Origin: Eublepharis macularius
Taxonomy: Eukaryota > Chordata > Lepidosauria > Squamata > Eublepharidae
Assembly (NCBI RefSeq): GCF_028583425.1
Contig: NC_072801.1
Coordinates: forward strand, 14,590,001-14,654,000
Direction: 5' to 3'
Length of the DNA: 64,000 nucleotides
Of the stretch, positions 1 through 64,000 are shown in pieces. The notes under the pieces are model-generated. The model had not been told where the DNA came from. It worked only from the letters and a program-made list of their open reading frames with translations, and searched no databases. The first letter of the stretch is position 1. The number at the start of each line of letters is the position of its first letter. A program made the position numbers and the translations under genes.

Positions 1-3000
1 CATGGCAGACGTCCGCTGCAGTCGCGGGCATATACGAGATCCCCCGGCTGGAAGGTCCTTACCTCTCCTTCCGGCATGGGCCTTTCCTCATCCGCTAGGT
101 CGGGGTGCAGCCTGTCGAGAGTCACGGTGAGCTTCCTGTTCATGAGTAGCTCAGCGGGGCTACGCCCTGTCGTAGAATGCGGCGTGACGTGTTGCTGTAA
201 CAGGAACGCAGCCAATCGCGATTGCCAGTCTCCTTGGCTGATTCGCCGAAGGCTGTCCTTTGTTGTCCGCACCATCCGTTCTGCCTGCCCATTGGTGGAA
301 GGGTGGAACGGAGCAGACGTGACTTGCCTGATGCCGTTGTTGGCCAGGAACTGCCGGAACTCCGCTGACGTGAATTGTGTTCCGTTATCCGACACTACCG
401 TGTCAGCCAAACCGTGTGTTGCAAACAGCTGACGTAGGGCCCTAATGACCACAGCAGTAGTCATTGTGGAGACGGGAACAACTTCTAGCCATTTTGAATA
501 AGAGTCCACAACTATTAGGAAGGTTTGTCCCTGAAATGGCCCTGCAAAATCAATGTGGAGTCTCGACCAGGGTGCTCTCGCTGACTCCCAAGGATGTACT
601 GGGGCTTGCGCTGGAGCTGGGCGTGTTTCTTGGCACGGCTGACAGGTACGGACCCATTCCTCGATAGCCCTATCCATGCCTGGCCACCAAACATAGCTGC
701 GTGCCATTGCCTTCATGCGGACTATGCCTGGGTGTCCGCTGTGTAGTGCCTCCAGCACCTGTTGTCTCAGTTTGCTGGGGATTACAACTCTATTTCCCCA
801 TAGCAGACAGCCCTTGTGCACTGAGAGTTCGTGCTGCCTAATGAGGAACGGCCGAAACTCTTCGGCCAGCTGGCCTGATGGCCACCCCCTCCACGCCCAG
901 TTGAGAACGCGGCTGAGGGTGCGATCCTTAGCAGTGTGTGACGCCACGTCGGAGGCTCTAAGTGGTGGACTCGGCAAGTCTTCCAGCAGCATGATGTGAT
1001 GAGCTGGAGATGGGTCGGTCCCCTGGTCAGCAAGTGGCAGGCGGCTCAGGGCGTCGGCATGTCCCATTGCTTTGCCGGGGCGGTGCTGTAAGTCGTAGGA
1101 GTAGGCAGACATGAACACCGTCCACCGCAGCATTCTGGGCGAAAGGATTTGAGGCGTTTGCTTGTCTGGAGAAAGTAGTCCCAGGAGTGGTTTGTGGTCG
1201 GTTGCGATGAGGAACTTCCGGCCACAGAGGTAATCATGGAATTTTTTCACTCCAGCAACGATTGCCAGAGCTTCCTTGTCTATTTGGGCATAGTTCCGTT
1301 CCGCGGCCGACAAGGTTCTTGAAAAATAGGCGATGGGCGCTTCATGCCCGGTATGCATTCTGTGGCTTAAGACGGCTCCGATACCATATGGGGAGGCGTC
1401 GCAGGCGAGTACTAGTGGTTTTTTCTCATCAAAGTGTGTCAGCACGCTCTCTGACGACAGTAGTTTTTTTACTGCTTCAAACGCCGCGGCTTCTCTTCTG
1501 CCCCACCCCCAGGGGGCTGAGGAATCTAGAAGGCGGTGCAGGGGTTCTGCAATTGAGGCCTTATGTGGCAAGAATGCGTGGTAGAAGTTTAATAGGCCCA
1601 GGAAGGATTGTAGTTCCTTCTTTGATCCTGGAGGAGGTGCACTTTTAATGGCCCGTACCTTTGCTGGTGTGGGATGAATACCGGCTGCGTCAATGAGGAA
1701 TCCCAAGAACTCCACACTCTCAACAGCGAATTGGCATTTCTCTCTCTTTACCTTTAAGCCGGCGTCCTGTAGTTTGCGAAGGACACAGCGAAGCCTCTCT
1801 GCAAGTGCGCTTTCTGACTCCCCAGCGATTAGGACGTCATCAAAGTACGGGATGACGCCTGGAATTCCGCGTAGAAGTCCTTCCATGATGCCTTGGAAAA
1901 TTCCTGGGGCGACGTTGACGCCGAATTGTAGTCTCTTAACCTTGAACGCCCCCCGGTGTGTCACGATCGTTTGGGCTTCTGCCGTCGCCTCGTCCACAGG
2001 TAGTTGTTGGTAAGCCTGTGCCAGATCAAGCTTGGCAAAAATCTTTCCCCCTTGAAGCGATGCCAGGAGATGGCTCACGACTGGTACTGGGTAGGAATGT
2101 TGCTGCAGTGCTTTGTTGATTGTGCATTTATAATCTGCGCAAATTCGGACCGCTCCATTGGGTTTCAGTGGGGTGACTATGGGAGTTTCCCATTTAGCGT
2201 GAGAAACTGGCTCCAGGATCCCCTGTTCGATCAGACGATCCAGTTCCTCATCTATCTTTGGCTTGAGCGCAAATGGAACCCTGCGAGGCTTCAGGCAGAT
2301 GGGGGCCACGGCTGGGTCTAAGTCAAACGAGACAGGCGGTCCTGTGTAATTACCAAGGGCCCCGTCGAAAACTGCTGGGAACTCTCTGCATACTGATGCT
2401 ACCTCATCACGATGCAGCCGCTGCACGCCTGCGATTTGGATGCCGAGAGGACGGAACCAGTCGAGGCCGAGTAAGCTAGGTTGGCGGCCTTGAACTACCA
2501 CTAATCGTAGTGGGCCAATAAAGTCCTTGTACTTTACTTGGAATGTGCCGATGCCCATGATCGGCACGCGGCGGCCTTGGAAGTCTTTCAGCACCATGTT
2601 TGCTGATTCAAGATGAGGTGTGGATGACTTTCTGCGTATCAGCTTGAGGGTGTGTGAAGAGATGATGGATAACGCGGACCCTGAGTCGACTTCCATTTCA
2701 CAGGGCATGTTTTGGATTTTCACGGTTACTTTTATTTTGTTGCTGCTTGGAGGTCGTAATGCTTGCACCGATGACTCACTAGTCTGGGCTACATTAGCGT
2801 GGCGTATAGTGACTGTATGGCAGTCGCTTTTGCGGTTGGGTGCCTTGTTGTAGCCCAGTGCTGACTTGTGGCTGGACTTGGGCGATCCGACTTGGTTCTT
2901 TGTAGAGCGACAGGCTCGAGCGATGTGTCCCATTTTTCCGCAGTTTCGGCATTGTGCTTCCCGGAACCGGCAGGACTTCCTCCAGTGAGTTCCTCCACAG

Positions 3001-3832
3001 CTTGCGCAAGGGGTGCCCTGAATTGTTGCGGCCCCCCCCGGTTGCTTGCCATGGAACTTAGTTCTCAGGACCTCTTCTTCGTCATCCTCTGATGATGACA
3101 CGTCCTCTACACACCCCTGATGTACCTGTTCGGCCCTGCGGGAGGATGGGGGAGTGTGCGACTGCCGGACCTCTTTTGCGGATTGTTCTGCCGCTTCAGC
3201 AGCGAGTGCCTCCTCATGCGCTGTTTTGAAAGTCAGCTCTTTCTTCGCAAAGAGTCGTCTTTGGAGTTTTTCATTTCGCAGCCCACACACCAATCTGTCC
3301 CGAAGTGCCATCTCTAGGTCAGGGAAATTGCAATGCCGGGCTGCCTGCCGGAGGGCTGTGACGAATGCCGCTAGGGATTCCCCTTGGGCTTGGTTGCGGT
3401 TGTAGAACGCGTGTCTGCTGGCTATTTCTGATGGCTGTGGTGAGAAGTGTTCTTTGAGTCGGTTCTTTATTGTGTCAAACGGTGTAGTTTGAAGCTGGGC
3501 TGGCGCCACCAGTGCCCGCGCTATATCAAACGTGGAACGCCCACACACGCTGAAGAACGTTGCTCTCGCGAGATCTGTGTCTTCAATCTTGTTTGCCTCA
3601 AGGTAGAAGTCGAAGCGGGTGATGTAGGATTCCCAGTCCTCGGCTGTTGAGTCAAACGGTTCGAAGTGGCCCTTAGCGGCCATGTCTGCCTTCTGGACGA
3701 CGCGAGCGTATGTTGGATGGCGGAGGTGACAATTCCTCACGCTTAAGATTTCAGCTTAGGTCTTGGGGCTGCCTACCCAAGCACCTTGTTAGTGATATCG
3801 CTCGGGTATTGGGGCTGCATACCCAATCAGAT

Positions 3833-3850
3833 ATCCCATCCTCGTCGCCA
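3833..3850 (-). other. Primer-binding site matching tRNA-Ser(GCT) 3' end
   Basis: The plus strand reads atcccatcctcgtcgcca. This is the 3' end of vertebrate tRNA-Ser(GCT) including the added CCA, as I recall that tRNA. The element's own strand is therefore complementary to the tRNA over 18 bases and directly follows the LTR, which is where a minus-strand DNA primer site is expected. Confidence 0.75.
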
Positions 3851-4162
3851 GTATTAAATAGTGGGTTCAGACTTGAAGTAAACCAACAGCTCTTTATTCA
3901 GTATAACCACACACAACACACACAACTGACAGAAACCCTCAATATATATACATACCAGTTTTCCCTCCCAAAGAGTTATAGCCAATGAGAACACGTACTT
4001 TAGAATACCCTCGTTTGCATAACTCACATACATTGTAACTTATTTACAGCTCAGTGATTGGTCTTTATCTGGCTCTCCTGATTTGCTGCCACCCGTACTT
4101 AGTGGCCACTGATAGCAAAGCCTTGAGTTCTCTATCAGCTAGAGTTCGACCAATACATTACA
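3851..4162 (-). repeat. LTR of the Gypsy element (one of a presumed pair)
   Basis: About 312 bases lie between the primer-binding site and the junction with LINE sequence. On the minus strand the block begins with TG, has a TATA-like run (plus 3942-3950) and an AATAAA signal (plus 3893-3898), and ends beside the tRNA-complementary site. It ends in AC and not the usual CA, so the exact inner edge may be off by a few bases. The partner LTR is outside the window, so identity between the two cannot be measured. Confidence 0.65.
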
Positions 4163-4164
4163 TA

Positions 4165-4512
4165 TATTATGTTAGATTTCTTTCTCATTGGGTTGTATCA
4201 TAGTAATAACTAATATGGGAATGCCAGTAGTGATGTAGCTGTATGGATTTTCTGTTCTTCTGGAATTGGGCTGTGTATCAAATATGGCTTGGTATAGCTG
4301 GGTGGGGGCTTGCAATTCTTTCTCAGTGATGTATTCATAAAATGGGAGCCATTTTTCGTAAAACTGTGACCTGTTGGAGGAGTTATTTAGGTTGTGTAGA
4401 TTGTTAGTTATCTTTTCTATAATGACGTAGTCCCAAATTTTTAGATACCATTGCTTAACTGATGGTTGTATAGGTTTGTTCCAATTTACTGCTATTAAGT
4501 TTAAGGGAAGGA
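4165..4512 (-). mobile_element. L1-type LINE fragment, ORF2 C-terminal part
   Basis: On the minus strand an open frame (ending at 4172) reads like the far C-terminus of an L1-type ORF2 protein. It has a conserved 'W-x-x-x-W-D-x-x-I-x-E-K' stretch followed by an 'F-x-x-x-W-x-P-F' pattern typical of the region after the reverse transcriptase. The piece is 5'-truncated at about 4512, where it meets MITE sequence. It lacks a 3' UTR and poly(A), because the Gypsy LTR begins at 4162. Family assignment rests on pattern recognition only. Confidence 0.6.
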
Positions 4513-4741
4513 ATTTTTTAAAATTTAAATCGCCCTCAGTGAAAATGGTCACATAACTGGTGGCCCCATCACCTGATCTCCAGACAGAGGGGAGTTTAGA
4601 TCTCCCTCTGCGCTGTGGTGCGGAGGGCAATCTCAACTCCCCTCTGTCTGGAGATCAGGGGGCGGGGCCACCAGCCATGTGACCATTTTCAAGAGGTACC
4701 GGAACTCCGTTCCACCGCTTTCCTGCTGAAAAAAAGCCCTG
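4513..4741 (+). mobile_element. Fold-back hAT-type MITE, copy 1 (left end missing)
   Basis: This is a large palindrome whose arms share the block 'ctgatctccagacagagggg' and its reverse complement. It ends in aaaaaaagccctg, the right end shared by three other copies in this window. The left terminal cagggcttttttt is absent. The element instead abuts the LINE fragment, which suggests that the LINE inserted into it. Confidence 0.75.
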
Positions 4742-5099
4742 GTTGCAGGAGACAAAAGTATATCTGCAACAAAGCAAAAAAGCCTGCATTGGCTAATGTT
4801 AATGCATAAAGTTGATAAAAGGCTGCCACAACTTTTGAATAAGGTCCTCTTAGCTCAGGATGTGTCATTGTCATGAATCAAATGCAAACGACCAAAGAAG
4901 ACGTTCTTTATTCAGGAATATAATTCACTTGCTACGTGTTTTGAAGTACAATTGGTTTGACTGGTCAGCTTGACCAAGTCTCGCAGCAAAGTGCCATGAT
5001 ATGTTAATGCCCAGCGTGGTGTGCCAGTCAGAGTGTCAAACTACGATCTGAGAAACTCAGATTCAACTTCTCACTTTTCCGTTGAAGCTTGTTCAATGA
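4742..5099. other. Intergenic spacer between two MITE copies
   Basis: About 360 bases of unremarkable AT-rich sequence. No coding exon, RNA or clear repeat was recognised. Confidence 0.5.
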
Positions 5100-5344
5100 C
5101 AGGGCTTTTTTTTCAGGGGGAATGCGGGGGAACGGAGTTCCAGAACCTCTTGAAAATGGTCACATGGCTGGTGGCCCCACCCCCTGATCTCCAGACAGAG
5201 GGGAGTTTAGATTGCCCTCAGTGCCAATCTCAACTCCCCTCTGTCTGGAGATCAGGGGGCGGGGCCACCAGCCATGTGACCATTCCCTCCCCCCAGGACA
5301 ACCCACTGAGTTCCACCACCTCTTTTCCCAGAAAAAAAGCCCTG
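5100..5344 (+). mobile_element. Fold-back hAT-type MITE, copy 2
   Basis: The element starts cagggctttttttt and ends aaaaaaagccctg. Between these are two long inverted arms separated by a few bases at the centre (near 5221). The flanking octamers are ttcaatga on the left and ctcagtga on the right, a 6/8 match that fits an aged 8-bp hAT-type target duplication. Confidence 0.8.
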
Positions 5345-5639
5345 CTCAGTGATCTTTGGCCACTCTATTAAAGGGACAGGAAATTTGCTTCTCTGTAAAC
5401 ATGTTTATGGCGGCAGTTTATAGATTGACAGATTAACTACAGCATATAAAACCCATTTCATCCAGTGCCCACGGTGAGTCTTATTCCTCAACACTCCCGT
5501 TTTACGGACCCACAAGAGTTTTCATGGTTTTTATTGCTCTTAATAGCCTGGGGTATATATGTACGAGCAGGAGAGAATGCCCCCAAAATCACTAGCCGAC
5601 TTCTCAACGCCCGCACTACAGCGCCCAGGGTGCTTTGCG

Positions 5640-5890
5640 CCATCTCAGCCGCCGGCGCATAGAGGCGCGACGCAATACATGCCGGGAGTAGTAGTCCCTC
5701 AGGGAGGAGGATTTTGGTGGGGGACACACCTCCCACTCCCTTTCTTCTGGCTCTTGATTGGCCGAGGAGGCGGGAAGAGACAACCAACCCAAAGCAAAGC
5801 CTTGAGCCGGGGGTGGGCGTCGCTTTGGAGAGACGTGAGCGCGGACCTATGGGGTGGCGTGACGTCAGGAGGGGGCGGGGCGGCGACTGA
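5640..5890 (+). promoter_or_regulatory. RAB40C: CpG-island promoter of RAB40C
   Basis: A GC- and CpG-rich island runs from about 5600 to 6250. It contains an inverted CCAAT box (attgg, 5757-5761), a full CRE palindrome tgacgtca (5860-5867), a GC box gggggcgggg (5871-5880) and, on the minus strand, a ZNF143-like motif (5678-5695, reading ACTACTACTCCCGGCATG). No TATA box is seen. This is the usual make-up of a broad housekeeping promoter. The start site is inferred to lie at about 5880-5900, just after the CRE and GC box. Confidence 0.75.
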
Positions 5891-6016
5891 GGAAGGGGAG
5901 GTGGCGGCGGAGGCGGCCCGTGGCGCTCTTGTCCCGAGCGGTGGCGGCTGCGGCGACGCCAGGCTCCAGAGGCGACCAGAGGCCGGCCCCGGCAGCGGTG
6001 GCGCCGCCCGAGCACG
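5890..6016 (+). other. RAB40C: RAB40C exon 1, 5' untranslated (start approximate)
   Basis: GC-rich sequence with no conserved coding frame ends at a strong splice donor, gcacg|gtaagc, with the GT at 6017-6018. Its place in the CpG island upstream of the first coding exon makes it the likely noncoding first exon. The 5' boundary is a guess. Confidence 0.6.
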
Positions 6017-8849
6017 GTAAGCGCCCGAGGCGTCGTAGGCCTCCCCTCTGCCTCAAGGCCGGCCGTTGGGCGCCGCCCCCATTTCTGAGGGGAAACAAGT
6101 GACGGTCCCCCCCCCCCCCCACACACACACTCATTCCGGCCTTGCGTTCCCTCCCGAGGTGTTCGTGTGACTTTCTTCTCTCCCCCATCCCCGCTCACGT
6201 CCTTTTTTCCCCACCTAGCTTTCCCCACCTAGCTGCGGCTCCGGTGTAGGGGAGGGGGTTCACACGTGCATCATGCGTGTCAAGGGTAGGGGATGAAATA
6301 TGTGGTTTGAGCGGGTTGCCTTCCCATGAGCGTTTTATGCAAGCAAAATGTATATGCAATTTGACAATATAATATATATTAAAATGAGGTTTCTATACAT
6401 ATATTTAAGGAGTATTTAAAAAACATATGTGCGTGCGTGCAAGAATCTGGCCATTAACTGTAAAGATTATTAGATATAATATGTATATCTAATAAGTTTA
6501 ATATGTAATGTGTCCGATATTTTAAATTGTAATGTTTATATAATCAATTTTACGTGTGTAAATTATGCTTGTTTTGTGTTTATGTGTATATATGCATAAT
6601 TTATGTATGCACACTGTAATATTAGAATGTATATAATTTTTTATCTACTTTATATCTGCTTCATGCGGAATGTAATGGTGTATGCGCTTGAGTTTTCATA
6701 CCTTCAAATTTTGTTTGTATTTTGGTGGGATAGCTCAACATGACTTAACTCTCCCCCTCCACACACACTCATGCTAGAAAAAAAATGAGTGTCAAAATGA
6801 TTCCCCCACTAGAAGTTTGGCGGACTTTGAATACGTGTCTGAGAGATCTGTTGGTGAGGTATTGCAAAACTCTTCTCTGCCCATTGTCATTTTCCTCCAG
6901 AAATAGAGGGAATGTTGCAAAATATGTGTTTGAATATTTACATATAGTTATGCACAAGTATTTTTGCTGGAGTGGCTAGATTTATGGAGGTTGGGAGTGG
7001 AGCCACCCCTAAACTTGATGAAAAAGGAGGGGTTGTCAAAATGAGCTAAGGCAGCCGTTGAATGTGGGGAGCTAAGGCAGCCATTGAATGTGGGGAGTTT
7101 CTTTTTTGAGCAATCTATTTAAGATGCTGTGAGAACTTTCTCTCCCCCCTCCTCTTTTCCTTCCTGTTAAGGGGTGGTTGTGATCCTGTGGGGCTGTTTC
7201 TGACATGCAAGCTGTACCCTCACATTTCTGCTGTCAAGTGATTATCGTGAGTGGGGGTGAACATGTCCTGAGAGAGACCATATGACCCCATCTCTTCTTT
7301 CTGACTCTCCCCTCCGAGTCTTGCTTCGTTTGTCTTCCTTATACCTCCCCCCACTTTGTTGGTCTTGTCTCCCTTACTGACCCTGTATGTAGGGTCAGGC
7401 TTTGTTTAAACTAATTTATTCAATTGTCTCCCAAATGGCTTCTTTAGACCCTTATCATGTTGTGTTTATTCCTCGATTCTCCGATCACCAGATTACACTC
7501 TGACAAGTAGCAGTGTTGATCAGAATTCTAATCTTGCTTATAATTATCCATGGACAGTTTAGGTTAGAATGGGGGATCTTTCATTGATTGGAGAAAGGGG
7601 ACTAACAAGGCATATTGGTGGTGATACCTTGAACTCCTCTAAGTGTTCTGTCTTCTCTTTTCCTCTTCCTGCTGATAATTTAGCTTTGATGTGTGCTCTC
7701 GTAATCTGGCATCTTGGTTCTCATATCAGTTCAACACTTCCCTCTCTTCATGTGTACCTTTGTTCACTTGTTTTCATATGTGACTGAACACTTTCCTCTG
7801 TTTTTGGATTTTCTCCCTTGCATGAGGCGTATAACATCATACTACTCTGCTCCTTGTTAATCCTGAACTTCCTTCTGTTTTTGTATTTGCAAGATTATAA
7901 TCCATGTCAGTTGTTGCAACTCTCACGAACCTGCCCTAAAAGGTTAGAAACAGTTCACCTTTATGCTGTTTGTTAACTGCCCTGTTTGCAAATAATAAAA
8001 AAAAATTGAGGGAAGTCTGTTAACCTTTGATTTGTTGCCCTCTGAAATACTCTTTTCAGAAGCTGCTCTAAATTCTTTGAGTGGAGGAAGAGGAGGAAAA
8101 AGGTTGGGTGGAGTGAGGAAATTAATATTGCTTCAGTGTCTTCTGAATTTTAATTGGCCACATTATTGATCTAATAAATATAATCCTTTTTCTGCACCTA
8201 TCTGCTCCAGTCGTGGTTCTCAAAAGATGTGAGCTTGTGGACCAAGGAATGGGGTTGAAGGAAAGTGTAACAAGGTAGCAATTTTTGTGTATAAAAATTG
8301 CAGCATTGCATTGCAGGTAGAGTCCAATTCTTTGATCTGGGAATGATCTCTTCCTAGACCAGGGAGCGGCTGTGCTTACACCCAGTTGAGCTCATTATGT
8401 TGGTTTATATCGAAGAATCCATTCCTTTCAGGCTAGGTGAGCTAGGTGATGGGTGGGCTTATGAGAATCCTTTCGAAGTTACTAAGCCCTCTTTCCCTCC
8501 CCCATTGGTCACACTCTTTGTCAGTGCACGAGTCATGGTACAGCCATTACACTAACTGTGGGTATTTATTAGTTGAGAGAATTTAAACTGTGAATTTTCT
8601 TCCTGCTTATTTAGAAGGGGTTCGATGCAAACAAAGCAAGTAGGCGATCTCTTTTTTTCTCCCCTTCAGGATTCTATCATATTTTGACAGAAGGTTACTT
8701 ACAAAGGATGGAAGGCCTGCAGTGAAAATAACATTCGTCCTCTGCTTTCTGCCCACCCTTGGAGGGATTTAACTATCCTAATTCTCCCAAGATCACTTCA
8801 GAAAGTTTAGTATCATCTCATGCACCTCTCGGCCCTTCTGTATGCTTAG
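6017..8849 (+). other. RAB40C: RAB40C intron 1
   Basis: The first part (about 6300-6700) is very AT-rich with runs of tata. A 26-bp tandem duplication lies at 7043-7094. No other coding exon was recognised. The acceptor is probably at 8848-8849 (gcttag), but the 5' edge of the coding exon is not certain. Confidence 0.5.
7043..7094. repeat. 26-bp tandem duplication
   Basis: Two adjacent 26-base units (7043-7068 and 7069-7094) differ at one base. This is a simple local duplication. Confidence 0.85.
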
Positions 8850-8850
8850 T

Positions 8851-8874
8851 ATGCGAATAGCTCCTCTTCGCTAA
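8851..8874 (+). promoter_or_regulatory. Possible 7-codon upstream ORF before RAB40C start
   Basis: If the exon begins at about 8850 or earlier, ATG at 8851 opens a seven-codon frame ending at TAA 8872-8874. That stop overlaps the upstream in-frame ATG as TAATG. Such a uORF could lower translation. This depends on the unproven exon boundary. Confidence 0.3.
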
Positions 8875-8885
8875 TGAGAGGGAGA

Positions 8886-9027
8886 ATGGGGACCCAGGGC
8901 AGCCCGGTGAAGAGCTATGATTATCTGCTCAAGTTCTTGTTGGTGGGAGACAGTGACGTGGGCAAAGGAGAAATCCTGGAGAGCCTTCAAGATGGAGCGT
9001 CAGAATCGCCCTACGCCTACAGCAATG
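8886..9027 (+). CDS. RAB40C: RAB40C coding exon 1 of 6 (Rab-like GTPase with SOCS box)
   Basis: The six exons (8886-9027, 33797-33857, 35521-35581, 36888-36965, 37675-37897, 40418-40698) join in phase to 281 codons, the usual RAB40C length, and the product closely follows human RAB40C. RAB40 proteins are GTPase-like substrate adaptors of a Cullin-5/Elongin B-C ubiquitin ligase acting at membranes. In the product the P-loop GDSDVGKGE is at residues 21-29, WDTSGQG at 68-74, the SOCS box at about 175-228 with LPLP at 212-215, and a C-terminal CKIS at 278-281 fits prenylation. The usual NKxD guanine motif is replaced by GNRL, as is normal for RAB40. The start at 8886 (A at -3, G at +4) matches the human start. 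An in-frame ATG at 8874 has poor context. This exon carries residues 1-47 and ends at donor atg|gtaagc. Confidence 0.95.
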
Positions 9028-11611
9028 GTAAGCATTTGCAAATGAAGAATAAAAGAACTGTAGCCAATGTTCTGTGCTATTGGGAACCTTTTGTGCATAG
9101 GATATGCTGTTGTAGTTTGTTGGAGGCCTCATTTTGTAGGACGTCACTGGGTTATCATTCAAAACCTGATTATATTTGAAATGTAGAGTTCAGAGGTGCC
9201 TGTTCAAAGGACAGCTAGGTTTGCTCACGTTTCTTGATAAGGGCACGCGTGGTGCAGTGCTAAATGTTACTCTCCTTCTGTACAACTAAAGGCTTTTTTT
9301 TTTTAAAGGCTGTTAGGCCGGTCGCAGTTGTAAAGGGCTGGCTAGGTTCGTCTGTTGTAGTAAAATCTAAGAAAAGTCCAGTGGCACATTAAAGATTAGC
9401 AACATTTATTTCAGCATGAGCTTTCATGAACTGTGCCGCAAGCCTCTAATTAAGAGCTAAGACACAGATCTGCACTTCTCCCCTCCATCTTTCCGTAGTA
9501 GTTAAGACTGTCACGCTGCCTGGCAGGTTCTGTGTCCTGTGGCGTTGTGCAATCTGTCACAGCTCTCTCTAGCCATCATAAATCCAGAACGATGGCCCCC
9601 GGGGCTCGACGGCAGAAAGCAAGCTCCTCCGCCTGCTGCGGTCCTGGGTCTTTTACACCCGAGGCCTGCTGCAGACTCTGAAAGTTAGAGCTGAGGAGGC
9701 TTAGGGAGGCCCAGGCGAGGCTGACGGCAGCGCTGGTTTACGTCAAGGTCTGTTCCGGTTGCATAGGAAACAGTAAGGTGTTCATTTTTTTTCAATGCAA
9801 AATTGGCATGCTGAGGAAGGGTGTCGCACAGCCCCCCACCCCAGTGCCTGCCAATTACTTTTTGCATCCTCTCTCCCTGTGCTCTTTCCCCCTCACCAAG
9901 CTCATTTGCAAAATTGACCGAGACCTGCGGGCAGTAGGAGGCATTAGCAGGCCCACCCCCTATTACATACCCCCTTTTGTTCTGAATTTGGACCCCCCCC
10001 TACACCATCCTCTGCTTTGTGTGCCGTTTGGCTTCAACAAGACAGTTTGCTGTCTTTATGTGCTGTTAAGCCTGAGAACCAGGCGATGACTTGATTCTCG
10101 CTTCGTGGATCCCTTGCTGATTGGGCAAAGCCGCTGGGCTGGTGTGTGCTTGAATTGCCATGGGTGGAGAGAGTGGCGTGAGAGAATAAGATGGGATTAT
10201 GCAGAACCCTGTTCGCCAGTGAACTGGTTTTAGGTGGATAAAAAACTGAATGCTGCCGGAGCCGTCCGGTGGATTTAGGCCATTTTAAACATATAGTTTC
10301 TTAAATTTAAAAAGTATATTGGCAAATACTTTGTGAAGTAGTTAACCATAAATTCAGCATGAGTACAGTTAGATTATAGCCAAAATATCCAAACTAACAA
10401 CTGAGTACTAAAAAAAAATAAATCCAATGACATTCATTAGACAGGTCAGTTCTAAAATATGGAACTGGATGGCAGCTATCTGATGGCCTGGAAGTTCAAA
10501 AACAGCCTGAGATAAAACTTAAACATGGTGGGGAAGGGGGGAGAATAGGACTGCTGACCTTACTAATGCTGAGAAGGGCTCATCACCTGCAGCTCCTGTA
10601 GAAAACGTCAGTGGGAAGAACTGTCGGCTCCACGCTCCATTCAGCCCTCAGAATGGCACTGGTTTAGCAGTATATCAGGAATTGTGATGCATCATCCGTC
10701 CGTGATTCTTTTTGGGTAAATAAAATCTTCCACCTCGAACCCAAATGGGCATGTGGCTAAACTGTCTCATCTCTTCCTGTCATCTGCGTTGCTACGATTT
10801 TAGATAGCAATCCTGCAGGCAATGCCTGTCTTTATTTTTTATACAGTGCCTTTGGATAGGCATTTACGTAAACACTAATTTGTTGTTATTGAAAACAGCC
10901 CAAGAGTTCAGAGCCCTGTTTGCAACAATACAAACAAACTAGAGAGAAGCCAGTGTTAGAGGAAGCTTGGTTTCTTGCTCTGTTCTTGCCCTTTGCTGAA
11001 ATGGAGGTGAACTTTTGGGTTTGGTAGCTTATTGCCTGCTGCTGTTCTTTTGTTCATAGCTAATAGCCATCTGTAGTCAGTACTGGCAACTTTGAACTAC
11101 CTGTCTGGCTGCGAAATGCCCCCCCCCCCATTCCTTTTTTATCTGCAGCTCAAAGGCCTTATAACTGCTGCCCCCAAGCCATCACATAGAAACATTATGC
11201 CAGAGTTCTTGTGCAAAACCTGTGGACTGCTGAAGACATCCTCTTTGTTCATTTCCACACATACATTGATGTGCCATTGTTATATTTAGTAATGTTCACT
11301 TCCCAGTGTTAAATAGCCCCAATCCCAGAACATTTCCAGAGGAGGCTGGAAAATCCACTATGGAAACTGCTCGCAATGATACCACACATTTTTGGAAAAG
11401 CATGCATTTCTATGAAACTTTTACCTTTTGCCAAACTGGTGTTGGAAGAAAAAGTAGACCTTGGCACGTGTTGCCAAAAGGCCATCACTATTCTTTTGAA
11501 CAGTGGCTGTTGGAATTCTGAGTAGAAAAGCAGCTAGACTTAGAGGGTGGGCTATTAAAACATACATTTTGAAATACTTATAGTGGCATACTTACGGGAA
11601 ATAGATCCAGA
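9028..11611 (+). other. RAB40C: RAB40C intron 2, first part
   Basis: No coding exon was recognised. A fragment at about 9358-9432 ('gtccagtggcac' followed by a 'cagcatgagctttcatgaa' block) resembles the recurrent tail repeat R1 described elsewhere in this window. A GC-richer patch at about 9580-9760 shows no gene. Confidence 0.45.
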
Positions 11612-11783
11612 GGAGTTTGCCGTGTTAGTCTGTAGTAGCAAAATCAAAAAGAGTTCAGCAGCCCCCCTAGACTATCCAATTCCACTGCAGCAAGCCTTGT
11701 GCTGCAGTGGAATTGGATAGTCTAGGGGTGCTGCTGAACTCTTTTTGATTTTGCTACTACAGACTAACACGGCTAACTCCTTT
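11612..11783. repeat. Fold-back repeat (about 83-bp inverted arms)
   Basis: The left arm (about 11612-11694) and right arm (about 11701-11783) are near-perfect reverse complements around a short centre in 'gcaagccttgtgc'. The arms contain the 'actacagactaacacggct' block found at the end of the R1 repeat family, so this is probably two R1 tails joined head to head. Confidence 0.8.
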
Positions 11784-11977
11784 GAACCTTTACACAAGCA
11801 AACTGATCCCCACACCAAAAGGAGCTGTCTGCATCTCCATATCAAAGGAGTTGTTTACATCCCTCCCCCCTCCCCTCCCCTCCTCTATATTTGACCAGTT
11901 TCCTTCTGCCCTCCATGCATCTGACGAAGAGAACGTGATTCTCGAAAGCTTATGCTACAATAAAAATGGTTAGTCTT

Positions 11978-13497
11978 GATTCGGTTTCGTTTTCTCAGCC
12001 ATGCCGGACGCTCCTCTCGGCTGGTCCGGGAGGAAACGACCGGGCACCCTGACCGGGCGGCTGATCCGCAAGGATTAGCCCCCAGGACTCCCAGGGAGGG
12101 AGCCAGGGTCCGGGACGCGGCGGGAAGAACTCCCCGAAATCAATGCGGGGGGGGAATTGCCCGTTTGTCCCTATGGAGGCCGGCAGATGTGCGCGGCGCC
12201 TCGAGTGCCGCCGGGCAACGAGAAACGGCAAGTAAAAGAAACAGGCGGAAGCCTGTAAACAAGCGAATCCCTTCTGTTTTACAAGCGTTTGTGAAGGAGA
12301 GGTTGATCTGAAGAAGACTCGCTCTTCCCCTTCGTTGAGTTCCAGAATTTTGTTGGCGCCCCCCCCCCCCAAATGGCAGCAAGGAAGCAAAGTCCCGCTC
12401 TCGGTAAGTCAATCTCGGCTACTTTGAAGGGGGAGTCGCTCGAAGAGTTGGTGCGCAGGGCGGTGGTGGAAGCCATAAAACCCTTTGTTGACAAGCTGAA
12501 CGAAACTGATCAAAGGGTGGGCTTAATTGAAAGCGAGGTGAAAACCATTAAGGCAGCAGCGGGGGGGGGGGCAGAAAAGTCTGCTCTGGAAAGTGCGTCA
12601 CTTGTGAAGGCTACAAAAAAGGAGCTGAAGTTGGTGGAGAACCAGCTGATCGGGCTACAGGTGGAACGAACGCAGACAATTTTGCGTCTCCAAAACGTGA
12701 AAGAGGAGGAAAATGAGGATCTGTGGGATTTGGTCTCGGAACTACTGGCGACACCCGCGAGGACGACTAAAGAAGAGGTTAAAAGCGCCATTTTGGAGGT
12801 CCGTCGGGCTTCTTCAAAATATGCAACAAAGCGACAGTTGCCTCGTGAGATCATTATTGACTTTTCATCTAAAAAGATTCGGGACACCATCCTATATAAC
12901 TCATACAATGCGGATTTGGACTTTATGGGTTTGAAAGTCAAGATCTTGAAGGACGTTCCATTTCTAGTCCGGAAACGGCGTTTTAAATATAAAAAGTTTG
13001 CAGCTCTTCTGAGGGACCATGGAATAAAGTACAAATGGTTATTCCCGGAAGGAATATGGTTCAGATATAAAGATCAGGCCTATAAGATATTATCAGAAGA
13101 TCAACTAAAGGATTTTGAGAATAAAAACCCAGAACTCTGCTGCACCGAGAACGAAGAAAAGGAGGAGCCGGAGGGGGGGGAGGAGGAGGAGGAGAGCACC
13201 GCAATAGCGGTTGCACAGAGAGAATTGCGTCCGGGACCTAGAAGGGGGAGGAAAGTTTAATCAGAATTTGAAATGTTTATTCTCTGTATGATTAACCACT
13301 CCATCATTATTCTATGGAGCTATTTTTGTATTATGACAGTATGAAGGGAAACATTGAAGTGTAGTGTTTAGTGTTTGTAGTTCATTCCCCCTCCCTTTTC
13401 TTTTTCCACCCCCATTTGTCCCTTCCCTCTCCCCTTTCCTTGTGATAGTCTGGTGTCGTGTTTTGTAGTTATGAAAATAAAAAAATTTATAAAAAAA
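11978..13497 (+). mobile_element. HAL1-like (ORF1-only L1) retroelement, copy A
   Basis: The 1.5-kb element is flanked by the direct repeat aaaaatggttagtctt (11962-11977 and 13498-13513). It has a CpG-rich 5' UTR of about 395 bases, an intact 295-codon ORF1 (12373-13260), a 237-base 3' UTR with a pyrimidine-rich stretch, an AATAAA-like signal and a poly(A) tail. Target duplications and tail show L1-type insertion. There is no ORF2, and the second copy in this window has the same structure, so this is not a one-off deletion. Mammalian HAL1 elements have the same layout. The insertion is sense to RAB40C and could offer a promoter or poly(A) signal to the intron. Confidence 0.85.
12373..13260 (+). 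CDS. L1 ORF1p-like RNA-binding protein (intact, 295 aa)
   Basis: The product has the layout of L1 ORF1 proteins, which bind element RNA as trimers. A heptad-rich, likely coiled-coil segment spans about residues 20-100. An RRM-like domain at about 101-172 begins 'ILRLQNVKEE'. A C-terminal domain at about 190-250 carries the family's 'RRFKYKKFAALLRDHGIKY' pattern. An acidic stretch (about 258-284) precedes a basic tail. The ATG at 12373 follows a C run and has G at +4; it is the first ATG in this frame and matches the start in copy B. An 11-G run at codons 63-67 keeps the frame open. No ORF2 follows; the stop is 237 bases from the poly(A). Codon usage and CpG content differ from the AT-rich intron around it. 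The family call is firm by pattern; that the protein is made is inference. Confidence 0.85.
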   Translation: MAARKQSPALGKSISATLKGESLEELVRRAVVEAIKPFVDKLNETDQRVGLIESEVKTIKAAAGGGAEKSALESASLVKATKKELKLVENQLIGLQVERTQTILRLQNVKEEENEDLWDLVSELLATPARTTKEEVKSAILEVRRASSKYATKRQLPREIIIDFSSKKIRDTILYNSYNADLDFMGLKVKILKDVPFLVRKRRFKYKKFAALLRDHGIKYKWLFPEGIWFRYKDQAYKILSEDQLKDFENKNPELCCTENEEKEEPEGGEEEEESTAIAVAQRELRPGPRRGRKV

Positions 13498-14735
13498 AAA
13501 AATGGTTAGTCTTAAAGGTGCTACTGGACTCTTTTTTACTTACGGGAAAGACTTCCCTAGGAGCATCAAGTGCAGGTTGAATCCCGAGTATCTTTTTGGC
13601 TTTTCTTTTGTGGTTTTAGGAAACACAAAGCAGCCATAGCTTAAAGGGCTTTGATAGCCATCATAGCTCAGTGCTTTCATAACCAAGTATTTGCGGAGAG
13701 TTAGATGATTTCCCCAGAATGCAGACTGTAGTCTCTTTCCACACACAGCTGGTATTTGCTTCTTACTGGTATGGTCCTAAGTTAGCTTCATGAATCCACC
13801 TGTACCCATACAAACACACATTTGCGTGCTCACAATGCTAACAAAATCAGGACATAATTTCTGGAAACTGGTTTATGCTCATCACTGTCTTTCTTCATTG
13901 CTTACATTGCGGTGGCTTTTTCTTCCTTCTTGGCAGTGAGCCACTGCTGTTTCACAAATATCGTTGAGAGTCCAGGAAGGAGAAAAATGCAATACTTGGC
14001 TTGCATCACATGGCTATGAAGCATATAGGGGGGGGACCATATATAATTCACAAAGGCCTGAAAAGCACTAGGGGAGAGTCCTAATGCTCGTGCCCTTCCT
14101 TCTCTGCCGCCTCTTCTGCCCTTGTCCCCTTAGTGCTTTATATCACAGGGGATCAAATGTCCACAGGGTGCAGTTGGTAAGTGGTTCTTACGCAGTTATC
14201 ATCTCCTCTCTGGAAGCACATCTTCCTGTGGAAGAACTCTGGATGCGCAGGTATGCACACGACCATGCGGGAGAGTCATCGAGTGCCGCTTTCCCACATG
14301 CAGCCCATGCCCAGTTAGAAAGAGCAGTGTCTCAAGTCGATGTTGTAACCCCAGTCTTTTAGCTTGAACTGTGTAGCTACTTGCTCTTTCTTCTCCAGCA
14401 ACTGAAATGAAACTATCTGTCCAGGTTGCTCCTTTTGGATTAGTGCCCTATTTTTGTGCATAAGGGAAGGGCTGAATCATTGTAAGTCTTCCTCCTCCTC
14501 CTTTCTGGACTGTTGACAGCCTGTCTAAGAGATCGTGCAGCCGTGTGACAAGAGGCTTGGCATCTGCAAGGAATCAGCACAGAGCCGGCTTCATAAGGAA
14601 TCTTTTCCCTCCTGTGCTGGCTTTAGAATGTTTGTCATGCCTCCTTGTGATCTGCCTTAGAGAGAAAAGTGGCTGCAGCTGACTAGAGATCCCTTTAGAT
14701 GGGAATGCTATGTAAATATGGCTGTTGTGGTCCAG

Positions 14736-14800
14736 AATTTGCTTAATTCCAGGCACTATGAAGTGCATAGGTATCGGTGCTTGATCACAGACCTAATCGT
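14736..14800 (+). repeat. 65-bp inverted duplicate, left copy
   Basis: Reverse-complement partner at 17690-17754 with 61 of 65 bases identical and no gaps. Similarity stops sharply at both ends. Confidence 0.85.
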
Positions 14801-17689
14801 GATGTTTTCCAGGTTTATTCTGTATTAAATGCAACCTCAAGGAAACATGAAGCAATATGGGCATGTTGCACGTTGTTATCCTCAGCCGTGTCACTGGGCA
14901 TGTGTGAGCATTCTAAAAAGATGGGGCTGTGGTGCCCTGGGGGAGTTTTTTCTTTGCATGCCAAAGGTTTAGTTCCCAACATCTCCACCCAAAAGGATCG
15001 GGTCATAGGTAAAGTGAAAAGCCTGTACCTGAGGCCCTGGTGATGCACTTCTAGCCAGAGTAGAGGGTGCTGACTTTGATAGACCAATGGTGTAATTTGG
15101 TGTGTTTGTGCATTTGGTACAGCAGGTTGCAATTATGAATGCTGACAGTTTGCTTTATTTTTCTCCTGTCGGGTTATTTTACATTCTGTAGAGCACCTTT
15201 GCTGCTTTTGTAGATGGTATTCTGTTCACGGTATGGCAAATGATAAGGCCTTTTCTTTCCTCTCCCCTCTAGTTTGAAGATGTGGGTTGGTAAATTAATA
15301 TTAAATCAGTGCTCAAAAGATGTGTCCCTGCAGCATGGTTAGATCTCTGTGTGTGAAACTAATGGCAATGTTGTTCACAGCTCTGTAGAGCGTAGTTAAG
15401 CGTGGCCAGAAGTTTGTAAATAGAGTCCTGCTGTTGTGTTTCTCCAATTGCTGTGGAATGAATCAACAGGCAGTGCTCCAGTGGAATTGCACACGCAGCT
15501 AAAAAGTGACATGAAGGCAATTGATTCATCTGTTCTTGCAGTCCCTTCAAGGAAAAGTTTAGCTCTAGCCTCTCTCAGATGACTTTGACATAATACCTAA
15601 AGAATCTGGGAGGAAGTACTTGGCTCCTGTGCTTCGGTTCTCTTGCCTCACTTTTTATACCACTATCCTGTTTCTTGTTTATTCTTGGGTGATTCTACTT
15701 TTTATTCCTCCCTCTAGCTGCTGAACTGCAGAGGGTGACAGTTGACTGGAACAATTTGCTGTTGGTTTTTATGTAATGATTTGATGTTATGATGCAATAA
15801 ACTGTTGGCTTTGGGCCTTTGGGAAGCTCATACTAAGCATGTTGGTTCTAGACTGTTTTTTTAAAGGGAAGTCGGCTTTGCAGTAAGTTATCCTTGAGAG
15901 TTAACTGCTGGGGGTGGGTGGGGGGAGTAATTTCTAAGGCTTACAGTGCCCCACTCTTGGGAGTACGGCAGTCTTTAACAATACAGTTAAATAATATTTA
16001 GCATGTCACTGAGTAGTATGAACAGAATCTGGTCGTGATGGCTAAACTGTTGTTAGAGTTGATGGTAGTAGTGCACCTCTGATTATCAAAGGAGCTTTGT
16101 TGCTTCCTAAAGTGAGACTGTTTTATACACTGTCAATTTTGTCTTTCCAGAATAGGTTGTGAAAAGAAAGGCTTACGGTGGGTTAAATGGCCTTTCGGTC
16201 AAAGTCATTGGTCTCTTCAGCCAAAATGAATTTGAGATTGGGCTGCTTGCCCTTGTATCTCAAGTCAAAAGGCAAAGATATGTTATGGTCCCGGTTTCAG
16301 TTTCTGGAGACTTAACTTCAGTTAAGTTCTGAAGGGAACTTAACTAAAGTTAGTTAATGTTGGCGATTGAACAGGCCCTTCTTAGGTGATCTTTTGGGCT
16401 AGCTAGTAATATCACTGTTGCTCAGATGCCATGTAAGACGCCTACTATGTAGACTTAAAAGTTCAGTGGAAGATTTCTTCTTTTGTTTTGTTCTTTACAG
16501 CAAACAAATCTAAATACTACCTGTACTGAGGCACTTTGAAAGATACAGTTGGAAGAAAGGTTTGGGGTTTTTTGCCAAAGGTTTGGAAGAATCATTTCAG
16601 CTATATTGCTTGGGTAATGTCCATAGACAGGCAAGCGAACAGTGTTGCAATATGTGTTGTTGTGAGGTTCTGTCAAGTAACTTTCAAAGACTTGGCTGCG
16701 TGAGTCCAGGAACTGCATGAATTAAAGCATTTTCTTTGATAAGCTACTAGTTCATTTCCTCTTACACTCCTTGCCAGGAATGGTGTTTCTCTACAAGCAC
16801 ATAACATATATAGGATTCTAAGCCCACCCCCTTTCAGGAAACAATTAGCTAAGTTTAATAAGTGAGCAGCAGGACATAGCAGAGATGATGTGTGAGAAAC
16901 TCCAAGGCCATGAGGCCTGGCCTCTCAGGTGAAAGAGAAACTGCAGGCTGGGAAAGAGATCACAGCAGGCTGTCACATTCCAGGCAGAGAGCCACACAGA
17001 ATCAAACAGGCCTTGCAGAGTATGACAGGAGACATCCTGACAATGATTTCTTTTGTTCACTATCCTAATAAAAATGTCACACAACTGTAGATGTAAAGGA
17101 ATCTCCCCCATCATTGGATGCCATTAATTATCGCATATGTGCTCATACAAAGCTGTGTTCCTGCAAGGTGGAAAGATCTTTCTCTTTCCATCTGTAGTGG
17201 TGTAGATGATAACTCTGTGAAAAGTTGGCCCTCTGGCTATGTTTGTTGCTGAGGTTTGATGTGGTAGTTGATTCTTTCCTGATTTGTGTATTCCTAAACA
17301 CTTCCTCTAGAAATTCTATTTTGGGGCCCCATCAGCGTGTTGGGTTTGGAAGTGTGCTCCGGTCTGAGCTGTTTGCTTCAGCCAGTGAGTGTCTTATTAA
17401 AGCAAGCAGACAGCATCACAACCTTTTAGGGACTACGAGAAAAGCCTGTCTTGCTTCCATAATTCTGTACCAACCTGCACAGTGCAGAACATTTTTTATG
17501 AGCTTGACTTCCTAAAACCTGTGCTATTACGTTTGTGGTAAAGCAGGTTCTTAGTTCTTAAAGCTATGAAAAGATGCCCAAAATATACACAGTTTCTGAC
17601 AGCAATTCATAATTCATAGCAGTGTTTCCCTTGCAGGGAATCCTAATCTACTCTGTGGGGAAGGAAAAATAGCACTTGGAAGCTGGACA

Positions 17690-17754
17690 ACGATTAGGTC
17701 TGCGATCAAGCGCTGATACCTATGTACTTCATAGTGCCTGGAATTAAGCAAATT
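17690..17754 (-). repeat. 65-bp inverted duplicate, right copy
   Basis: Minus-strand copy of 14736-14800, about 2.9 kb away. It may be a short fragment of an unrecognised repeat family. Confidence 0.85.
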
Positions 17755-18900
17755 AAAAGCTAAATAAAAGACTGCAGTGTGAGATCATCCACAAGCTGAA
17801 GCTGATAAAAAACGTAGCTGCTCATCTCCGGTCAGGAATTAAATAAAGCACATAAAGCCAGTAAATTTGTAAGGCCAATTCACAAGGTTAATTCTGCAAA
17901 TCTCTGTATGGTCTCGCATTGGTCTACGTCTTGCTGCTGTCTGTTTTTTATTCTGGCCTTGTCTCACTTAAGATCTGTGGATCTTTTCTTACTGGTTGGC
18001 TTCATTTTTTCAAAGTTGTATTTGGTGTATTTGTTTTCATTGATAGGCTTTGCGTTTTGTTAGCTGTTTGAGTGAATATTTGTATCTGAAAAAGTAAATG
18101 CATTAAAAGTAAATGCATTGTAGAAATCCAACTGTGTGATTTAAGGGTTTGTGTCTAAATCTCTCTTTTATGCCAGTTTGTAGCTGTCTACTGCTGGCTT
18201 CTTCATCCTTCTGTAATTCGGCTCCCCTGTGTCTTGAGGCTCCCCTGGCAATAAGGCTGAAAATTCTGCTTGTGGGAGACACCCTGTTCTCTCCCTCAGC
18301 GGCTGCGTTGTCTATGACAGTGTTGCAGCAGAGGGGTGTGGGTTTTTTTCCATCTTTGCTGTGAGATACACAGGGTGGGTTCTGTCCTAGTTAGACCCCA
18401 TGCTGCTCAATATTTAACTTGCAAAGCCAAGTGTGAGGAAATGATTGGGAGGAAGGGCAGCTAAGATCCATTTCATAGACTCTCACAAAGCCTGACAGAA
18501 CTGTGTTCGGAAGCCAGAAAGCCTCCTTATTCCATCTTTCTATTAAAGTGGTGAATCTATGTTCTCACCTGGCCAGCAGAGAATATTGCTTCCTGTTGTT
18601 CTCACTCAATCCTGTTTTGAGTTCCATAGGAAGCAAACATCCTATTACAGCCTTTTATGCTACAACCATCTATTTCTTTGCAGAATATGGTGATGATGTA
18701 GGAGAGTGTGTCTCAGAGGGATGTTGTTTCCCATGCTGCTCCAGAGTAGATGATGGGTATGGAAATATTTAATGTTTGAGTTGGTATCCCTGTTGTGCTA
18801 CTTTTAGGGAAGTGCAACTCAGGAGCAATGTTTAGTGCATCTCAAGTAGGACCCTTTTATGGAGTACACAGTTTTTAAAATGAGAACTTGTGGGGAATGG

Positions 18901-20425
18901 ATTCGGTTTCGTTTTCTCAGCCATGCCGGACGCTCCTCTCGGCTGGTCCGGGAGGAAACGACCGGGCACCCTGACCGGGCGGCTGATCCGCAAGGATTAG
19001 CCCCCAGGACTCCCAGGGAGGGAGCCAGGGTCCGGGACGCGGCGGGAAGAACTCCCCGAAATCAATGCGGGGGGGGGGAATTGCCCGTTTGTCCCTATGG
19101 AGGCCGGCAGACGTGCGCGGCGCCTCGAGTGCCGCCGGGCAACGAGAAACGGCAAGTAAAAGAAACAGGCGGAAGCCTGTAAACAAGCAAATCCCTTCTG
19201 TTCTACAAGCGTTTGTGAAGGAGAGGTTGATCTGAAGAAGACTCGCTCTTCCCCTTAGTCGAGTTCCAGAATTTTGTTGGCGCCCCCCCCCCCAAAATGG
19301 CAGCAAAGAAGCAAAGTCCCGCTCTCGGTAAGTCAATCTCGGCTACCTTGCAGAAGGGGGAGTCGCTCGAAGAGTTGGTGCGCAGGGCGGTGGTGGAAGC
19401 TATAAAACCCTTTGTTGACAAGCTGAACGAAACTGATCAAAGGGTGGGCTTAATTGAAAGCGAGGTGAAAACCATTAAGGCAGCAGCGGGGGGGGGCAGA
19501 GAAGTCTGCTCTGGAAAGTGCGTCACTTGTGAAGGCTACAAAAAAGGAGCTGAAGTTGGTGGAGAACCAGCTGATCGGGCTACAGGTGGAACGAACGCAG
19601 ACAATTTTGCGTCTCCAAAACGTGAAAGAGGAGGAAAAAGAGGATCTGTGGGAGGTGGTCTCGGAACTATTGGCAATACCCGCGAGGACGACTAAAGAAG
19701 AGGTTAAAAGCGCCATTTTGGAGGTCCGTCGGGCTTCTTCAAAATATGCAACAAAGCGACAGTTGCCTCGTGAGATCATTATTGACTTTTCATCTAAAAA
19801 GATTCGGGACACCATCCTATATAACTCATACAATGCGGATTTGGACTTTATGGGTTTGAAAGTCAAGATTTTGAAGGACGTTCCATTTCTAGTCCGGAAA
19901 CGGCGTTTTAAATATAAAAAGTTTGCAGCTCTTCTGAGGGACCATGGAATAAAGTACAAATGGTTATTCCCGGAAGGAATATGGTTCAGATATAAAGATC
20001 AGGCCTATAAGATATTATCAGAAGATCAACTAAAGGATTTTGAGAATAAAAACCCAGAACTCTGCTGCACCAAGAACGAAGAAAAGGAGGAGCCGGAGGG
20101 GGGGGAGGAGGAGGAGAGCACCGCAACAGCAGTTGCACAGAGAGAACTGCGTCCGGGACCTAGAAGGGGGAGGAAAGTTTAATCAGAATTTGAAATGTTT
20201 ATTCTCTGTATGATTAACCACTCCATCATTATCCTATGGAGCTATTTTTGTATTATGACAGTATGAAGGGAAACATTGAAGTGTAGTGTTTAGTGTTTGT
20301 AGTTCATTCCCCCCCTTTTTCTTTTTCCACCCCCCTTTGTCCCTTCCCTTTCCCCTTTCCTTGTGATAGTCTTGTGTAGTGTTTTGTAGTTATGAAAAAT
20401 AAAAAAATTTATAAAAAAAAAAAAA
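18901..20425 (+). mobile_element. HAL1-like (ORF1-only L1) retroelement, copy B
   Basis: Same structure as copy A: 5' UTR beginning attcggtttcg, ORF1 region, short 3' UTR and poly(A). It is flanked by a perfect 19-bp target duplication gagaacttgtggggaatgg (18882-18900 and 20426-20444). Counting by eye gives about two dozen substitutions against copy A over about 1.5 kb, roughly 98% identity, besides homopolymer length changes and two 3-base indels. Both copies are nearly full length at the 5' end, unusual for chance L1 survivors and consistent with a short element. It lies sense to RAB40C. Confidence 0.85.
19297..20182 (+). pseudogene. L1 ORF1-like gene, frameshifted at a G run
   Basis: This frame corresponds to the 295-codon ORF1 of copy A. 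The G run after codon 63 is two bases shorter here (9 instead of 11), which shifts the frame. The N-terminal part then runs into a stop at 19693-19695, while the downstream part (RRM-like and C-terminal domains) stays open to 20182. A 3-base insertion near codon 18 and a 3-base loss in the acidic tail are in frame. The single slip is either a recent mutation or a homopolymer sequencing error. Confidence 0.8.
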
Positions 20426-20444
20426 GAGAACTTGTGGGGAATGG

Positions 20445-22497
20445 TGGTTTCTCCCTCTGAGGTGGAGGACATCTGTGGGTGTTTCCCACAGATGTCCTCC
20501 TGACCTCAGAGGAGAAGGACCCTTCACGGTAAATGTCCAAGGGGCCGTTTTATAATCTAGCCCAGATCCATTGTTTGTCTATTGTAGTTTCTGCAGATGG
20601 TTTATCTTGATCTTATCTGCCACTAGTTTAGATGGTTCTGTTGTTTATTTTATTTAGTACTAGAAGGTGCTTTGGAGTAGACTCCAGGAAGATTATTCAT
20701 TTCAGTGAGGCTTGATAATAAATACATATAAATTTATATTCCTGAAGGTGCTTTCCAGTTGCAACATGGATACATTAATATTCTACATGTACTTTCTTTG
20801 GTTTGGGATTGCTGGTATTGTCCACCATAGATTTGGGACAACAGGAGAGGAACCGCTAGCTCCAAAAGACAAGAAGAGATTCTGGATGAACACTACCAAG
20901 CTGGAAGATAACAAAATGGGAAGGCACAACTTCTCCCCTTGGGTGTACCTAGTCCTAGGCTGCATCTCTGAAGTGAAGATTTTTACTTCCAAAAGGAATA
21001 TGCCTAAAGAGATATTTAATGTCTATGAAAATACTAGGCAGCTTTTATTGCATATTTTACTGTATATATTACAAAGCTTTTATCGCATTGTTCTCTGTGT
21101 TGGCCACACTGGGTTTGGGTTTTTTTGCCTTGGTAGCGATGATTATACTGTCTTTACTGAAGTGTTTTAATATTATGAAATGCACCTTTAGTCTCAGCCA
21201 GGAAGATGGACTATAAATGAAATGAGGGGAATAAGATAAAATATGTAATAGCTGGCCCCTGAAGTTTCCAAATCATTATTCTGTACAGGCACAAACTCTT
21301 CTGTATAAATGCATGCAAAAGCATGTACAACATGTATAACTGACGGCTTCCTTTCCTTTGGGTTTCCTTTCTCTTCACACAGAATCCTCTTTTACTTTGA
21401 AAACACAGTGATTAAAACATATGCACCTTACAGAGACACACAGCTGGCATCTGCAGCAAGGCAATTATGAATCTCTGAGGCCACATGGTAAAAGAAGCCA
21501 GCTTCTGTAGATGCCATGCTGTTGTTTTGGTCATAGCAGAAGCGTGCTGGGAAAGATCCAGCTCTGTCTTCAGAAATAGTAATCCCTGACCCATAGTCCC
21601 CTTCCTACAGACTGCAGCTATGCATAAAAAACGTCACTGCTCAGTTCCTCTGAATGTATAAACAAGGCTTCGATTGACTCAAAGTACACTAACATGTGCA
21701 AGGTTCAAAATGGGGCCACACCTTTGTGTGTGATGTATTCAGCATGCTTCATGCCAGTTGAAGACCTATCTGTATTTATTTGTTCACTTCATTATCATCC
21801 AACTTTCTCATTGAAACCTGAGATAAAGTACAGATGGGTATACATATGAAACGCACAATAAGGACCAGTATAATACATACAGTAAACAGTTCCATAGAAC
21901 TGGGTTACATCTTACAACTTGGCAATAAAATGGGATTTCTTCATCAGATAAGATGGCAAACAGTACACTATACTGTTTATAATGGAGTAAGAGGGAGGAG
22001 TGTTCCAGATCATGTGATCTTCCAGCATCCATATGACTGAGGAAGTTGATTTCCTCAGACCTCCAGAGGTGCAGACGACCCACCGCTTTGGCGGTCATGA
22101 TTCTCCAGGAATACATTAGACCGTCGCTGCGCTATCTGTGTTACTTCTCTGACTCCTGGACACAGTTCAAGGTGCTAGCAGTAACCCATGAACCGGCTGG
22201 CTCCCATTTCCTTCAGAGGCCCCAGTAGGAAATAAAGTCTTCAATCTGCGGAGAGAAGTCCTCAGATTAGTCCATCTGCTTGCAAGGTATGGATAGCAAG
22301 AACAGACAGAGACGATGGAGGTCTGAGGTCCTTTCCAAAACCACCTTATCTGAGCTGGTATTTGATGATCCAGCTTCAGCTTTTAATTGTCCAGAGCTTT
22401 AATACGGCACCTTTCCAGCCATTTCTAGACTCTGTTGCTTGCCAAAGATCACCGGCTCACTTGCTTTGTCCATGGTGCAAAATATACATAGAACCTT
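20445..22497 (+). other. RAB40C: RAB40C intron 2 stretch, hairpin at 20467-20505
   Basis: Right after copy B's target duplication lies a hairpin with 15-base arms (gaggacatctgtggg and its complement). An open frame of 152 codons at 20712-21170 is AT-rich, resembles no family I know and is probably chance. Nothing else is recognised to about 22.5 kb. Confidence 0.4.
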
Positions 22498-22690
22498 TGT
22501 TTGTTTATGTCATTTATAGTCTGCCTTTCTCACTGAGACTCAGGGTGGATTGCACAGTATGAGATTAGTTCAATCAGTATCAAGTACATTTCAGTACAGT
22601 ATCAAGGACGTTTCCATAAACAATGCCACAGGGTAAATGGATACAAGTTTAAAAGACATCGTATTAGCAAGAATCCAATACAGAGTAGAA
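22498..22690 (+). repeat. Interspersed repeat, 'agtctgcctttctcactgag' type
   Basis: The 'tttatagtctgcctttctcactgagactcagggtggatt' type of start is a recurrent squamate repeat end as I recall. Related fragments appear at 27868-27905, 28268-28345 and, reversed, 28650-28710. I cannot assign the class with certainty (LINE 3' end or derived SINE). Confidence 0.45.
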
Positions 22691-25600
22691 AAAATACTGA
22701 AGCACAACATAATCAATTCTAGGACTAACATTAGACAACATGGAGCACTGGTGGTACATGGGAGTACATATTTAAAGCAGCTATGTAAGGCAATATAGTG
22801 ATGAAATCTATGGTCCCGAACTCATTAGCGAAGCATCTAAGACCCCATCCCTACAATACAGGCCCCCCCCCCCATTTGAGTAAAAACCCTTTTTGAATAG
22901 TTCGGTTTTGCATTGTTAGAGTCAGGCAGGCTAGAGTTGGAGGCTTTTCAAATTGAAAACTTCGAGGGGGTTAACTTTAGCATCCTCCTGCTGCCCCTGC
23001 CTATGTTCAAGGCCCCTCACCCTGGCACCAAGGACATTTCTCCCTCCTGTTCTTCTGAATTAGCACTGAATGGCTGAGGCAGTTCTTGTTTCATCCCATG
23101 TTTTTTAAACCCTCCTCCAAAAAACACTATTTAGGTAGGTAGGTAGGGTGTGTGTGAGTGTGTCATCAGTTCACAGTCTACTTATGGCAACCCAGGAAGG
23201 GTGTTTACTTAGGGCAGAACAAAGTGAAGCTGAGTGCAGATGAGCTGGAGGCCCTGCTGGTTGGGGAGGCTGATGTTTTGGAGGGATTGGGTCCTCTCGT
23301 CTTGAAGGGAGGTGGCCTTTGCAGAGCAGACCAAGAGCTTGGGTGCTCACGAACCTTCTCTTGCTATGAAAGATACGGTCCCTTTTAGTGGCCAAGAGGG
23401 CTTTATGTTAGCCGCACCTGGTTTACCAAGTCTCTTGTATTCCTTAAGTAGGGTGTTGGTTACGGAAGTTTTGGCGAGCTGCCAGGATTCCTTTTTACTT
23501 GTGTCAAGTGATAAGGAAATACTGAGAGCCGCGCCTGGTGATCTGTGTCAATCATTCAGTGATTTATACACATCATAAGTGCCTGAGTGTTGAAGAGATA
23601 CACACAAAGGGTTGCCTACCTGCTTAATCTCTTAAATTAATCTCTCCGTCTTCATGTAGCAAACCGTTTTATTGCAGACTTCTGTTTCGTAATCTTTTCG
23701 TCTCGCTGTGATTTATGGTTGCTGCATCATGATAAGGCTTCCAAAGGTAGTTTCTGAAATCTGATTGCTTGAAAATTGCTTCAAGGGGGGATGAAAAAAG
23801 AGTGCCGCATGAATGCTCTAAAAAGGGTAAGCTTTTCAGGAAGTTGATGTTGTTGATTGTCACTCAGTGGAGGGTGGGGTTTGCTTCCAGGTCATGTGTG
23901 AAATCGATCCTTGAGGAATATTCTGAAGGAAAAACAGATTCACTTTCGTCCACTTGTATTGTGTGTTGTGATGTGCTATTCTGACCATGTTTGGCATAAC
24001 CCCCAAACCTGTTATTAGTCTCCTCCATGGTTTTGGGATGTTCTGTCTGTTTATATGTTTTTGTTGAGTTATATTATGTGTGTACACTTCAAAACATTTC
24101 CATATTTAAAATGTTTGACGGGGATCCTATATGGGTGGAGAGGCAGCACAGAATTGTTTTAAGTAAATAAATAAAATATTCGGCCACGAGCCCCATCAAA
24201 AATGTAGTGGGGTGCCAATTTCTCATTTACAGTTGTATTTGTGATTGCATATATTCCTTTCCAAGCAAATTTTTAATTCAGCTAAGAGGCTTAGGCCCAC
24301 CTAACAACATGGTGCCAATTTCTCTCTCTCATATTTACTTGTATGTGTGTGTTTGAGTATATTTCTTACAAAATTAAGATCTAAGGTGGTACTGAATGAG
24401 GCTGTTTTGTGACTCCTGGGACAGTTTGGCATACTGTATTGTTTTAATTAATTTTAGTAACCTATATAAACTGTGATAAGGGATTTAATTGTTTGTTAGT
24501 CAATGTTTGGTGAATTGTGACGGCCTATGGCTATAGACAATAAACTCTTTTGACTTTGACTTCACAAAATTAAAAACTCTATAAGGGCTTAATCCTGGAA
24601 ACCTTGACTTTGCCCTATGAACTCAGTAACCGCTGGCAGTTCTGCCTGTTGTGTCTCCTCCTGCTTTATGAGACTGGGGGTTGCTGACCCTTTGAGAGCT
24701 GACTGTTTACTAACATTCTGTTGTGGACAGTCCACTGCCCTGTGCTTAGGACCGCAGTGTGTGCCTTCCTCTTGCGTGGTGGTAGAGTGGCTCATCTTCA
24801 GCTGCTCCTGCTTTTTCCCTCTCGTCTCCCCCCTCCCAGTCAGCTCCCCCTCCCCCACATACTATATGCCCACTGTATCGAGGGCAAAGCTGCCATTGGT
24901 AGCTTTGCAGCAACTAAGATGCATTGTAAGGGGAGAGTCCCAATGCATTAGTGCTGGTCTCTCGGGGCTCGTGTGGATGAGCTTCACTTGGTTCATTAGT
25001 CTCTGCCATCTGCGGATCCCAAATCCAATCCTGTATCTGCCTCCAGGGTCCTGGAATGGTGCACCTTCTGGACTAATTACATCTGGTGTTTGAACAGCAA
25101 TCTGGCAATTTCCAAGAGCCAGCTAGACTGGCTTTTATAGAAATCTAGTTAATAATACTTTATTTCTGTCAGCCTAAATGGCTCGTTCAGAAGAAGCTTC
25201 TCCTGGTAGTCACAGCAGTGAGTCTTCATGTAGGGACTTGACACAATTGGATTTTTTTTTTTAAAAAAATGGCCTTTTTAGCAGTTTACATGAACAAAAG
25301 CCATCTTCCTAATTAAAGGATACTGACTCGTGTAATTCATATGCTTCTTCAGTGCTTGAGGTGGCTTGAAGCAAAGTTAAACTCTCAATACCCCTTATAA
25401 ACATTGAAAGCAGAAGTGACATCTTGAGTAAAAAATTCCCAAACCAGCCACAAATTAAGCACACAGCCTAGCTGATCTCCCTGTGCCCTTTCTAAACAGA
25501 AAAGTTTGCAGCTCCTCCGAAAGGCTTCAGGGTTACTTTTCAGTGGACTTCCTCTGGGTGGGCCATTTCACAAGGAGAGTTGCCCGCTCTCAAGGGTGGA

Positions 25601-26070
25601 ACATGGAGGGAAACACTAGTTTCAGATTGGTGGGGAGGACGGAGAGAAGCAGTCATTTAGATTCGGAGCTATGAGGGGCTTCTGAGATAAAAAGCAGCAC
25701 CATTGGGCTTGGAGGCTCAACTGATTGGCCAGCTCCTGCAGAATTAGTTGCCTCTGAGAAGCAAGCAGCGGCATTTTGCACCAGCTGAAACACCCGCTGT
25801 GTCTTCAGGGGCAGCCCATACAGTGTGCTGTGCAGCAGTCAATCCTGGGGTTTATATAGCCTTGAATTATGGGGGAGAAGTTTCTTCAAGAAGCTAAACA
25901 GCCAACACAATTCGTGTCATTGATTGAAGGTCCGGTTTATCAAATCTGCTCCCTGAACGTTAAGGCGCACAGGTCTAGGAAGTGCCTTGGCTATGAACCT
26001 GTTGTGCTAGCAAGGCCATGGGTGACGCATAAAGAAGCTGTTCCTAGAGCATGCCTGAAAAGCCCTGACT
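22691..26070 (+). other. RAB40C: RAB40C intron 2, repeat-poor stretch
   Basis: About 3.4 kb with no exon recognised. A SINE-tail-like fragment lies near 23155-23200 and a LINE-like 3' end at 24430-24562. Part of 25690-25860 ('ttttgcaccagctgaaac...gtgctgtgcagcagtcaat') looks like an old interspersed repeat. Confidence 0.4.
24430..24562 (+). repeat. LINE-like 3' end (family unsure)
   Basis: The block ends 'gacaataaactcttttgact' followed by a repeated 'tttgact', the look of a non-LTR element 3' end with a short repeat tail. No coding part is attached. Confidence 0.35.
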
Positions 26071-26230
26071 AGCCTGAGATTCTCAGAGCTCAGACGCTAA
26101 GCAGGACCAGTCATGTTTAGTAGGTTGATGGAAGACCTGGGCTTCTGTGCATGGGAAGGAGCTGGCAAACCACCTCTGCTCATCTCTTGCCTTGCGATTT
26201 GATGGCACTTAATTGTTACTAATTAGAGCA
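26068..26230 (+). repeat. 5S-rRNA-derived SINE (SINE3 type)
   Basis: The head 'gctaagcaggaccagtcatg...tagtaggttgatggaagacc' follows the internal promoter half of 5S rRNA ('gctaagcagggtcgggcc...tagtacttggatgggagacc'). The body then has 'ggcaaaccacctctgctcatctcttgcc'. 5S-derived SINEs are known from lizards. A further tail-only piece of this type lies at about 26578-26625. Confidence 0.75.
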
Positions 26231-28751
26231 CGTAGCCTTCCATGCCACTGAAGCAGCAGCTCCAGGTTGCTTATTGAATGAAATGCAGAGCTGGGTGTCA
26301 TTGGTGTATTGCTGAATCCTGGCTCCTGTCAGTCTTGCCCAAGAAGCTTTGAGCAGATGTCAAACCAGGAAGTAACAATGGTCCCCCCCCCCTCCCCACA
26401 CACACACACACTTCACCAGTGCTTTGTTCTCTAAATTCAAGCTGGGCTTTCCTTGGACGCTCATAGCAGGTTGAGCTTTCCTGATCTCTAATACAGAATA
26501 TAGCATACCGGAAGCCCAGTCAATGATTTGGGGGGGATATTTGAAGCTGCTAATGATAGGATGTTTTGGAGATCATTAATTCATAGGGTCCACCATAAGT
26601 TGGAAGCAGCTTGATGGCACATAGCTCATATACACATTTGAAGTCAGTTTGGGCACTTGACCATTTCTGTCCTTGGCTATGTATCTATCCTCTGCCTGCT
26701 GTCTCTGTCCCTTTGGCCTTCTCTTTCACCTTATTCTTTGGACCCCACCCTCTTTTCCTGTCCTCCTTTCTCTCTCTTATTCTTGGCTGGTACAGTTTGC
26801 CAAAAGATAAATTCCTTGCTGTGTGTGGGTTTGAGAATGCATGCATGAATTTTTCCGAAGAATGAAATGCTGGTGAGCTTCCCATGCGAACTGCATTTTG
26901 GGATTATCTCATACGTACTGCAATGTGTGAAATGCAGCGTAGCTAATAGTGAGCAGACTGGATCAAAGTACCTAGCTGAACAGGCTTCCGTTGGTCATTG
27001 GTTTGGTGACCATTACCCTGTTGATCATTTAGGTCAGTCTGAAAGGCTTGCTGGGAATTGAGATGATTGCTTGGGTGAGGCAAGGCCACAAGAATATTGG
27101 GCTTGCTGGGAATTGTGGCTCCCAGGCTGGCTGAAGGGGGGAATGAGTGAGTATGACCAACTTCTGAGGAGTCAATATTGGCTTAGTGTTATTAGTTCCC
27201 CTTTGAATTGTAAGCGTGACTGGAGGAGCAGCAGGGTTGGAATGTAACCGAATGAAGCCAGAAACAACCCTGACCGGTTTTCCAGGTTTTACCAGTGAAG
27301 CAGGAGGCAGTCCTTGGTGCTGAATGTAGTGCCTGCATTCCTGCCTTGTCCTCCAAATACGTAGTTAGCAAAATAGGATGTCTTGGAAAGGAGACATGGG
27401 TGGATGAGCAGGGGCCAGTTTTGACTGCTTTTTTAAACTATCATATTTTAAGTCATAGAAAAGGGAGTAAAGAAAATTGGCCACTGGGGAGCATCTTCTT
27501 AATATCAAAACTGAGATTGAGGTAGAGGCCCATAAGATTCATAATGGACAAAAGGAAGTGCCAGTTTGCAGAAACATAATTTATATAATTCGTTCTCTCA
27601 GAGTGTAGTGATGGCCAGGAGCTTAGATGGATTTTAAAAATGATTGTCACAAAACGCAGGGAACCTCGGCGTTTAATCCCCAAACCTCCAACGCTTAGAG
27701 TGTACCACTGCAAATAATACACTTGGACACTAAGCATCTTTTTGGAAAACATTTTCAAAATGAAAATGTAAACCACTTAATATAGGACCAAAGTTTCATC
27801 TGTTTTCCATTAGACAGGCTCGCATCGGTTTACATCGGTACAGGCTGCATATAAATACTTCTAGTGGGCATTATTTATTTATTTATATTCCTCCCTTCTC
27901 ACTGCGGTGAAAATATCAGTTACAAATCTGAGATGTCAACAAGCAAATGTCAGTAGGTGGTGTCCCATAAATCTTCCCATTTTGACAGGAAGCTGTTTTG
28001 TTGCGTGCCTGTTCTATAATCTTTTATTGGGTGGTGGGGACTTGCTTTTAATCACTCTGGATCAGCCTGGATCTCTTCAGTCCTCTAAAGCATTTGGTCA
28101 CTGGGGAAAAGATTAAAGAATGGTTATTCAGCGGGCAAGATCCTCTGAACAGTGGACAGCTAAAGGCTGCCAGGAAACCCACAGGGAGGTCACGAAGGCA
28201 ACGGCGTTTCTTACACATTTTGACAGAAAAGCTTACCTTCAGATCTCTCTTCGTTAATAGATATCTATATATGATATTTATTTGTTTCTGCATTTTATTC
28301 CACCTTTCTTTCCCAATGGGCACCCAAAGCAGCTTACATCATTCTTCTTTCCTCCATTTTACGTTTGTAAACAACTGATGATTTCTCTAGGAGATGGTTA
28401 TACATGTTAGCGGATTTTGCATTTATGTGAATTGTTATTAGTTGCCATTATGAGAAATTGCATGAAGTTTTCGTCCTTTGGTAAAGGGTATATGGTTTTG
28501 TTTTAAAATGGTATTTTAGGAAATGGGTGCATATGTATCTCCAAGCACGCTGATGACAGCAGGCATTCTGTACGTTGAGGTTTCTTATTTTTTTTTAAGG
28601 GTTAGACGTGTGTATGGAGATTTGGTCTGTGGTTAGTAGCTAGTATAAGTTGAGGCTCAATGAGAAAGGTGGACTATAACTGACATAAACAAAATAAATA
28701 AATAAATGAAACGTCCATGTTCAGAACCTCTGAATGCAAGATACTTATGGG
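26231..28751 (+). other. RAB40C: RAB40C intron 2, stretch with old repeat pieces
   Basis: No exon recognised. A short C/CA-run microsatellite lies at 26382-26411. Repeat pieces of the 22498-22690 type occur at 27868-27905, 28268-28345 and 28650-28710. Confidence 0.4.
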
Positions 28752-29070
28752 CAGGGCTTTTTTTCTGGGAAAAGAGGTGGTGGAACTCAAGACCACAGAA
28801 TGACATCACTTTGGGTCAGCTGGAACAAGGGGGGAGTTTTTTAAAGTTTAAATCGACCTTGGCGAAAATGTTCACATGGCCGGTGGCCCCGCCCCCTGAT
28901 CTCCAGACAGAGGGGAGTTGAGATTACCCTCTGTGCTGCTCTAGCGGCATGGAGAGCAATCTAAACTCCACTCTGTCTGGAGATCAGGGGGCGGGGCCAC
29001 CGGCCATGTGAACATTTTCAAGAGGTGCTGGAACTCTGTTCCCCCGCATTCCCCCTGAAAAAAAGCCCTG
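28752..29070 (+). mobile_element. Fold-back hAT-type MITE, copy 3 (longest, 319 bp)
   Basis: It starts cagggctttttttct and ends aaaaaaagccctg, with a perfect 8-bp target duplication cttatggg (28744-28751 and 29071-29078). The inner arms form a long hairpin centred near 28945. It keeps an extra outer arm segment (about 28770-28870) that copies 2 and 4 lack, so it is nearest to the parent. There is no coding capacity. The 8-bp duplication and CAGGG end fit the hAT superfamily. Confidence 0.9.
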
Positions 29071-29589
29071 CTTATGGGTCAAACAGTATAGGAAGGGCTG
29101 TTGCCTACATGTCCTGCTAGTGGGTTTCCGGGAGGCTTTTAGCTACCCACAGTTGGAAGTAGGAAGCAGAAGAAACTCAACATTAGCAGGATCCAGCTGG
29201 GCTGCCCTCTTGGTCTCCGGATTAGCGCCAGGAGCCCTTCACAACTGTGTCTGTAAACTGGTCTTCTAAATGCTGAAAGCAATGTTGGGACTGGCTTTCA
29301 TATGCTACAGTCACTTCTGTAGTTGGCACTGATATATTGATGAAGATGGTGATGCTTCTGTGGCTTGCTTTAGGACGGGATGCATCCTACGGGTTGGTTT
29401 CTTCAGCTGGTTTCCTCGAGGCCAGTGCTCCAAGCCAGGCTTATGCAAGTGCATCAGCCTTGTATGACAGTCCATGGGGGTGGGGGCTGTTGGGTCTCAG
29501 TAACTTCTCGGTTTCTTCTGCCTGTTTCAGGGAATGCAAAAATGAGCCAGGCATGTGAGCAAGTTCCAACACACAGCTGCTGGGTCATG

Positions 29590-29705
29590 GTTTTCCTGTG
29601 TCTGAAGAAGGGAGATTCGACTCTCAGAAGCTTGTACCCTGAAAATCTTACTGGTCTCTAAGGTGGACTCAGTCTAGCTGTTCTACTGCTGACCAACACA
29701 GCTAC
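29590..29705 (+). repeat. R1 tail repeat
   Basis: Contains 'tctgaagaagggagattcga', 'agaagcttgtaccctgaaaa', 'tggtctctaaggtgg' and 'gaccaacacagctactta', the ordered blocks of the R1 family. Further copies are at 11890-13540 (split) and 47735-47830, with a minus-strand copy near 45938-46020. Confidence 0.6.
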
Positions 29706-30847
29706 TTACCTGACATTATGGTTTTCATGGAACGTCTTGTTTGGACAGGCCTGCTGTAAACCATCATGTCAGCTTCGAAGTGGTTTGTAGGTTGCCTGCA
29801 GGCAGAGAGAAAGAATCCACTTTGATTGTATTTTTGGGTTCCATTTTTAAGCATTTGGTTTAACTTCTCAGTTTGACACCGCCAGTGTTTAAACAGATGA
29901 CGTGTGGATGTCTCACTGGCGTGTGATAATGTTCTCCAGATATCCCACTATATGTGTTTCTGGGAATTCTGACCCCATCAGATTCCCAAATGCATGTAAG
30001 CCGTGTTAGGTCTGGCCAAAAAAATGCCAACCATGCTGCTGTTTCTCACTGTAGAGATGTCTTGAAACAAGAGCGTGGGAGAGAGAATGAGGGTTTCAAG
30101 TACTAGAGAACTGAACAATGGTAATTGTCTTATAAGCCTCTGGGAGATAGCACCATCTAGCGGTAAAGTATCACACTAGCTACGCATTGTGGATCACTTG
30201 TATGAAAAGGTGACAGTTCTCCTGTGTAAACTGCATGAGGGCAGCTGAGCTCTATTTCACCTTACAAACTTGTCTGAACTTGCTTGAAGGTTTCCAGAAA
30301 TGAACTGATAACTGTCAATAAAGCATTGCTCCTTTACAAAAAGATTAAAATGTGTAATATACACATCTTAAAATTAAAACTGTGATTGTTCGTAGAAGCC
30401 AGTAGAGTATGTGAGGTTTTGGAATGGGAGGAAGTGAATGTGGACCTCAGTGGCCTAGGAGGAAGCCTGCCCAATGGAGTTGAAAGGTGTGGCGATTAGG
30501 TGTTTAAGAGCTTGCTGTGAAATGCCCGTCTTTGCTGTCCTGAAAGTTCGCTCAGTAAGGATTCTGCACAGAGGCTGCATTATGGGATAAATCAAAGGTG
30601 TGGCCTTTGCTAACAGTTCTGCCATAAGGACTGAGGGGAGGGGAAACTTCTAAACCTGCTGTAACTTTTCTTGTAGTTGCTAGACTTTATAATGTACTAA
30701 ACTCTTGAATGCTTGTGATTTCTGACCTGCCCAGACAGCAGCCGAAATGCTAACATTTGAAGAAGTCAGGGCACTGAAAATGTGCTGCCAATCCTGTGAA
30801 TCTGAAATATTTCTTCAGCTCCAGCTTGGTTCCTCTAGAAACTGGAA

Positions 30848-31030
30848 GAGTTTCTCTCTTTGCTAGTATATATCACAGCATTGATGCTGTGATATATACT
30901 AGCAAAGAGAGAAACTCTTCTAGCATTGATGCTGTGATATATACTAGCAAAGAGAGAAACTCTTCTAGCATTGATGCTGTGATATATACTAGCAAAGAGA
31001 GAAACTCTTCTAGCGTTGATGCTGTGATAG
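30848..31030. repeat. 45-bp minisatellite with hairpin at its left edge
   Basis: Units start at 30878, 30923 and 30968, with a partial fourth at 31013. Each unit is 45 bases and nearly identical. The left flank (30848-30880) is the reverse complement of the unit's core, making a perfect hairpin of about 33-base arms around 'tga'. As 45 is divisible by three, a frame here repeats IDAVIYTSKERNSSS; this is taken as chance. Confidence 0.9.
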
Positions 31031-31216
31031 CTGCAAAAATGTAGCTTTCCACATGGGAGGGATCATAAAAGTTATGTGGAGCCTTTGAAAACAGTTCATA
31101 TAAAATGGAAAAGCCCTCCCCCCCCTTTTTGGTGACAACTTTTGAATTTAGTTGTTTGATTTTACTGTACTTTATACGGTACTGTGGTCTTGCATATCAA
31201 TACAGTGCCTCTATAC

Positions 31217-31365
31217 CAGTGATGGTGAACCTTTTTGAGCCCGAGTGCCCAAACTGCAACACAAAACCAACTTATTTATTTCAAAGTGCCAGCACTGCAA
31301 TTAAACCTGAATACTGAGGTTTTAATTAAGAAAAAACAACTCATACAGTTGTCCCAACTAATTAA

Positions 31366-31423
<58 letters not shown>

Positions 31424-31524
31424 ACTCACTCACTCACTCACTCACTCACTCAGGAGCCACGAATGAAAGTAAAGCAAGTTAAATCAAAGCAGTTTGCCCT
31501 TCTTTAGACCAGCAGCCCTGCTTG

Positions 31525-31591
<67 letters not shown>

Positions 31592-31915
31592 ACTCACTCA
31601 CTCAAGAGCCACAACTGAAAGTAAAGCAAGTTAAATCAAAGCAGCTTACTCTTCTTTAGAATGCCAGCCCCAGCAGCCTGGCTGCTGCCTCCGCTTCCTG
31701 CTGCTAAAGAGACGGGCAGCAGGGAGGCAGCCTTGAGAAAAAGGAATCACGTGGGCAGGGCCAAAACCCATGTGATCTCTGTTCAGAACGCCGTTCCAGG
31801 CGTTCCTCCTCCAAATGAACCCTGGAACTAGCGATCTGGTGACTTGGCTGTTGTGCCCACAGAGAGGGCTCTGCGTGCCAGCTGTGGCACGCGTGCCATA
31901 GGTTCGCCATCGCTG
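31217..31915 (+). mobile_element. hAT-type nonautonomous element with microsatellites inside
   Basis: Terminal inverted repeats cagtgatggtgaacc and (reversed) cagcgatggcgaacc are flanked by a perfect 8-bp target duplication ctctatac (31209-31216 and 31916-31923). The interior holds two related segments in tandem, each with a (CT)n then (CACT)n array (31369-31452 and 31529-31604) followed by a 'gagccac...gaaagtaaagcaagttaaatcaaagcag' stretch. No transposase is encoded. Confidence 0.9.
31369..31604. repeat. Paired (CT)n(CACT)n microsatellites
   Basis: Two arrays: CT 31369-31419 with CACT 31418-31452, and CT 31529-31587 with CACT 31586-31604. The segment between them is repeated after the second array, so the pair arose by duplication. 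Confidence 0.9.
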
Positions 31916-31944
31916 CTCTATACCCTTTTCATTGGCTTTCCAGA

Positions 31945-32036
31945 TTTGCTGGTTGGCCACTGTGTGAGACAGGATGCTGGGCTGGGTGGCCCAGTGGTCT
32001 GATCCAGCAGAACTCTTCTTGTAGGCTCTTGTGTTT
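31945..32036 (+). repeat. CR1/L3-like LINE 3' fragment
   Basis: 'gacaggatgctgggctgggtggcccagtggtctgatccagcag' type blocks match the end of the fragment at 39815-40091. It is old and truncated. Confidence 0.5.
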
Positions 32037-33305
32037 ACTCCCTTAAGGCCAGGCTTGCACCTCCCAACTCTGCGTCATAGTGGCTCCCTGCAGTGCAACC
32101 GCATTGGGTCTCTGTAGAGTTTTTAGCAACTTCATACCACTCAAGTCTAGCACCTCCGCGCTGCTGCTTCTCCAGGCGGATTTTTCCTGCCATGGCCCAT
32201 TCTTTATATAAAAAGCAACCTTTAATCAAGTGAGGTGTGTTTGATAGAGGTTGCACATGTAAATTTTAAGGATCTAGACTTTGTTTTAGTGAATTGGTTA
32301 CACTTTGGTTTCACTGTGAACCACGCTGCTTTATGGAAGAGAAGCTTGCCGTCATTAAAATAACAACATTGGATTGACTGTTGTGCATATGGTGGCAAGA
32401 CTTGGTTGCGGGTAGTGTGTACATGATGACTTGGTAAAATTCTGTAAGGTTATTAGAGGAAGTAGTCCTTGATCCCAGTTGCTAGCAGTCCTTTTCCTGT
32501 TAAGGTTAATAAAGTTCTAATTAGTGTACAGATTAAACATTGGGCAGACAGGAAAGGGAGGAACCAGCCGAGATCTTATTAGCACGGTGCTCCCGTCTCC
32601 TAAGGAATGTGTGATAAGGAAGAAAAAGTGCTGTCTGATCTCCATAAATTACATATGAAGTGTTGGAGTATACTTGCTGGCAACATAGCAGCCTGGTTCA
32701 AAATGTGCAACTTTTTCTCCTGAAACAGAATTTGATGTACCAGTTTTGACATGCCAGTGTCTCTTACTATTAATACAGCTCAAGTATTAATATAACTCAG
32801 GGTATAGTTTTGTGTTTTGGGCGCTGAATTGCTTTTGGCGTGGAAGTGGCTGATCACTTTTTGAGGAAGTGACAAATGATTTTGTCTTCATAACCAAGGA
32901 ATATAATGCACAAAAGCTCCAACATACAGGTCTTTGCAATAATCAGAGTTTTCCCCAGTGGGGTATATTATGTTGATTCATTGCAGCGTAGAGATTAGAG
33001 GGTTGGTACCTGGTCACACGCTGTCAGCCTAACTTATCTTACAGAATTGCTGTGACAAAATGCAGACGGGAGAACTACATCTGCTGCCCTGAACTCCATA
33101 AAGGAAAAGGGGGATAAAAATGTCTGATCAACTGGGCAAACAGATTGGGTGGAAGAATGAATGCCATGGCAAAGTGATTCAGACCCAACAAGCCTTAAGT
33201 CAGCTTAAATCTAGTCAAACCTAGACTAAGGATATAAGTGCCCTGCCCACTGAACATCTTTTAAAAACCCCTGAAAATGGACAGGAATGGATGGGCATGT
33301 GCAGA
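32037..33305 (+). other. RAB40C: RAB40C intron 2, last part
   Basis: No exon or clear repeat was recognised in about 1.3 kb. Confidence 0.4.
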
Positions 33306-33420
33306 ACATAGAATCATAGAGTTGGAAGGGGCCATACAGACCATCTAGTCCAACCCCCTGCCCAGTGAAGGATCAGCCTTAAGCCTAACATCTTCAATTC
33401 AACTTTGAACATTTGAACAA
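33306..33420 (-). repeat. CR1 LINE 3' end
   Basis: Plus strand 'catagaatcatagagttgga...accatctagtccaaccccctg' is the reverse complement of the standard CR1 3' end with its 'tctatgattctatg' tail. The fragment is only about 115 bases. Confidence 0.75.
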
Positions 33421-33796
33421 AATGGTCGTCTTTCCCTCCCCGTCAGATTCAAAAATCCTGCTTGCAATTAGCATTCCAATACTGAACTTTTTTTAGGGGG
33501 GGGGGGGAATTATCTGTTTTTATCTTGAAGGGGAGAAAAGTATGAATTAAACAGAAGTATGAATTTAAAAAAATAACCAAACTTTCTAAAGTGGACTTGT
33601 TCAGTGCTACTTTACTTTCTGTGAAACATATTACAGAATTTTTGCTCAAGATGACATTGGAAGTTATGAACACTGAAGGTTAACCTGAAGCAGCATTTTT
33701 TTAACCTCTTGGCCTTTGGCAAATTGTGTGTTTAAGGCTACTAGTGTCCCCAGGTTTTTGTGTATCGATCACAGTTCCCTGTTGTTTCTGTTGCAG

Positions 33797-33857
33797 GAAT
33801 TGACTATAAAACCACCACAATCCTCTTGGACGGCCGGAGAGTCAAACTGGAGCTGTG
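33797..33857 (+). CDS. RAB40C: RAB40C coding exon 2 of 6
   Basis: Acceptor ttgcag at 33791-33796, donor gtgagt at 33858. The 61 bases begin in phase 1 and carry residues 48-68, including the '[19 protein letters not shown]' effector-side strand. Junctions keep frame with both neighbours. Confidence 0.95.
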
Positions 33858-35520
33858 GTGAGTGTGTCTTGCTGCTATCTCCCTTATATTCAGTTTATCG
33901 CCGAATTTCCCTCTGATCTGAGAGGGGAAGAGCTGAGCTTCATGGAGGGAATAATGTGCCTGTTAACTGGAGTTAACGCTTTTCAGGTGATGAGAGGCGT
34001 GCGTACGCCCGCCCCATTTTCTTTTGTCATGTTTTGCCCAGAAACTGCATACTCCACATGCTATAATTAGATTTTCTTTTCCTCTTCTTCCATGACTTGG
34101 CTTCACAAGCAATTTCTCTTCTTCCCTGGCCAGCTCTTATATAGTCCTGTATCTGATTTTACAACCTGAAAGTAGTGGCTGTTGTGTTTGCTTGCGCAAA
34201 CATGTATCTTTCAAAGAAGGAAATGGTTCCCACTCAGGACTCATTCTAAAGGGGTGCTGGTGTAATGGTTTGAGGCTTCATAGGAATGAATGGACTTTTG
34301 CGCAAGCATATGTAGGCGCTGGGGTCGCATGCTGTCAGGCATAACTTTCTGCCATGTCTGATGTGGTGAGCTTTTATTGAGCAGAAAAGCTGCCGTGGCA
34401 GAAGTTATATAAATTCCTGGTTGCGTATGTGAGTAGAGTACTCCATAAACTACACCCAGGCATCCTAAGGACAGAATTTCTTAGAATTAGACCTTTAGAT
34501 GTATGCTAATGAGAACTGTGTTTTGAGTGTGTGTTACTGTGTAATGTTTAGGAACTCATAGTTCCTTTGGCTCCCTTGCGCAAAAGCCTGGGAAATTTAA
34601 TACGGAGTGGTGAGGCTTCCAGCTGTTTGTTACGCACCCCTCCCGGGTCAGGAAGTGCAGCGGGGCCGAAGGCATCGGGATGTGCTCTGAGGCTAACCTG
34701 ACTGCAGCTTCAGTAGACACTTGCTTAGGTCAGCACAGCTCTCGGCTCCACATCACAGATGTCTGGTGATGCCCCTTGGTGTGCTGCAACATCTAAATCA
34801 ATTCGAAGGCATGCCTTAGACCCCCACACAAAGGCTCGGAGGCAGCTGGTGTCCTTAGCGCACCCTGCGTCTGTTTACTACAGAACATGTTGTACTCCTC
34901 ATTGCATGGGGTGCCGTGGGCCTCTAGAGTAGCTGCTGCATGCTGGACCCAAATAAGCTTTCTCTCCGGCCGTAAGCAGGTGACCTCTTTTTGTTTTGTG
35001 TTTTGTAGTTTTCAAATCAGAAGAAAGAAAGAAAACACCAACTTATGACCTGTGTTCTAACAAATGTACTAGTCCACCTGCCCATGTAAATCGGTGCAAG
35101 TCATTTATGGCACATGGGGTGTGTGTTAGAATTTATTCTCAGCCGTTTTACACAAACCTCCACGTGCAAGTAATTCTCATCTAGGTGAAGGGTTCTTTAT
35201 GAGATGCATTTTAGAAGCTGTATAAGCAAATGGCCTCAATATACTTCTTGCAAAATTGTAGACTTGGGCATGTAATAAACTCCTCGTGATAATGTTTGTT
35301 TGTTCAACTGAAGTGTTGTATTTGAAAAGGTGATAAACAGTTTGTGTTGATCGATGGTGATACGGGTGGGGAAATGAGGGGATGGGAACAGGGTCGTTAG
35401 GGGAGTGGAGGGAAACCTTCAAAACACCTTTCCTCTTTGCCCACCCCCTTCCCCAAATACCTTTTACTCATTCCAAAAAGAACAATGAGATCTTATATTC
35501 AATTTATTTCTTTGTTCCAG
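33858..35520 (+). other. RAB40C: RAB40C intron 3
   Basis: About 1.7 kb with no recognised gene or clear repeat. The acceptor tract 'tttctttgttccag' is at its end. Confidence 0.6.
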
Positions 35521-35581
35521 GGACACCTCTGGCCAAGGGAGGTTCTGCACCATTTTTCGGTCCTACTCCAGAGGAGCTCAG
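35521..35581 (+). CDS. RAB40C: RAB40C coding exon 3 of 6
   Basis: The 61 bases code the switch II segment '[20 protein letters not shown]' (residues 69-88) and complete the split Trp codon at the 5' edge. The donor is gtaaat at 35582. The D-x-x-G-Q motif is retained. Confidence 0.95.
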
Positions 35582-36887
35582 GTAAATACTGTACTCTATT
35601 TATATGCATGTATTCATTTCTATCCCTTTTCCCCACTGCTTGCCTGAGCTTATTGGTTTGTTTGTATCAAAATGCGTATGGATACGGTTGAAGGAGTTTT
35701 TCAGATTTTGAAGAGATAGCCAGCTGTTCTTACATGTGATGCTGACCTAGTAGGAGAATTTGTCTTACTTCCTAAGAAATATGAACAGTCCTTTTTCTTG
35801 TGCTTGCTACTCTGAGTTCTTAATGGTTTTTCCCCCCTTCAAGCTAAAAGTTCATGGCTGTTGTTGAATCCAAACTGTCCATTTAAAAAGAAAAGGTTTA
35901 TCGGAGCAGCATAGCCAGACCATTCTTGTTAGGTAAAGGGGGACTGAAAAGCAATGGTGGCGTTTGACTCCCTGCTCCGAAGCCTGACAGATCCAGAATT
36001 CCAGCCGTGCTGTTCTGTACGGACCCCTGTCAGGTCTCAGAAGCAGTGGTAGATTCACAGCCACCTACAGCATGCTTCCGGAATGGCAGGCAGGTGTGCG
36101 CTCCAGTCCATGTGTCTTTTTTAACACAGGAGTCTGCTAGATGCAGAGTCAAACTATTGCTCCGTCTGGCTAAGTATTGTCCATTCTGCCTGGCTCTCTG
36201 GTCCTCAGACAAAAGAAGGCGTTTCATGTCACCTGGTGCACCTCCTTTTCATTGGAGAGGCCAAGGATTGAACCTGCAACTTTCTGCATGCCGAGGGGCG
36301 CTGAACCATCTCCGCGCAAGGCTTTGGCCTCTCCCCTGCTCAGCTGGGGGACTGGCAGCTGCCAAGAGTCTTGGTTCCATGTCAGAGCCGAATCCAAAGA
36401 CTCTCACATCCAGGCTTGGCACAGGCTCTCACTACTTGTGCCGCTGTGCCGAAAGTTGCCCTCGCCCCCCTGTTGTAGCTCTCCAGAGTCTCTGTATGAG
36501 TATCTTGCCATACTACAAGGGAAGGTTAATCAGGTGGCAATCCCACTGGTGCATCTGATGTGAACAATTAAGGAGTGAACCTGCTCAAGGACTCTCGCCT
36601 TCAGACTGGTGAACTCTTGTCTTGGTGTTTCCACTCTATGCTGTACTGGCCAGTTGCAGACATCTCTGTTGTGGAGTTGAGAGGGTGGGTGGGCGAGTCT
36701 GCCCTTCCCCAGCAGACTCCTCCCCCACCTGTAACGGACGCCTTCCACACGCACCATTCCGTGAAGCTGGATGGCTGCAAGAACCCTGTTGTTTGGATGG
36801 AGACATTCTGGAAGGATCCCTTTGCCAGTAAGCCACCTTTACTGGTTTATTTTGAAACCTGAAAATAATTTCTTCTATTCCGTGCAG
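35582..36887 (+). other. RAB40C: RAB40C intron 4
   Basis: Contains a tRNA-derived SINE-like piece (36125-36305). The 128- to 183-codon open frames here lie in repeat sequence and are not taken as genes. Confidence 0.55.
36125..36305 (-). repeat. tRNA-derived SINE-like repeat
   Basis: On the minus strand 'caggttcaatcct' (36266-36278) fits a Pol III B box, preceded by 'ctctccaatgaaaagg'-type sequence. The body reads 'gtccattctgcctggctctctgg' on the plus strand. This fits a squamate tRNA-derived SINE; the family is not named. Confidence 0.45.
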
Positions 36888-36965
36888 GGCATCCTCTTGG
36901 TATATGACATTACCAATCGCTGGTCCTTTGACGGCATAGATCGATGGATCAAAGAGATAGATGAG
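36888..36965 (+). CDS. RAB40C: RAB40C coding exon 4 of 6
   Basis: 26 codons in phase 0, residues 89-114, '[20 protein letters not shown]' and on to 'EIDE'. Acceptor gtgcag, donor gtaaga at 36966. This is the central GTPase-fold strand and helix. Confidence 0.95.
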
Positions 36966-37674
36966 GTAAGAACAGGAAAATGTGCACTAGGTTGTCTTGA
37001 GCCATTTGAGTGTTGCACGTTTAGCTCAGTGGGAACTACAATCTTGGGCTTGTCTGTGTACTTATAAATCTGGTTTGGCACACATGGAACATTTTGGTAG
37101 GGTAACGTTGTATTGTTGAAGTAGCGCTCAGCAGCCAGATGCTCTTCCTGCCTGCTTCTGTCTTGTAACTCAGCACTGAGCAGGAGGTGGCTTAATGGTG
37201 GCTGGGATTAGGTATGAACATGTTTATACATAATGGGATGGGCAACACCACCCCTTGGAGATGAAGAAGAGTCTGCGGTTCCTGTTTGGGGGAATAGAAG
37301 CCCCTCCTCTTTAAAACCCTCTTCTCAGTGAGGTTGTCTGGGCTGGACCAGACTACAGACAACAATGTGTCAGCAATATGTCAAGGTCAGCCCATGTCCA
37401 GACACCGTTCTACATTGGGCAGTATCCGGGACCTGCTTCTTTTCTCAAGGGGACCAATATGCGCAGACTGCACGGCCTTTATTTGCCCCACACTGGTCTG
37501 TGTTAATCACAGAACCAGTGAGCAACTTGACAACCACTGGGTCTGTGTGGATAAGAAAAGTTGAATGACCAGATTCTATTTCCAAACTAGGAGGCAGTCT
37601 TTAGAAAGTGACCATGGGCTTATGTGGAATTGCAGGTGTTCTTCAGTATGTGTTTTTCTTTCCTTTTATAAAAG
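36966..37674 (+). other. RAB40C: RAB40C intron 5
   Basis: About 0.7 kb with nothing recognised. The acceptor is a weaker 'cttttataaaag'. Confidence 0.6.
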
Positions 37675-37897
37675 CATGCTCCAGGTGTGCCCCGCATTTT
37701 GGTTGGCAACAGGCTTCACCTGGCTTTCAAGCGGCAGGTACCAACAGAGCAGGCCCGATCCTACGCAGAGAAAAACTGCATGACTTTCTTCGAGGTCAGC
37801 CCATTGTGCAACTTCAATGTGATCGAGTCCTTTACAGAGCTGTCTCGCATTGTGCTGATGAGGCATGGCATGGAAAAGATCTGGAGGCCCAACAGAG
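37675..37897 (+). CDS. RAB40C: RAB40C coding exon 5 of 6
   Basis: 223 bases code residues 115 to 188. They hold the VGNRLHL segment (124-130) in place of the usual NKxD, the '[20 protein letters not shown]' helix, and the start of the SOCS box ('[16 protein letters not shown]'). The exon ends in phase 1 at donor gtaagc (37898). Confidence 0.95.
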
Positions 37898-40417
37898 GTA
37901 AGCAAGCACTCATTCTCACTGGTTGTTCCGAAAGCACACATGGAAGCCGTTGTTAACACTTCTTGCATTTGGAGATCATGGCATGTGCCAAACAGGATAC
38001 AGAGGTTCAATTTGAGTGTGGATTGTTGTCACTCTGGTTAATTGTTGAGACTGGAAGTCAGCTCGAGCAATCATTCAGACACTAGTTAGATTGCCTAGTC
38101 AGTGAGAGAGCCAGGTCAGAGATGGTAGAGGCCTGCACAGACCAAGTTTCCTGTCCTTGCCCTGAGATGCAGCTGTCCTTTGCTGCCAGAAGAGGGCACA
38201 TTAGGCTTGCTATAGGAGCAGTGTAGTTGCTGGCACTTGCTCTTGGCCTCCTTGGTCATAAGAACGAGAGAATCAACTCCTTAGACTAACCCTATATGTG
38301 AGGCTGATACTTGCTAGATTTCCCTCTTGCCCCAGTCTAGTGGGGCAGTCTAGTAAAAGATTATGTAAAATTCTATTGGTCCTACCGCCATTGAAAAAAA
38401 ATTATAGTTGCTTCCTCGATAATCTTCCTAATCTCCTGCTGGCTTTTGGCCATACTGCTTGTTTCTGCACCACGGGAAAGATGGTGAAGATAGTCTGTTG
38501 CTGTCTCTACGTGAAGATGGGGTAGCTGGTCAGCTTCAGGAGCATACAGAGCTGGGTCTTTACCCAATTAGGTATCAGCCTTCAGGAGTTTGCAGGAGAA
38601 CTCTGTGTCTTGTGCAGTCGAGTGAGGGATTTTACCTGAATGAAGCTTATCTTAACAGAGCTGAGCCTTGAAGTATCAGTCTCCTCCCCCTGTGGCCTCA
38701 TCAAAGCAAACATGCCCCACCTTCCCCCTCAGCAGTTATGCCTTACAGAGCAGATGTTCTGTGCTTTTGCTTAAAAAGAAGCAGAGGACCTTGGGTTCTC
38801 AGAGGCGTGAGCCAGTTTTATTCCATAAGGTCTCAGTCCAGCTGTGGGAAGGGGTCAGAGATCAGGGCTTATGCTCTTGCCCAACTGGAGTGTGGTCTGT
38901 TCCAAGGCACCCCAGTGTGCCGGCTCACCTCCAGACCAGGCCTGTCCTTTCATTGAATTTTTAGTCCGAGAAGTTCTCTTGTGATTTGCAGTCTCGAGGA
39001 CTTTGTCTTGAAGGGCATTGATATGCAGTTTATTTTCTGCAGATAAGATTTGGCCAGCCAGCCGGCCTTCGTTCCTGCCAGCCAGTAGAGGGGAAACATA
39101 AATTATTGTGACAAGGGCCCCAGAAAAAAGCCTGTATGACACAGTACCGTATGAAACAGAATGAAATTTTGGGTTTGTTCTTATCTCTGAAACTCTAGCA
39201 AGCAGGACACTTTTTCTCGTCCTCAGTTCTCCATCTATGTAATGGGGAGATAGAGGTCTGTTTCCTACTGGGATGTGTAATGAATGCTGAAGTTCATGTG
39301 CGGAGACTTGGCAGAGGCATTTATGCTGAAGTCAGACAGTGGCTTCTTGGTTCTTCTCTTCATGCACACTTACCTTTGTGCGGTGTTGTAGGTTTCTAGA
39401 GTTGTACATACTAGCTGTCTCGAAAACAAGTTTTTAAGTCCTGTAGTCACCAAACTCACATTTGAGAAAAAATGACTGGAGCTAGCTTGACCATATAGGA
39501 CAAACCGAGCAGCTGGTTTTGGCGGTGTGGTTCTAGGAGTCTCTATGGAAGTGGAATTGGCACACATCCAAGGTTTCTTGCATTTTTGGCACCCGGCACC
39601 AAACTCCGGGTGCATCCTCCGAGTTCTTTGTGGCATCAGCATGGGTGAGCTCTGTGGGACTATTTCACATCCTGCACCTGGACTGCTGTAGCAAGGAGTC
39701 TGTGGCAAATGGAAGGACGTGTGTGAAATTAAGAGAGTCTGATGTCGGTATTTTGAAATACTTGTCCAAACCAGTTCTGGGAGGATTGTCATTTTTCTTG
39801 ACTTAATCATAATTAAGATGCGAAATTCACTGCCATTGGAAATGGAAGTAAAGATGGGCACAAGCATGGATGGTTTTAAAAAGGGGTTAGACAGATTCAT
39901 GGAGGCCATCAGTGGCTGCTGTCCACAGTGACCAAAAGGAACCTCCACATTTGGGGGCAGCTCCAGGGGAAGGCCTCGGCCTCTGTGCCCTGTTGTTGGC
40001 AGAGTAAGCGGTTTGCCACTTGTGAGCCAGGATGCTGGACTCGATGGACCGCTGTTCGGATCCAGCAGGGTTCTTCTTATGTTCTTATGTCATGGCAATC
40101 GATGGCCCCCACAGGAATGAGCTTCCAGTCGCTCATGCTCTTTTCTGTGGGAAAAGTGGCACAAAACTGAGTTGATGCTGCATTATCTTAAAACCTTGCT
40201 GCTTATTGGGTTTGTTACGTTGACAGTTCTTCAGTGTGATTACAAAGGCTGGGAATATCACAGCCTTTAATAATTAGATGCTGTAACTTGAAATTTTGGG
40301 TTCTGGTCTTACAGATTTGGTATAGGAATCTATCCTCAGCCAACTGATAATCTCTGGGTTAGCAGTTTTACTTGCCTTCTAATGGTGTGCTTTTCTGTCT
40401 CTTCACCCCACCTCCAG
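37898..40417 (+). other. RAB40C: RAB40C intron 6
   Basis: About 2.5 kb. The only clear repeat is the CR1/L3-like fragment at 39815-40091. Confidence 0.55.
39815..40091 (+). repeat. CR1/L3-like LINE 3' fragment
   Basis: Blocks 'gaaattcactgcc', 'gatggttttaaaaaggggtt', 'ggatgctggactcgatggac', 'gatccagcagggttcttctt' and the terminal repeat 'ttcttatgttcttatg' fit a reptile CR1-like 3' end. No coding part is present. Confidence 0.6.
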
Positions 40418-40698
40418 TGTTCAGCTTGCAAGATCTCTGCTGCCGCGCCATCGTCTCCTGCACTCCCGTCCACCTGATCGACAAGCTGCCCCTTCCTGTC
40501 ACCATCAAGAGCCACCTGAAGTCCTTCTCCATGGCCAACGGCATGAATGCTGTCATGATGCACGGCCGCTCATATTCCGTGGCCAGCAGTGGAGGTGGGA
40601 GCAGCAGCAAAGGCAACAGCCTCAAGCGCTCCAAGTCGATCCGCCCACCCCAGAGCCCACCGCAGAACTGCTCACGTAACAACTGCAAGATCTCTTAG
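40418..40698 (+). CDS. RAB40C: RAB40C coding exon 6 of 6 (SOCS box and tail)
   Basis: Begins TGTTC after acceptor ctccag and ends at TAG 40696-40698. It codes residues 189-281: the Elongin-binding part '[20 protein letters not shown]' (191-210), the Cullin-5 box LPLP (212-215), a Ser/Gly-rich stretch (232-246), a basic-proline stretch, and the final CKIS. The Ser/Gly stretch differs slightly in length and sequence from human, as expected for a linker. Confidence 0.95.
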
Positions 40699-43580
40699 CG
40701 AGCCAGGGGGTGTCTCCCGCTGAACTCATGTCGACACCTGCTTGCCAGCGTGCGGACTTTCACACCCCGGACCTTGTTCCGGCAGAATCCTTTCCCAACA
40801 TGGCTCTGGCGGCAGCACCTATGGGACTGGCCAAGAGCTTGTGCCCTGGTGTTCAGTTGACGCCATGTTGTGGCGAGGGCAAGGCTGTGCTAAGCCAACC
40901 TTCCTTCATCCTGATTGGGGGAATGACTGTGCTGGAGTGTGTGGAGGGGTGATTCTTCTTCCTCTGACTTGGGGGAGGGTGGGGAGGGGTAAGATGACTT
41001 TGTGCTGCAACTTTAACGTTTGGGCTCCCAAGCAGAATTGCTGGTGCTACGGTGAACCTTGAAGCAAACCAAGTAGCCATGATCTGAAAATTCAACCGGA
41101 TGGAGTCCTGTGTTTATCCAACGGACTGTGGCTGGCTGGAAGTCCATAGTATGCAGGCCGCTTGACATTTTCACCTATTTATAGAAAAATTATATATCTC
41201 ACTACTGTTTTTAAAGGGGTTTTCTTTTTCCTTTCCTTTTTTGTTTTACAGAGGCCATCAGGGAAAATTTGTATGCAGCCTTGTAAACAGAAGTGCTGAG
41301 CTTTGAATCCTGGGGCGGGTGGGGTGGTTCACAGAAGGGGGGAGGTAACTGGCAGAGGTCAAGCGGCAGAATGATCAAATGCTCCAAGAATTGTATCAGA
41401 GGCACAAGGTTGGTCTTGCAATCATTGTTTTAAAAAAATTGTTGTTCCTTATGTGAAAGGAAGGAGGGATTAGTTTCTGTCATTCTCCAGCTTAATTTTC
41501 CAGATGCTCTGGCTGAGGCAGGGATGGATAGCAAGGAGGCTCTGAATGACGTTGCCAGGTCGACGTGGGAGGAGGGAGCTCTGGCCACATCTGGGGCTTG
41601 TTAATGGCTGATAAAGGGGTTGCTCCGGAGACCGTCTTGCCCTCCAGAGCCTCTTGAGGAAAGGCTTGGCTGCCAAAGATACCTAAGACTGAAAGTTGTG
41701 GCTTGGGGCCGTGGGGAGGGGGAGGTAACTTGTGCCACCAAATGCTGATTTTTAATGGTTTGACACAGGGGAGATGTCGGGCTCCCCAACAAAATCACTT
41801 GTGCTGCACGTTCTCTGGCTGAACGGAATTAATTCCATGTGCCATTTCCTTTTGCTTAGTAGCCAGCAATTTGCTTTGTGGCTCTCTGAATCTGTCTGTC
41901 TTGCTCAGCTGCCGTATTTATACGAGTTCCCTAGGCTTGCAGGATAGAGAGGAGCTGGGGGTGGGGACAGCCAAGAGAAACCCAGGATTTTCCGGCTTCC
42001 CAATAACTCTTTTCTGTTGAAGGAAGCTGTTTCTGAGTGTTGTGAGACTCTGTAGTTTGTGTGTGTGAGACGGAGAATGAGCAGGATTCTTGGCCTGGGA
42101 AGGCAGTGCTAGGCAATAGAATGGATTGGGATATCAAACCCAGAACAGAGGTGGGCCTCTTTACTTTTGTAAACCAGGAGGTTTGTTGGATGCTGAGTCG
42201 AAAATCTCCACCCTCGGTGCCCTTTTGGTTCAGTTGGATACTCTAGTTGTGGCTCTCGTATTCTCTTTTCTGCTAGATTGTGGAGGCTCTTAGAGTTGCC
42301 TGGCTTTGGAGAGGTGCTTGACCTCTGGCTGGAGTTGCTAATAGCACCTTAGTGGCCATCCAACATCTGGGAAGTTAGTGAGAAAAGCTAGCTAGATTGG
42401 GTGGGGGGCTTTAGGCACTTAACTGGTGACCTTGTAGCCCATGAAAGGTGTTTTGGGGTCTTTGATGTCTCCACCCCATTGCCTTTTCCCTGTCCCCTTG
42501 AACTAGGCGAACATCTCTTCCTGGGTGCCCCCCCCCAGCCAGGATTGGCTGCCTTTGGCTGTGTCACAGATCAGGATGGGTGGCATGATGCTGCCGGATG
42601 CTCATCCTGCTGCTGACCACCCATTTTGCTTGAGCGCCTTGATGGGAGTCTGGCTGGCAAGGCTTGTGGCGTATCGACCTCTCCAAGATCACTTGGCATG
42701 AAAGGCGAGCCGCTGAGCCTCCCCGCTGGCCTGAGCTCAAACAAACCAACGGGGAGATAGGTCAAGGGCAGGGGAAAGCCTTTAGCGGCATCTCCATCAG
42801 GCTGGGAACAAAGCTGGAGCCAAATCCAGGGCGAGTGGTGTGGAAGCTTAGAGATTTACGGGGCATGTCCGCACCAGCCACCTGTTACTGCTTGCTGAAA
42901 ATGGAGTGGGAGACGACCACTGACTCAATGGCCTGGCATTCTGGGGATGTGCGCCGAACAGGTGATCTCCAGGCAGCCCATCTTTCCACTCCAGATTTTA
43001 AAATAGACACTTCCCAAAACAGCTATAGAATGTGCATTGTTTTCTCTAAAGAATTACAGGGAGCCCCCCGTCTTGCCTGGTAGGCTATAAATCCTCTCAT
43101 CATATTGTTTCTGCAGCATTTGAATATAGTTTTGTACATACTTGGCTGGAAGGAGGTGGCGGTGGGTCCTTTTTCTTACAGCAGGTTTGAAGATGCTGTG
43201 CGTCACAAAGCCATGTTCGATTTACCTGTGTTTTCTGTCCAGCTGCCGCCTCCTCCTTTAATTGTACGTGTGTACTTATCAGCCTCACCTGAAAATGCCT
43301 CTGAATATTTCTTCCTGCTCCTTTATTTTCAAATGGTGGCAAACGCGTATGCTTGGAATGAGATTCTCTGGAATGTCTGCGAATTGCAGCAGAACTCTCT
43401 TACCCCTTTATTTTTATTTGCTTAATATTCAACTTTGAAAATGTGATCCGATATCAAACACTAGAATCTAGCTGCTCTCCGACACTTGTACCATTCCTCT
43501 GATTTAATTCCTTTGTACAGTAAATGTCGTCGTTCAACTGATACGGTTTTTATATAAATTAAAAAAAATCTTGTTTTAAA
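40699..43580 (+). other. RAB40C: RAB40C 3' UTR
   Basis: About 2.9 kb follows the stop without splice or coding signals. The end is inferred from the poly(A) signal below. The length is long but plausible. Shorter forms using earlier signals cannot be excluded. Confidence 0.6.
43558..43563 (+). terminator. RAB40C: ATTAAA poly(A) signal, RAB40C candidate
   Basis: attaaa lies in 'tatataaattaaaaaaaatc', followed by a T-rich stretch. It is the best candidate for the distal end of RAB40C transcripts. Confidence 0.5.
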
Positions 43581-45937
43581 AAACAATTTGGTGAGCTATG
43601 AAAGTTTGTTAGTGAGAAACGAGCAGTTCAGGAGACTGTCCCTGAAGGGCGGTGAGAGGGCAGAGGAGGAAGAGGAGGAGGAATAGAAGCTTGGCAGGCT
43701 GGATTTTAGGGGATTAAAGGGGCTGGTGGTGGTGGGATATTCCCAGGAGGGGCTGTGGAAAGCCCTTTGCTAACTGCCTCCTTTGAAAGGAACAGGAGTT
43801 TGGCCCTGGATTGGAGGGAGGGGGGGGGGGTTGAAGAGGAATGCTTTCTTCACACTCTTGGGAAGGCTCGTTATAGGTTGTGCCCGGAAAGTCAAAGCTC
43901 TGTGCTGAGATGACTTGAATTCTGCACCCAAAATATGCCGCATGGTTGAAAACTGGCTCCCTCAGATGTCTGTCTCTCATTTTTTTTAAAACCACTTAGT
44001 AAAATGTGAACATAAGAACCAACGTACCGTGTACCAAACTTTTGGGCTTAAACGCTTTATACAAATGGACAATCCAGGGGTTGCTGAGGCTCATTTCCAT
44101 AAGGCAAGAGTTTGCCTTCAAGGAAAACATCTCTTCGGAGTGTCTTTTTGAATGAGCAAAAAGTTTAGAGCAGAGCAGACTCAGCGAGCCCTTCTGGACA
44201 GGAGGGGTACCATGCGTTTTTGAAGCTGGGGCTTTTTAAAATGAAAGTTGTACTTGTATTGGTGAGAGGGGATTGTGAGGGAAGTGGGAAAGAGCAGGTC
44301 TAGGAAGAACAGACCAAAGGAAATAAAGACCCAGGCGCTGTGCCCTTTTGCGAACATCTTTATAGAGATGAGCTTAAAAGTCCTCCCAAATGTTTCCACT
44401 CTCTCTCTCTCTCTCTCTCTCTCCATTTTTGAACCAGTTGATTGTTGCTGCTGCGATTCCTTTAAAGAAACACTTTTCTGTCTTGTCTCTGACATGCGCA
44501 TTAAACTGGTTTAATAAGGCCTCAAAAATTCACTCACAGCTCTACCTCTTGTCATTTTTGAAAGATTATGTTTGTGGCTTGCTTCCAAAATAGGAAGATA
44601 GCAGGAAGCAAGAGCCCTTCTTATTTGATCCTTTTTCCGTGGGTCAATTAGAACAGAAGTATTCCTTGTGAAACACGATTGACCGGCAATATACGCTTTA
44701 GCCAGAGCGCAGAACATTTTCCCTCCAAAGGCAGCTTGCGCTTGGTCTCAGGAAATACTGTGCTATCTGATACTCTCTTCTTTCTCTCTCCTCAGGAGCA
44801 GGGGAAGAGGTGCTGTGACTATCTCCTCTGTACAGGCCCCATTGTGCGTTGCTCTGAGGTAGGAAAGGATGGGTAAGAACAGGAGGAGGACATCGATGGC
44901 TATTGCATAAACCCCTGCCCCTCTTGTATGTGATTTCTGAACGAGGCAAAATAAGCAAATGTGCATTAATGCTCCTGTGGCTGATGGAGGAAATGCTTCA
45001 TGCCGTCTCACCCCGAGGAGCCTATTCAAAGGAGTTCTGTGATTTCAGGTGGGATTGGGAAACAAACAGCAGGAGGCGGTGATGTGGTCTGGGGCGGAGT
45101 GTTGCCTTTCAGTGCAGATGTCCTCGTATGGAAAGAGGAGTGACTGGGCTGGGGAGGGGAAATGGAGCGGTCAGATCTGTGTGACCCGTTCCTGAACTCC
45201 TTCGTGGGCCCCGTGCTCCTCAGCGCAACTACAGATTCCCATGTTTATGTATTCTCTTTCAACTGGTCCGCCTGATCAGTGGGTTAAAAAATGGGCAGTT
45301 CCATGTCCCATCCTGAGTATCCGTTCGATATGGGGCAGTTGTTGTTTTGCCAGCTATGTGCCAGTATCTGTAAGGGGGATCATTTGACAATTAGCTTGGT
45401 CGAGGTACCCCGGGTTAGTACACGCTTGATACTGTGTCTCCTCAAAGAAGGGCAAAACGTTTCATGCCTGGATGATAATTGATGCCAAAATGTTAGGCAG
45501 TGAGGGGTGAAGAATGAGGCCCTAGTTCATATATTGAGGAGAATGTGGACAGATTCTGGCGTGCTTGCGTGTCGTTTCCATGTGGTGACTCTTTTGTAGT
45601 TGTTGAGTTGAAAGCCTTGAAATTTTGTAGTGCTTCATGCTACGCTCATGTTGGCCTTGGCTGCAAACAGACTGGTATGGAAGACAGCAACAGGAACTTT
45701 GTATGTTCTTACATCGGACAGAGTGTGGTATCCCATAACACTGTACAAGGATAAGAGGAGGTGCAGCGCTGCAGTTTTCTTCTCAATCAGACAGAAGTCC
45801 AGTGGAACCTTAGAAGCTGATGAACTCTGATTATGTTTTGTGTACTCTGTATTGTAATAACTCCTGTAGTGCAAAATCTTACTGTTCCTTTGACCCTGTT
45901 ATCCCCTCTCCTTTCTGTACCCCTCTTTGTTCCGAAA
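43581..45937. other. Intergenic, RAB40C to WFIKKN1, first part
   Basis: No gene recognised. A (TC)n microsatellite lies at 44399-44422. A fragment at about 45775-45830 ('agaagtccagtggaacctta') resembles part of the R1 tail. Confidence 0.45.
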
Positions 45938-47100
45938 AGAAAAAAAGTCCAGTGGCACCTTAGAGAATAACAATGTTTATTTCAGCACAAGCTTCCGTGA
46001 GTCAGGGTTCATTGATCAGATGCTATGAAGAGGAAATAATTTTGTAGATTTTTAGAAGGAAAATTAGGAGGGGGAGGGAGGAAAATGGGGCAGAGAGAGG
46101 CTTGGTGAGAATCTTGTCATAAATCTTTCAGGTCTGAATATCTGTGCAAGCTGACGTATCTAAGGGATGATGAGAGAGGTCAGAGGTCCCAGCAGATAAA
46201 CAACATATAATAAAGTAGGATAAATGCAACTAAATCATAAGCATAAGAAGCATAAGATGAATTGACATCAGTAAAAAGTTACACTGCGATGCAGCATGTC
46301 AAGGTGAGAGAATTAAAGTTTCTTAAAAATGGACTCTGTTGAGCTATTAGAAAGTGTAATGGAAAGGAAATCCAAGTCTCTGTTTAAGCCAGGATGAGGC
46401 ACAGTGTTTTAATTTCTTGATGAGCTCTAGTTCAGCACTTTCACATTATATATTCCCTTTGGGGTGTTCTTGTGTTTGTTTTGCAGAATAGCAACTTTCA
46501 GATCTGCAACAAGATGTCTAGGAAGATTAAAGTTTCCCTTCCGGTTTCTGAATGTTGTGATTTCCTGTGTTGCATTTGTGTTCATTGATTCACACAGGGA
46601 CCATCCCTGTTTGTCAAGCGTCGATAGTAGAAAGGCATTTTTGCCACATGATGGCATGTATTCAATTGGATGGTATGCCAAGCGGATGAGCCCAGGATGG
46701 TGTAAGGTCCCATCACAGTATACGAGGGGACAAAGTTGGCCTCTAGGTCTGCCACGGGGTTCGGTTCCTGGGTGTGTGTGTGTCTGTTGAGAGGCCTTGC
46801 TTCTTGCCCTATCATTTACCTGCAGACAGAGCAATGTGCTTGGAACATATCTGTGCCGGGTGGATGTCTGTGCAATTCTAGCCTGTCGTGTGTCGATTCC
46901 TCCAAGGAGGGCAGGCATCCTGGGTCAAAGGGTCACGGCTGAGGTCTTTAGAGCGCACTCAGATCAAACGCCAGAGAGGATAACTTCCTGCAGTTTGGGC
47001 CTCTCTTTTCCAACCTGGTCTGTGTTAGACACAAAGGTCGCCCGCTCCCCCCTCGATCCTGCATTCTCGCTTTTGATCTCTGTGGCATGGGTGTGAGACA
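45938..47100 (-). repeat. Unclassified repeat with R1-like end and an open frame
   Basis: The left edge 'gtccagtggcaccttagaga...tttatttcagcacaagcttc' is an R1 tail in minus orientation. Leftward-reading sequence continues to a 163-codon open frame at 46427-46918. If one element, this may be a longer R1 member. I do not recognise the family, and the right boundary is uncertain. Confidence 0.4.
46427..46918 (-). CDS. Unrecognised 163-codon open frame in a repeat
   Basis: The C-terminal half ('LDKQGWSLCESMNTNATQEI' and on to 'LPRHLVADLKVAIL') looks protein-like, with normal composition and no simple repeats. The N-terminal half is Thr/Arg-rich and may be spurious. I know no family for it. It could be the decayed end of a mobile-element protein. 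No host gene is expected here by synteny. Confidence 0.25.
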   Translation of the reverse strand: MPALLGGIDTRQARIAQTSTRHRYVPSTLLCLQVNDRARSKASQQTHTHPGTEPRGRPRGQLCPLVYCDGTLHHPGLIRLAYHPIEYMPSCGKNAFLLSTLDKQGWSLCESMNTNATQEITTFRNRKGNFNLPRHLVADLKVAILQNKHKNTPKGIYNVKVLN

Positions 47101-47147
47101 TCTAAGCGTGGTGTGTGAAATACACTGGCCCAGCAAGGGGGTCAGGA

Positions 47148-47232
47148 ATTTCTTTTTCTTTCTCTTTTTCTCTTTTTCTCTTTTTCTCTTTTTCTCTTTT
47201 TCTCTTTTTCTCTTTTTCTCTTTTTCTCTTTT

Positions 47233-47291
<59 letters not shown>
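47148..47291. repeat. Pyrimidine microsatellite, (CTTTTT)n then (CTTT)n
   Basis: About 144 bases of pure C/T on the plus strand: tandem six-base units, then tandem four-base units. Such mirror-symmetric purine/pyrimidine tracts can form triplex DNA. Open frames through it are artefacts of the repeat. Confidence 0.95.
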
Positions 47292-47734
47292 CAACATTTA
47301 TCATCTTTTCTGTTAACCCCGAAAATATTTGTGCCCTGCTTGTACATCCACTTGGCCTCACAGCTGATGGGCGAGAGAGCTGTAGAAAGTGGAATGCTAC
47401 TAATGCTAGCGGGGAAGTGGACCAGGAGCAAATTGCCAGAGCTTTGCACCCATCTCGTCCTTCTGCTTTTTATGTAGATCTCTGGGATGGTATCAGCTCT
47501 GTGGAAATGTGAGTCTCTTTCTCCCCCTTTCCACGGTCACTCCCTTTTATGGTAAAATTGTAACCGTGTCCATTAAGATGCGCAGAGCCTTGTTAACAGA
47601 GTGGGATTATAAATCTAAATTGGTAAAATTGTCTTCGTTCCTGAGAGTTCTGGCTGTTTGGCTGAATGCTCCTAGTGCTTCCCCACTCTTCATTTCTGAA
47701 ATAGGAGGGCTAGATATACAACATGAGGGCTACA

Positions 47735-47830
47735 TGTCCCTGTCTGACAAAGAGAGCTTGACTCTGGAAAGCTTATACCCTGAAAAAACTTTTGGGTCTT
47801 TCAGTTGCTATTGGTCTCGAACCTGGCTCA
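47735..47830 (+). repeat. R1 tail repeat
   Basis: 'tgtctgacaaagagagcttg', 'ctggaaagcttataccctga' and 'ttgctattggtctcgaacct' follow the order of the copy at 29590-29705, so both are R1-type tails. Confidence 0.55.
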
Positions 47831-48867
47831 TCTAGATTTACAAAACAGCAGAATGAAGTGACAGAGTGCCAAGACGTTTTTCTCCCATGTAAAAAGTCCC
47901 CTGCAATCAGAAAGCAAGCCTCTTGGGGAGAAATCTTCTTGTACTAGTTTTCTATTGGCACGTGTAGGGTCTCTGTATGTGTTTTGTGGCACAATATTAA
48001 TGCCTGAGGGACATTCCTCTTGATTGGTTTTCTTTGGGAGGGGTCAGGTCCTTTCCTAGCATTGCTTTGATTGAGAAGCTGCCACTACAGTATGGTACAG
48101 TATGGCTAAGCCCACTCCCCAGAGACACACACGTTGTATGAGAAAGAGATCTTATCAAGGTAGCTCACTTTCAAGCAACCCCCCCCCCCAGCAACACTAT
48201 TTAAGAGGCGTGACTTCCTGCATGAATCCCCAAATAGCCCCTGCCTGATGGGGCTTGTGTGGTTTGCAGTTGGCTCCCACCTTGAAATGGCCATCAAGAC
48301 TGGAGGAACAGGTATGCTGCAAGCCACCCTGAGGTGCAGGCAACATGCCACAGGTGGAAATAAATGTGGCTCTTTTGGCTGATGGCAACTGCAAATGTTG
48401 CTCTCTGTGAGCCGTGCAGCGAGTCCCGCTCTTAAGTCGATTCTCTCTTATGTATAAACTGACCCTTCCCAGCCTGTTTTATCAGTTAAAGGTTAAGTGT
48501 TGTCTCTTGACTACCACTTCCTGGGAGGTGTCATATGATGGATAGCTCCCTCCAAAGAATTGATACCGATCCATAAAAATCACTTAGTATCCTTCTCCCT
48601 TGCCACGCTTGATTTCTAAGGGCAGGTGGACATGCAAGTGCTTCCCTGCAGATGGAAATGGTATGGCCCAGGCACACATTAGTCCTCTCAGTGAGACTTA
48701 AGCCTGGAGGGCCAGGTTCTTTAGAAGGGTGCGCAGGTGTGCTCAACTGAACCGAGCAAGGAATACATTTGTTGGCTGGTTTGGTTGCTTTCGTGCTGGT
48801 GGTTTTAGCACATGAAGCCTGTTCCTAAAGGAAGCATTTGAAGAGAAGTTTTCATCCTAGAAAGGAA

Positions 48868-49079
48868 TACAAAGAAATATATCAAGAAATGGTTATGCTA
48901 GGGCATTTCCTATCCCATATAATTGCTATTACTGCTGTATAGTTAATTGTATTTAGATTCCATCAGTTTAAATCTACCCCAGTTCTAGTTACTATATATT
49001 GTTACAGGTTTGTTGGTAGTTTAAACTGTTATGTTTTTTATTGTTGGGGAAAAAAATTAAATAACTTTTTAAAAAAAAT
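48868..49079 (+). repeat. Possible L1-type 3' end
   Basis: Noncoding sequence ending 'gggaaaaaaattaaataact' then 'ttttaaaaaaaa' resembles an L1 3' UTR with a poly(A). A short possible duplication 'gaaagga' flanks it. Weak. Confidence 0.3.
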
Positions 49080-51768
49080 GTGAAAGGAAATTGGAGGGAG
49101 AAAATCTGTGACCGCTGTTCAAGAAGGCCGTCTGTGGATAAGTTCTCAATAGTGATGTAATCTGAATGATAATATTTGATGGCCTGGCACTGCGAGGCCT
49201 TCCAATCCTGGGCAAAGGCTTTCTTATCTTAGCACAGAAACCCAAACAGGCACGTGCAGTTCCCCACTGGGAGTCACTTTTAAGCACTTTGAAACCTTAT
49301 GATAGCGAGACGCTAAGCGACTGGAGCGAATCTGGGAGAGACTTGGGGAGGGAGGCATCTGCCTAGTCCAAAGTAGCTCAGATAGATTTTGATAGTAAGG
49401 CATAAAACTCCAGTGAAGAGCGCCCCCTCCTCTGAATTCATAGGAAATAGCGGTCCATTGGGAAGTCCTGTTGGTCCAGGTCTAGTGAAGCTTTAGCGCC
49501 TCTAAACGTCAGTGGGGTTCGTAGTTGTACTTTTCACCGTCCGGGGCTCATTCTAAGCAGAGCACAATGCCTAGCTTGTTCTTCTGCTTGGGATGGCAGA
49601 AAGGAGAGCAAGACCTTTCCCAGAGCTGCCTCAGCCTCCAGCTGTGGTGAAAGGCCCAGGGACACCAGTGGACCGGAAGGCTGGCAGCCCTTCTTGAATG
49701 GCACGGAAGAGCTGCCACCCAAGGCAGTGCCCGGCATAGAATATAGCAAATGTATAAGGTTTGAACAGACGGGATGGTAAGTCACATCAGGTTCAGTGAT
49801 TGTAGTTTCCCAAAGTATTATTATTGGGCTGTGAGCGACCACTGAAAAGGTCCTCTTGCTCACAGCCTCCAGGCTAGTTTCCGCTGGCCATGGAGCAGGA
49901 GCGGGTTTGTACAACCACAGTCCAAGGAAGAGAATCAGACGCGAGTCCTTTATGGGTACTCATGGGTACATTGACAGTAGTTGAATACAATCCGGCGGGG
50001 GGAGATTCATGAGCAGATTTTACCAGTATTTTTGAAAGGAAAAGAAAAGCCATGATGGTGGGGGGAAAGGCTTAATGTTGCCATCATGCGCCATTTCACC
50101 CCTGATGCTTTCATACCTTCTCTCTGGCTTGTGTGTGTTTGAATTTTGAAAGTACATAGAGAGGTAAGGGCTGTACTCCCTCTCCCGCCTCTGCCTGTAA
50201 TTCAACATGTGCCTTTGAACAATAGCTCATGCCAACCTCTGGGGAAAAATGGGTTTCAAGCATCTCCCAGTGTCCTGTCTGGCTCAGCTCTTTTTATGGC
50301 AGCTTTTTATGCCCCTTCTCTCTGTTCCAGGAGGATGACTTCTGTCTCTCAGCAGCAACAGAGCAGAGTTCTGTCCCATATTCAAAGCAACTTTTGTTTA
50401 ACCGGTGCTATTTCATGCTTTCCCCCCCGTTTTGCAGTATGAGAGCCAGAAACTTTGCTCTTTTGATGCCAAAGCCAGTGTTGGCATGGTGGCACTGATA
50501 TATGTGCAACTTTTCCTTGGCGTTTGGTGCTCAGAATTATACCGCCTTGGTATGTGGCGGGTCAGCCTCTTGATTTCTGCCCACCCAGATGGAAGGGCCC
50601 GGAGCCACTTACAGTCAGTTCTCCAGGGTGTTCTTTGATTCCCCATCCACCGGTTGAGTACCTTCTGTTTTGGCTGCTGACTGCAGTTGTCTGGGGGGGG
50701 GGGGGTGGCTTGTGCAGAAGCTTAAAGCAAAGAGAACCAATGGAGAATTCTCACCCCCAAAATGTGTCCAGGGATCTTCCCGGAGGTCTGGCCTTGCCTG
50801 AGCCCTGCAAGGTACCATCAGGCTCTCTCGGTGTCCCAGAAGCCAGTGGGTGTTCTCTCAGCCCAAAAGAATTCGCCCCACTCTCTGGGTTGGTGTCTGT
50901 CTCTTTTTGGGTAGGCTCTTCTCTGTTTCTCTCCCTCCCCCTTTGATCTCCTCCTCGTGTTTGTCCAGTCGATCAACCCAGACAGGGTTAGAGTCTGAGG
51001 TCAGTAGCTGTTCCATTCCAAACTCCCAGACACATCGGTGAGAGGGGAAGAGATTCAGGTTACAGCCCCCCCCCTCCTCTTCTCCCCGTATCCCCTCCTC
51101 ACACCCAGAGCAGCTTTATAACTGACCAGGGGTTAGATGTGCCTCTTGATATTCCCAAATGGTGGAGGCAAAAGTCAAGAGATTTTACAGCTTAAATATT
51201 TGTGCGTGGTTTGTTTTTTGGCACGTTTGCTTCTAACCTGGACCAAAGGCGCACCCTTATTTTGGGTGATTTAAGAACTTTTTGAAGGGACAGAAGTTGG
51301 ATCTGACCATCTCCTGAATGAGCGTTTAAAGATGGGACCGGTCTGTTGAGCTGTAGTGAGATGCTGATTTTTAGAGGGCCCTGTGGGTTTTTGGTGGCGG
51401 AAAGCAGTGTGTGGACTGGGTGCTAAGCATCGAAGGCAAGCCGTGGAGATGAGTTGGTGATAGGGGAAATTGAGATTGGGGGGAAAAGAGGAGCGATCTT
51501 TGTGTTGAAAACAAGAGCTTGCCTCCCTCCTCCCTCCCCCCCCCCCTTCCCGGCTCTGCTCTTCTTTGCGAATGTGATTGTTTTGTCTATCACACGAGGC
51601 GAAGTGGAAGACTTTTTTTTTCTGTTCCCCTCCTGGCTGGGGTGGGGAGAAAAACAGGAGGGCTGCCGGAGCCAGATGCCTTTCTGGACTTTGCTGGGAA
51701 AGGGATCCCGGAGAGACGTCTGTGAGAGCCGGCTTAGAGGGCCAGGCGGGGAGCGTCATCCAGACCCC

Positions 51769-51930
51769 ATGCTTTCCTCACTGATCCTCTCTCTGCTCTC
51801 CGTCCTGGCAGAAGGGGCCAGCCTGCGGCCGATCCAAACGAGCCACCTGGGGGTGTGCCCCAACCAGCTGAACCCCAACCTCTGGGTAGATGCACAGAGC
51901 ACCTGTGAAAGAGAGTGCCAGACGGACCGG
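51769..51930 (+). CDS. WFIKKN1: WFIKKN1 coding exon 1 of 2 (secreted multidomain protein)
   Basis: The two exons (51769-51930 and 53694-55187) join in phase 0 to 551 codons, against about 548 in human WFIKKN1. The family is secreted. It carries WAP, follistatin/Kazal, Ig, two Kunitz and NTR domains, and binds GDF8/GDF11-type TGF-beta ligands. This exon codes a signal peptide (MLSSLILSLLSVLAEGAS, residues 1-18) and the first half of the WAP domain, including 'GVCPNQLNPNLWVDAQSTCE' (C30, C46, C50). The start at 51769 was chosen because it directly opens the hydrophobic signal. The frame is open further upstream to an ATG at 51454, but that extension has no signal character. Donor gtgagt at 51931. 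Confidence 0.93.
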
Positions 51931-53693
51931 GTGAGTGCTGCCTTGGTGCTGCCACGGGGCTGCTTGGGTGCAAGATGCCTTTTTATGGGAAAGGAGGGTG
52001 AAGGCAGTCGTTATGGGGAGGGTCTGTAGCGCCATGTGCTTTGCCTGTGTAAGTGGCCTAGGTTTCATGCTTGGCACCCAGAACAGCAAAGCTGGGAATC
52101 CCCTCTGCCACAGAGACCAGGAAAATGCTGCCAAGTGGAAAGGGGGTCATTTTAAGAGGGCAGGGAATACTTATGGGATGATCTACACTTTGGGCTGCTA
52201 AATTAGCCCCATTGTAGAGAGAGCCCTTCCCTATCAGCATAAAGAGTTGTGCTTAGATTAACAGCTTTTCTTGCACATCTGCCTTTGAAGATGTTTCCTT
52301 GATGTGTATATTTTGGTCACATGTGGCCCCATGGCCTACATTTACTGCTACTGTTGGGCCTGCCCCCCCCCTGCTTTTTTCCTGTCTGGGAGTTGAGACA
52401 GCTTTATTGGGGGGGGGGGGTGGAATTTTTTCCTGCCCAGCCAGCTATATGATATGCAGGAGGTGGTCTTATACCATGCTGGGGTGCATTGAGACATCAG
52501 GATTTTAAGTGCCATGGAAGAGGGGAGAAATTGATCTCATCCACCCTGCTGGCATTTTGACGGGGCTTGTATGGAAAAGGAAGGTGAATTAGCGACAGTT
52601 TGCATTGTTCACCTTGGGCTACAAAGTAAGAGGGACCAGCCCTCAGGTATCACCACATTTCCAAGGAGAGGAGAAAGGAATGAGCGTTTCCAGCAAAGTG
52701 TACAGTGAAATGCATAACATCTGTGCAGATGTTAGCAGGCAAAGGCCAGTTCACGTTTTTTAGTTGCTGCTCTGGGCAGGCGTTCATAGTTATGAGAACT
52801 GCTGTACAGCTGAATAGATTCTTGTGCACGTGTGGCTGTGACTCAGTGATGGGTATAGGGTAAAGGCAGTGCAACCCACCCACGAACGTTCACAGAGTGC
52901 AGTCACAATGTTTGGAAAGCAAAGAAGAAAATTCTTTACTCAAATACCTGGGGTGCAGCGTTGTTTCCACAGGGTCCCTTGAGGATGGTTGATGTTCCCC
53001 ATGTCCCGTTCTCACCCATGCAAAGTGCATAGGCAGTGTCTCAGGATCCATGTGGGCTGCATAGAGAAGGGAACGATTTCCTGGCGCCAGCCAATCCATG
53101 CACGTCCCTTATCCCAGGCGATGGGGTTTGCATGTATCAGGAGAGACAGTATTGTGACTGGGCACTGAGTTGGATGTTGCCACTTTATTGGTAACACCCA
53201 TGCTATGTGGATAGATTGGTCTGGTGGCTGTACCTTGTTCTATGTCTGGTGAAGTGACCCGTAAAAAGATTATGGGGGAAACCTCTACCTTAATCTTTAA
53301 ACTGCCACAGCACCCCTTTTGTATCCTTCTGCTACGGACTAATCCAAGCCCCATTTGGAATTATTGTTGAGATATAGCAGGAGCGACACACTTTGACTGC
53401 TGCTGTGCATTAAAATAGCTCTTCTGTGGGGTTGAGTTAGGAGCTCAGAGTCTTCGTGGAGTGAAACGATTGTGATGGTTGTACTCGAGTGAGGGGGGCA
53501 TTTTAGAAACTCTAAGTTAGTCTCGCCCCTTTAGAGAGATGATGTGTTTTCACTGAAGATAACGGTCTGGGGTGTATGATTAAATAGCAACCTGGTCAAG
53601 TTGAGGCGACAACTTACGAGGAGCCTACTATGAAAGGGAGGCTGTAAGCTCTCTGAGCTAGACTTTAAATGTTTGTTCTCACTTTTCCTACAG
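51931..53693 (+). other. WFIKKN1: WFIKKN1 single coding intron
   Basis: About 1.8 kb splits the WAP domain between its cysteines, at the same point as the human intron as I recall it. No recognised repeat except G and C runs. Acceptor 'ttttcctacag'. Confidence 0.7.
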
Positions 53694-55187
53694 GATTGCG
53701 AGGGCTTTGAGAAATGTTGCACCAATGTCTGTGGCCTGCGGAGTTGCGTGGCTGCCCGTTACGCCGATGGAAGCCTGTCCTCTCCAGAGCTGGCACGGGA
53801 GGCCACATGCGAGAGCTTCGTTTGCACGCAGCAGGGCTCCAATTGTGATGTCTGGGATGGGCAGCCCGTCTGCAAGTGCAAAGACAGGTGTGAGAAAGAG
53901 CCCAATTTCACCTGTGCCTCTGATGGACTCACTTACTATAATAAGTGCTATATGGATGCTGAGGCTTGCATCCGAGGCGTTGGCCTGGCCGTGGTACCTT
54001 GCAAATACATTTTTGCCTGGCCTGACGCCAGCCCGGCACCAACAGAGACGACGGCCCGCCCAACTCCTGGAGCTGCTGCCGAGGCACCGGTCCCACCAGC
54101 ACTCTATAACAACCCGTTTCACCGGTCAGTGTACGTGGGCGGGACTGTCAGCTTCCACTGTGACGTGAGCGGGCGGCCACGCCCTGACATCACGTGGGAA
54201 AAGCAGAGTGACCGCCAGGAAAACTTCATTATGCGTCCCGATCGAATGTACGGCAACGTAGTGGTGACCAACATCGGGCAGCTTGTGGTCTACAATGCGC
54301 AGCCAGAAGATGCTGGAGTCTACACATGCACAGCCAGGAATGCTGCTGGTCTTCTCCGAGCAGACTTTCCCCTCTCGGTCATTGAGAGAGAGCGCTCTGG
54401 ATGGGAGCCGAGGGCACCAGGCATCTCACGTCTCCCTCCTGGAGAGTGCCTGAAGGAACCGGATAAACGGGACTGCGAGGCCTACCGAGTCCGCTGGCAT
54501 TTTGACTCAAAGAAGGGGTCATGTTCCACATTCCGCTATGGAGGATGTGGTGGTAACCGGAACCGCTTTGAAACATATGAGGAGTGCCGCCTGGCTTGTG
54601 CCGATAATGCAGTCGACCCGTGCTCCCTTCCTGTGGTGCAGGGTCCCTGCAAGGACTGGGAGCCCCGTTGGGCCTACAATCGTCTGATGAAGCGGTGTCA
54701 TTCCTTCATCTACGGAGGCTGCGAAGGCAATGAGAACAACTTCGAGAGCAAGGAGAACTGCGAGGACATTTGCCCCTTCCTCAAGACGTCCCGCTGCAAA
54801 GCATGCCGCCTGAAGAGCAAGATGGTTTCGAGCCTGTGCCGCAGCGACTTTGCCATTGTGGGGCGGCTGATGGAAGTTGTGGAAGACCAGGACTCTGGCA
54901 TCGCCCGCTTTGCTTTGGATGACATCTTGAAGGATGAGAAGATGGGTCTCAGGTTCTTTGACATCAAGTATTTGGAGGTGACCTTGTCGGATATGGACTG
55001 GAACTGCCCCTGTCCCAATATGACTGCCGAGGACGGGCCTCTCATCATCATGGGGGAGGTGCATGATGGCATGGCGGTTCTCGACCCTGACAGCTATGTT
55101 CGAGCTGCCAATGACAAGCGTGTCAAGAAGATCCATGAGCTTCTGGAGAAAAAGACCTGTGAGCTTCTTGACCGGTTCCGGGACTAG
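53694..55187 (+). CDS. WFIKKN1: WFIKKN1 coding exon 2 of 2
   Basis: Codes residues 55-551. The WAP domain is completed with C56, C62, C63, C67 and C72, giving all eight cysteines of a four-disulfide core. A follistatin/Kazal domain follows at about 93-157, a Pro/Thr linker at 163-190, an Ig domain at about 195-285 (C210, W222, Y264-x-C266), Kunitz 1 at 306-356 and Kunitz 2 at 364-414, each with six cysteines and 'YGGC' then 'GN'. An NTR domain runs from C422 to the end. By position, the P1 residue of Kunitz 2 is Lys374, which fits trypsin-like inhibition; that of Kunitz 1 is Glu316, which does not. The stop TAG is at 55185-55187. The ATG at 53673 is in the intron and is not a start. Confidence 0.95.
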   Translation, partial: DCEGFEKCCTNVCGLRSCVAARYADGSLSSPELAREATCESFVCTQQGSNCDVWDGQPVCKCKDRCEKEPNFTCASDGLTYYNKCYMDAEACIRGVGLAVVPCKYIFAWPDASPAPTETTARPTPGAAAEAPVPPALYNNPFHRSVYVGGTVSFHCDVSGRPRPDITWEKQSDRQENFIMRPDRMYGNVVVTNIGQLVVYNAQPEDAGVYTCTARNAAGLLRADFPLSVIERERSGWEPRAPGISRLPPGECLKEPDKRDCEAYRVRWHFDSKKGSCSTFRYGGCGGNRNRFETYEECRLACADNAVDPCSLPVVQGPCKDWEPRWAYNRLMKRCHSFIYGGCEGNENNFESKENCEDICPFLKTSRCKACRLKSKMVSSLCRSDFAIVGRLMEVVEDQDSGIARFALDDILKDEKMGLRFFDIKYLEVTLSDMDWNCPCPNMTAEDGPLIIMGEVHDGMAVLDPDSYVRAANDKRVKKIHELLEKKTCELLDRFRD

Positions 55188-55535
55188 CATCAGTGGATTT
55201 CCTCTGTGGATGAGGGAGGAGCCGCAAGACAGTCCATCTCTGACTGCCCTTGCTGTTAAGCTAAACCTGGTGGGGCTGCCCCTCTTAGAAAACCCACGTG
55301 TCGCTGAAGGGATGGACGGAAATGAATCCTGATGTCCTCACCCTGGGCCACCCTGTGATCCAGCCTCCCATTTTGGAACATTTTGCGATTATTATCAGTT
55401 TTCTGTTATAATGAGCTTCACTATGCTTGCAACTACCTATTTGTCTGTTTTTGTTTGAGCTGTAATTTATCTTTTGGTGCCTGTACAACTCTGCCCTGAC
55501 CTGTGTAAAATTAAAAGAACTTTTTGTGCTTTCCC
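55188..55535 (+). other. WFIKKN1: WFIKKN1 3' UTR
   Basis: Short noncoding tail ending about 20 bases after an ATTAAA signal at 55510-55515, which is followed by a T-rich stretch. Confidence 0.7.
55510..55515 (+). terminator. WFIKKN1: ATTAAA poly(A) signal of WFIKKN1
   Basis: attaaa in 'tgtaaaattaaaagaac', with 'tttttgtgctttcc' downstream as a U/GU-rich element. Confidence 0.65.
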
Positions 55536-56647
55536 CCCCAGGCATGGGTTGTTGTCTTCTGTCCGTGTCCTCAACCTCTTTCAGATTTGTTGTGTGGGGT
55601 GGAATGGGAAGGGGAGGGGTGGATGAGTTTTGTTTTGAACATTCTGTATAAGGAGTAGATAGCTGATTAAGGACTTGATGCCTAAACTCTGTGTTCCCTG
55701 TGTCATGCATGGTGATGAGAATGTTTTACGGTCTTCTGCTTATTCAATTACTCTGTAGAAGATACTACAAGGAATGCTGTTTCAATCTTTCTGGTTTTAA
55801 ACTTGCTGGCTTCTTTTTCCATATACACGTTCCTTCCTCAGCCATTTTGGCATTTGGATAGGTTGCAAAGGCAAAGGAATCTCCATTTGATTCTGAATGG
55901 CGGAGAGATCTTTGACATGCCTCCCCCCGAAGATGGCCTGTGGTAAGACTGAGGAGGGTGTCAGTGGGCGCTTGGTTTCTCAGTCCATTTGTGAAAATAA
56001 CTGAAAATGTCGTGTGCTTTCTCCTGTCTATGGAGTGGGGCAGCCTCAGTTGCCGGGAAAGTTCCACCTGTGGACACAAGGCGGCTTACAGACTTTTGGG
56101 GACTTCAGAGGGAGGGGCTTCCCTTGGGGGCAGGCAGTAGGTTGAGGCTTCTTTTGTTACGAGAACGAGATGCGTCCCGTTCTTGGATGTTTGTTTCACA
56201 GCCGGTGCTCTTTTGCTGAAAGTGGCAGATGAGAGAGCACCCTTGGGTGAAGGCCTCTTGGTGGTCCACCTTCCTCCGGGCTCCAGATGGGAGTCTGAGT
56301 GACAGCTACAGGTGAGCAGGTGGCCTCCCCTCCCTTTTCTGGCTGGTGTGTTGTGCGAAGGAACTTTTGTGGGCAATGGCATCACAGAGGCGTGAGGGGT
56401 AGGAAGCCTCTTTTCTGCCCTGCTTACCCCGTGGGAGGAAGGACTTGCTCCAGACAACTATTCACCGTCCTTCCATACGATTGTTAACACACAGTTGTGA
56501 CTACATCAAGTGTGGGACTGCGGGCCTACACAACGCAGAAGACTGTGTGAGGGACTGGAGCTTTGTTCTTCACTTCTTCTGGGCCCTTCTGATGGAGAGG
56601 TTGAGCAGAGGAGGGGAGGGAGCCCATTCCAGTCTGTTGGTTGGATG
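55536..56647. other. Intergenic, WFIKKN1 to METTL26, first part
   Basis: No exon, RNA or clear repeat recognised. Confidence 0.4.
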
Positions 56648-56904
56648 CAGGGCTTTTTTTCAGCAGGAAGACGGTGGAATGGAGTTCTGGAACCTCTTGA
56701 AAATGGTCACATGGCCAGTGGCCCTGCCCCCTGATCTCCAGACAGAGGGGAGTTGAGATTGCCCTCCGCGCCACAGCACGGAGGGCTATCTCAACTCCCC
56801 TCTGTCTGGAGATCAGGGGGCGGGGCCACGGGCCATGTGACCATTTTCTCCGAGGGCAACCCACTGAGTTCCACCACCTCTTTTCCCAGAAAAAAAAAGC
56901 CCTG
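56648..56904 (+). mobile_element. Fold-back hAT-type MITE, copy 4
   Basis: Starts cagggctttttttcag and ends aaaaaaaaagccctg. Flanking octamers gttggatg (56640-56647) and gttggacg (56905-56912) match at 7 of 8 bases. It has the same palindromic core as the other three copies. Confidence 0.85.
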
Positions 56905-59900
56905 GTTGGACGTAATAATGTGGTTTTGTGATGGCAATAAGGTAGAGGTGTAGCATCTGCCAAGGTCAAAATGGTCTCTAGTCGAAATGCATAATCATAT
57001 GCCCAGTCTGGCTTTATTTGCTGTTTCTTTATTTGCTGTTTCTATTTTTTTTTACCTTGCCTTTCCTTGTAGTTCAAGATGGTTTGCAGTACATTAAAAA
57101 CATTTAAAGTTCATACCAAAATAAAATAACCCCCGAAGCCCTCACCCCATTAAAAGATGCCTACCATTCATGTCCCTCAAAAGCTGTGACAGACCAATAG
57201 ACCTTGGGAGGTGGGAGCGCCCTTTACCTCCTCGGGCAACCCGTTTCACAGTTCAGGGGCCACGGTGGAAAAGGCCGAGCTCTGGTTGATGCCACATGGG
57301 CTCCCCTGAGAGGTGGGATCATGAACAGATGTCTACCCTAAGGCTGTAGCTGGTGCACTGGAACATATGGAAGGAGACAGTCCTTTAAATATGGGGGTTC
57401 CAGGTTGTGAAAGGGTTTAATTGGCCACCCCATGCCTTGCCTTACAGAGGTCTAAAAACTACCTCCTTCAAAGCTTTAGGGAGAGCCCCGTCAATGCAGG
57501 AAACATTTATTATTTTCATTCAAGGCACCAATATCTTTTCCTGGCAAAATTTCAAAAGCCAGGATGGGCATGGGTCCGGGGCACGTGGTAGCCCTAATGT
57601 TCCCGAGGACCCTTTCAGTATCCATAGGCAGGATCAATCTGAAACTATCCATAATAAAAAGTTAAGGAGGAGCGTCGGGCTCCTCAGGTCTTGGTTCTGC
57701 TCTCAGCTTGGCCTCCAAGTTGGAACAAATGAAAGCGGTTTTGTCAGCCTAGGACCTTGCAAAAACATCTCCACGAGGAATCGCGTTTTCACCACTGGCA
57801 GGGTGAAGGCGGCACTTGGGCAAAGATTTCCCCCCAGGGGTGAGGATGCTCTTTCTTACAGGTGTGTGTGTGTGTGTGTAGGTGTAGAAGGGAGTTAAAC
57901 AGTCCTCAGAGTTCTGGATGGTGAGTTAATAATGCGAGACTGTTTTGAATCGTTTTCCTGCTCAGGCAGTTGTGTGATACGATAGGCTTGCCTGTTGCTT
58001 AACGTTACTTAAAGTTAAAGTAAACTACTAGTATTTCAGCAACCGCCAAAGTCAGAAACCACCGTACTGGTTTTGAAGGGCCCTGCTTTCTTTTTCATTG
58101 TAGGTGCGAGTAAATAAACCAACTTTCCATGGATCTTACTTACTGTGGGGTACCTGTTGTCATGTTCACAGAGATGGCAGAGTTCTGTGTTCCTTAGTTA
58201 GGAGACTCCTGTTTGTGGGGGGTTTAGCAACAGGCGGAGATTTCCTGTTTCTAGTGGGATTGCAGTAGTTTGGTCACGTTCTGCAGGTGGAAGGACGATG
58301 CCTCCGTGGCAAAACGGGATTGTGCCTCAGCTCTTTCTGCAGTCAGGTTCCATGGTGGACGTAACTGAAGAGTTCTCTTGGAAATGGATCATTTCAAGAT
58401 ACCCGTGTCTTTCCCGATATCCCCGGGGAAATAAGCAGGAGGCGTCTTAGGAGTCTGGTTGGGTGGGCACTCTCAAAGAGCTGGGAAAAGTCTGATCCAG
58501 GATAAATGCCAGCTGCCTGGGATCTCTGTGTTTGTTTGTCGCGGGGGCTTTTGGCCTAGCAGGAAAACGTGGAGACTGCAATAGAACAGATACACAGGTA
58601 ACTCATTTTAGCGTTTGAGGCAGCAGTGTCCTTTAGTCCAGTGGAATGATCTCCAGGAGTTTTCCAGTTATGAGACCATGTCAGCAGCTCACCCTGGGGC
58701 TCTCAGAGTAATAATCAACATTATTTTAAAGGCAGTAACTTGTGTCCTCTTGGTTCTGCCGGGTTTTCTGTTAGATTCTGGGTATCTACTCCAGGGACAC
58801 ATGCTTGTGAACACCAGGTGTTACCTTGCTTGTGGCCATGAAAGTTGCATGTGCCCAGGCCAATCACAGCACAGCACTGTGTATGATGATGGATCTGGCA
58901 GGGTTAGTGTTTCTTTGTTTTGGCCTTCTACGCATTTTACACAGGTCCCGTATGGAATTCACATGCTGTTCAGTTGCTGTTGGCGTCTTCATACAGTGGG
59001 TGGGATTTGGAGAGGAGAATCTGTTTTTCAACGGCTGTTGCATTGTTTGAGGTAGTGTGTGTTTTTAACCCTTTGTGTTTAGTGTATGGGAAAGTTTGGG
59101 TGGGTTGCGGAGAGGCCTCCACAGATACTACCAGATTGAGGTAGAACTTCTGTTTGTGCAGGTGGCCATTTAAAGATGCTGAATTATTTGTTTCCTGTGA
59201 ATTGTTTCTCTGGTATCAACCTTTTCCAGGAGACTGAGGGATGCTGATTTCTCCAAATCTTGCCTATGACTAGAGGCAGATCTCCCTTTGACATTGAGAC
59301 TGTTCCACTCCTATACTACCGAGGACAGCAGTTCAAGATAAGTTACCCTCTTGTTTTTTATATGCCATGGCTTCCCTGGAGCCTGTGATGTTTTGTGGCC
59401 TTGGATGGAGTGGAAGCGTGCAAACTAACACTGGTGGCAGACTTAGATAACACCAAATGACAACACTTGATAAATGACTTACTGGCGACTACATGCATGA
59501 AACGTGACCAGTTGCCCTGCCCTGCCCTATCTGAACACATGGAATGTCATGCAATGAACTCTCAAGCAACCCTGTAAGGTTCTGTTCCTCCCTGTTTTAC
59601 GAGGGGGCTTCTGTTCTACTTTGAAAGCAGTGCCCAACCATGTATAATGGAGTCCCTCTCTTGGTATGGCGGGGTGGGGAAGCCGTGCTGCTTCTTTTGA
59701 ACAGCAAAGGGTTTAAGGATGTGTGAGGTCAAACTTCAGGCAATTTAATTGCTATTTTGGCAGAAGGGAATGAATAAGTTGCTGCTTCTTGGTTACATTT
59801 TATGTTAGGTGGGGATGGAACCTGTTTAAGGCCTTATTTGCACGGGCAATTTTTGCCGCTTTTGGCCCTATTCCTCTTTGTGCTTTCTGCCGAATTTCCA

Positions 59901-61050
59901 CCGCTCAACTCCCCCTTCAGAAACACCACATTGAAATCTGAAGGGGGAGTTAAGCGCCTGAAAGTCAGAACATGAAGAGGTACAGGGCCAAAAGTGGCAA
60001 AAATCGCCGAGCAAAAAAGGCTTAAACGTTCACAGGAAGTATGTGTCTGGTTCTCAGAAGAACACTAGTTGTTTTGGGAAGGGGGGAGGTCCCCTTTGGA
60101 GATGTTTGGCTGCTAGTGGTGTGGAACATCTTGGAGTTTTCAGTCATAATTATGGTAATATTTTGCTTTGACAGGGTTATTCTGACATCTGGGAAGACAC
60201 TACTGAAATGTGTAGGTTCATTCTGTGCTGAAGAATGCGGCGCGAAGAGTAAAAGAATAATTTCATCTCCTGTTGGACTTGTTTACCACCCTGACAATGC
60301 TGATGAAGTATTCTGGAAGACTACAGATTGTGCTGTGCATTTTATATTAAATTTCAGAAACTGAACAGGGGAAAGCAGCACCCCAGATTCTGTAATTCTG
60401 GGTGTTTCTCTTCTAGGTCCACAGAGCAACCGTGTAGAGTTGGAAGTGGACGGTGTTGTGGTCATTGTATATTTGTGCTGGTGATTCATTCTTTGTGGCT
60501 AGAAGCTTTGCTGTACTTGTTTTTCCATTTACAGTCTGTCTAACCCTGGAAGACTGTGAATGGCAAACTGCACCTTATATGTACATTACTCCATTTGGTT
60601 GTTCCAGGGTGTTTGGAATCTACATAGCTGTCCTACTATCTGCCTGGGAACCGACCCACAAGTCTATATTTCTATGTAACTGTAAATCTTTCACCTGCTG
60701 CAGTATATACTAAAACCTTAACTAGGGGCTTCAGAGTCTGTTCCTTGGGGGATGCTGCTCTTGCACATGGGGTGCGGTTCTGCAGCAAAATGCAGTGGAC
60801 TGGAGTTCCACTGCATTCATTCTGCAGTTCAAACACCTGATGAGCTACACTGTTGACTCAAACTGTTCTCTCTTACCTATGATGTATGCTCCTTCATCAT
60901 CGTTACCGATTGCAGGGATTACACACAATTGCTATACTGACAACACTTCAGAGGTGCCCCTAAATGTTTTCAATGACTGGCCCACTTTAGTTTAGGAAGC
61001 AACTGGCAACTCACGGCAACACAGTAGAATAGCATGGGTGGTTGAGATTT
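56905..61050. other. Intergenic, with an old repeat at about 57010-57420
   Basis: The block 57010-57420 ('aagatggtttgcagtacatt' ... 'cctcctcgggcaacccgttt' ... 'gaacagatgtctaccc') looks like an old noncoding LINE-derived repeat seen widely in reptiles; unassigned. A short (TG)n lies at 57861-57880. The rest is unremarkable, with no conserved exon seen. Confidence 0.4.
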
Positions 61051-61069
61051 GGTGAATACACCCGAAGTC

Positions 61070-61075
61070 TTTAAT
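61070..61075 (-). terminator. METTL26: Possible ATTAAA poly(A) signal of METTL26
   Basis: On the minus strand ATTAAA lies about 320 bases after the METTL26 stop. It is one of few candidates downstream; weak support. Confidence 0.3.
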
Positions 61076-61393
61076 TGCAGTTGTACACCCACACCCCGAC
61101 AAGCCATTTCCCCAAAATAGTGAACAGCTAGTAAGTTTGTACAATGCAACTGAGAACACAGCAAAGGATGGAGCAACAATTTACTACTATAAGGGTACAG
61201 CTGAGCCCAGTCATTCATGCCACCTCAGGTAGGATGTTGCTGCAGGGGTATCAAATTGGCCACAGGAGCGTCTTCTAAGCCCAGAGCACACGTTTCATTG
61301 CATAGTCACTCTTCACTGCAGCATCAACACATCTTATCAGGAAAGTAACTTTTGGAAACGAGTATTGGCATCAGATGCTAAACTTAAGCCAAC

Positions 61394-61441
61394 TCACTGC
61401 TTACGGAAGATAAGGCACTTGTTATTTGCCGGCATCTCCAC
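61394..61441 (-). CDS. METTL26: METTL26 last coding exon
   Basis: The minus strand reads VEMPANNKCLIFRKQ then TGA (61394-61396), preceded by acceptor tttctag. Human METTL26 ends almost identically. METTL26 (DUF938) is a predicted SAM-dependent methyltransferase of unknown substrate. The three exons seen (61394-61441, 62102-62180, 63804-63871) carry only about the last 64 residues. The SAM-binding part lies right of the window. The gene is convergent with WFIKKN1, as in human. Confidence 0.92.
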   Translation of the reverse strand: MEMPANNKCLIFRKQ

Positions 61442-62101
61442 CTAGAAACAGAGCCCACAGTCAGTTCGCAGCTTACACTATACAGATGTGAGATCAGAAA
61501 GTGTTCGCATACAGTTGGCTCACAAGTGAGAGCCTGGCCCAGTGGCCACGTGTCACATCAGCAAAAGGACTTCCAAGCCAGCCCCCTCCTTCAACTATTG
61601 CCAGAGTACAACATACAATTTCAAGTAGGTACAGACCAGGCTGGACCGTATTATTGGAGAATTTCTCCAATTCATTGACAAACACACTTAAACGGGGCCT
61701 GCAACTGCTACAAAATCTAAGGCGCGTCTATGTTTGATACGGTTGCTCAGAGCCTTCTATGATCCAAATGGTGCCCCCCAAACCACCACGTGAACAAAGT
61801 ATGTTCGCCTAGCTGGTCAGCCATTAGGAAAGAGGCCAGTTAATCAGAGCTGAAAATCAATACAGATATGCTGTGTTTGCCTACCCAAGCGAAACCTTTT
61901 CCAACATTTTAGAGGGAAGGAGCCACGTGCAAAACCTTAGCTAGGTATTCAGTCACTTGGAACTACAGGAGGTGGGGGGGAGATCACTGTGGCGCATCAG
62001 GGAATGTAGCTCCAGAGCAGAAGGTCAAACAAAAGGACTGACGATATAGCCAGGGAATCTTATTTTCTCTCCCAGCCCCGTGCCCGTCCATTTCCACCTA
62101 C
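61442..62101 (-). other. METTL26: METTL26 last intron
   Basis: About 660 bases with no repeat or gene recognised. Confidence 0.6.
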
Positions 62102-62180
62102 CATTCTCTCCAAACACATTCCATTGACCTCAGCAAGTTGCTGCAGGAAAGCCGTGTCCCGGAGGCCCCACGCTGGATTT
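62102..62180 (-). CDS. METTL26: METTL26 penultimate coding exon
   Basis: Between acceptor ttccag and donor gtaggt the minus strand codes 'NPAWGLRDTAFLQQLAEVNG' and on to 'MCLERM'. This lines up with human '...[20 protein letters not shown]...'. The first base completes an Arg codon split across the intron. It ends in phase 0 and joins the final exon at Met-Val. Confidence 0.93.
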
Positions 62181-63803
62181 CTGGAAAACAAAAAGAAAAC
62201 CATGCGCTGGGGTCCAAAATAGCTAGAATCCACCCCCCATCCTGCCAACATGCTATTGCTAGGGAGTCCTGCCCTATCGCTAACACAAGATATGTAAGAG
62301 TCTACAACATGTAATGCTGGTTAATTATTACCTAGCCAACAACCATGGCGTGTGCCTCTATGTTCTAGCCCCTCTGAACATCAAACTGGTATTCTACTCA
62401 GAAACTTTACTGCTAACAACCACGTTAACTGGAGTCCCCCAAATGGGTATAGGCTCAGATGTCAAAGACTAATTCCATAACTACGCAGAACTGGCTATTG
62501 GTCAATGAAAACCACCAAGATAACTTCTTGCACAACCCCTTCCTGAGGCTGCCTCTAACCCAAGACTCCACCTCTATTCAGACTGCAGATGCATTATCAC
62601 AGTTGAAAATTCTCTCCACAAATGCAAAAACTGGGAAGGGGGGGGCAGGGGGCACTGTTCTCTACTTCTGCTAGTTTTCTACTTTCAGAGTGATGCTTAT
62701 GTAAAGGAACTTTCCAAGCCCCTGTGGTCCATTTTTGCTTCTGTTCCTCCATAAATCAAGCCTCTGAGCAGCTCTCACAAGACGCAAGCTGTAAGGATTT
62801 AAAGTTTTAAGTGCATGTTTCTTTAAATGCTTGGTAAGCTGTAGAAGAACGGGGGGGGGGGCGGGGTGAAAGAAGCAGGTGAGTGAGTGAGGGGATTGGT
62901 TGGTGACTGGGAGTATATGGGCAGGTGTGGGGCGAGAGAGTCCTCGGTTTGCAGTTAGAGTCAGCAGTCTACAGAGCCTGGAAAAGCAGTCTTCCGATTA
63001 GAAGCCCATGTACTACTGTGGAAAGCATTGAGATTCTAAGAGGAAATATTTATAGCAGACATATTAGGGACGGGTGGTGGAGAGTGCCCTCAAGTCATAG
63101 CTGACTTATGGAGACTCCTGGTGGGATTTTCATGGCAAGAGGTGGTTCGCCATTGCCTGCCTCTGTAACCCTGGTCTTCGTCAGCGGTCTCCCATCCAAT
63201 TATTAACCAAGGCTGACCCTGCTTAGCTTCTGAGATCTGAAGCTATCCAGGTCAGGACATACTAGGGACTAGAGGGAGTCAAATCCTAACATTGTCAAGA
63301 GTATTATAAGAACGTGAGGGGAAGAAGCTGACAGAAACCTAAATTAAAAAGGAAGAGATTAACTGAGCAAAATAAAATAAAGACTGAACAAAGTACATTC
63401 TGAAGAGAAAGGAAGATTTAGAGAAAGAGGTGACTGAGAAATGAAATATTGTGACTCCTCAGTCTGAAGTTATTAACATACTCTGTTTTATTTACTGAAG
63501 ACAAGTTGTTAACATCCTGAAACCAACACGCTACTTGTGCAAATAAAGTTTTATTTATTGCTAAACCTAATGTTATCTGCTATTACCATAGTCTCCCCTT
63601 CAGGACCACATTGTCCAGTGAAGGAGCCTTAGCACTTGGGCACAATACTACGGGAAAGGTTAATATCAGTTCGGGATCAGATGCCTGGTGGCCTCGTTAC
63701 ATACCCAGAGGGAGAGAGCAGCAACAATAAGGTTAAAGACGCATCATATTTAACCACACAATTAAAAGAGAGTAGTCTGACACAAGCCCTGCCCTGCTCT
63801 TAC
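62181..63803 (-). other. METTL26: METTL26 intron with SINE and possible LTR
   Basis: About 1.6 kb. It holds the 5S-derived SINE (63071-63255). Around the SINE, about 62790-63602 looks LTR-like (TATA-like and AATAAA signals), but lacks a flanking duplication. Confidence 0.5.
63071..63255 (-). repeat. 5S-rRNA-derived SINE, nearly full length
   Basis: The minus strand begins 'gatctcagaagctaagcagg' and continues with 'ttggatgggagacc', both 5S rRNA blocks. The body has 'ggcaatggcgaaccacctct' and the tail 'ccataagtcagctatgactt'. It is flanked by gacatattaggga (63058-63070) and gacatactaggga (63256-63268), a 12/13 target duplication. Confidence 0.85.
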
Positions 63804-63871
63804 CTGAGCCTCAAAGTGGCATTGAAGTCCACGTTGCTCTGGGGGGTGATGCATCCATTCACGGAGTAAGG
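63804..63871 (-). CDS. METTL26: METTL26 coding exon, leftmost visible upstream exon
   Basis: The minus strand codes PYSVNGCITPQSNVDFNATL then RLR. This matches human '...[20 protein letters not shown]...'. Acceptor caccacag, donor gtaaga. It ends in phase 2 (AG), completing Arg with the next exon. The upstream exons lie beyond 64000. Confidence 0.93.
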
Positions 63872-64000
63872 CTGTGGTGGACAGGTGAGCAACCAACATT
63901 AGACAAGTACACGCTGAGAAACAGGTCAGGGAAATGTTCCGACCATGCACACACAAACAGCCAAGGGAGAGCCACACCCATTTCAGGGAGGCCTTTTGGT
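63872..64000 (-). other. METTL26: METTL26 intron, cut by window edge
   Basis: Only 129 bases are visible; nothing recognised. Confidence 0.5.

Follow-up and report, generated by a model that had tools for sequence, protein, structure and literature searches.

A probable HAL1-like family of recently active, ORF1-only L1-type elements

The two related elements described here very probably belong to a recently active, nonautonomous L1-type family (family A) that encodes ORF1p only, resembles HAL1 in its organisation and would combine its own ORF1p in cis with the ORF2p of an L1 in trans. Both lie in the window, the whole stretch of 64,000 nucleotides that was analysed, with a spacing of 6.9 kb. 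A full element of family A measures about 1.5 kb and is composed of a 5' UTR of ~395 bp, one frame resembling L1 ORF1p (295 aa), a 3' UTR of ~237 bp, poly(A) and its own target site duplications (TSDs). The features of the two window copies are as follows.

11962..11977, + strand: 5' copy of the 16-bp TSD of element 1, AAAAATGGTTAGTCTT, from reading of the sequence
11978..12372, + strand: 5' UTR of element 1; its first bases, GATTCGGTTTCG, are the 5' end common to full-length A copies
12373..13260, + strand: intact ORF1 of element 1 (295 aa), with L1 ORF1p homology over residues ~44-255
12561..12571, + strand: poly-G run of 11 G within ORF1 of element 1
13261..13497, + strand: 3' UTR of element 1 (237 bases) and start of the poly(A), with no ORF2 between ORF1 and the 3' UTR
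13498..13513, + strand: 3' copy of the TSD of element 1, AAAAATGGTTAGTCTT
18882..18900, + strand: 5' copy of the 19-bp TSD of element 2, the last base of which is also the first base of the element
18900..~20425, + strand: element 2, full length, of the same family as element 1, with ORF1 frameshifted at the poly-G run
20426..20444, + strand: 3' copy of the 19-bp TSD of element 2

Element 1 thus occupies 11978-13497 and is followed by a short poly(A); its 3' UTR is pyrimidine-rich in the middle and carries AATAAA close to the end. A preliminary description had reported the shared layout without ORF2 and the perfect 16- and 19-bp TSDs, which were found again at the same positions. The 3' UTR length that it gave was confirmed in element 1 by counting from the ORF1 stop, and its estimate by eye of ~98% identity agrees with the computed ungapped difference of 1.85% between the copies. 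An ORF1p-like frame had been ascribed to both. This stood for element 1, where the frame is intact; in element 2 the poly-G run has 9 G versus the 11 of element 1, and the frame from the ATG is reduced to 132 aa.

The family is widely dispersed. When the genome was searched with element 1, 40 matches out of 2,011 first-look candidates were scored. All 40 (element 1 included) align along almost their full extent with an identity of 95% or more. Exact probes located the A ORF1 end (33 nt) at 1,333 places and the A 5' end at 934 places genome-wide; the reversed control gave 0 in each case. The near-identical matches and the ORF1-end count against its empty control exclude chance, and these numbers bear out the earlier proposal of an amplified family as opposed to a chance deletion. 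At 31 of the 38 A loci examined the TSDs are exact and measure 14-25 bp, with a median of 18 (A-rich tail sequence is counted in the one of 25 bp). Each is different, and the insertion sites have a pyrimidine before the nick and purine-rich sequence after it. The insertions of family A are independent and occurred at L1-like target sites. The recent activity that had been proposed is upheld by a mean pairwise difference of 0.8% among 32 A copies, which were chosen as best matches. Several sub-subfamilies with recurring 3' UTR variants exist within A and B, the latter a second subfamily described below.

Reading through to the tail at the 38 loci and at 20 further variant junctions revealed no ORF2 in A. 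Of 40 places listed in a search with just the 3' UTR, 30 were read (element 1 among them). All 30 were ORF1-only copies in which no ORF2 separates ORF1 from the 3' UTR. The 5' end was present at 24 of the 30, one of which lacks a small internal segment, so that the share of full-length copies is high. On C1:1-137.7 Mb, all 65 exact A 5' ends run via ORF1 into the 3' UTR without ORF2. Exact A ORF1 ends were checked at 91 of the 100 places listed on C1, and every one continues into the 3' UTR, as followed by exact probe (53), by reading (37) or by a contiguous full-length match (1); for 70 of the 91 the check reached no further than 24 to 80 nt past the stop. An autonomous L1 has ORF1 together with an ORF2 containing endonuclease and reverse transcriptase (RT), a combination seen in none of the A copies examined. 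The search for copies with ORF2 between ORF1 and the 3' UTR thus came back empty among the copies examined, in line with the nonautonomous, ORF1-encoding LINE of HAL1-like organisation that had been proposed.

Several comparisons connect the protein to L1. The A ORF1p was matched by phmmer to a structure of human L1 ORF1p (2ykp; E 3e-4), a profile search with A and B gave E values of 0.001-0.003, and blastp against three related groups of L1 ORF1 from the same genome gave E values of 1e-20 to 6e-19 at about 26-32% identity. The part resembling the RBD comprises residues ~116-176. Scores against Pfam PF02994 were below the cut-off of 22.4 bits (18.3 bits for A, 14.3 bits for B), and the A ORF1p gave no tblastn match (E 1e-3) in the ORF1 region of a single sampled L1 whose ORF2 is open. 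Judged by this similarity, family A encodes a homologue of L1 ORF1p. Structure prediction from the single sequence was poor (mean pLDDT 49, pTM 0.33), and a helical N-terminal part is predicted by this poor model only.

Subfamily B has its layout and its ORF1/3' UTR junction in common with A and is ~17% diverged; the 3' UTRs of A and B can be aligned. Exact B ORF1 ends occur at 386 places genome-wide (reversed control 0). In a search with B, all 40 scored matches extended without interruption from base 367 of the 1790-base query onwards; one stopped at 1672, several at 1777-1789. TSDs were detected by script in the four examinable copies of eight, and the mean pairwise difference among the eight was 2.4%. 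A relative with 84% identity in L052 had been taken for an old copy; its own search showed it to be this other young subfamily, and an argument about age that was built on it was therefore dropped. A third, distant family, C, is also ORF1-only and accounts for the loci L071, L072, L073 and L080, which were fetched at guessed L1 3' positions. C might have arisen from an L1 in which a long spacer separates ORF1 from ORF2 (L050); this is no more than a guess because the C 3' UTR and this spacer align only in short matches.

Between A and B, ORF1 has a dN of 0.077, a dS of 0.67 and a dN/dS of 0.114 (32 x 8 pairs). For the first 10 A copies against the 8 B copies, dN/dS was 0.111 in frame and 1.10 and 2.05 in the out-of-frame controls, a difference that shows, from substitution patterns, that ORF1 was under purifying selection. 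Fixed differences between A and B number 21, 15 and 72 at codon positions 1, 2 and 3. Within A, dN/dS was 0.31. Within B it was 0.52 and the differences had no codon-position bias, both of which are expected of dead copies and by themselves do not support selection. Synonymous sites differ between A and B by 44% (uncorrected) versus 17% in the 5' UTR and 31% in the 3' UTR, an excess that is only partly explicable. Because a dS of 0.67 would imply implausibly old ages at the usual vertebrate neutral rates, the A-B split is left undated. The poly-G run varied from 8 to 12 G in the A copies measured (29 of 32), and short frames occurred in those with 9 or 10 G. A shortened ORF1 of 76-132 aa was present in 12 of the 32 A copies and in 4 of the 8 B copies, and among the 20 long A frames 7 have an altered C-terminus, so that many inserted copies would not make the full protein.

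Alternatively, the element might be a SINE-like L1 derivative, formed by deletion, that carries ORF1 passively, the selection signal being inherited from full-length ancestors and ORF2 having been lost independently in A and B. Non-coding nonautonomous L1 passengers do exist, and both the many copies with a broken ORF1 and the dN/dS within B would fit. However, two independent deletions would hardly have produced the same ORF1 stop/3' UTR junction with alignable 3' UTRs. Together with the dN/dS values between A and B and within A, and with no ORF2-bearing relative of A at the 65 exact 5' ends on C1, this makes a passive ORF1 unlikely. A further reading has L1 making mass retrocopies (processed pseudogenes) from a domesticated L1TD1-like ORF1 gene of the host, or from two such genes; these too would have poly(A) and TSDs, begin at uniform 5' ends and show a conserved frame. 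This origin is judged very improbable, as the recurring 3' UTR variants of the sub-subfamilies point to many source copies, and the long 5' UTR, with its small A-B difference relative to synonymous sites, looks like one that holds an internal promoter. The proximity of the window copies and their 98% identity would suit a segmental duplication of a single L1 deleted for ORF2. That origin is refuted by the separate TSDs of each copy and by over a thousand dispersed copies, and has practically no probability left; the earlier description had named such segmental copies as an outcome that would overturn its reading, and the TSDs across the A loci speak against them.

Under the preferred reading of a nonautonomous ORF1-only family, the junction common to A and B indicates a common ancestor already without ORF2, and selection on ORF1 while ORF2 was absent is the simplest account of the data. 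Selection would then have maintained ORF1 for its benefit to the RNA of the element itself, and ORF1 would not be a passive relic. Mobilisation is presumably by L1 ORF2p in trans. A promoter within the conserved 5' UTR would drive synthesis of the element RNA, the element's own ORF1p would coat it in cis, and ORF2p from an L1 elsewhere would nick the target, prime on the poly(A) and copy the RNA, which amounts to target-primed reverse transcription in trans. The genome also contains elements in which the RT frame is long and open, and two that were sampled were judged L1-type by eye. It had been expected that the 3' end would resemble that of the mobilising L1. Among candidates from PF02994 and PF00078 searches, none was found to share the 3' end or the 5' UTR of A. 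The 3' end was read in four L1s (L062, the internally deleted L058, and the copies at C1:211308310 and C2:150730036); all differ, and their likeness to A or B is limited to poly(A) and either AATAAA or an A-rich end. Ten pieces were taken at guessed L1 3' positions, and only two (L077, L078) lay inside an L1. By blastn, the UTRs matched sampled L1s over 39 bp at most, and the best match (E 3e-4) was in the flank beyond the L1 end.

A preference of L1 proteins for the RNA encoding them is generally assumed, which makes it puzzling that ORF1 was kept and ORF2 lost. The chances are about even that family A represents a stable ORF1-only LINE lineage outside mammals, whose ORF1p (~30% identical to those of L1s in the same genome) was selected through the A-B split and is specialised in drawing the ORF2p of unrelated L1s to its own RNA. 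A young, abundant family with strong selection on ORF1 makes it testable whether ORF1p in cis wins ORF2p in trans. Provided that the host is no mammal, as the earlier description supposed, HAL1-type biology extends beyond mammals. Were C separately derived, C alongside A/B would represent repeated origins in one genome, and the gag-only lifestyle would be a recurrent strategy and not a mammalian oddity.

In mammals, published accounts describe HAL1 as L1-derived, encoding ORF1p only, with poly(A) and TSDs, and as thought to depend on the L1 RT and endonuclease (PMC5322556, PMC3627910, PMC5753468). Several independent origins are reported for mammals (PMC5753468), as is an ORF1 of guinea pig HAL1 that retained its coding capacity for ~29-44 Myr (PMC3627910). 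Family A is likewise L1-type, with ORF1p only, poly(A) and TSDs. It differs in that, of the ORF1s compared, those of L1s in the same genome are the nearest to its own, and in that a recently active family at over a thousand probe sites, two diverged subfamilies and a distant third ORF1-only family are found in one genome. No description of such an element in squamates was found in the literature searched. With the L1s of the same genome, A shares ORF1p homology, poly(A) and the marks of target-primed insertion; it differs from them in lacking ORF2, in its length (1.5 kb versus ~6 kb for L062) and in UTRs that match the sampled L1s only over short stretches. HeT-A of Drosophila is a non-LTR element of the Jockey clade that encodes Gag/ORF1 only, borrows its reverse transcriptase and is telomeric. 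Family A would be similar in being gag/ORF1-only with a borrowed reverse transcriptase; unlike HeT-A, it is dispersed and has L1-type TSDs.

The HAL1-like reading proposed in the preliminary description stands and has been strengthened. Family A, the ORF1-only L1-like retrotransposon family that includes two copies in the window, is a real and young family with a diverged sister subfamily (B) and selection on ORF1. A further ORF1-only family (C) is present beside A and B in the same genome. Three sources describe HAL1, the half-L1 of mammals, as an ORF1-only L1 derivative of several origins that carries target-site duplications (TSDs) and poly(A) and depends on L1 reverse transcriptase and endonuclease (PMC5322556, PMC3627910, PMC5753468). 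No squamate HAL1-like element was found among the literature matches listed; Repbase and Dfam lay outside this search, and a library entry may exist.

The two window copies were found where they had been placed, with TSDs of 16 and 19 bp:

11978-12372: 5' UTR of copy 1, 395 bp
12373-13260: ORF1 of copy 1, 295-aa frame
12561-12571: poly-G run within ORF1 of copy 1; length varies at the homologous place in other copies
Following ORF1 of copy 1: 3' UTR, 237 bp
Enclosing copy 1 (11978-13497): TSD, 16 bp
18900-~20425: copy 2, with a 19-bp TSD

Their identity had been put at about 98%, and a difference of 1.85% was measured over ungapped sites. An ORF1p-like frame had been attributed to both; it is open in copy 1 (295 aa), the only one of the two with an intact ORF1, but is shifted in copy 2 at the poly-G run (9 G versus 11 G in copy 1). 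Homopolymers resembling this run also occur in the 5' UTR and immediately before the ATG.

A search of the entire genome (2.24 Gb in 72 contigs) with copy 1 gave 2,011 first-look candidates. All 40 scored matches (copy 1 included) had an identity of 95% or more over almost the entire length; they form an incomplete list, from which copy 2 is absent. Exact probes located the last 33 nt of ORF1 at 1,333 places and the element's initial 36 nt at 934, with none for the reversed controls. These counts, which bear out the amplified family that had been claimed, are lower bounds on copy number because diverged copies escape the probes.

The absence of ORF2 was examined from both ends of the element. 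The 3' UTR alone gave 926 candidates, of which 40 were listed and 30 loci read (copy 1 included). ORF1 lay directly upstream of the 3' UTR in all 30; the 5' end was present in 24 (among them L021, which has lost a small internal segment), and six were 5'-truncated. Of the 1,333 ORF1-end places, 733 matched an exact junction probe that joins the end of ORF1 to 24 nt of 3' UTR. On one contig, C1, this probe matched 53 of the 100 ORF1 ends listed and missed 47. In 20 of the latter, reading reached a poly(A)-like tail, and the same 3' UTR followed directly after the stop in every one (80-97% identity over the aligned part). A further 17, read 77-80 nt past the stop, all entered the 3' UTR, and one falls within a contiguous full-length match, so that 91 of the 100 listed ends were followed past the stop. 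Variants of the 3' UTR that recur among copies (TTAG.., CCAG.., ..CCTATTC..) represent sub-subfamilies.

Exact 5' ends on C1:1-137.7 Mb number 65. An exact ORF1 end lies 1,204-1,267 bp downstream of 52 (25 with the exact junction, 9 and 17 read, one in the contiguous match), and the other 13, read over ~250 bp, all continue past the end of ORF1 to the 3' UTR. In all 65, therefore, the 3' UTR follows directly on ORF1; in the exact-junction and 17-place sets the view is limited to the start of the 3' UTR, and an ORF2 behind a 3'-UTR-identical spacer is formally possible there. Where reading extended as far as the tail (copy 2, 37 other loci and 20 further junctions), no ORF2 was found. The claim that the family lacks ORF2 thus held: a majority of copies with ORF2 between ORF1 and the 3' UTR was looked for, and such a copy was seen at none of the 30 loci and none of the 65 5' ends.

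An exact TSD was detected at 31 of 38 A loci; these TSDs are 14-25 bp long, with a median of 18, and every one is different. A pyrimidine (T or C) precedes 25 of the 31, and the first TSD base is A or G in 28. The other seven loci have shorter exact TSDs (7-10 bp) or none by script detection. TSDs with such target bases, together with poly(A), are marks left by L1-type target-primed reverse transcription.

A search with the L1 ORF1 model (PF02994) led to L052, a locus with an 84% relative. This relative, used as query, yielded 4,556 first-look candidates, and all 40 scored (query included) were at least 96% identical; exact ORF1 ends of this subfamily, B, occur 386 times genome-wide. Its 5' end and its junction of ORF1 stop and 3' UTR are those of A, and its TSDs are its own in the four of eight copies examinable by script. 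Divergence between A and B is 17% for the 5' UTR, 16% for ORF1 and 31% for the 3' UTR. One B copy (L063:1501-2088, equivalent to L061:126-713) has a ~220-bp tandem duplication inside the 5' UTR.

Pairwise Nei-Gojobori counts were made for 32 A copies (38 loci minus 6 truncated) and 8 B copies. Between A and B, ORF1 gave a dN of 0.077 and a dS of 0.67 (ratio 0.114), and divergence at synonymous sites is much above that of the UTRs. For the first 10 A copies against the 8 B copies, the ratio was 0.111 in frame versus 1.10 and 2.05 in the other two reading frames. Fixed A/B differences number 21, 15 and 72 at codon positions 1, 2 and 3, and those within B favour none of the three positions. Within families, dN/dS was 0.31 (A-A) and 0.52 (B-B). 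The A copies' spread of 0.8% understates family diversity because these copies are the best matches to copy 1. Since the ORF2-less junction is common to A and B, the simplest reading is that selection on ORF1 acted on an element already without ORF2. Twenty of 32 A copies (13 with a normal C-terminus) and 4 of 8 B copies retain a frame of 287 aa or more. The remaining frames break at 76-132 aa, as predicted from how long the poly-G run is. The run has 7-12 G in the copies where it was measured (29/32 A, 8/8 B), and its length tracks frame openness.

The A ORF1 protein was matched to the human L1 ORF1p structure 2ykp (E 3e-4, residues 44-255), and an A+B profile to 2ldy (E 0.0012). Matches to the Pfam L1 RBD model were weak (A, E 0.003, below the cut-off; B, E 0.05). 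The nearest ORF1s among those compared belong to three related L1 groups (L062 and kin, L058, and the second L1 in L061), at 26-32% identity (E 1e-20 to 6e-19); similarity to C and to L050 is lower. A single-sequence AlphaFold2 model was poor and usable only for predicted long N-terminal helices.

Family C accounts for 11 of the 22 PF02994 loci (L051:883-2534; L040, L042, L044-L047, L049, L054, L059, L060). The element is ~1.65 kb, with a G-rich 3' UTR, poly(A) and no ORF2; the 5' end is common to all 11 loci, and nine have TSDs of 15-20 bp. Unlike those of A and B, its ORF1 scores above the Pfam cut-off (28.3 bits). Among the 10 copies with a start found, ORF1 is 326-360 aa in three and broken in seven. 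C as query gave 200 candidates, and 40 places were scored (query included): 39 match over at least 1.4 kb and one in two adjacent pieces, at 97 to 82% identity, the query aside. No gap able to hold ORF2 was found among these 40. Within C, ORF1 dN/dS was 0.34, versus 0.91 and 0.78 out of frame. A/B and C look like separate origins, because the C ORF1 is nearest to that of L050 (33%) and only ~23% identical to that of A. By eye, L050 itself looks like an L1 whose ORF1 is separated from an ORF2-like start by a long gap of ~1.1 kb.

Long open reverse transcriptase frames coexist with A in the genome: from 83,480 candidates, 150 RVT_1 matches were scored, and dozens of these have 1,258-aa open frames. 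One element of this type, sampled in pieces, is by eye L1-type with an ORF1-like frame, to which the A ORF1 protein had no match at E 1e-3. The 3' end of A had been expected to resemble that of the L1 that moves it. This was not borne out among four L1 3' ends read, whose resemblance to A/B goes no further than poly(A) and an end that is A-rich or carries AATAAA. If poly(A) were the sole requirement, as it is in mammals, no sequence trace of the helper L1, the presumed source of ORF2p in trans, would be expected.

Other features were observed in the window:

53673-55187 (+): open frame of 504 aa whose text is follistatin/Kunitz/netrin-like, presumably a WFIKKN host gene
4496-5341, 28819-29073 and 56647-56902: inverted-repeat pairs of a MITE-like dispersed family, arms 60-210 nt
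11603-11789: further inverted-repeat pair
30877-31029 and 31369-31670: tandem repeats
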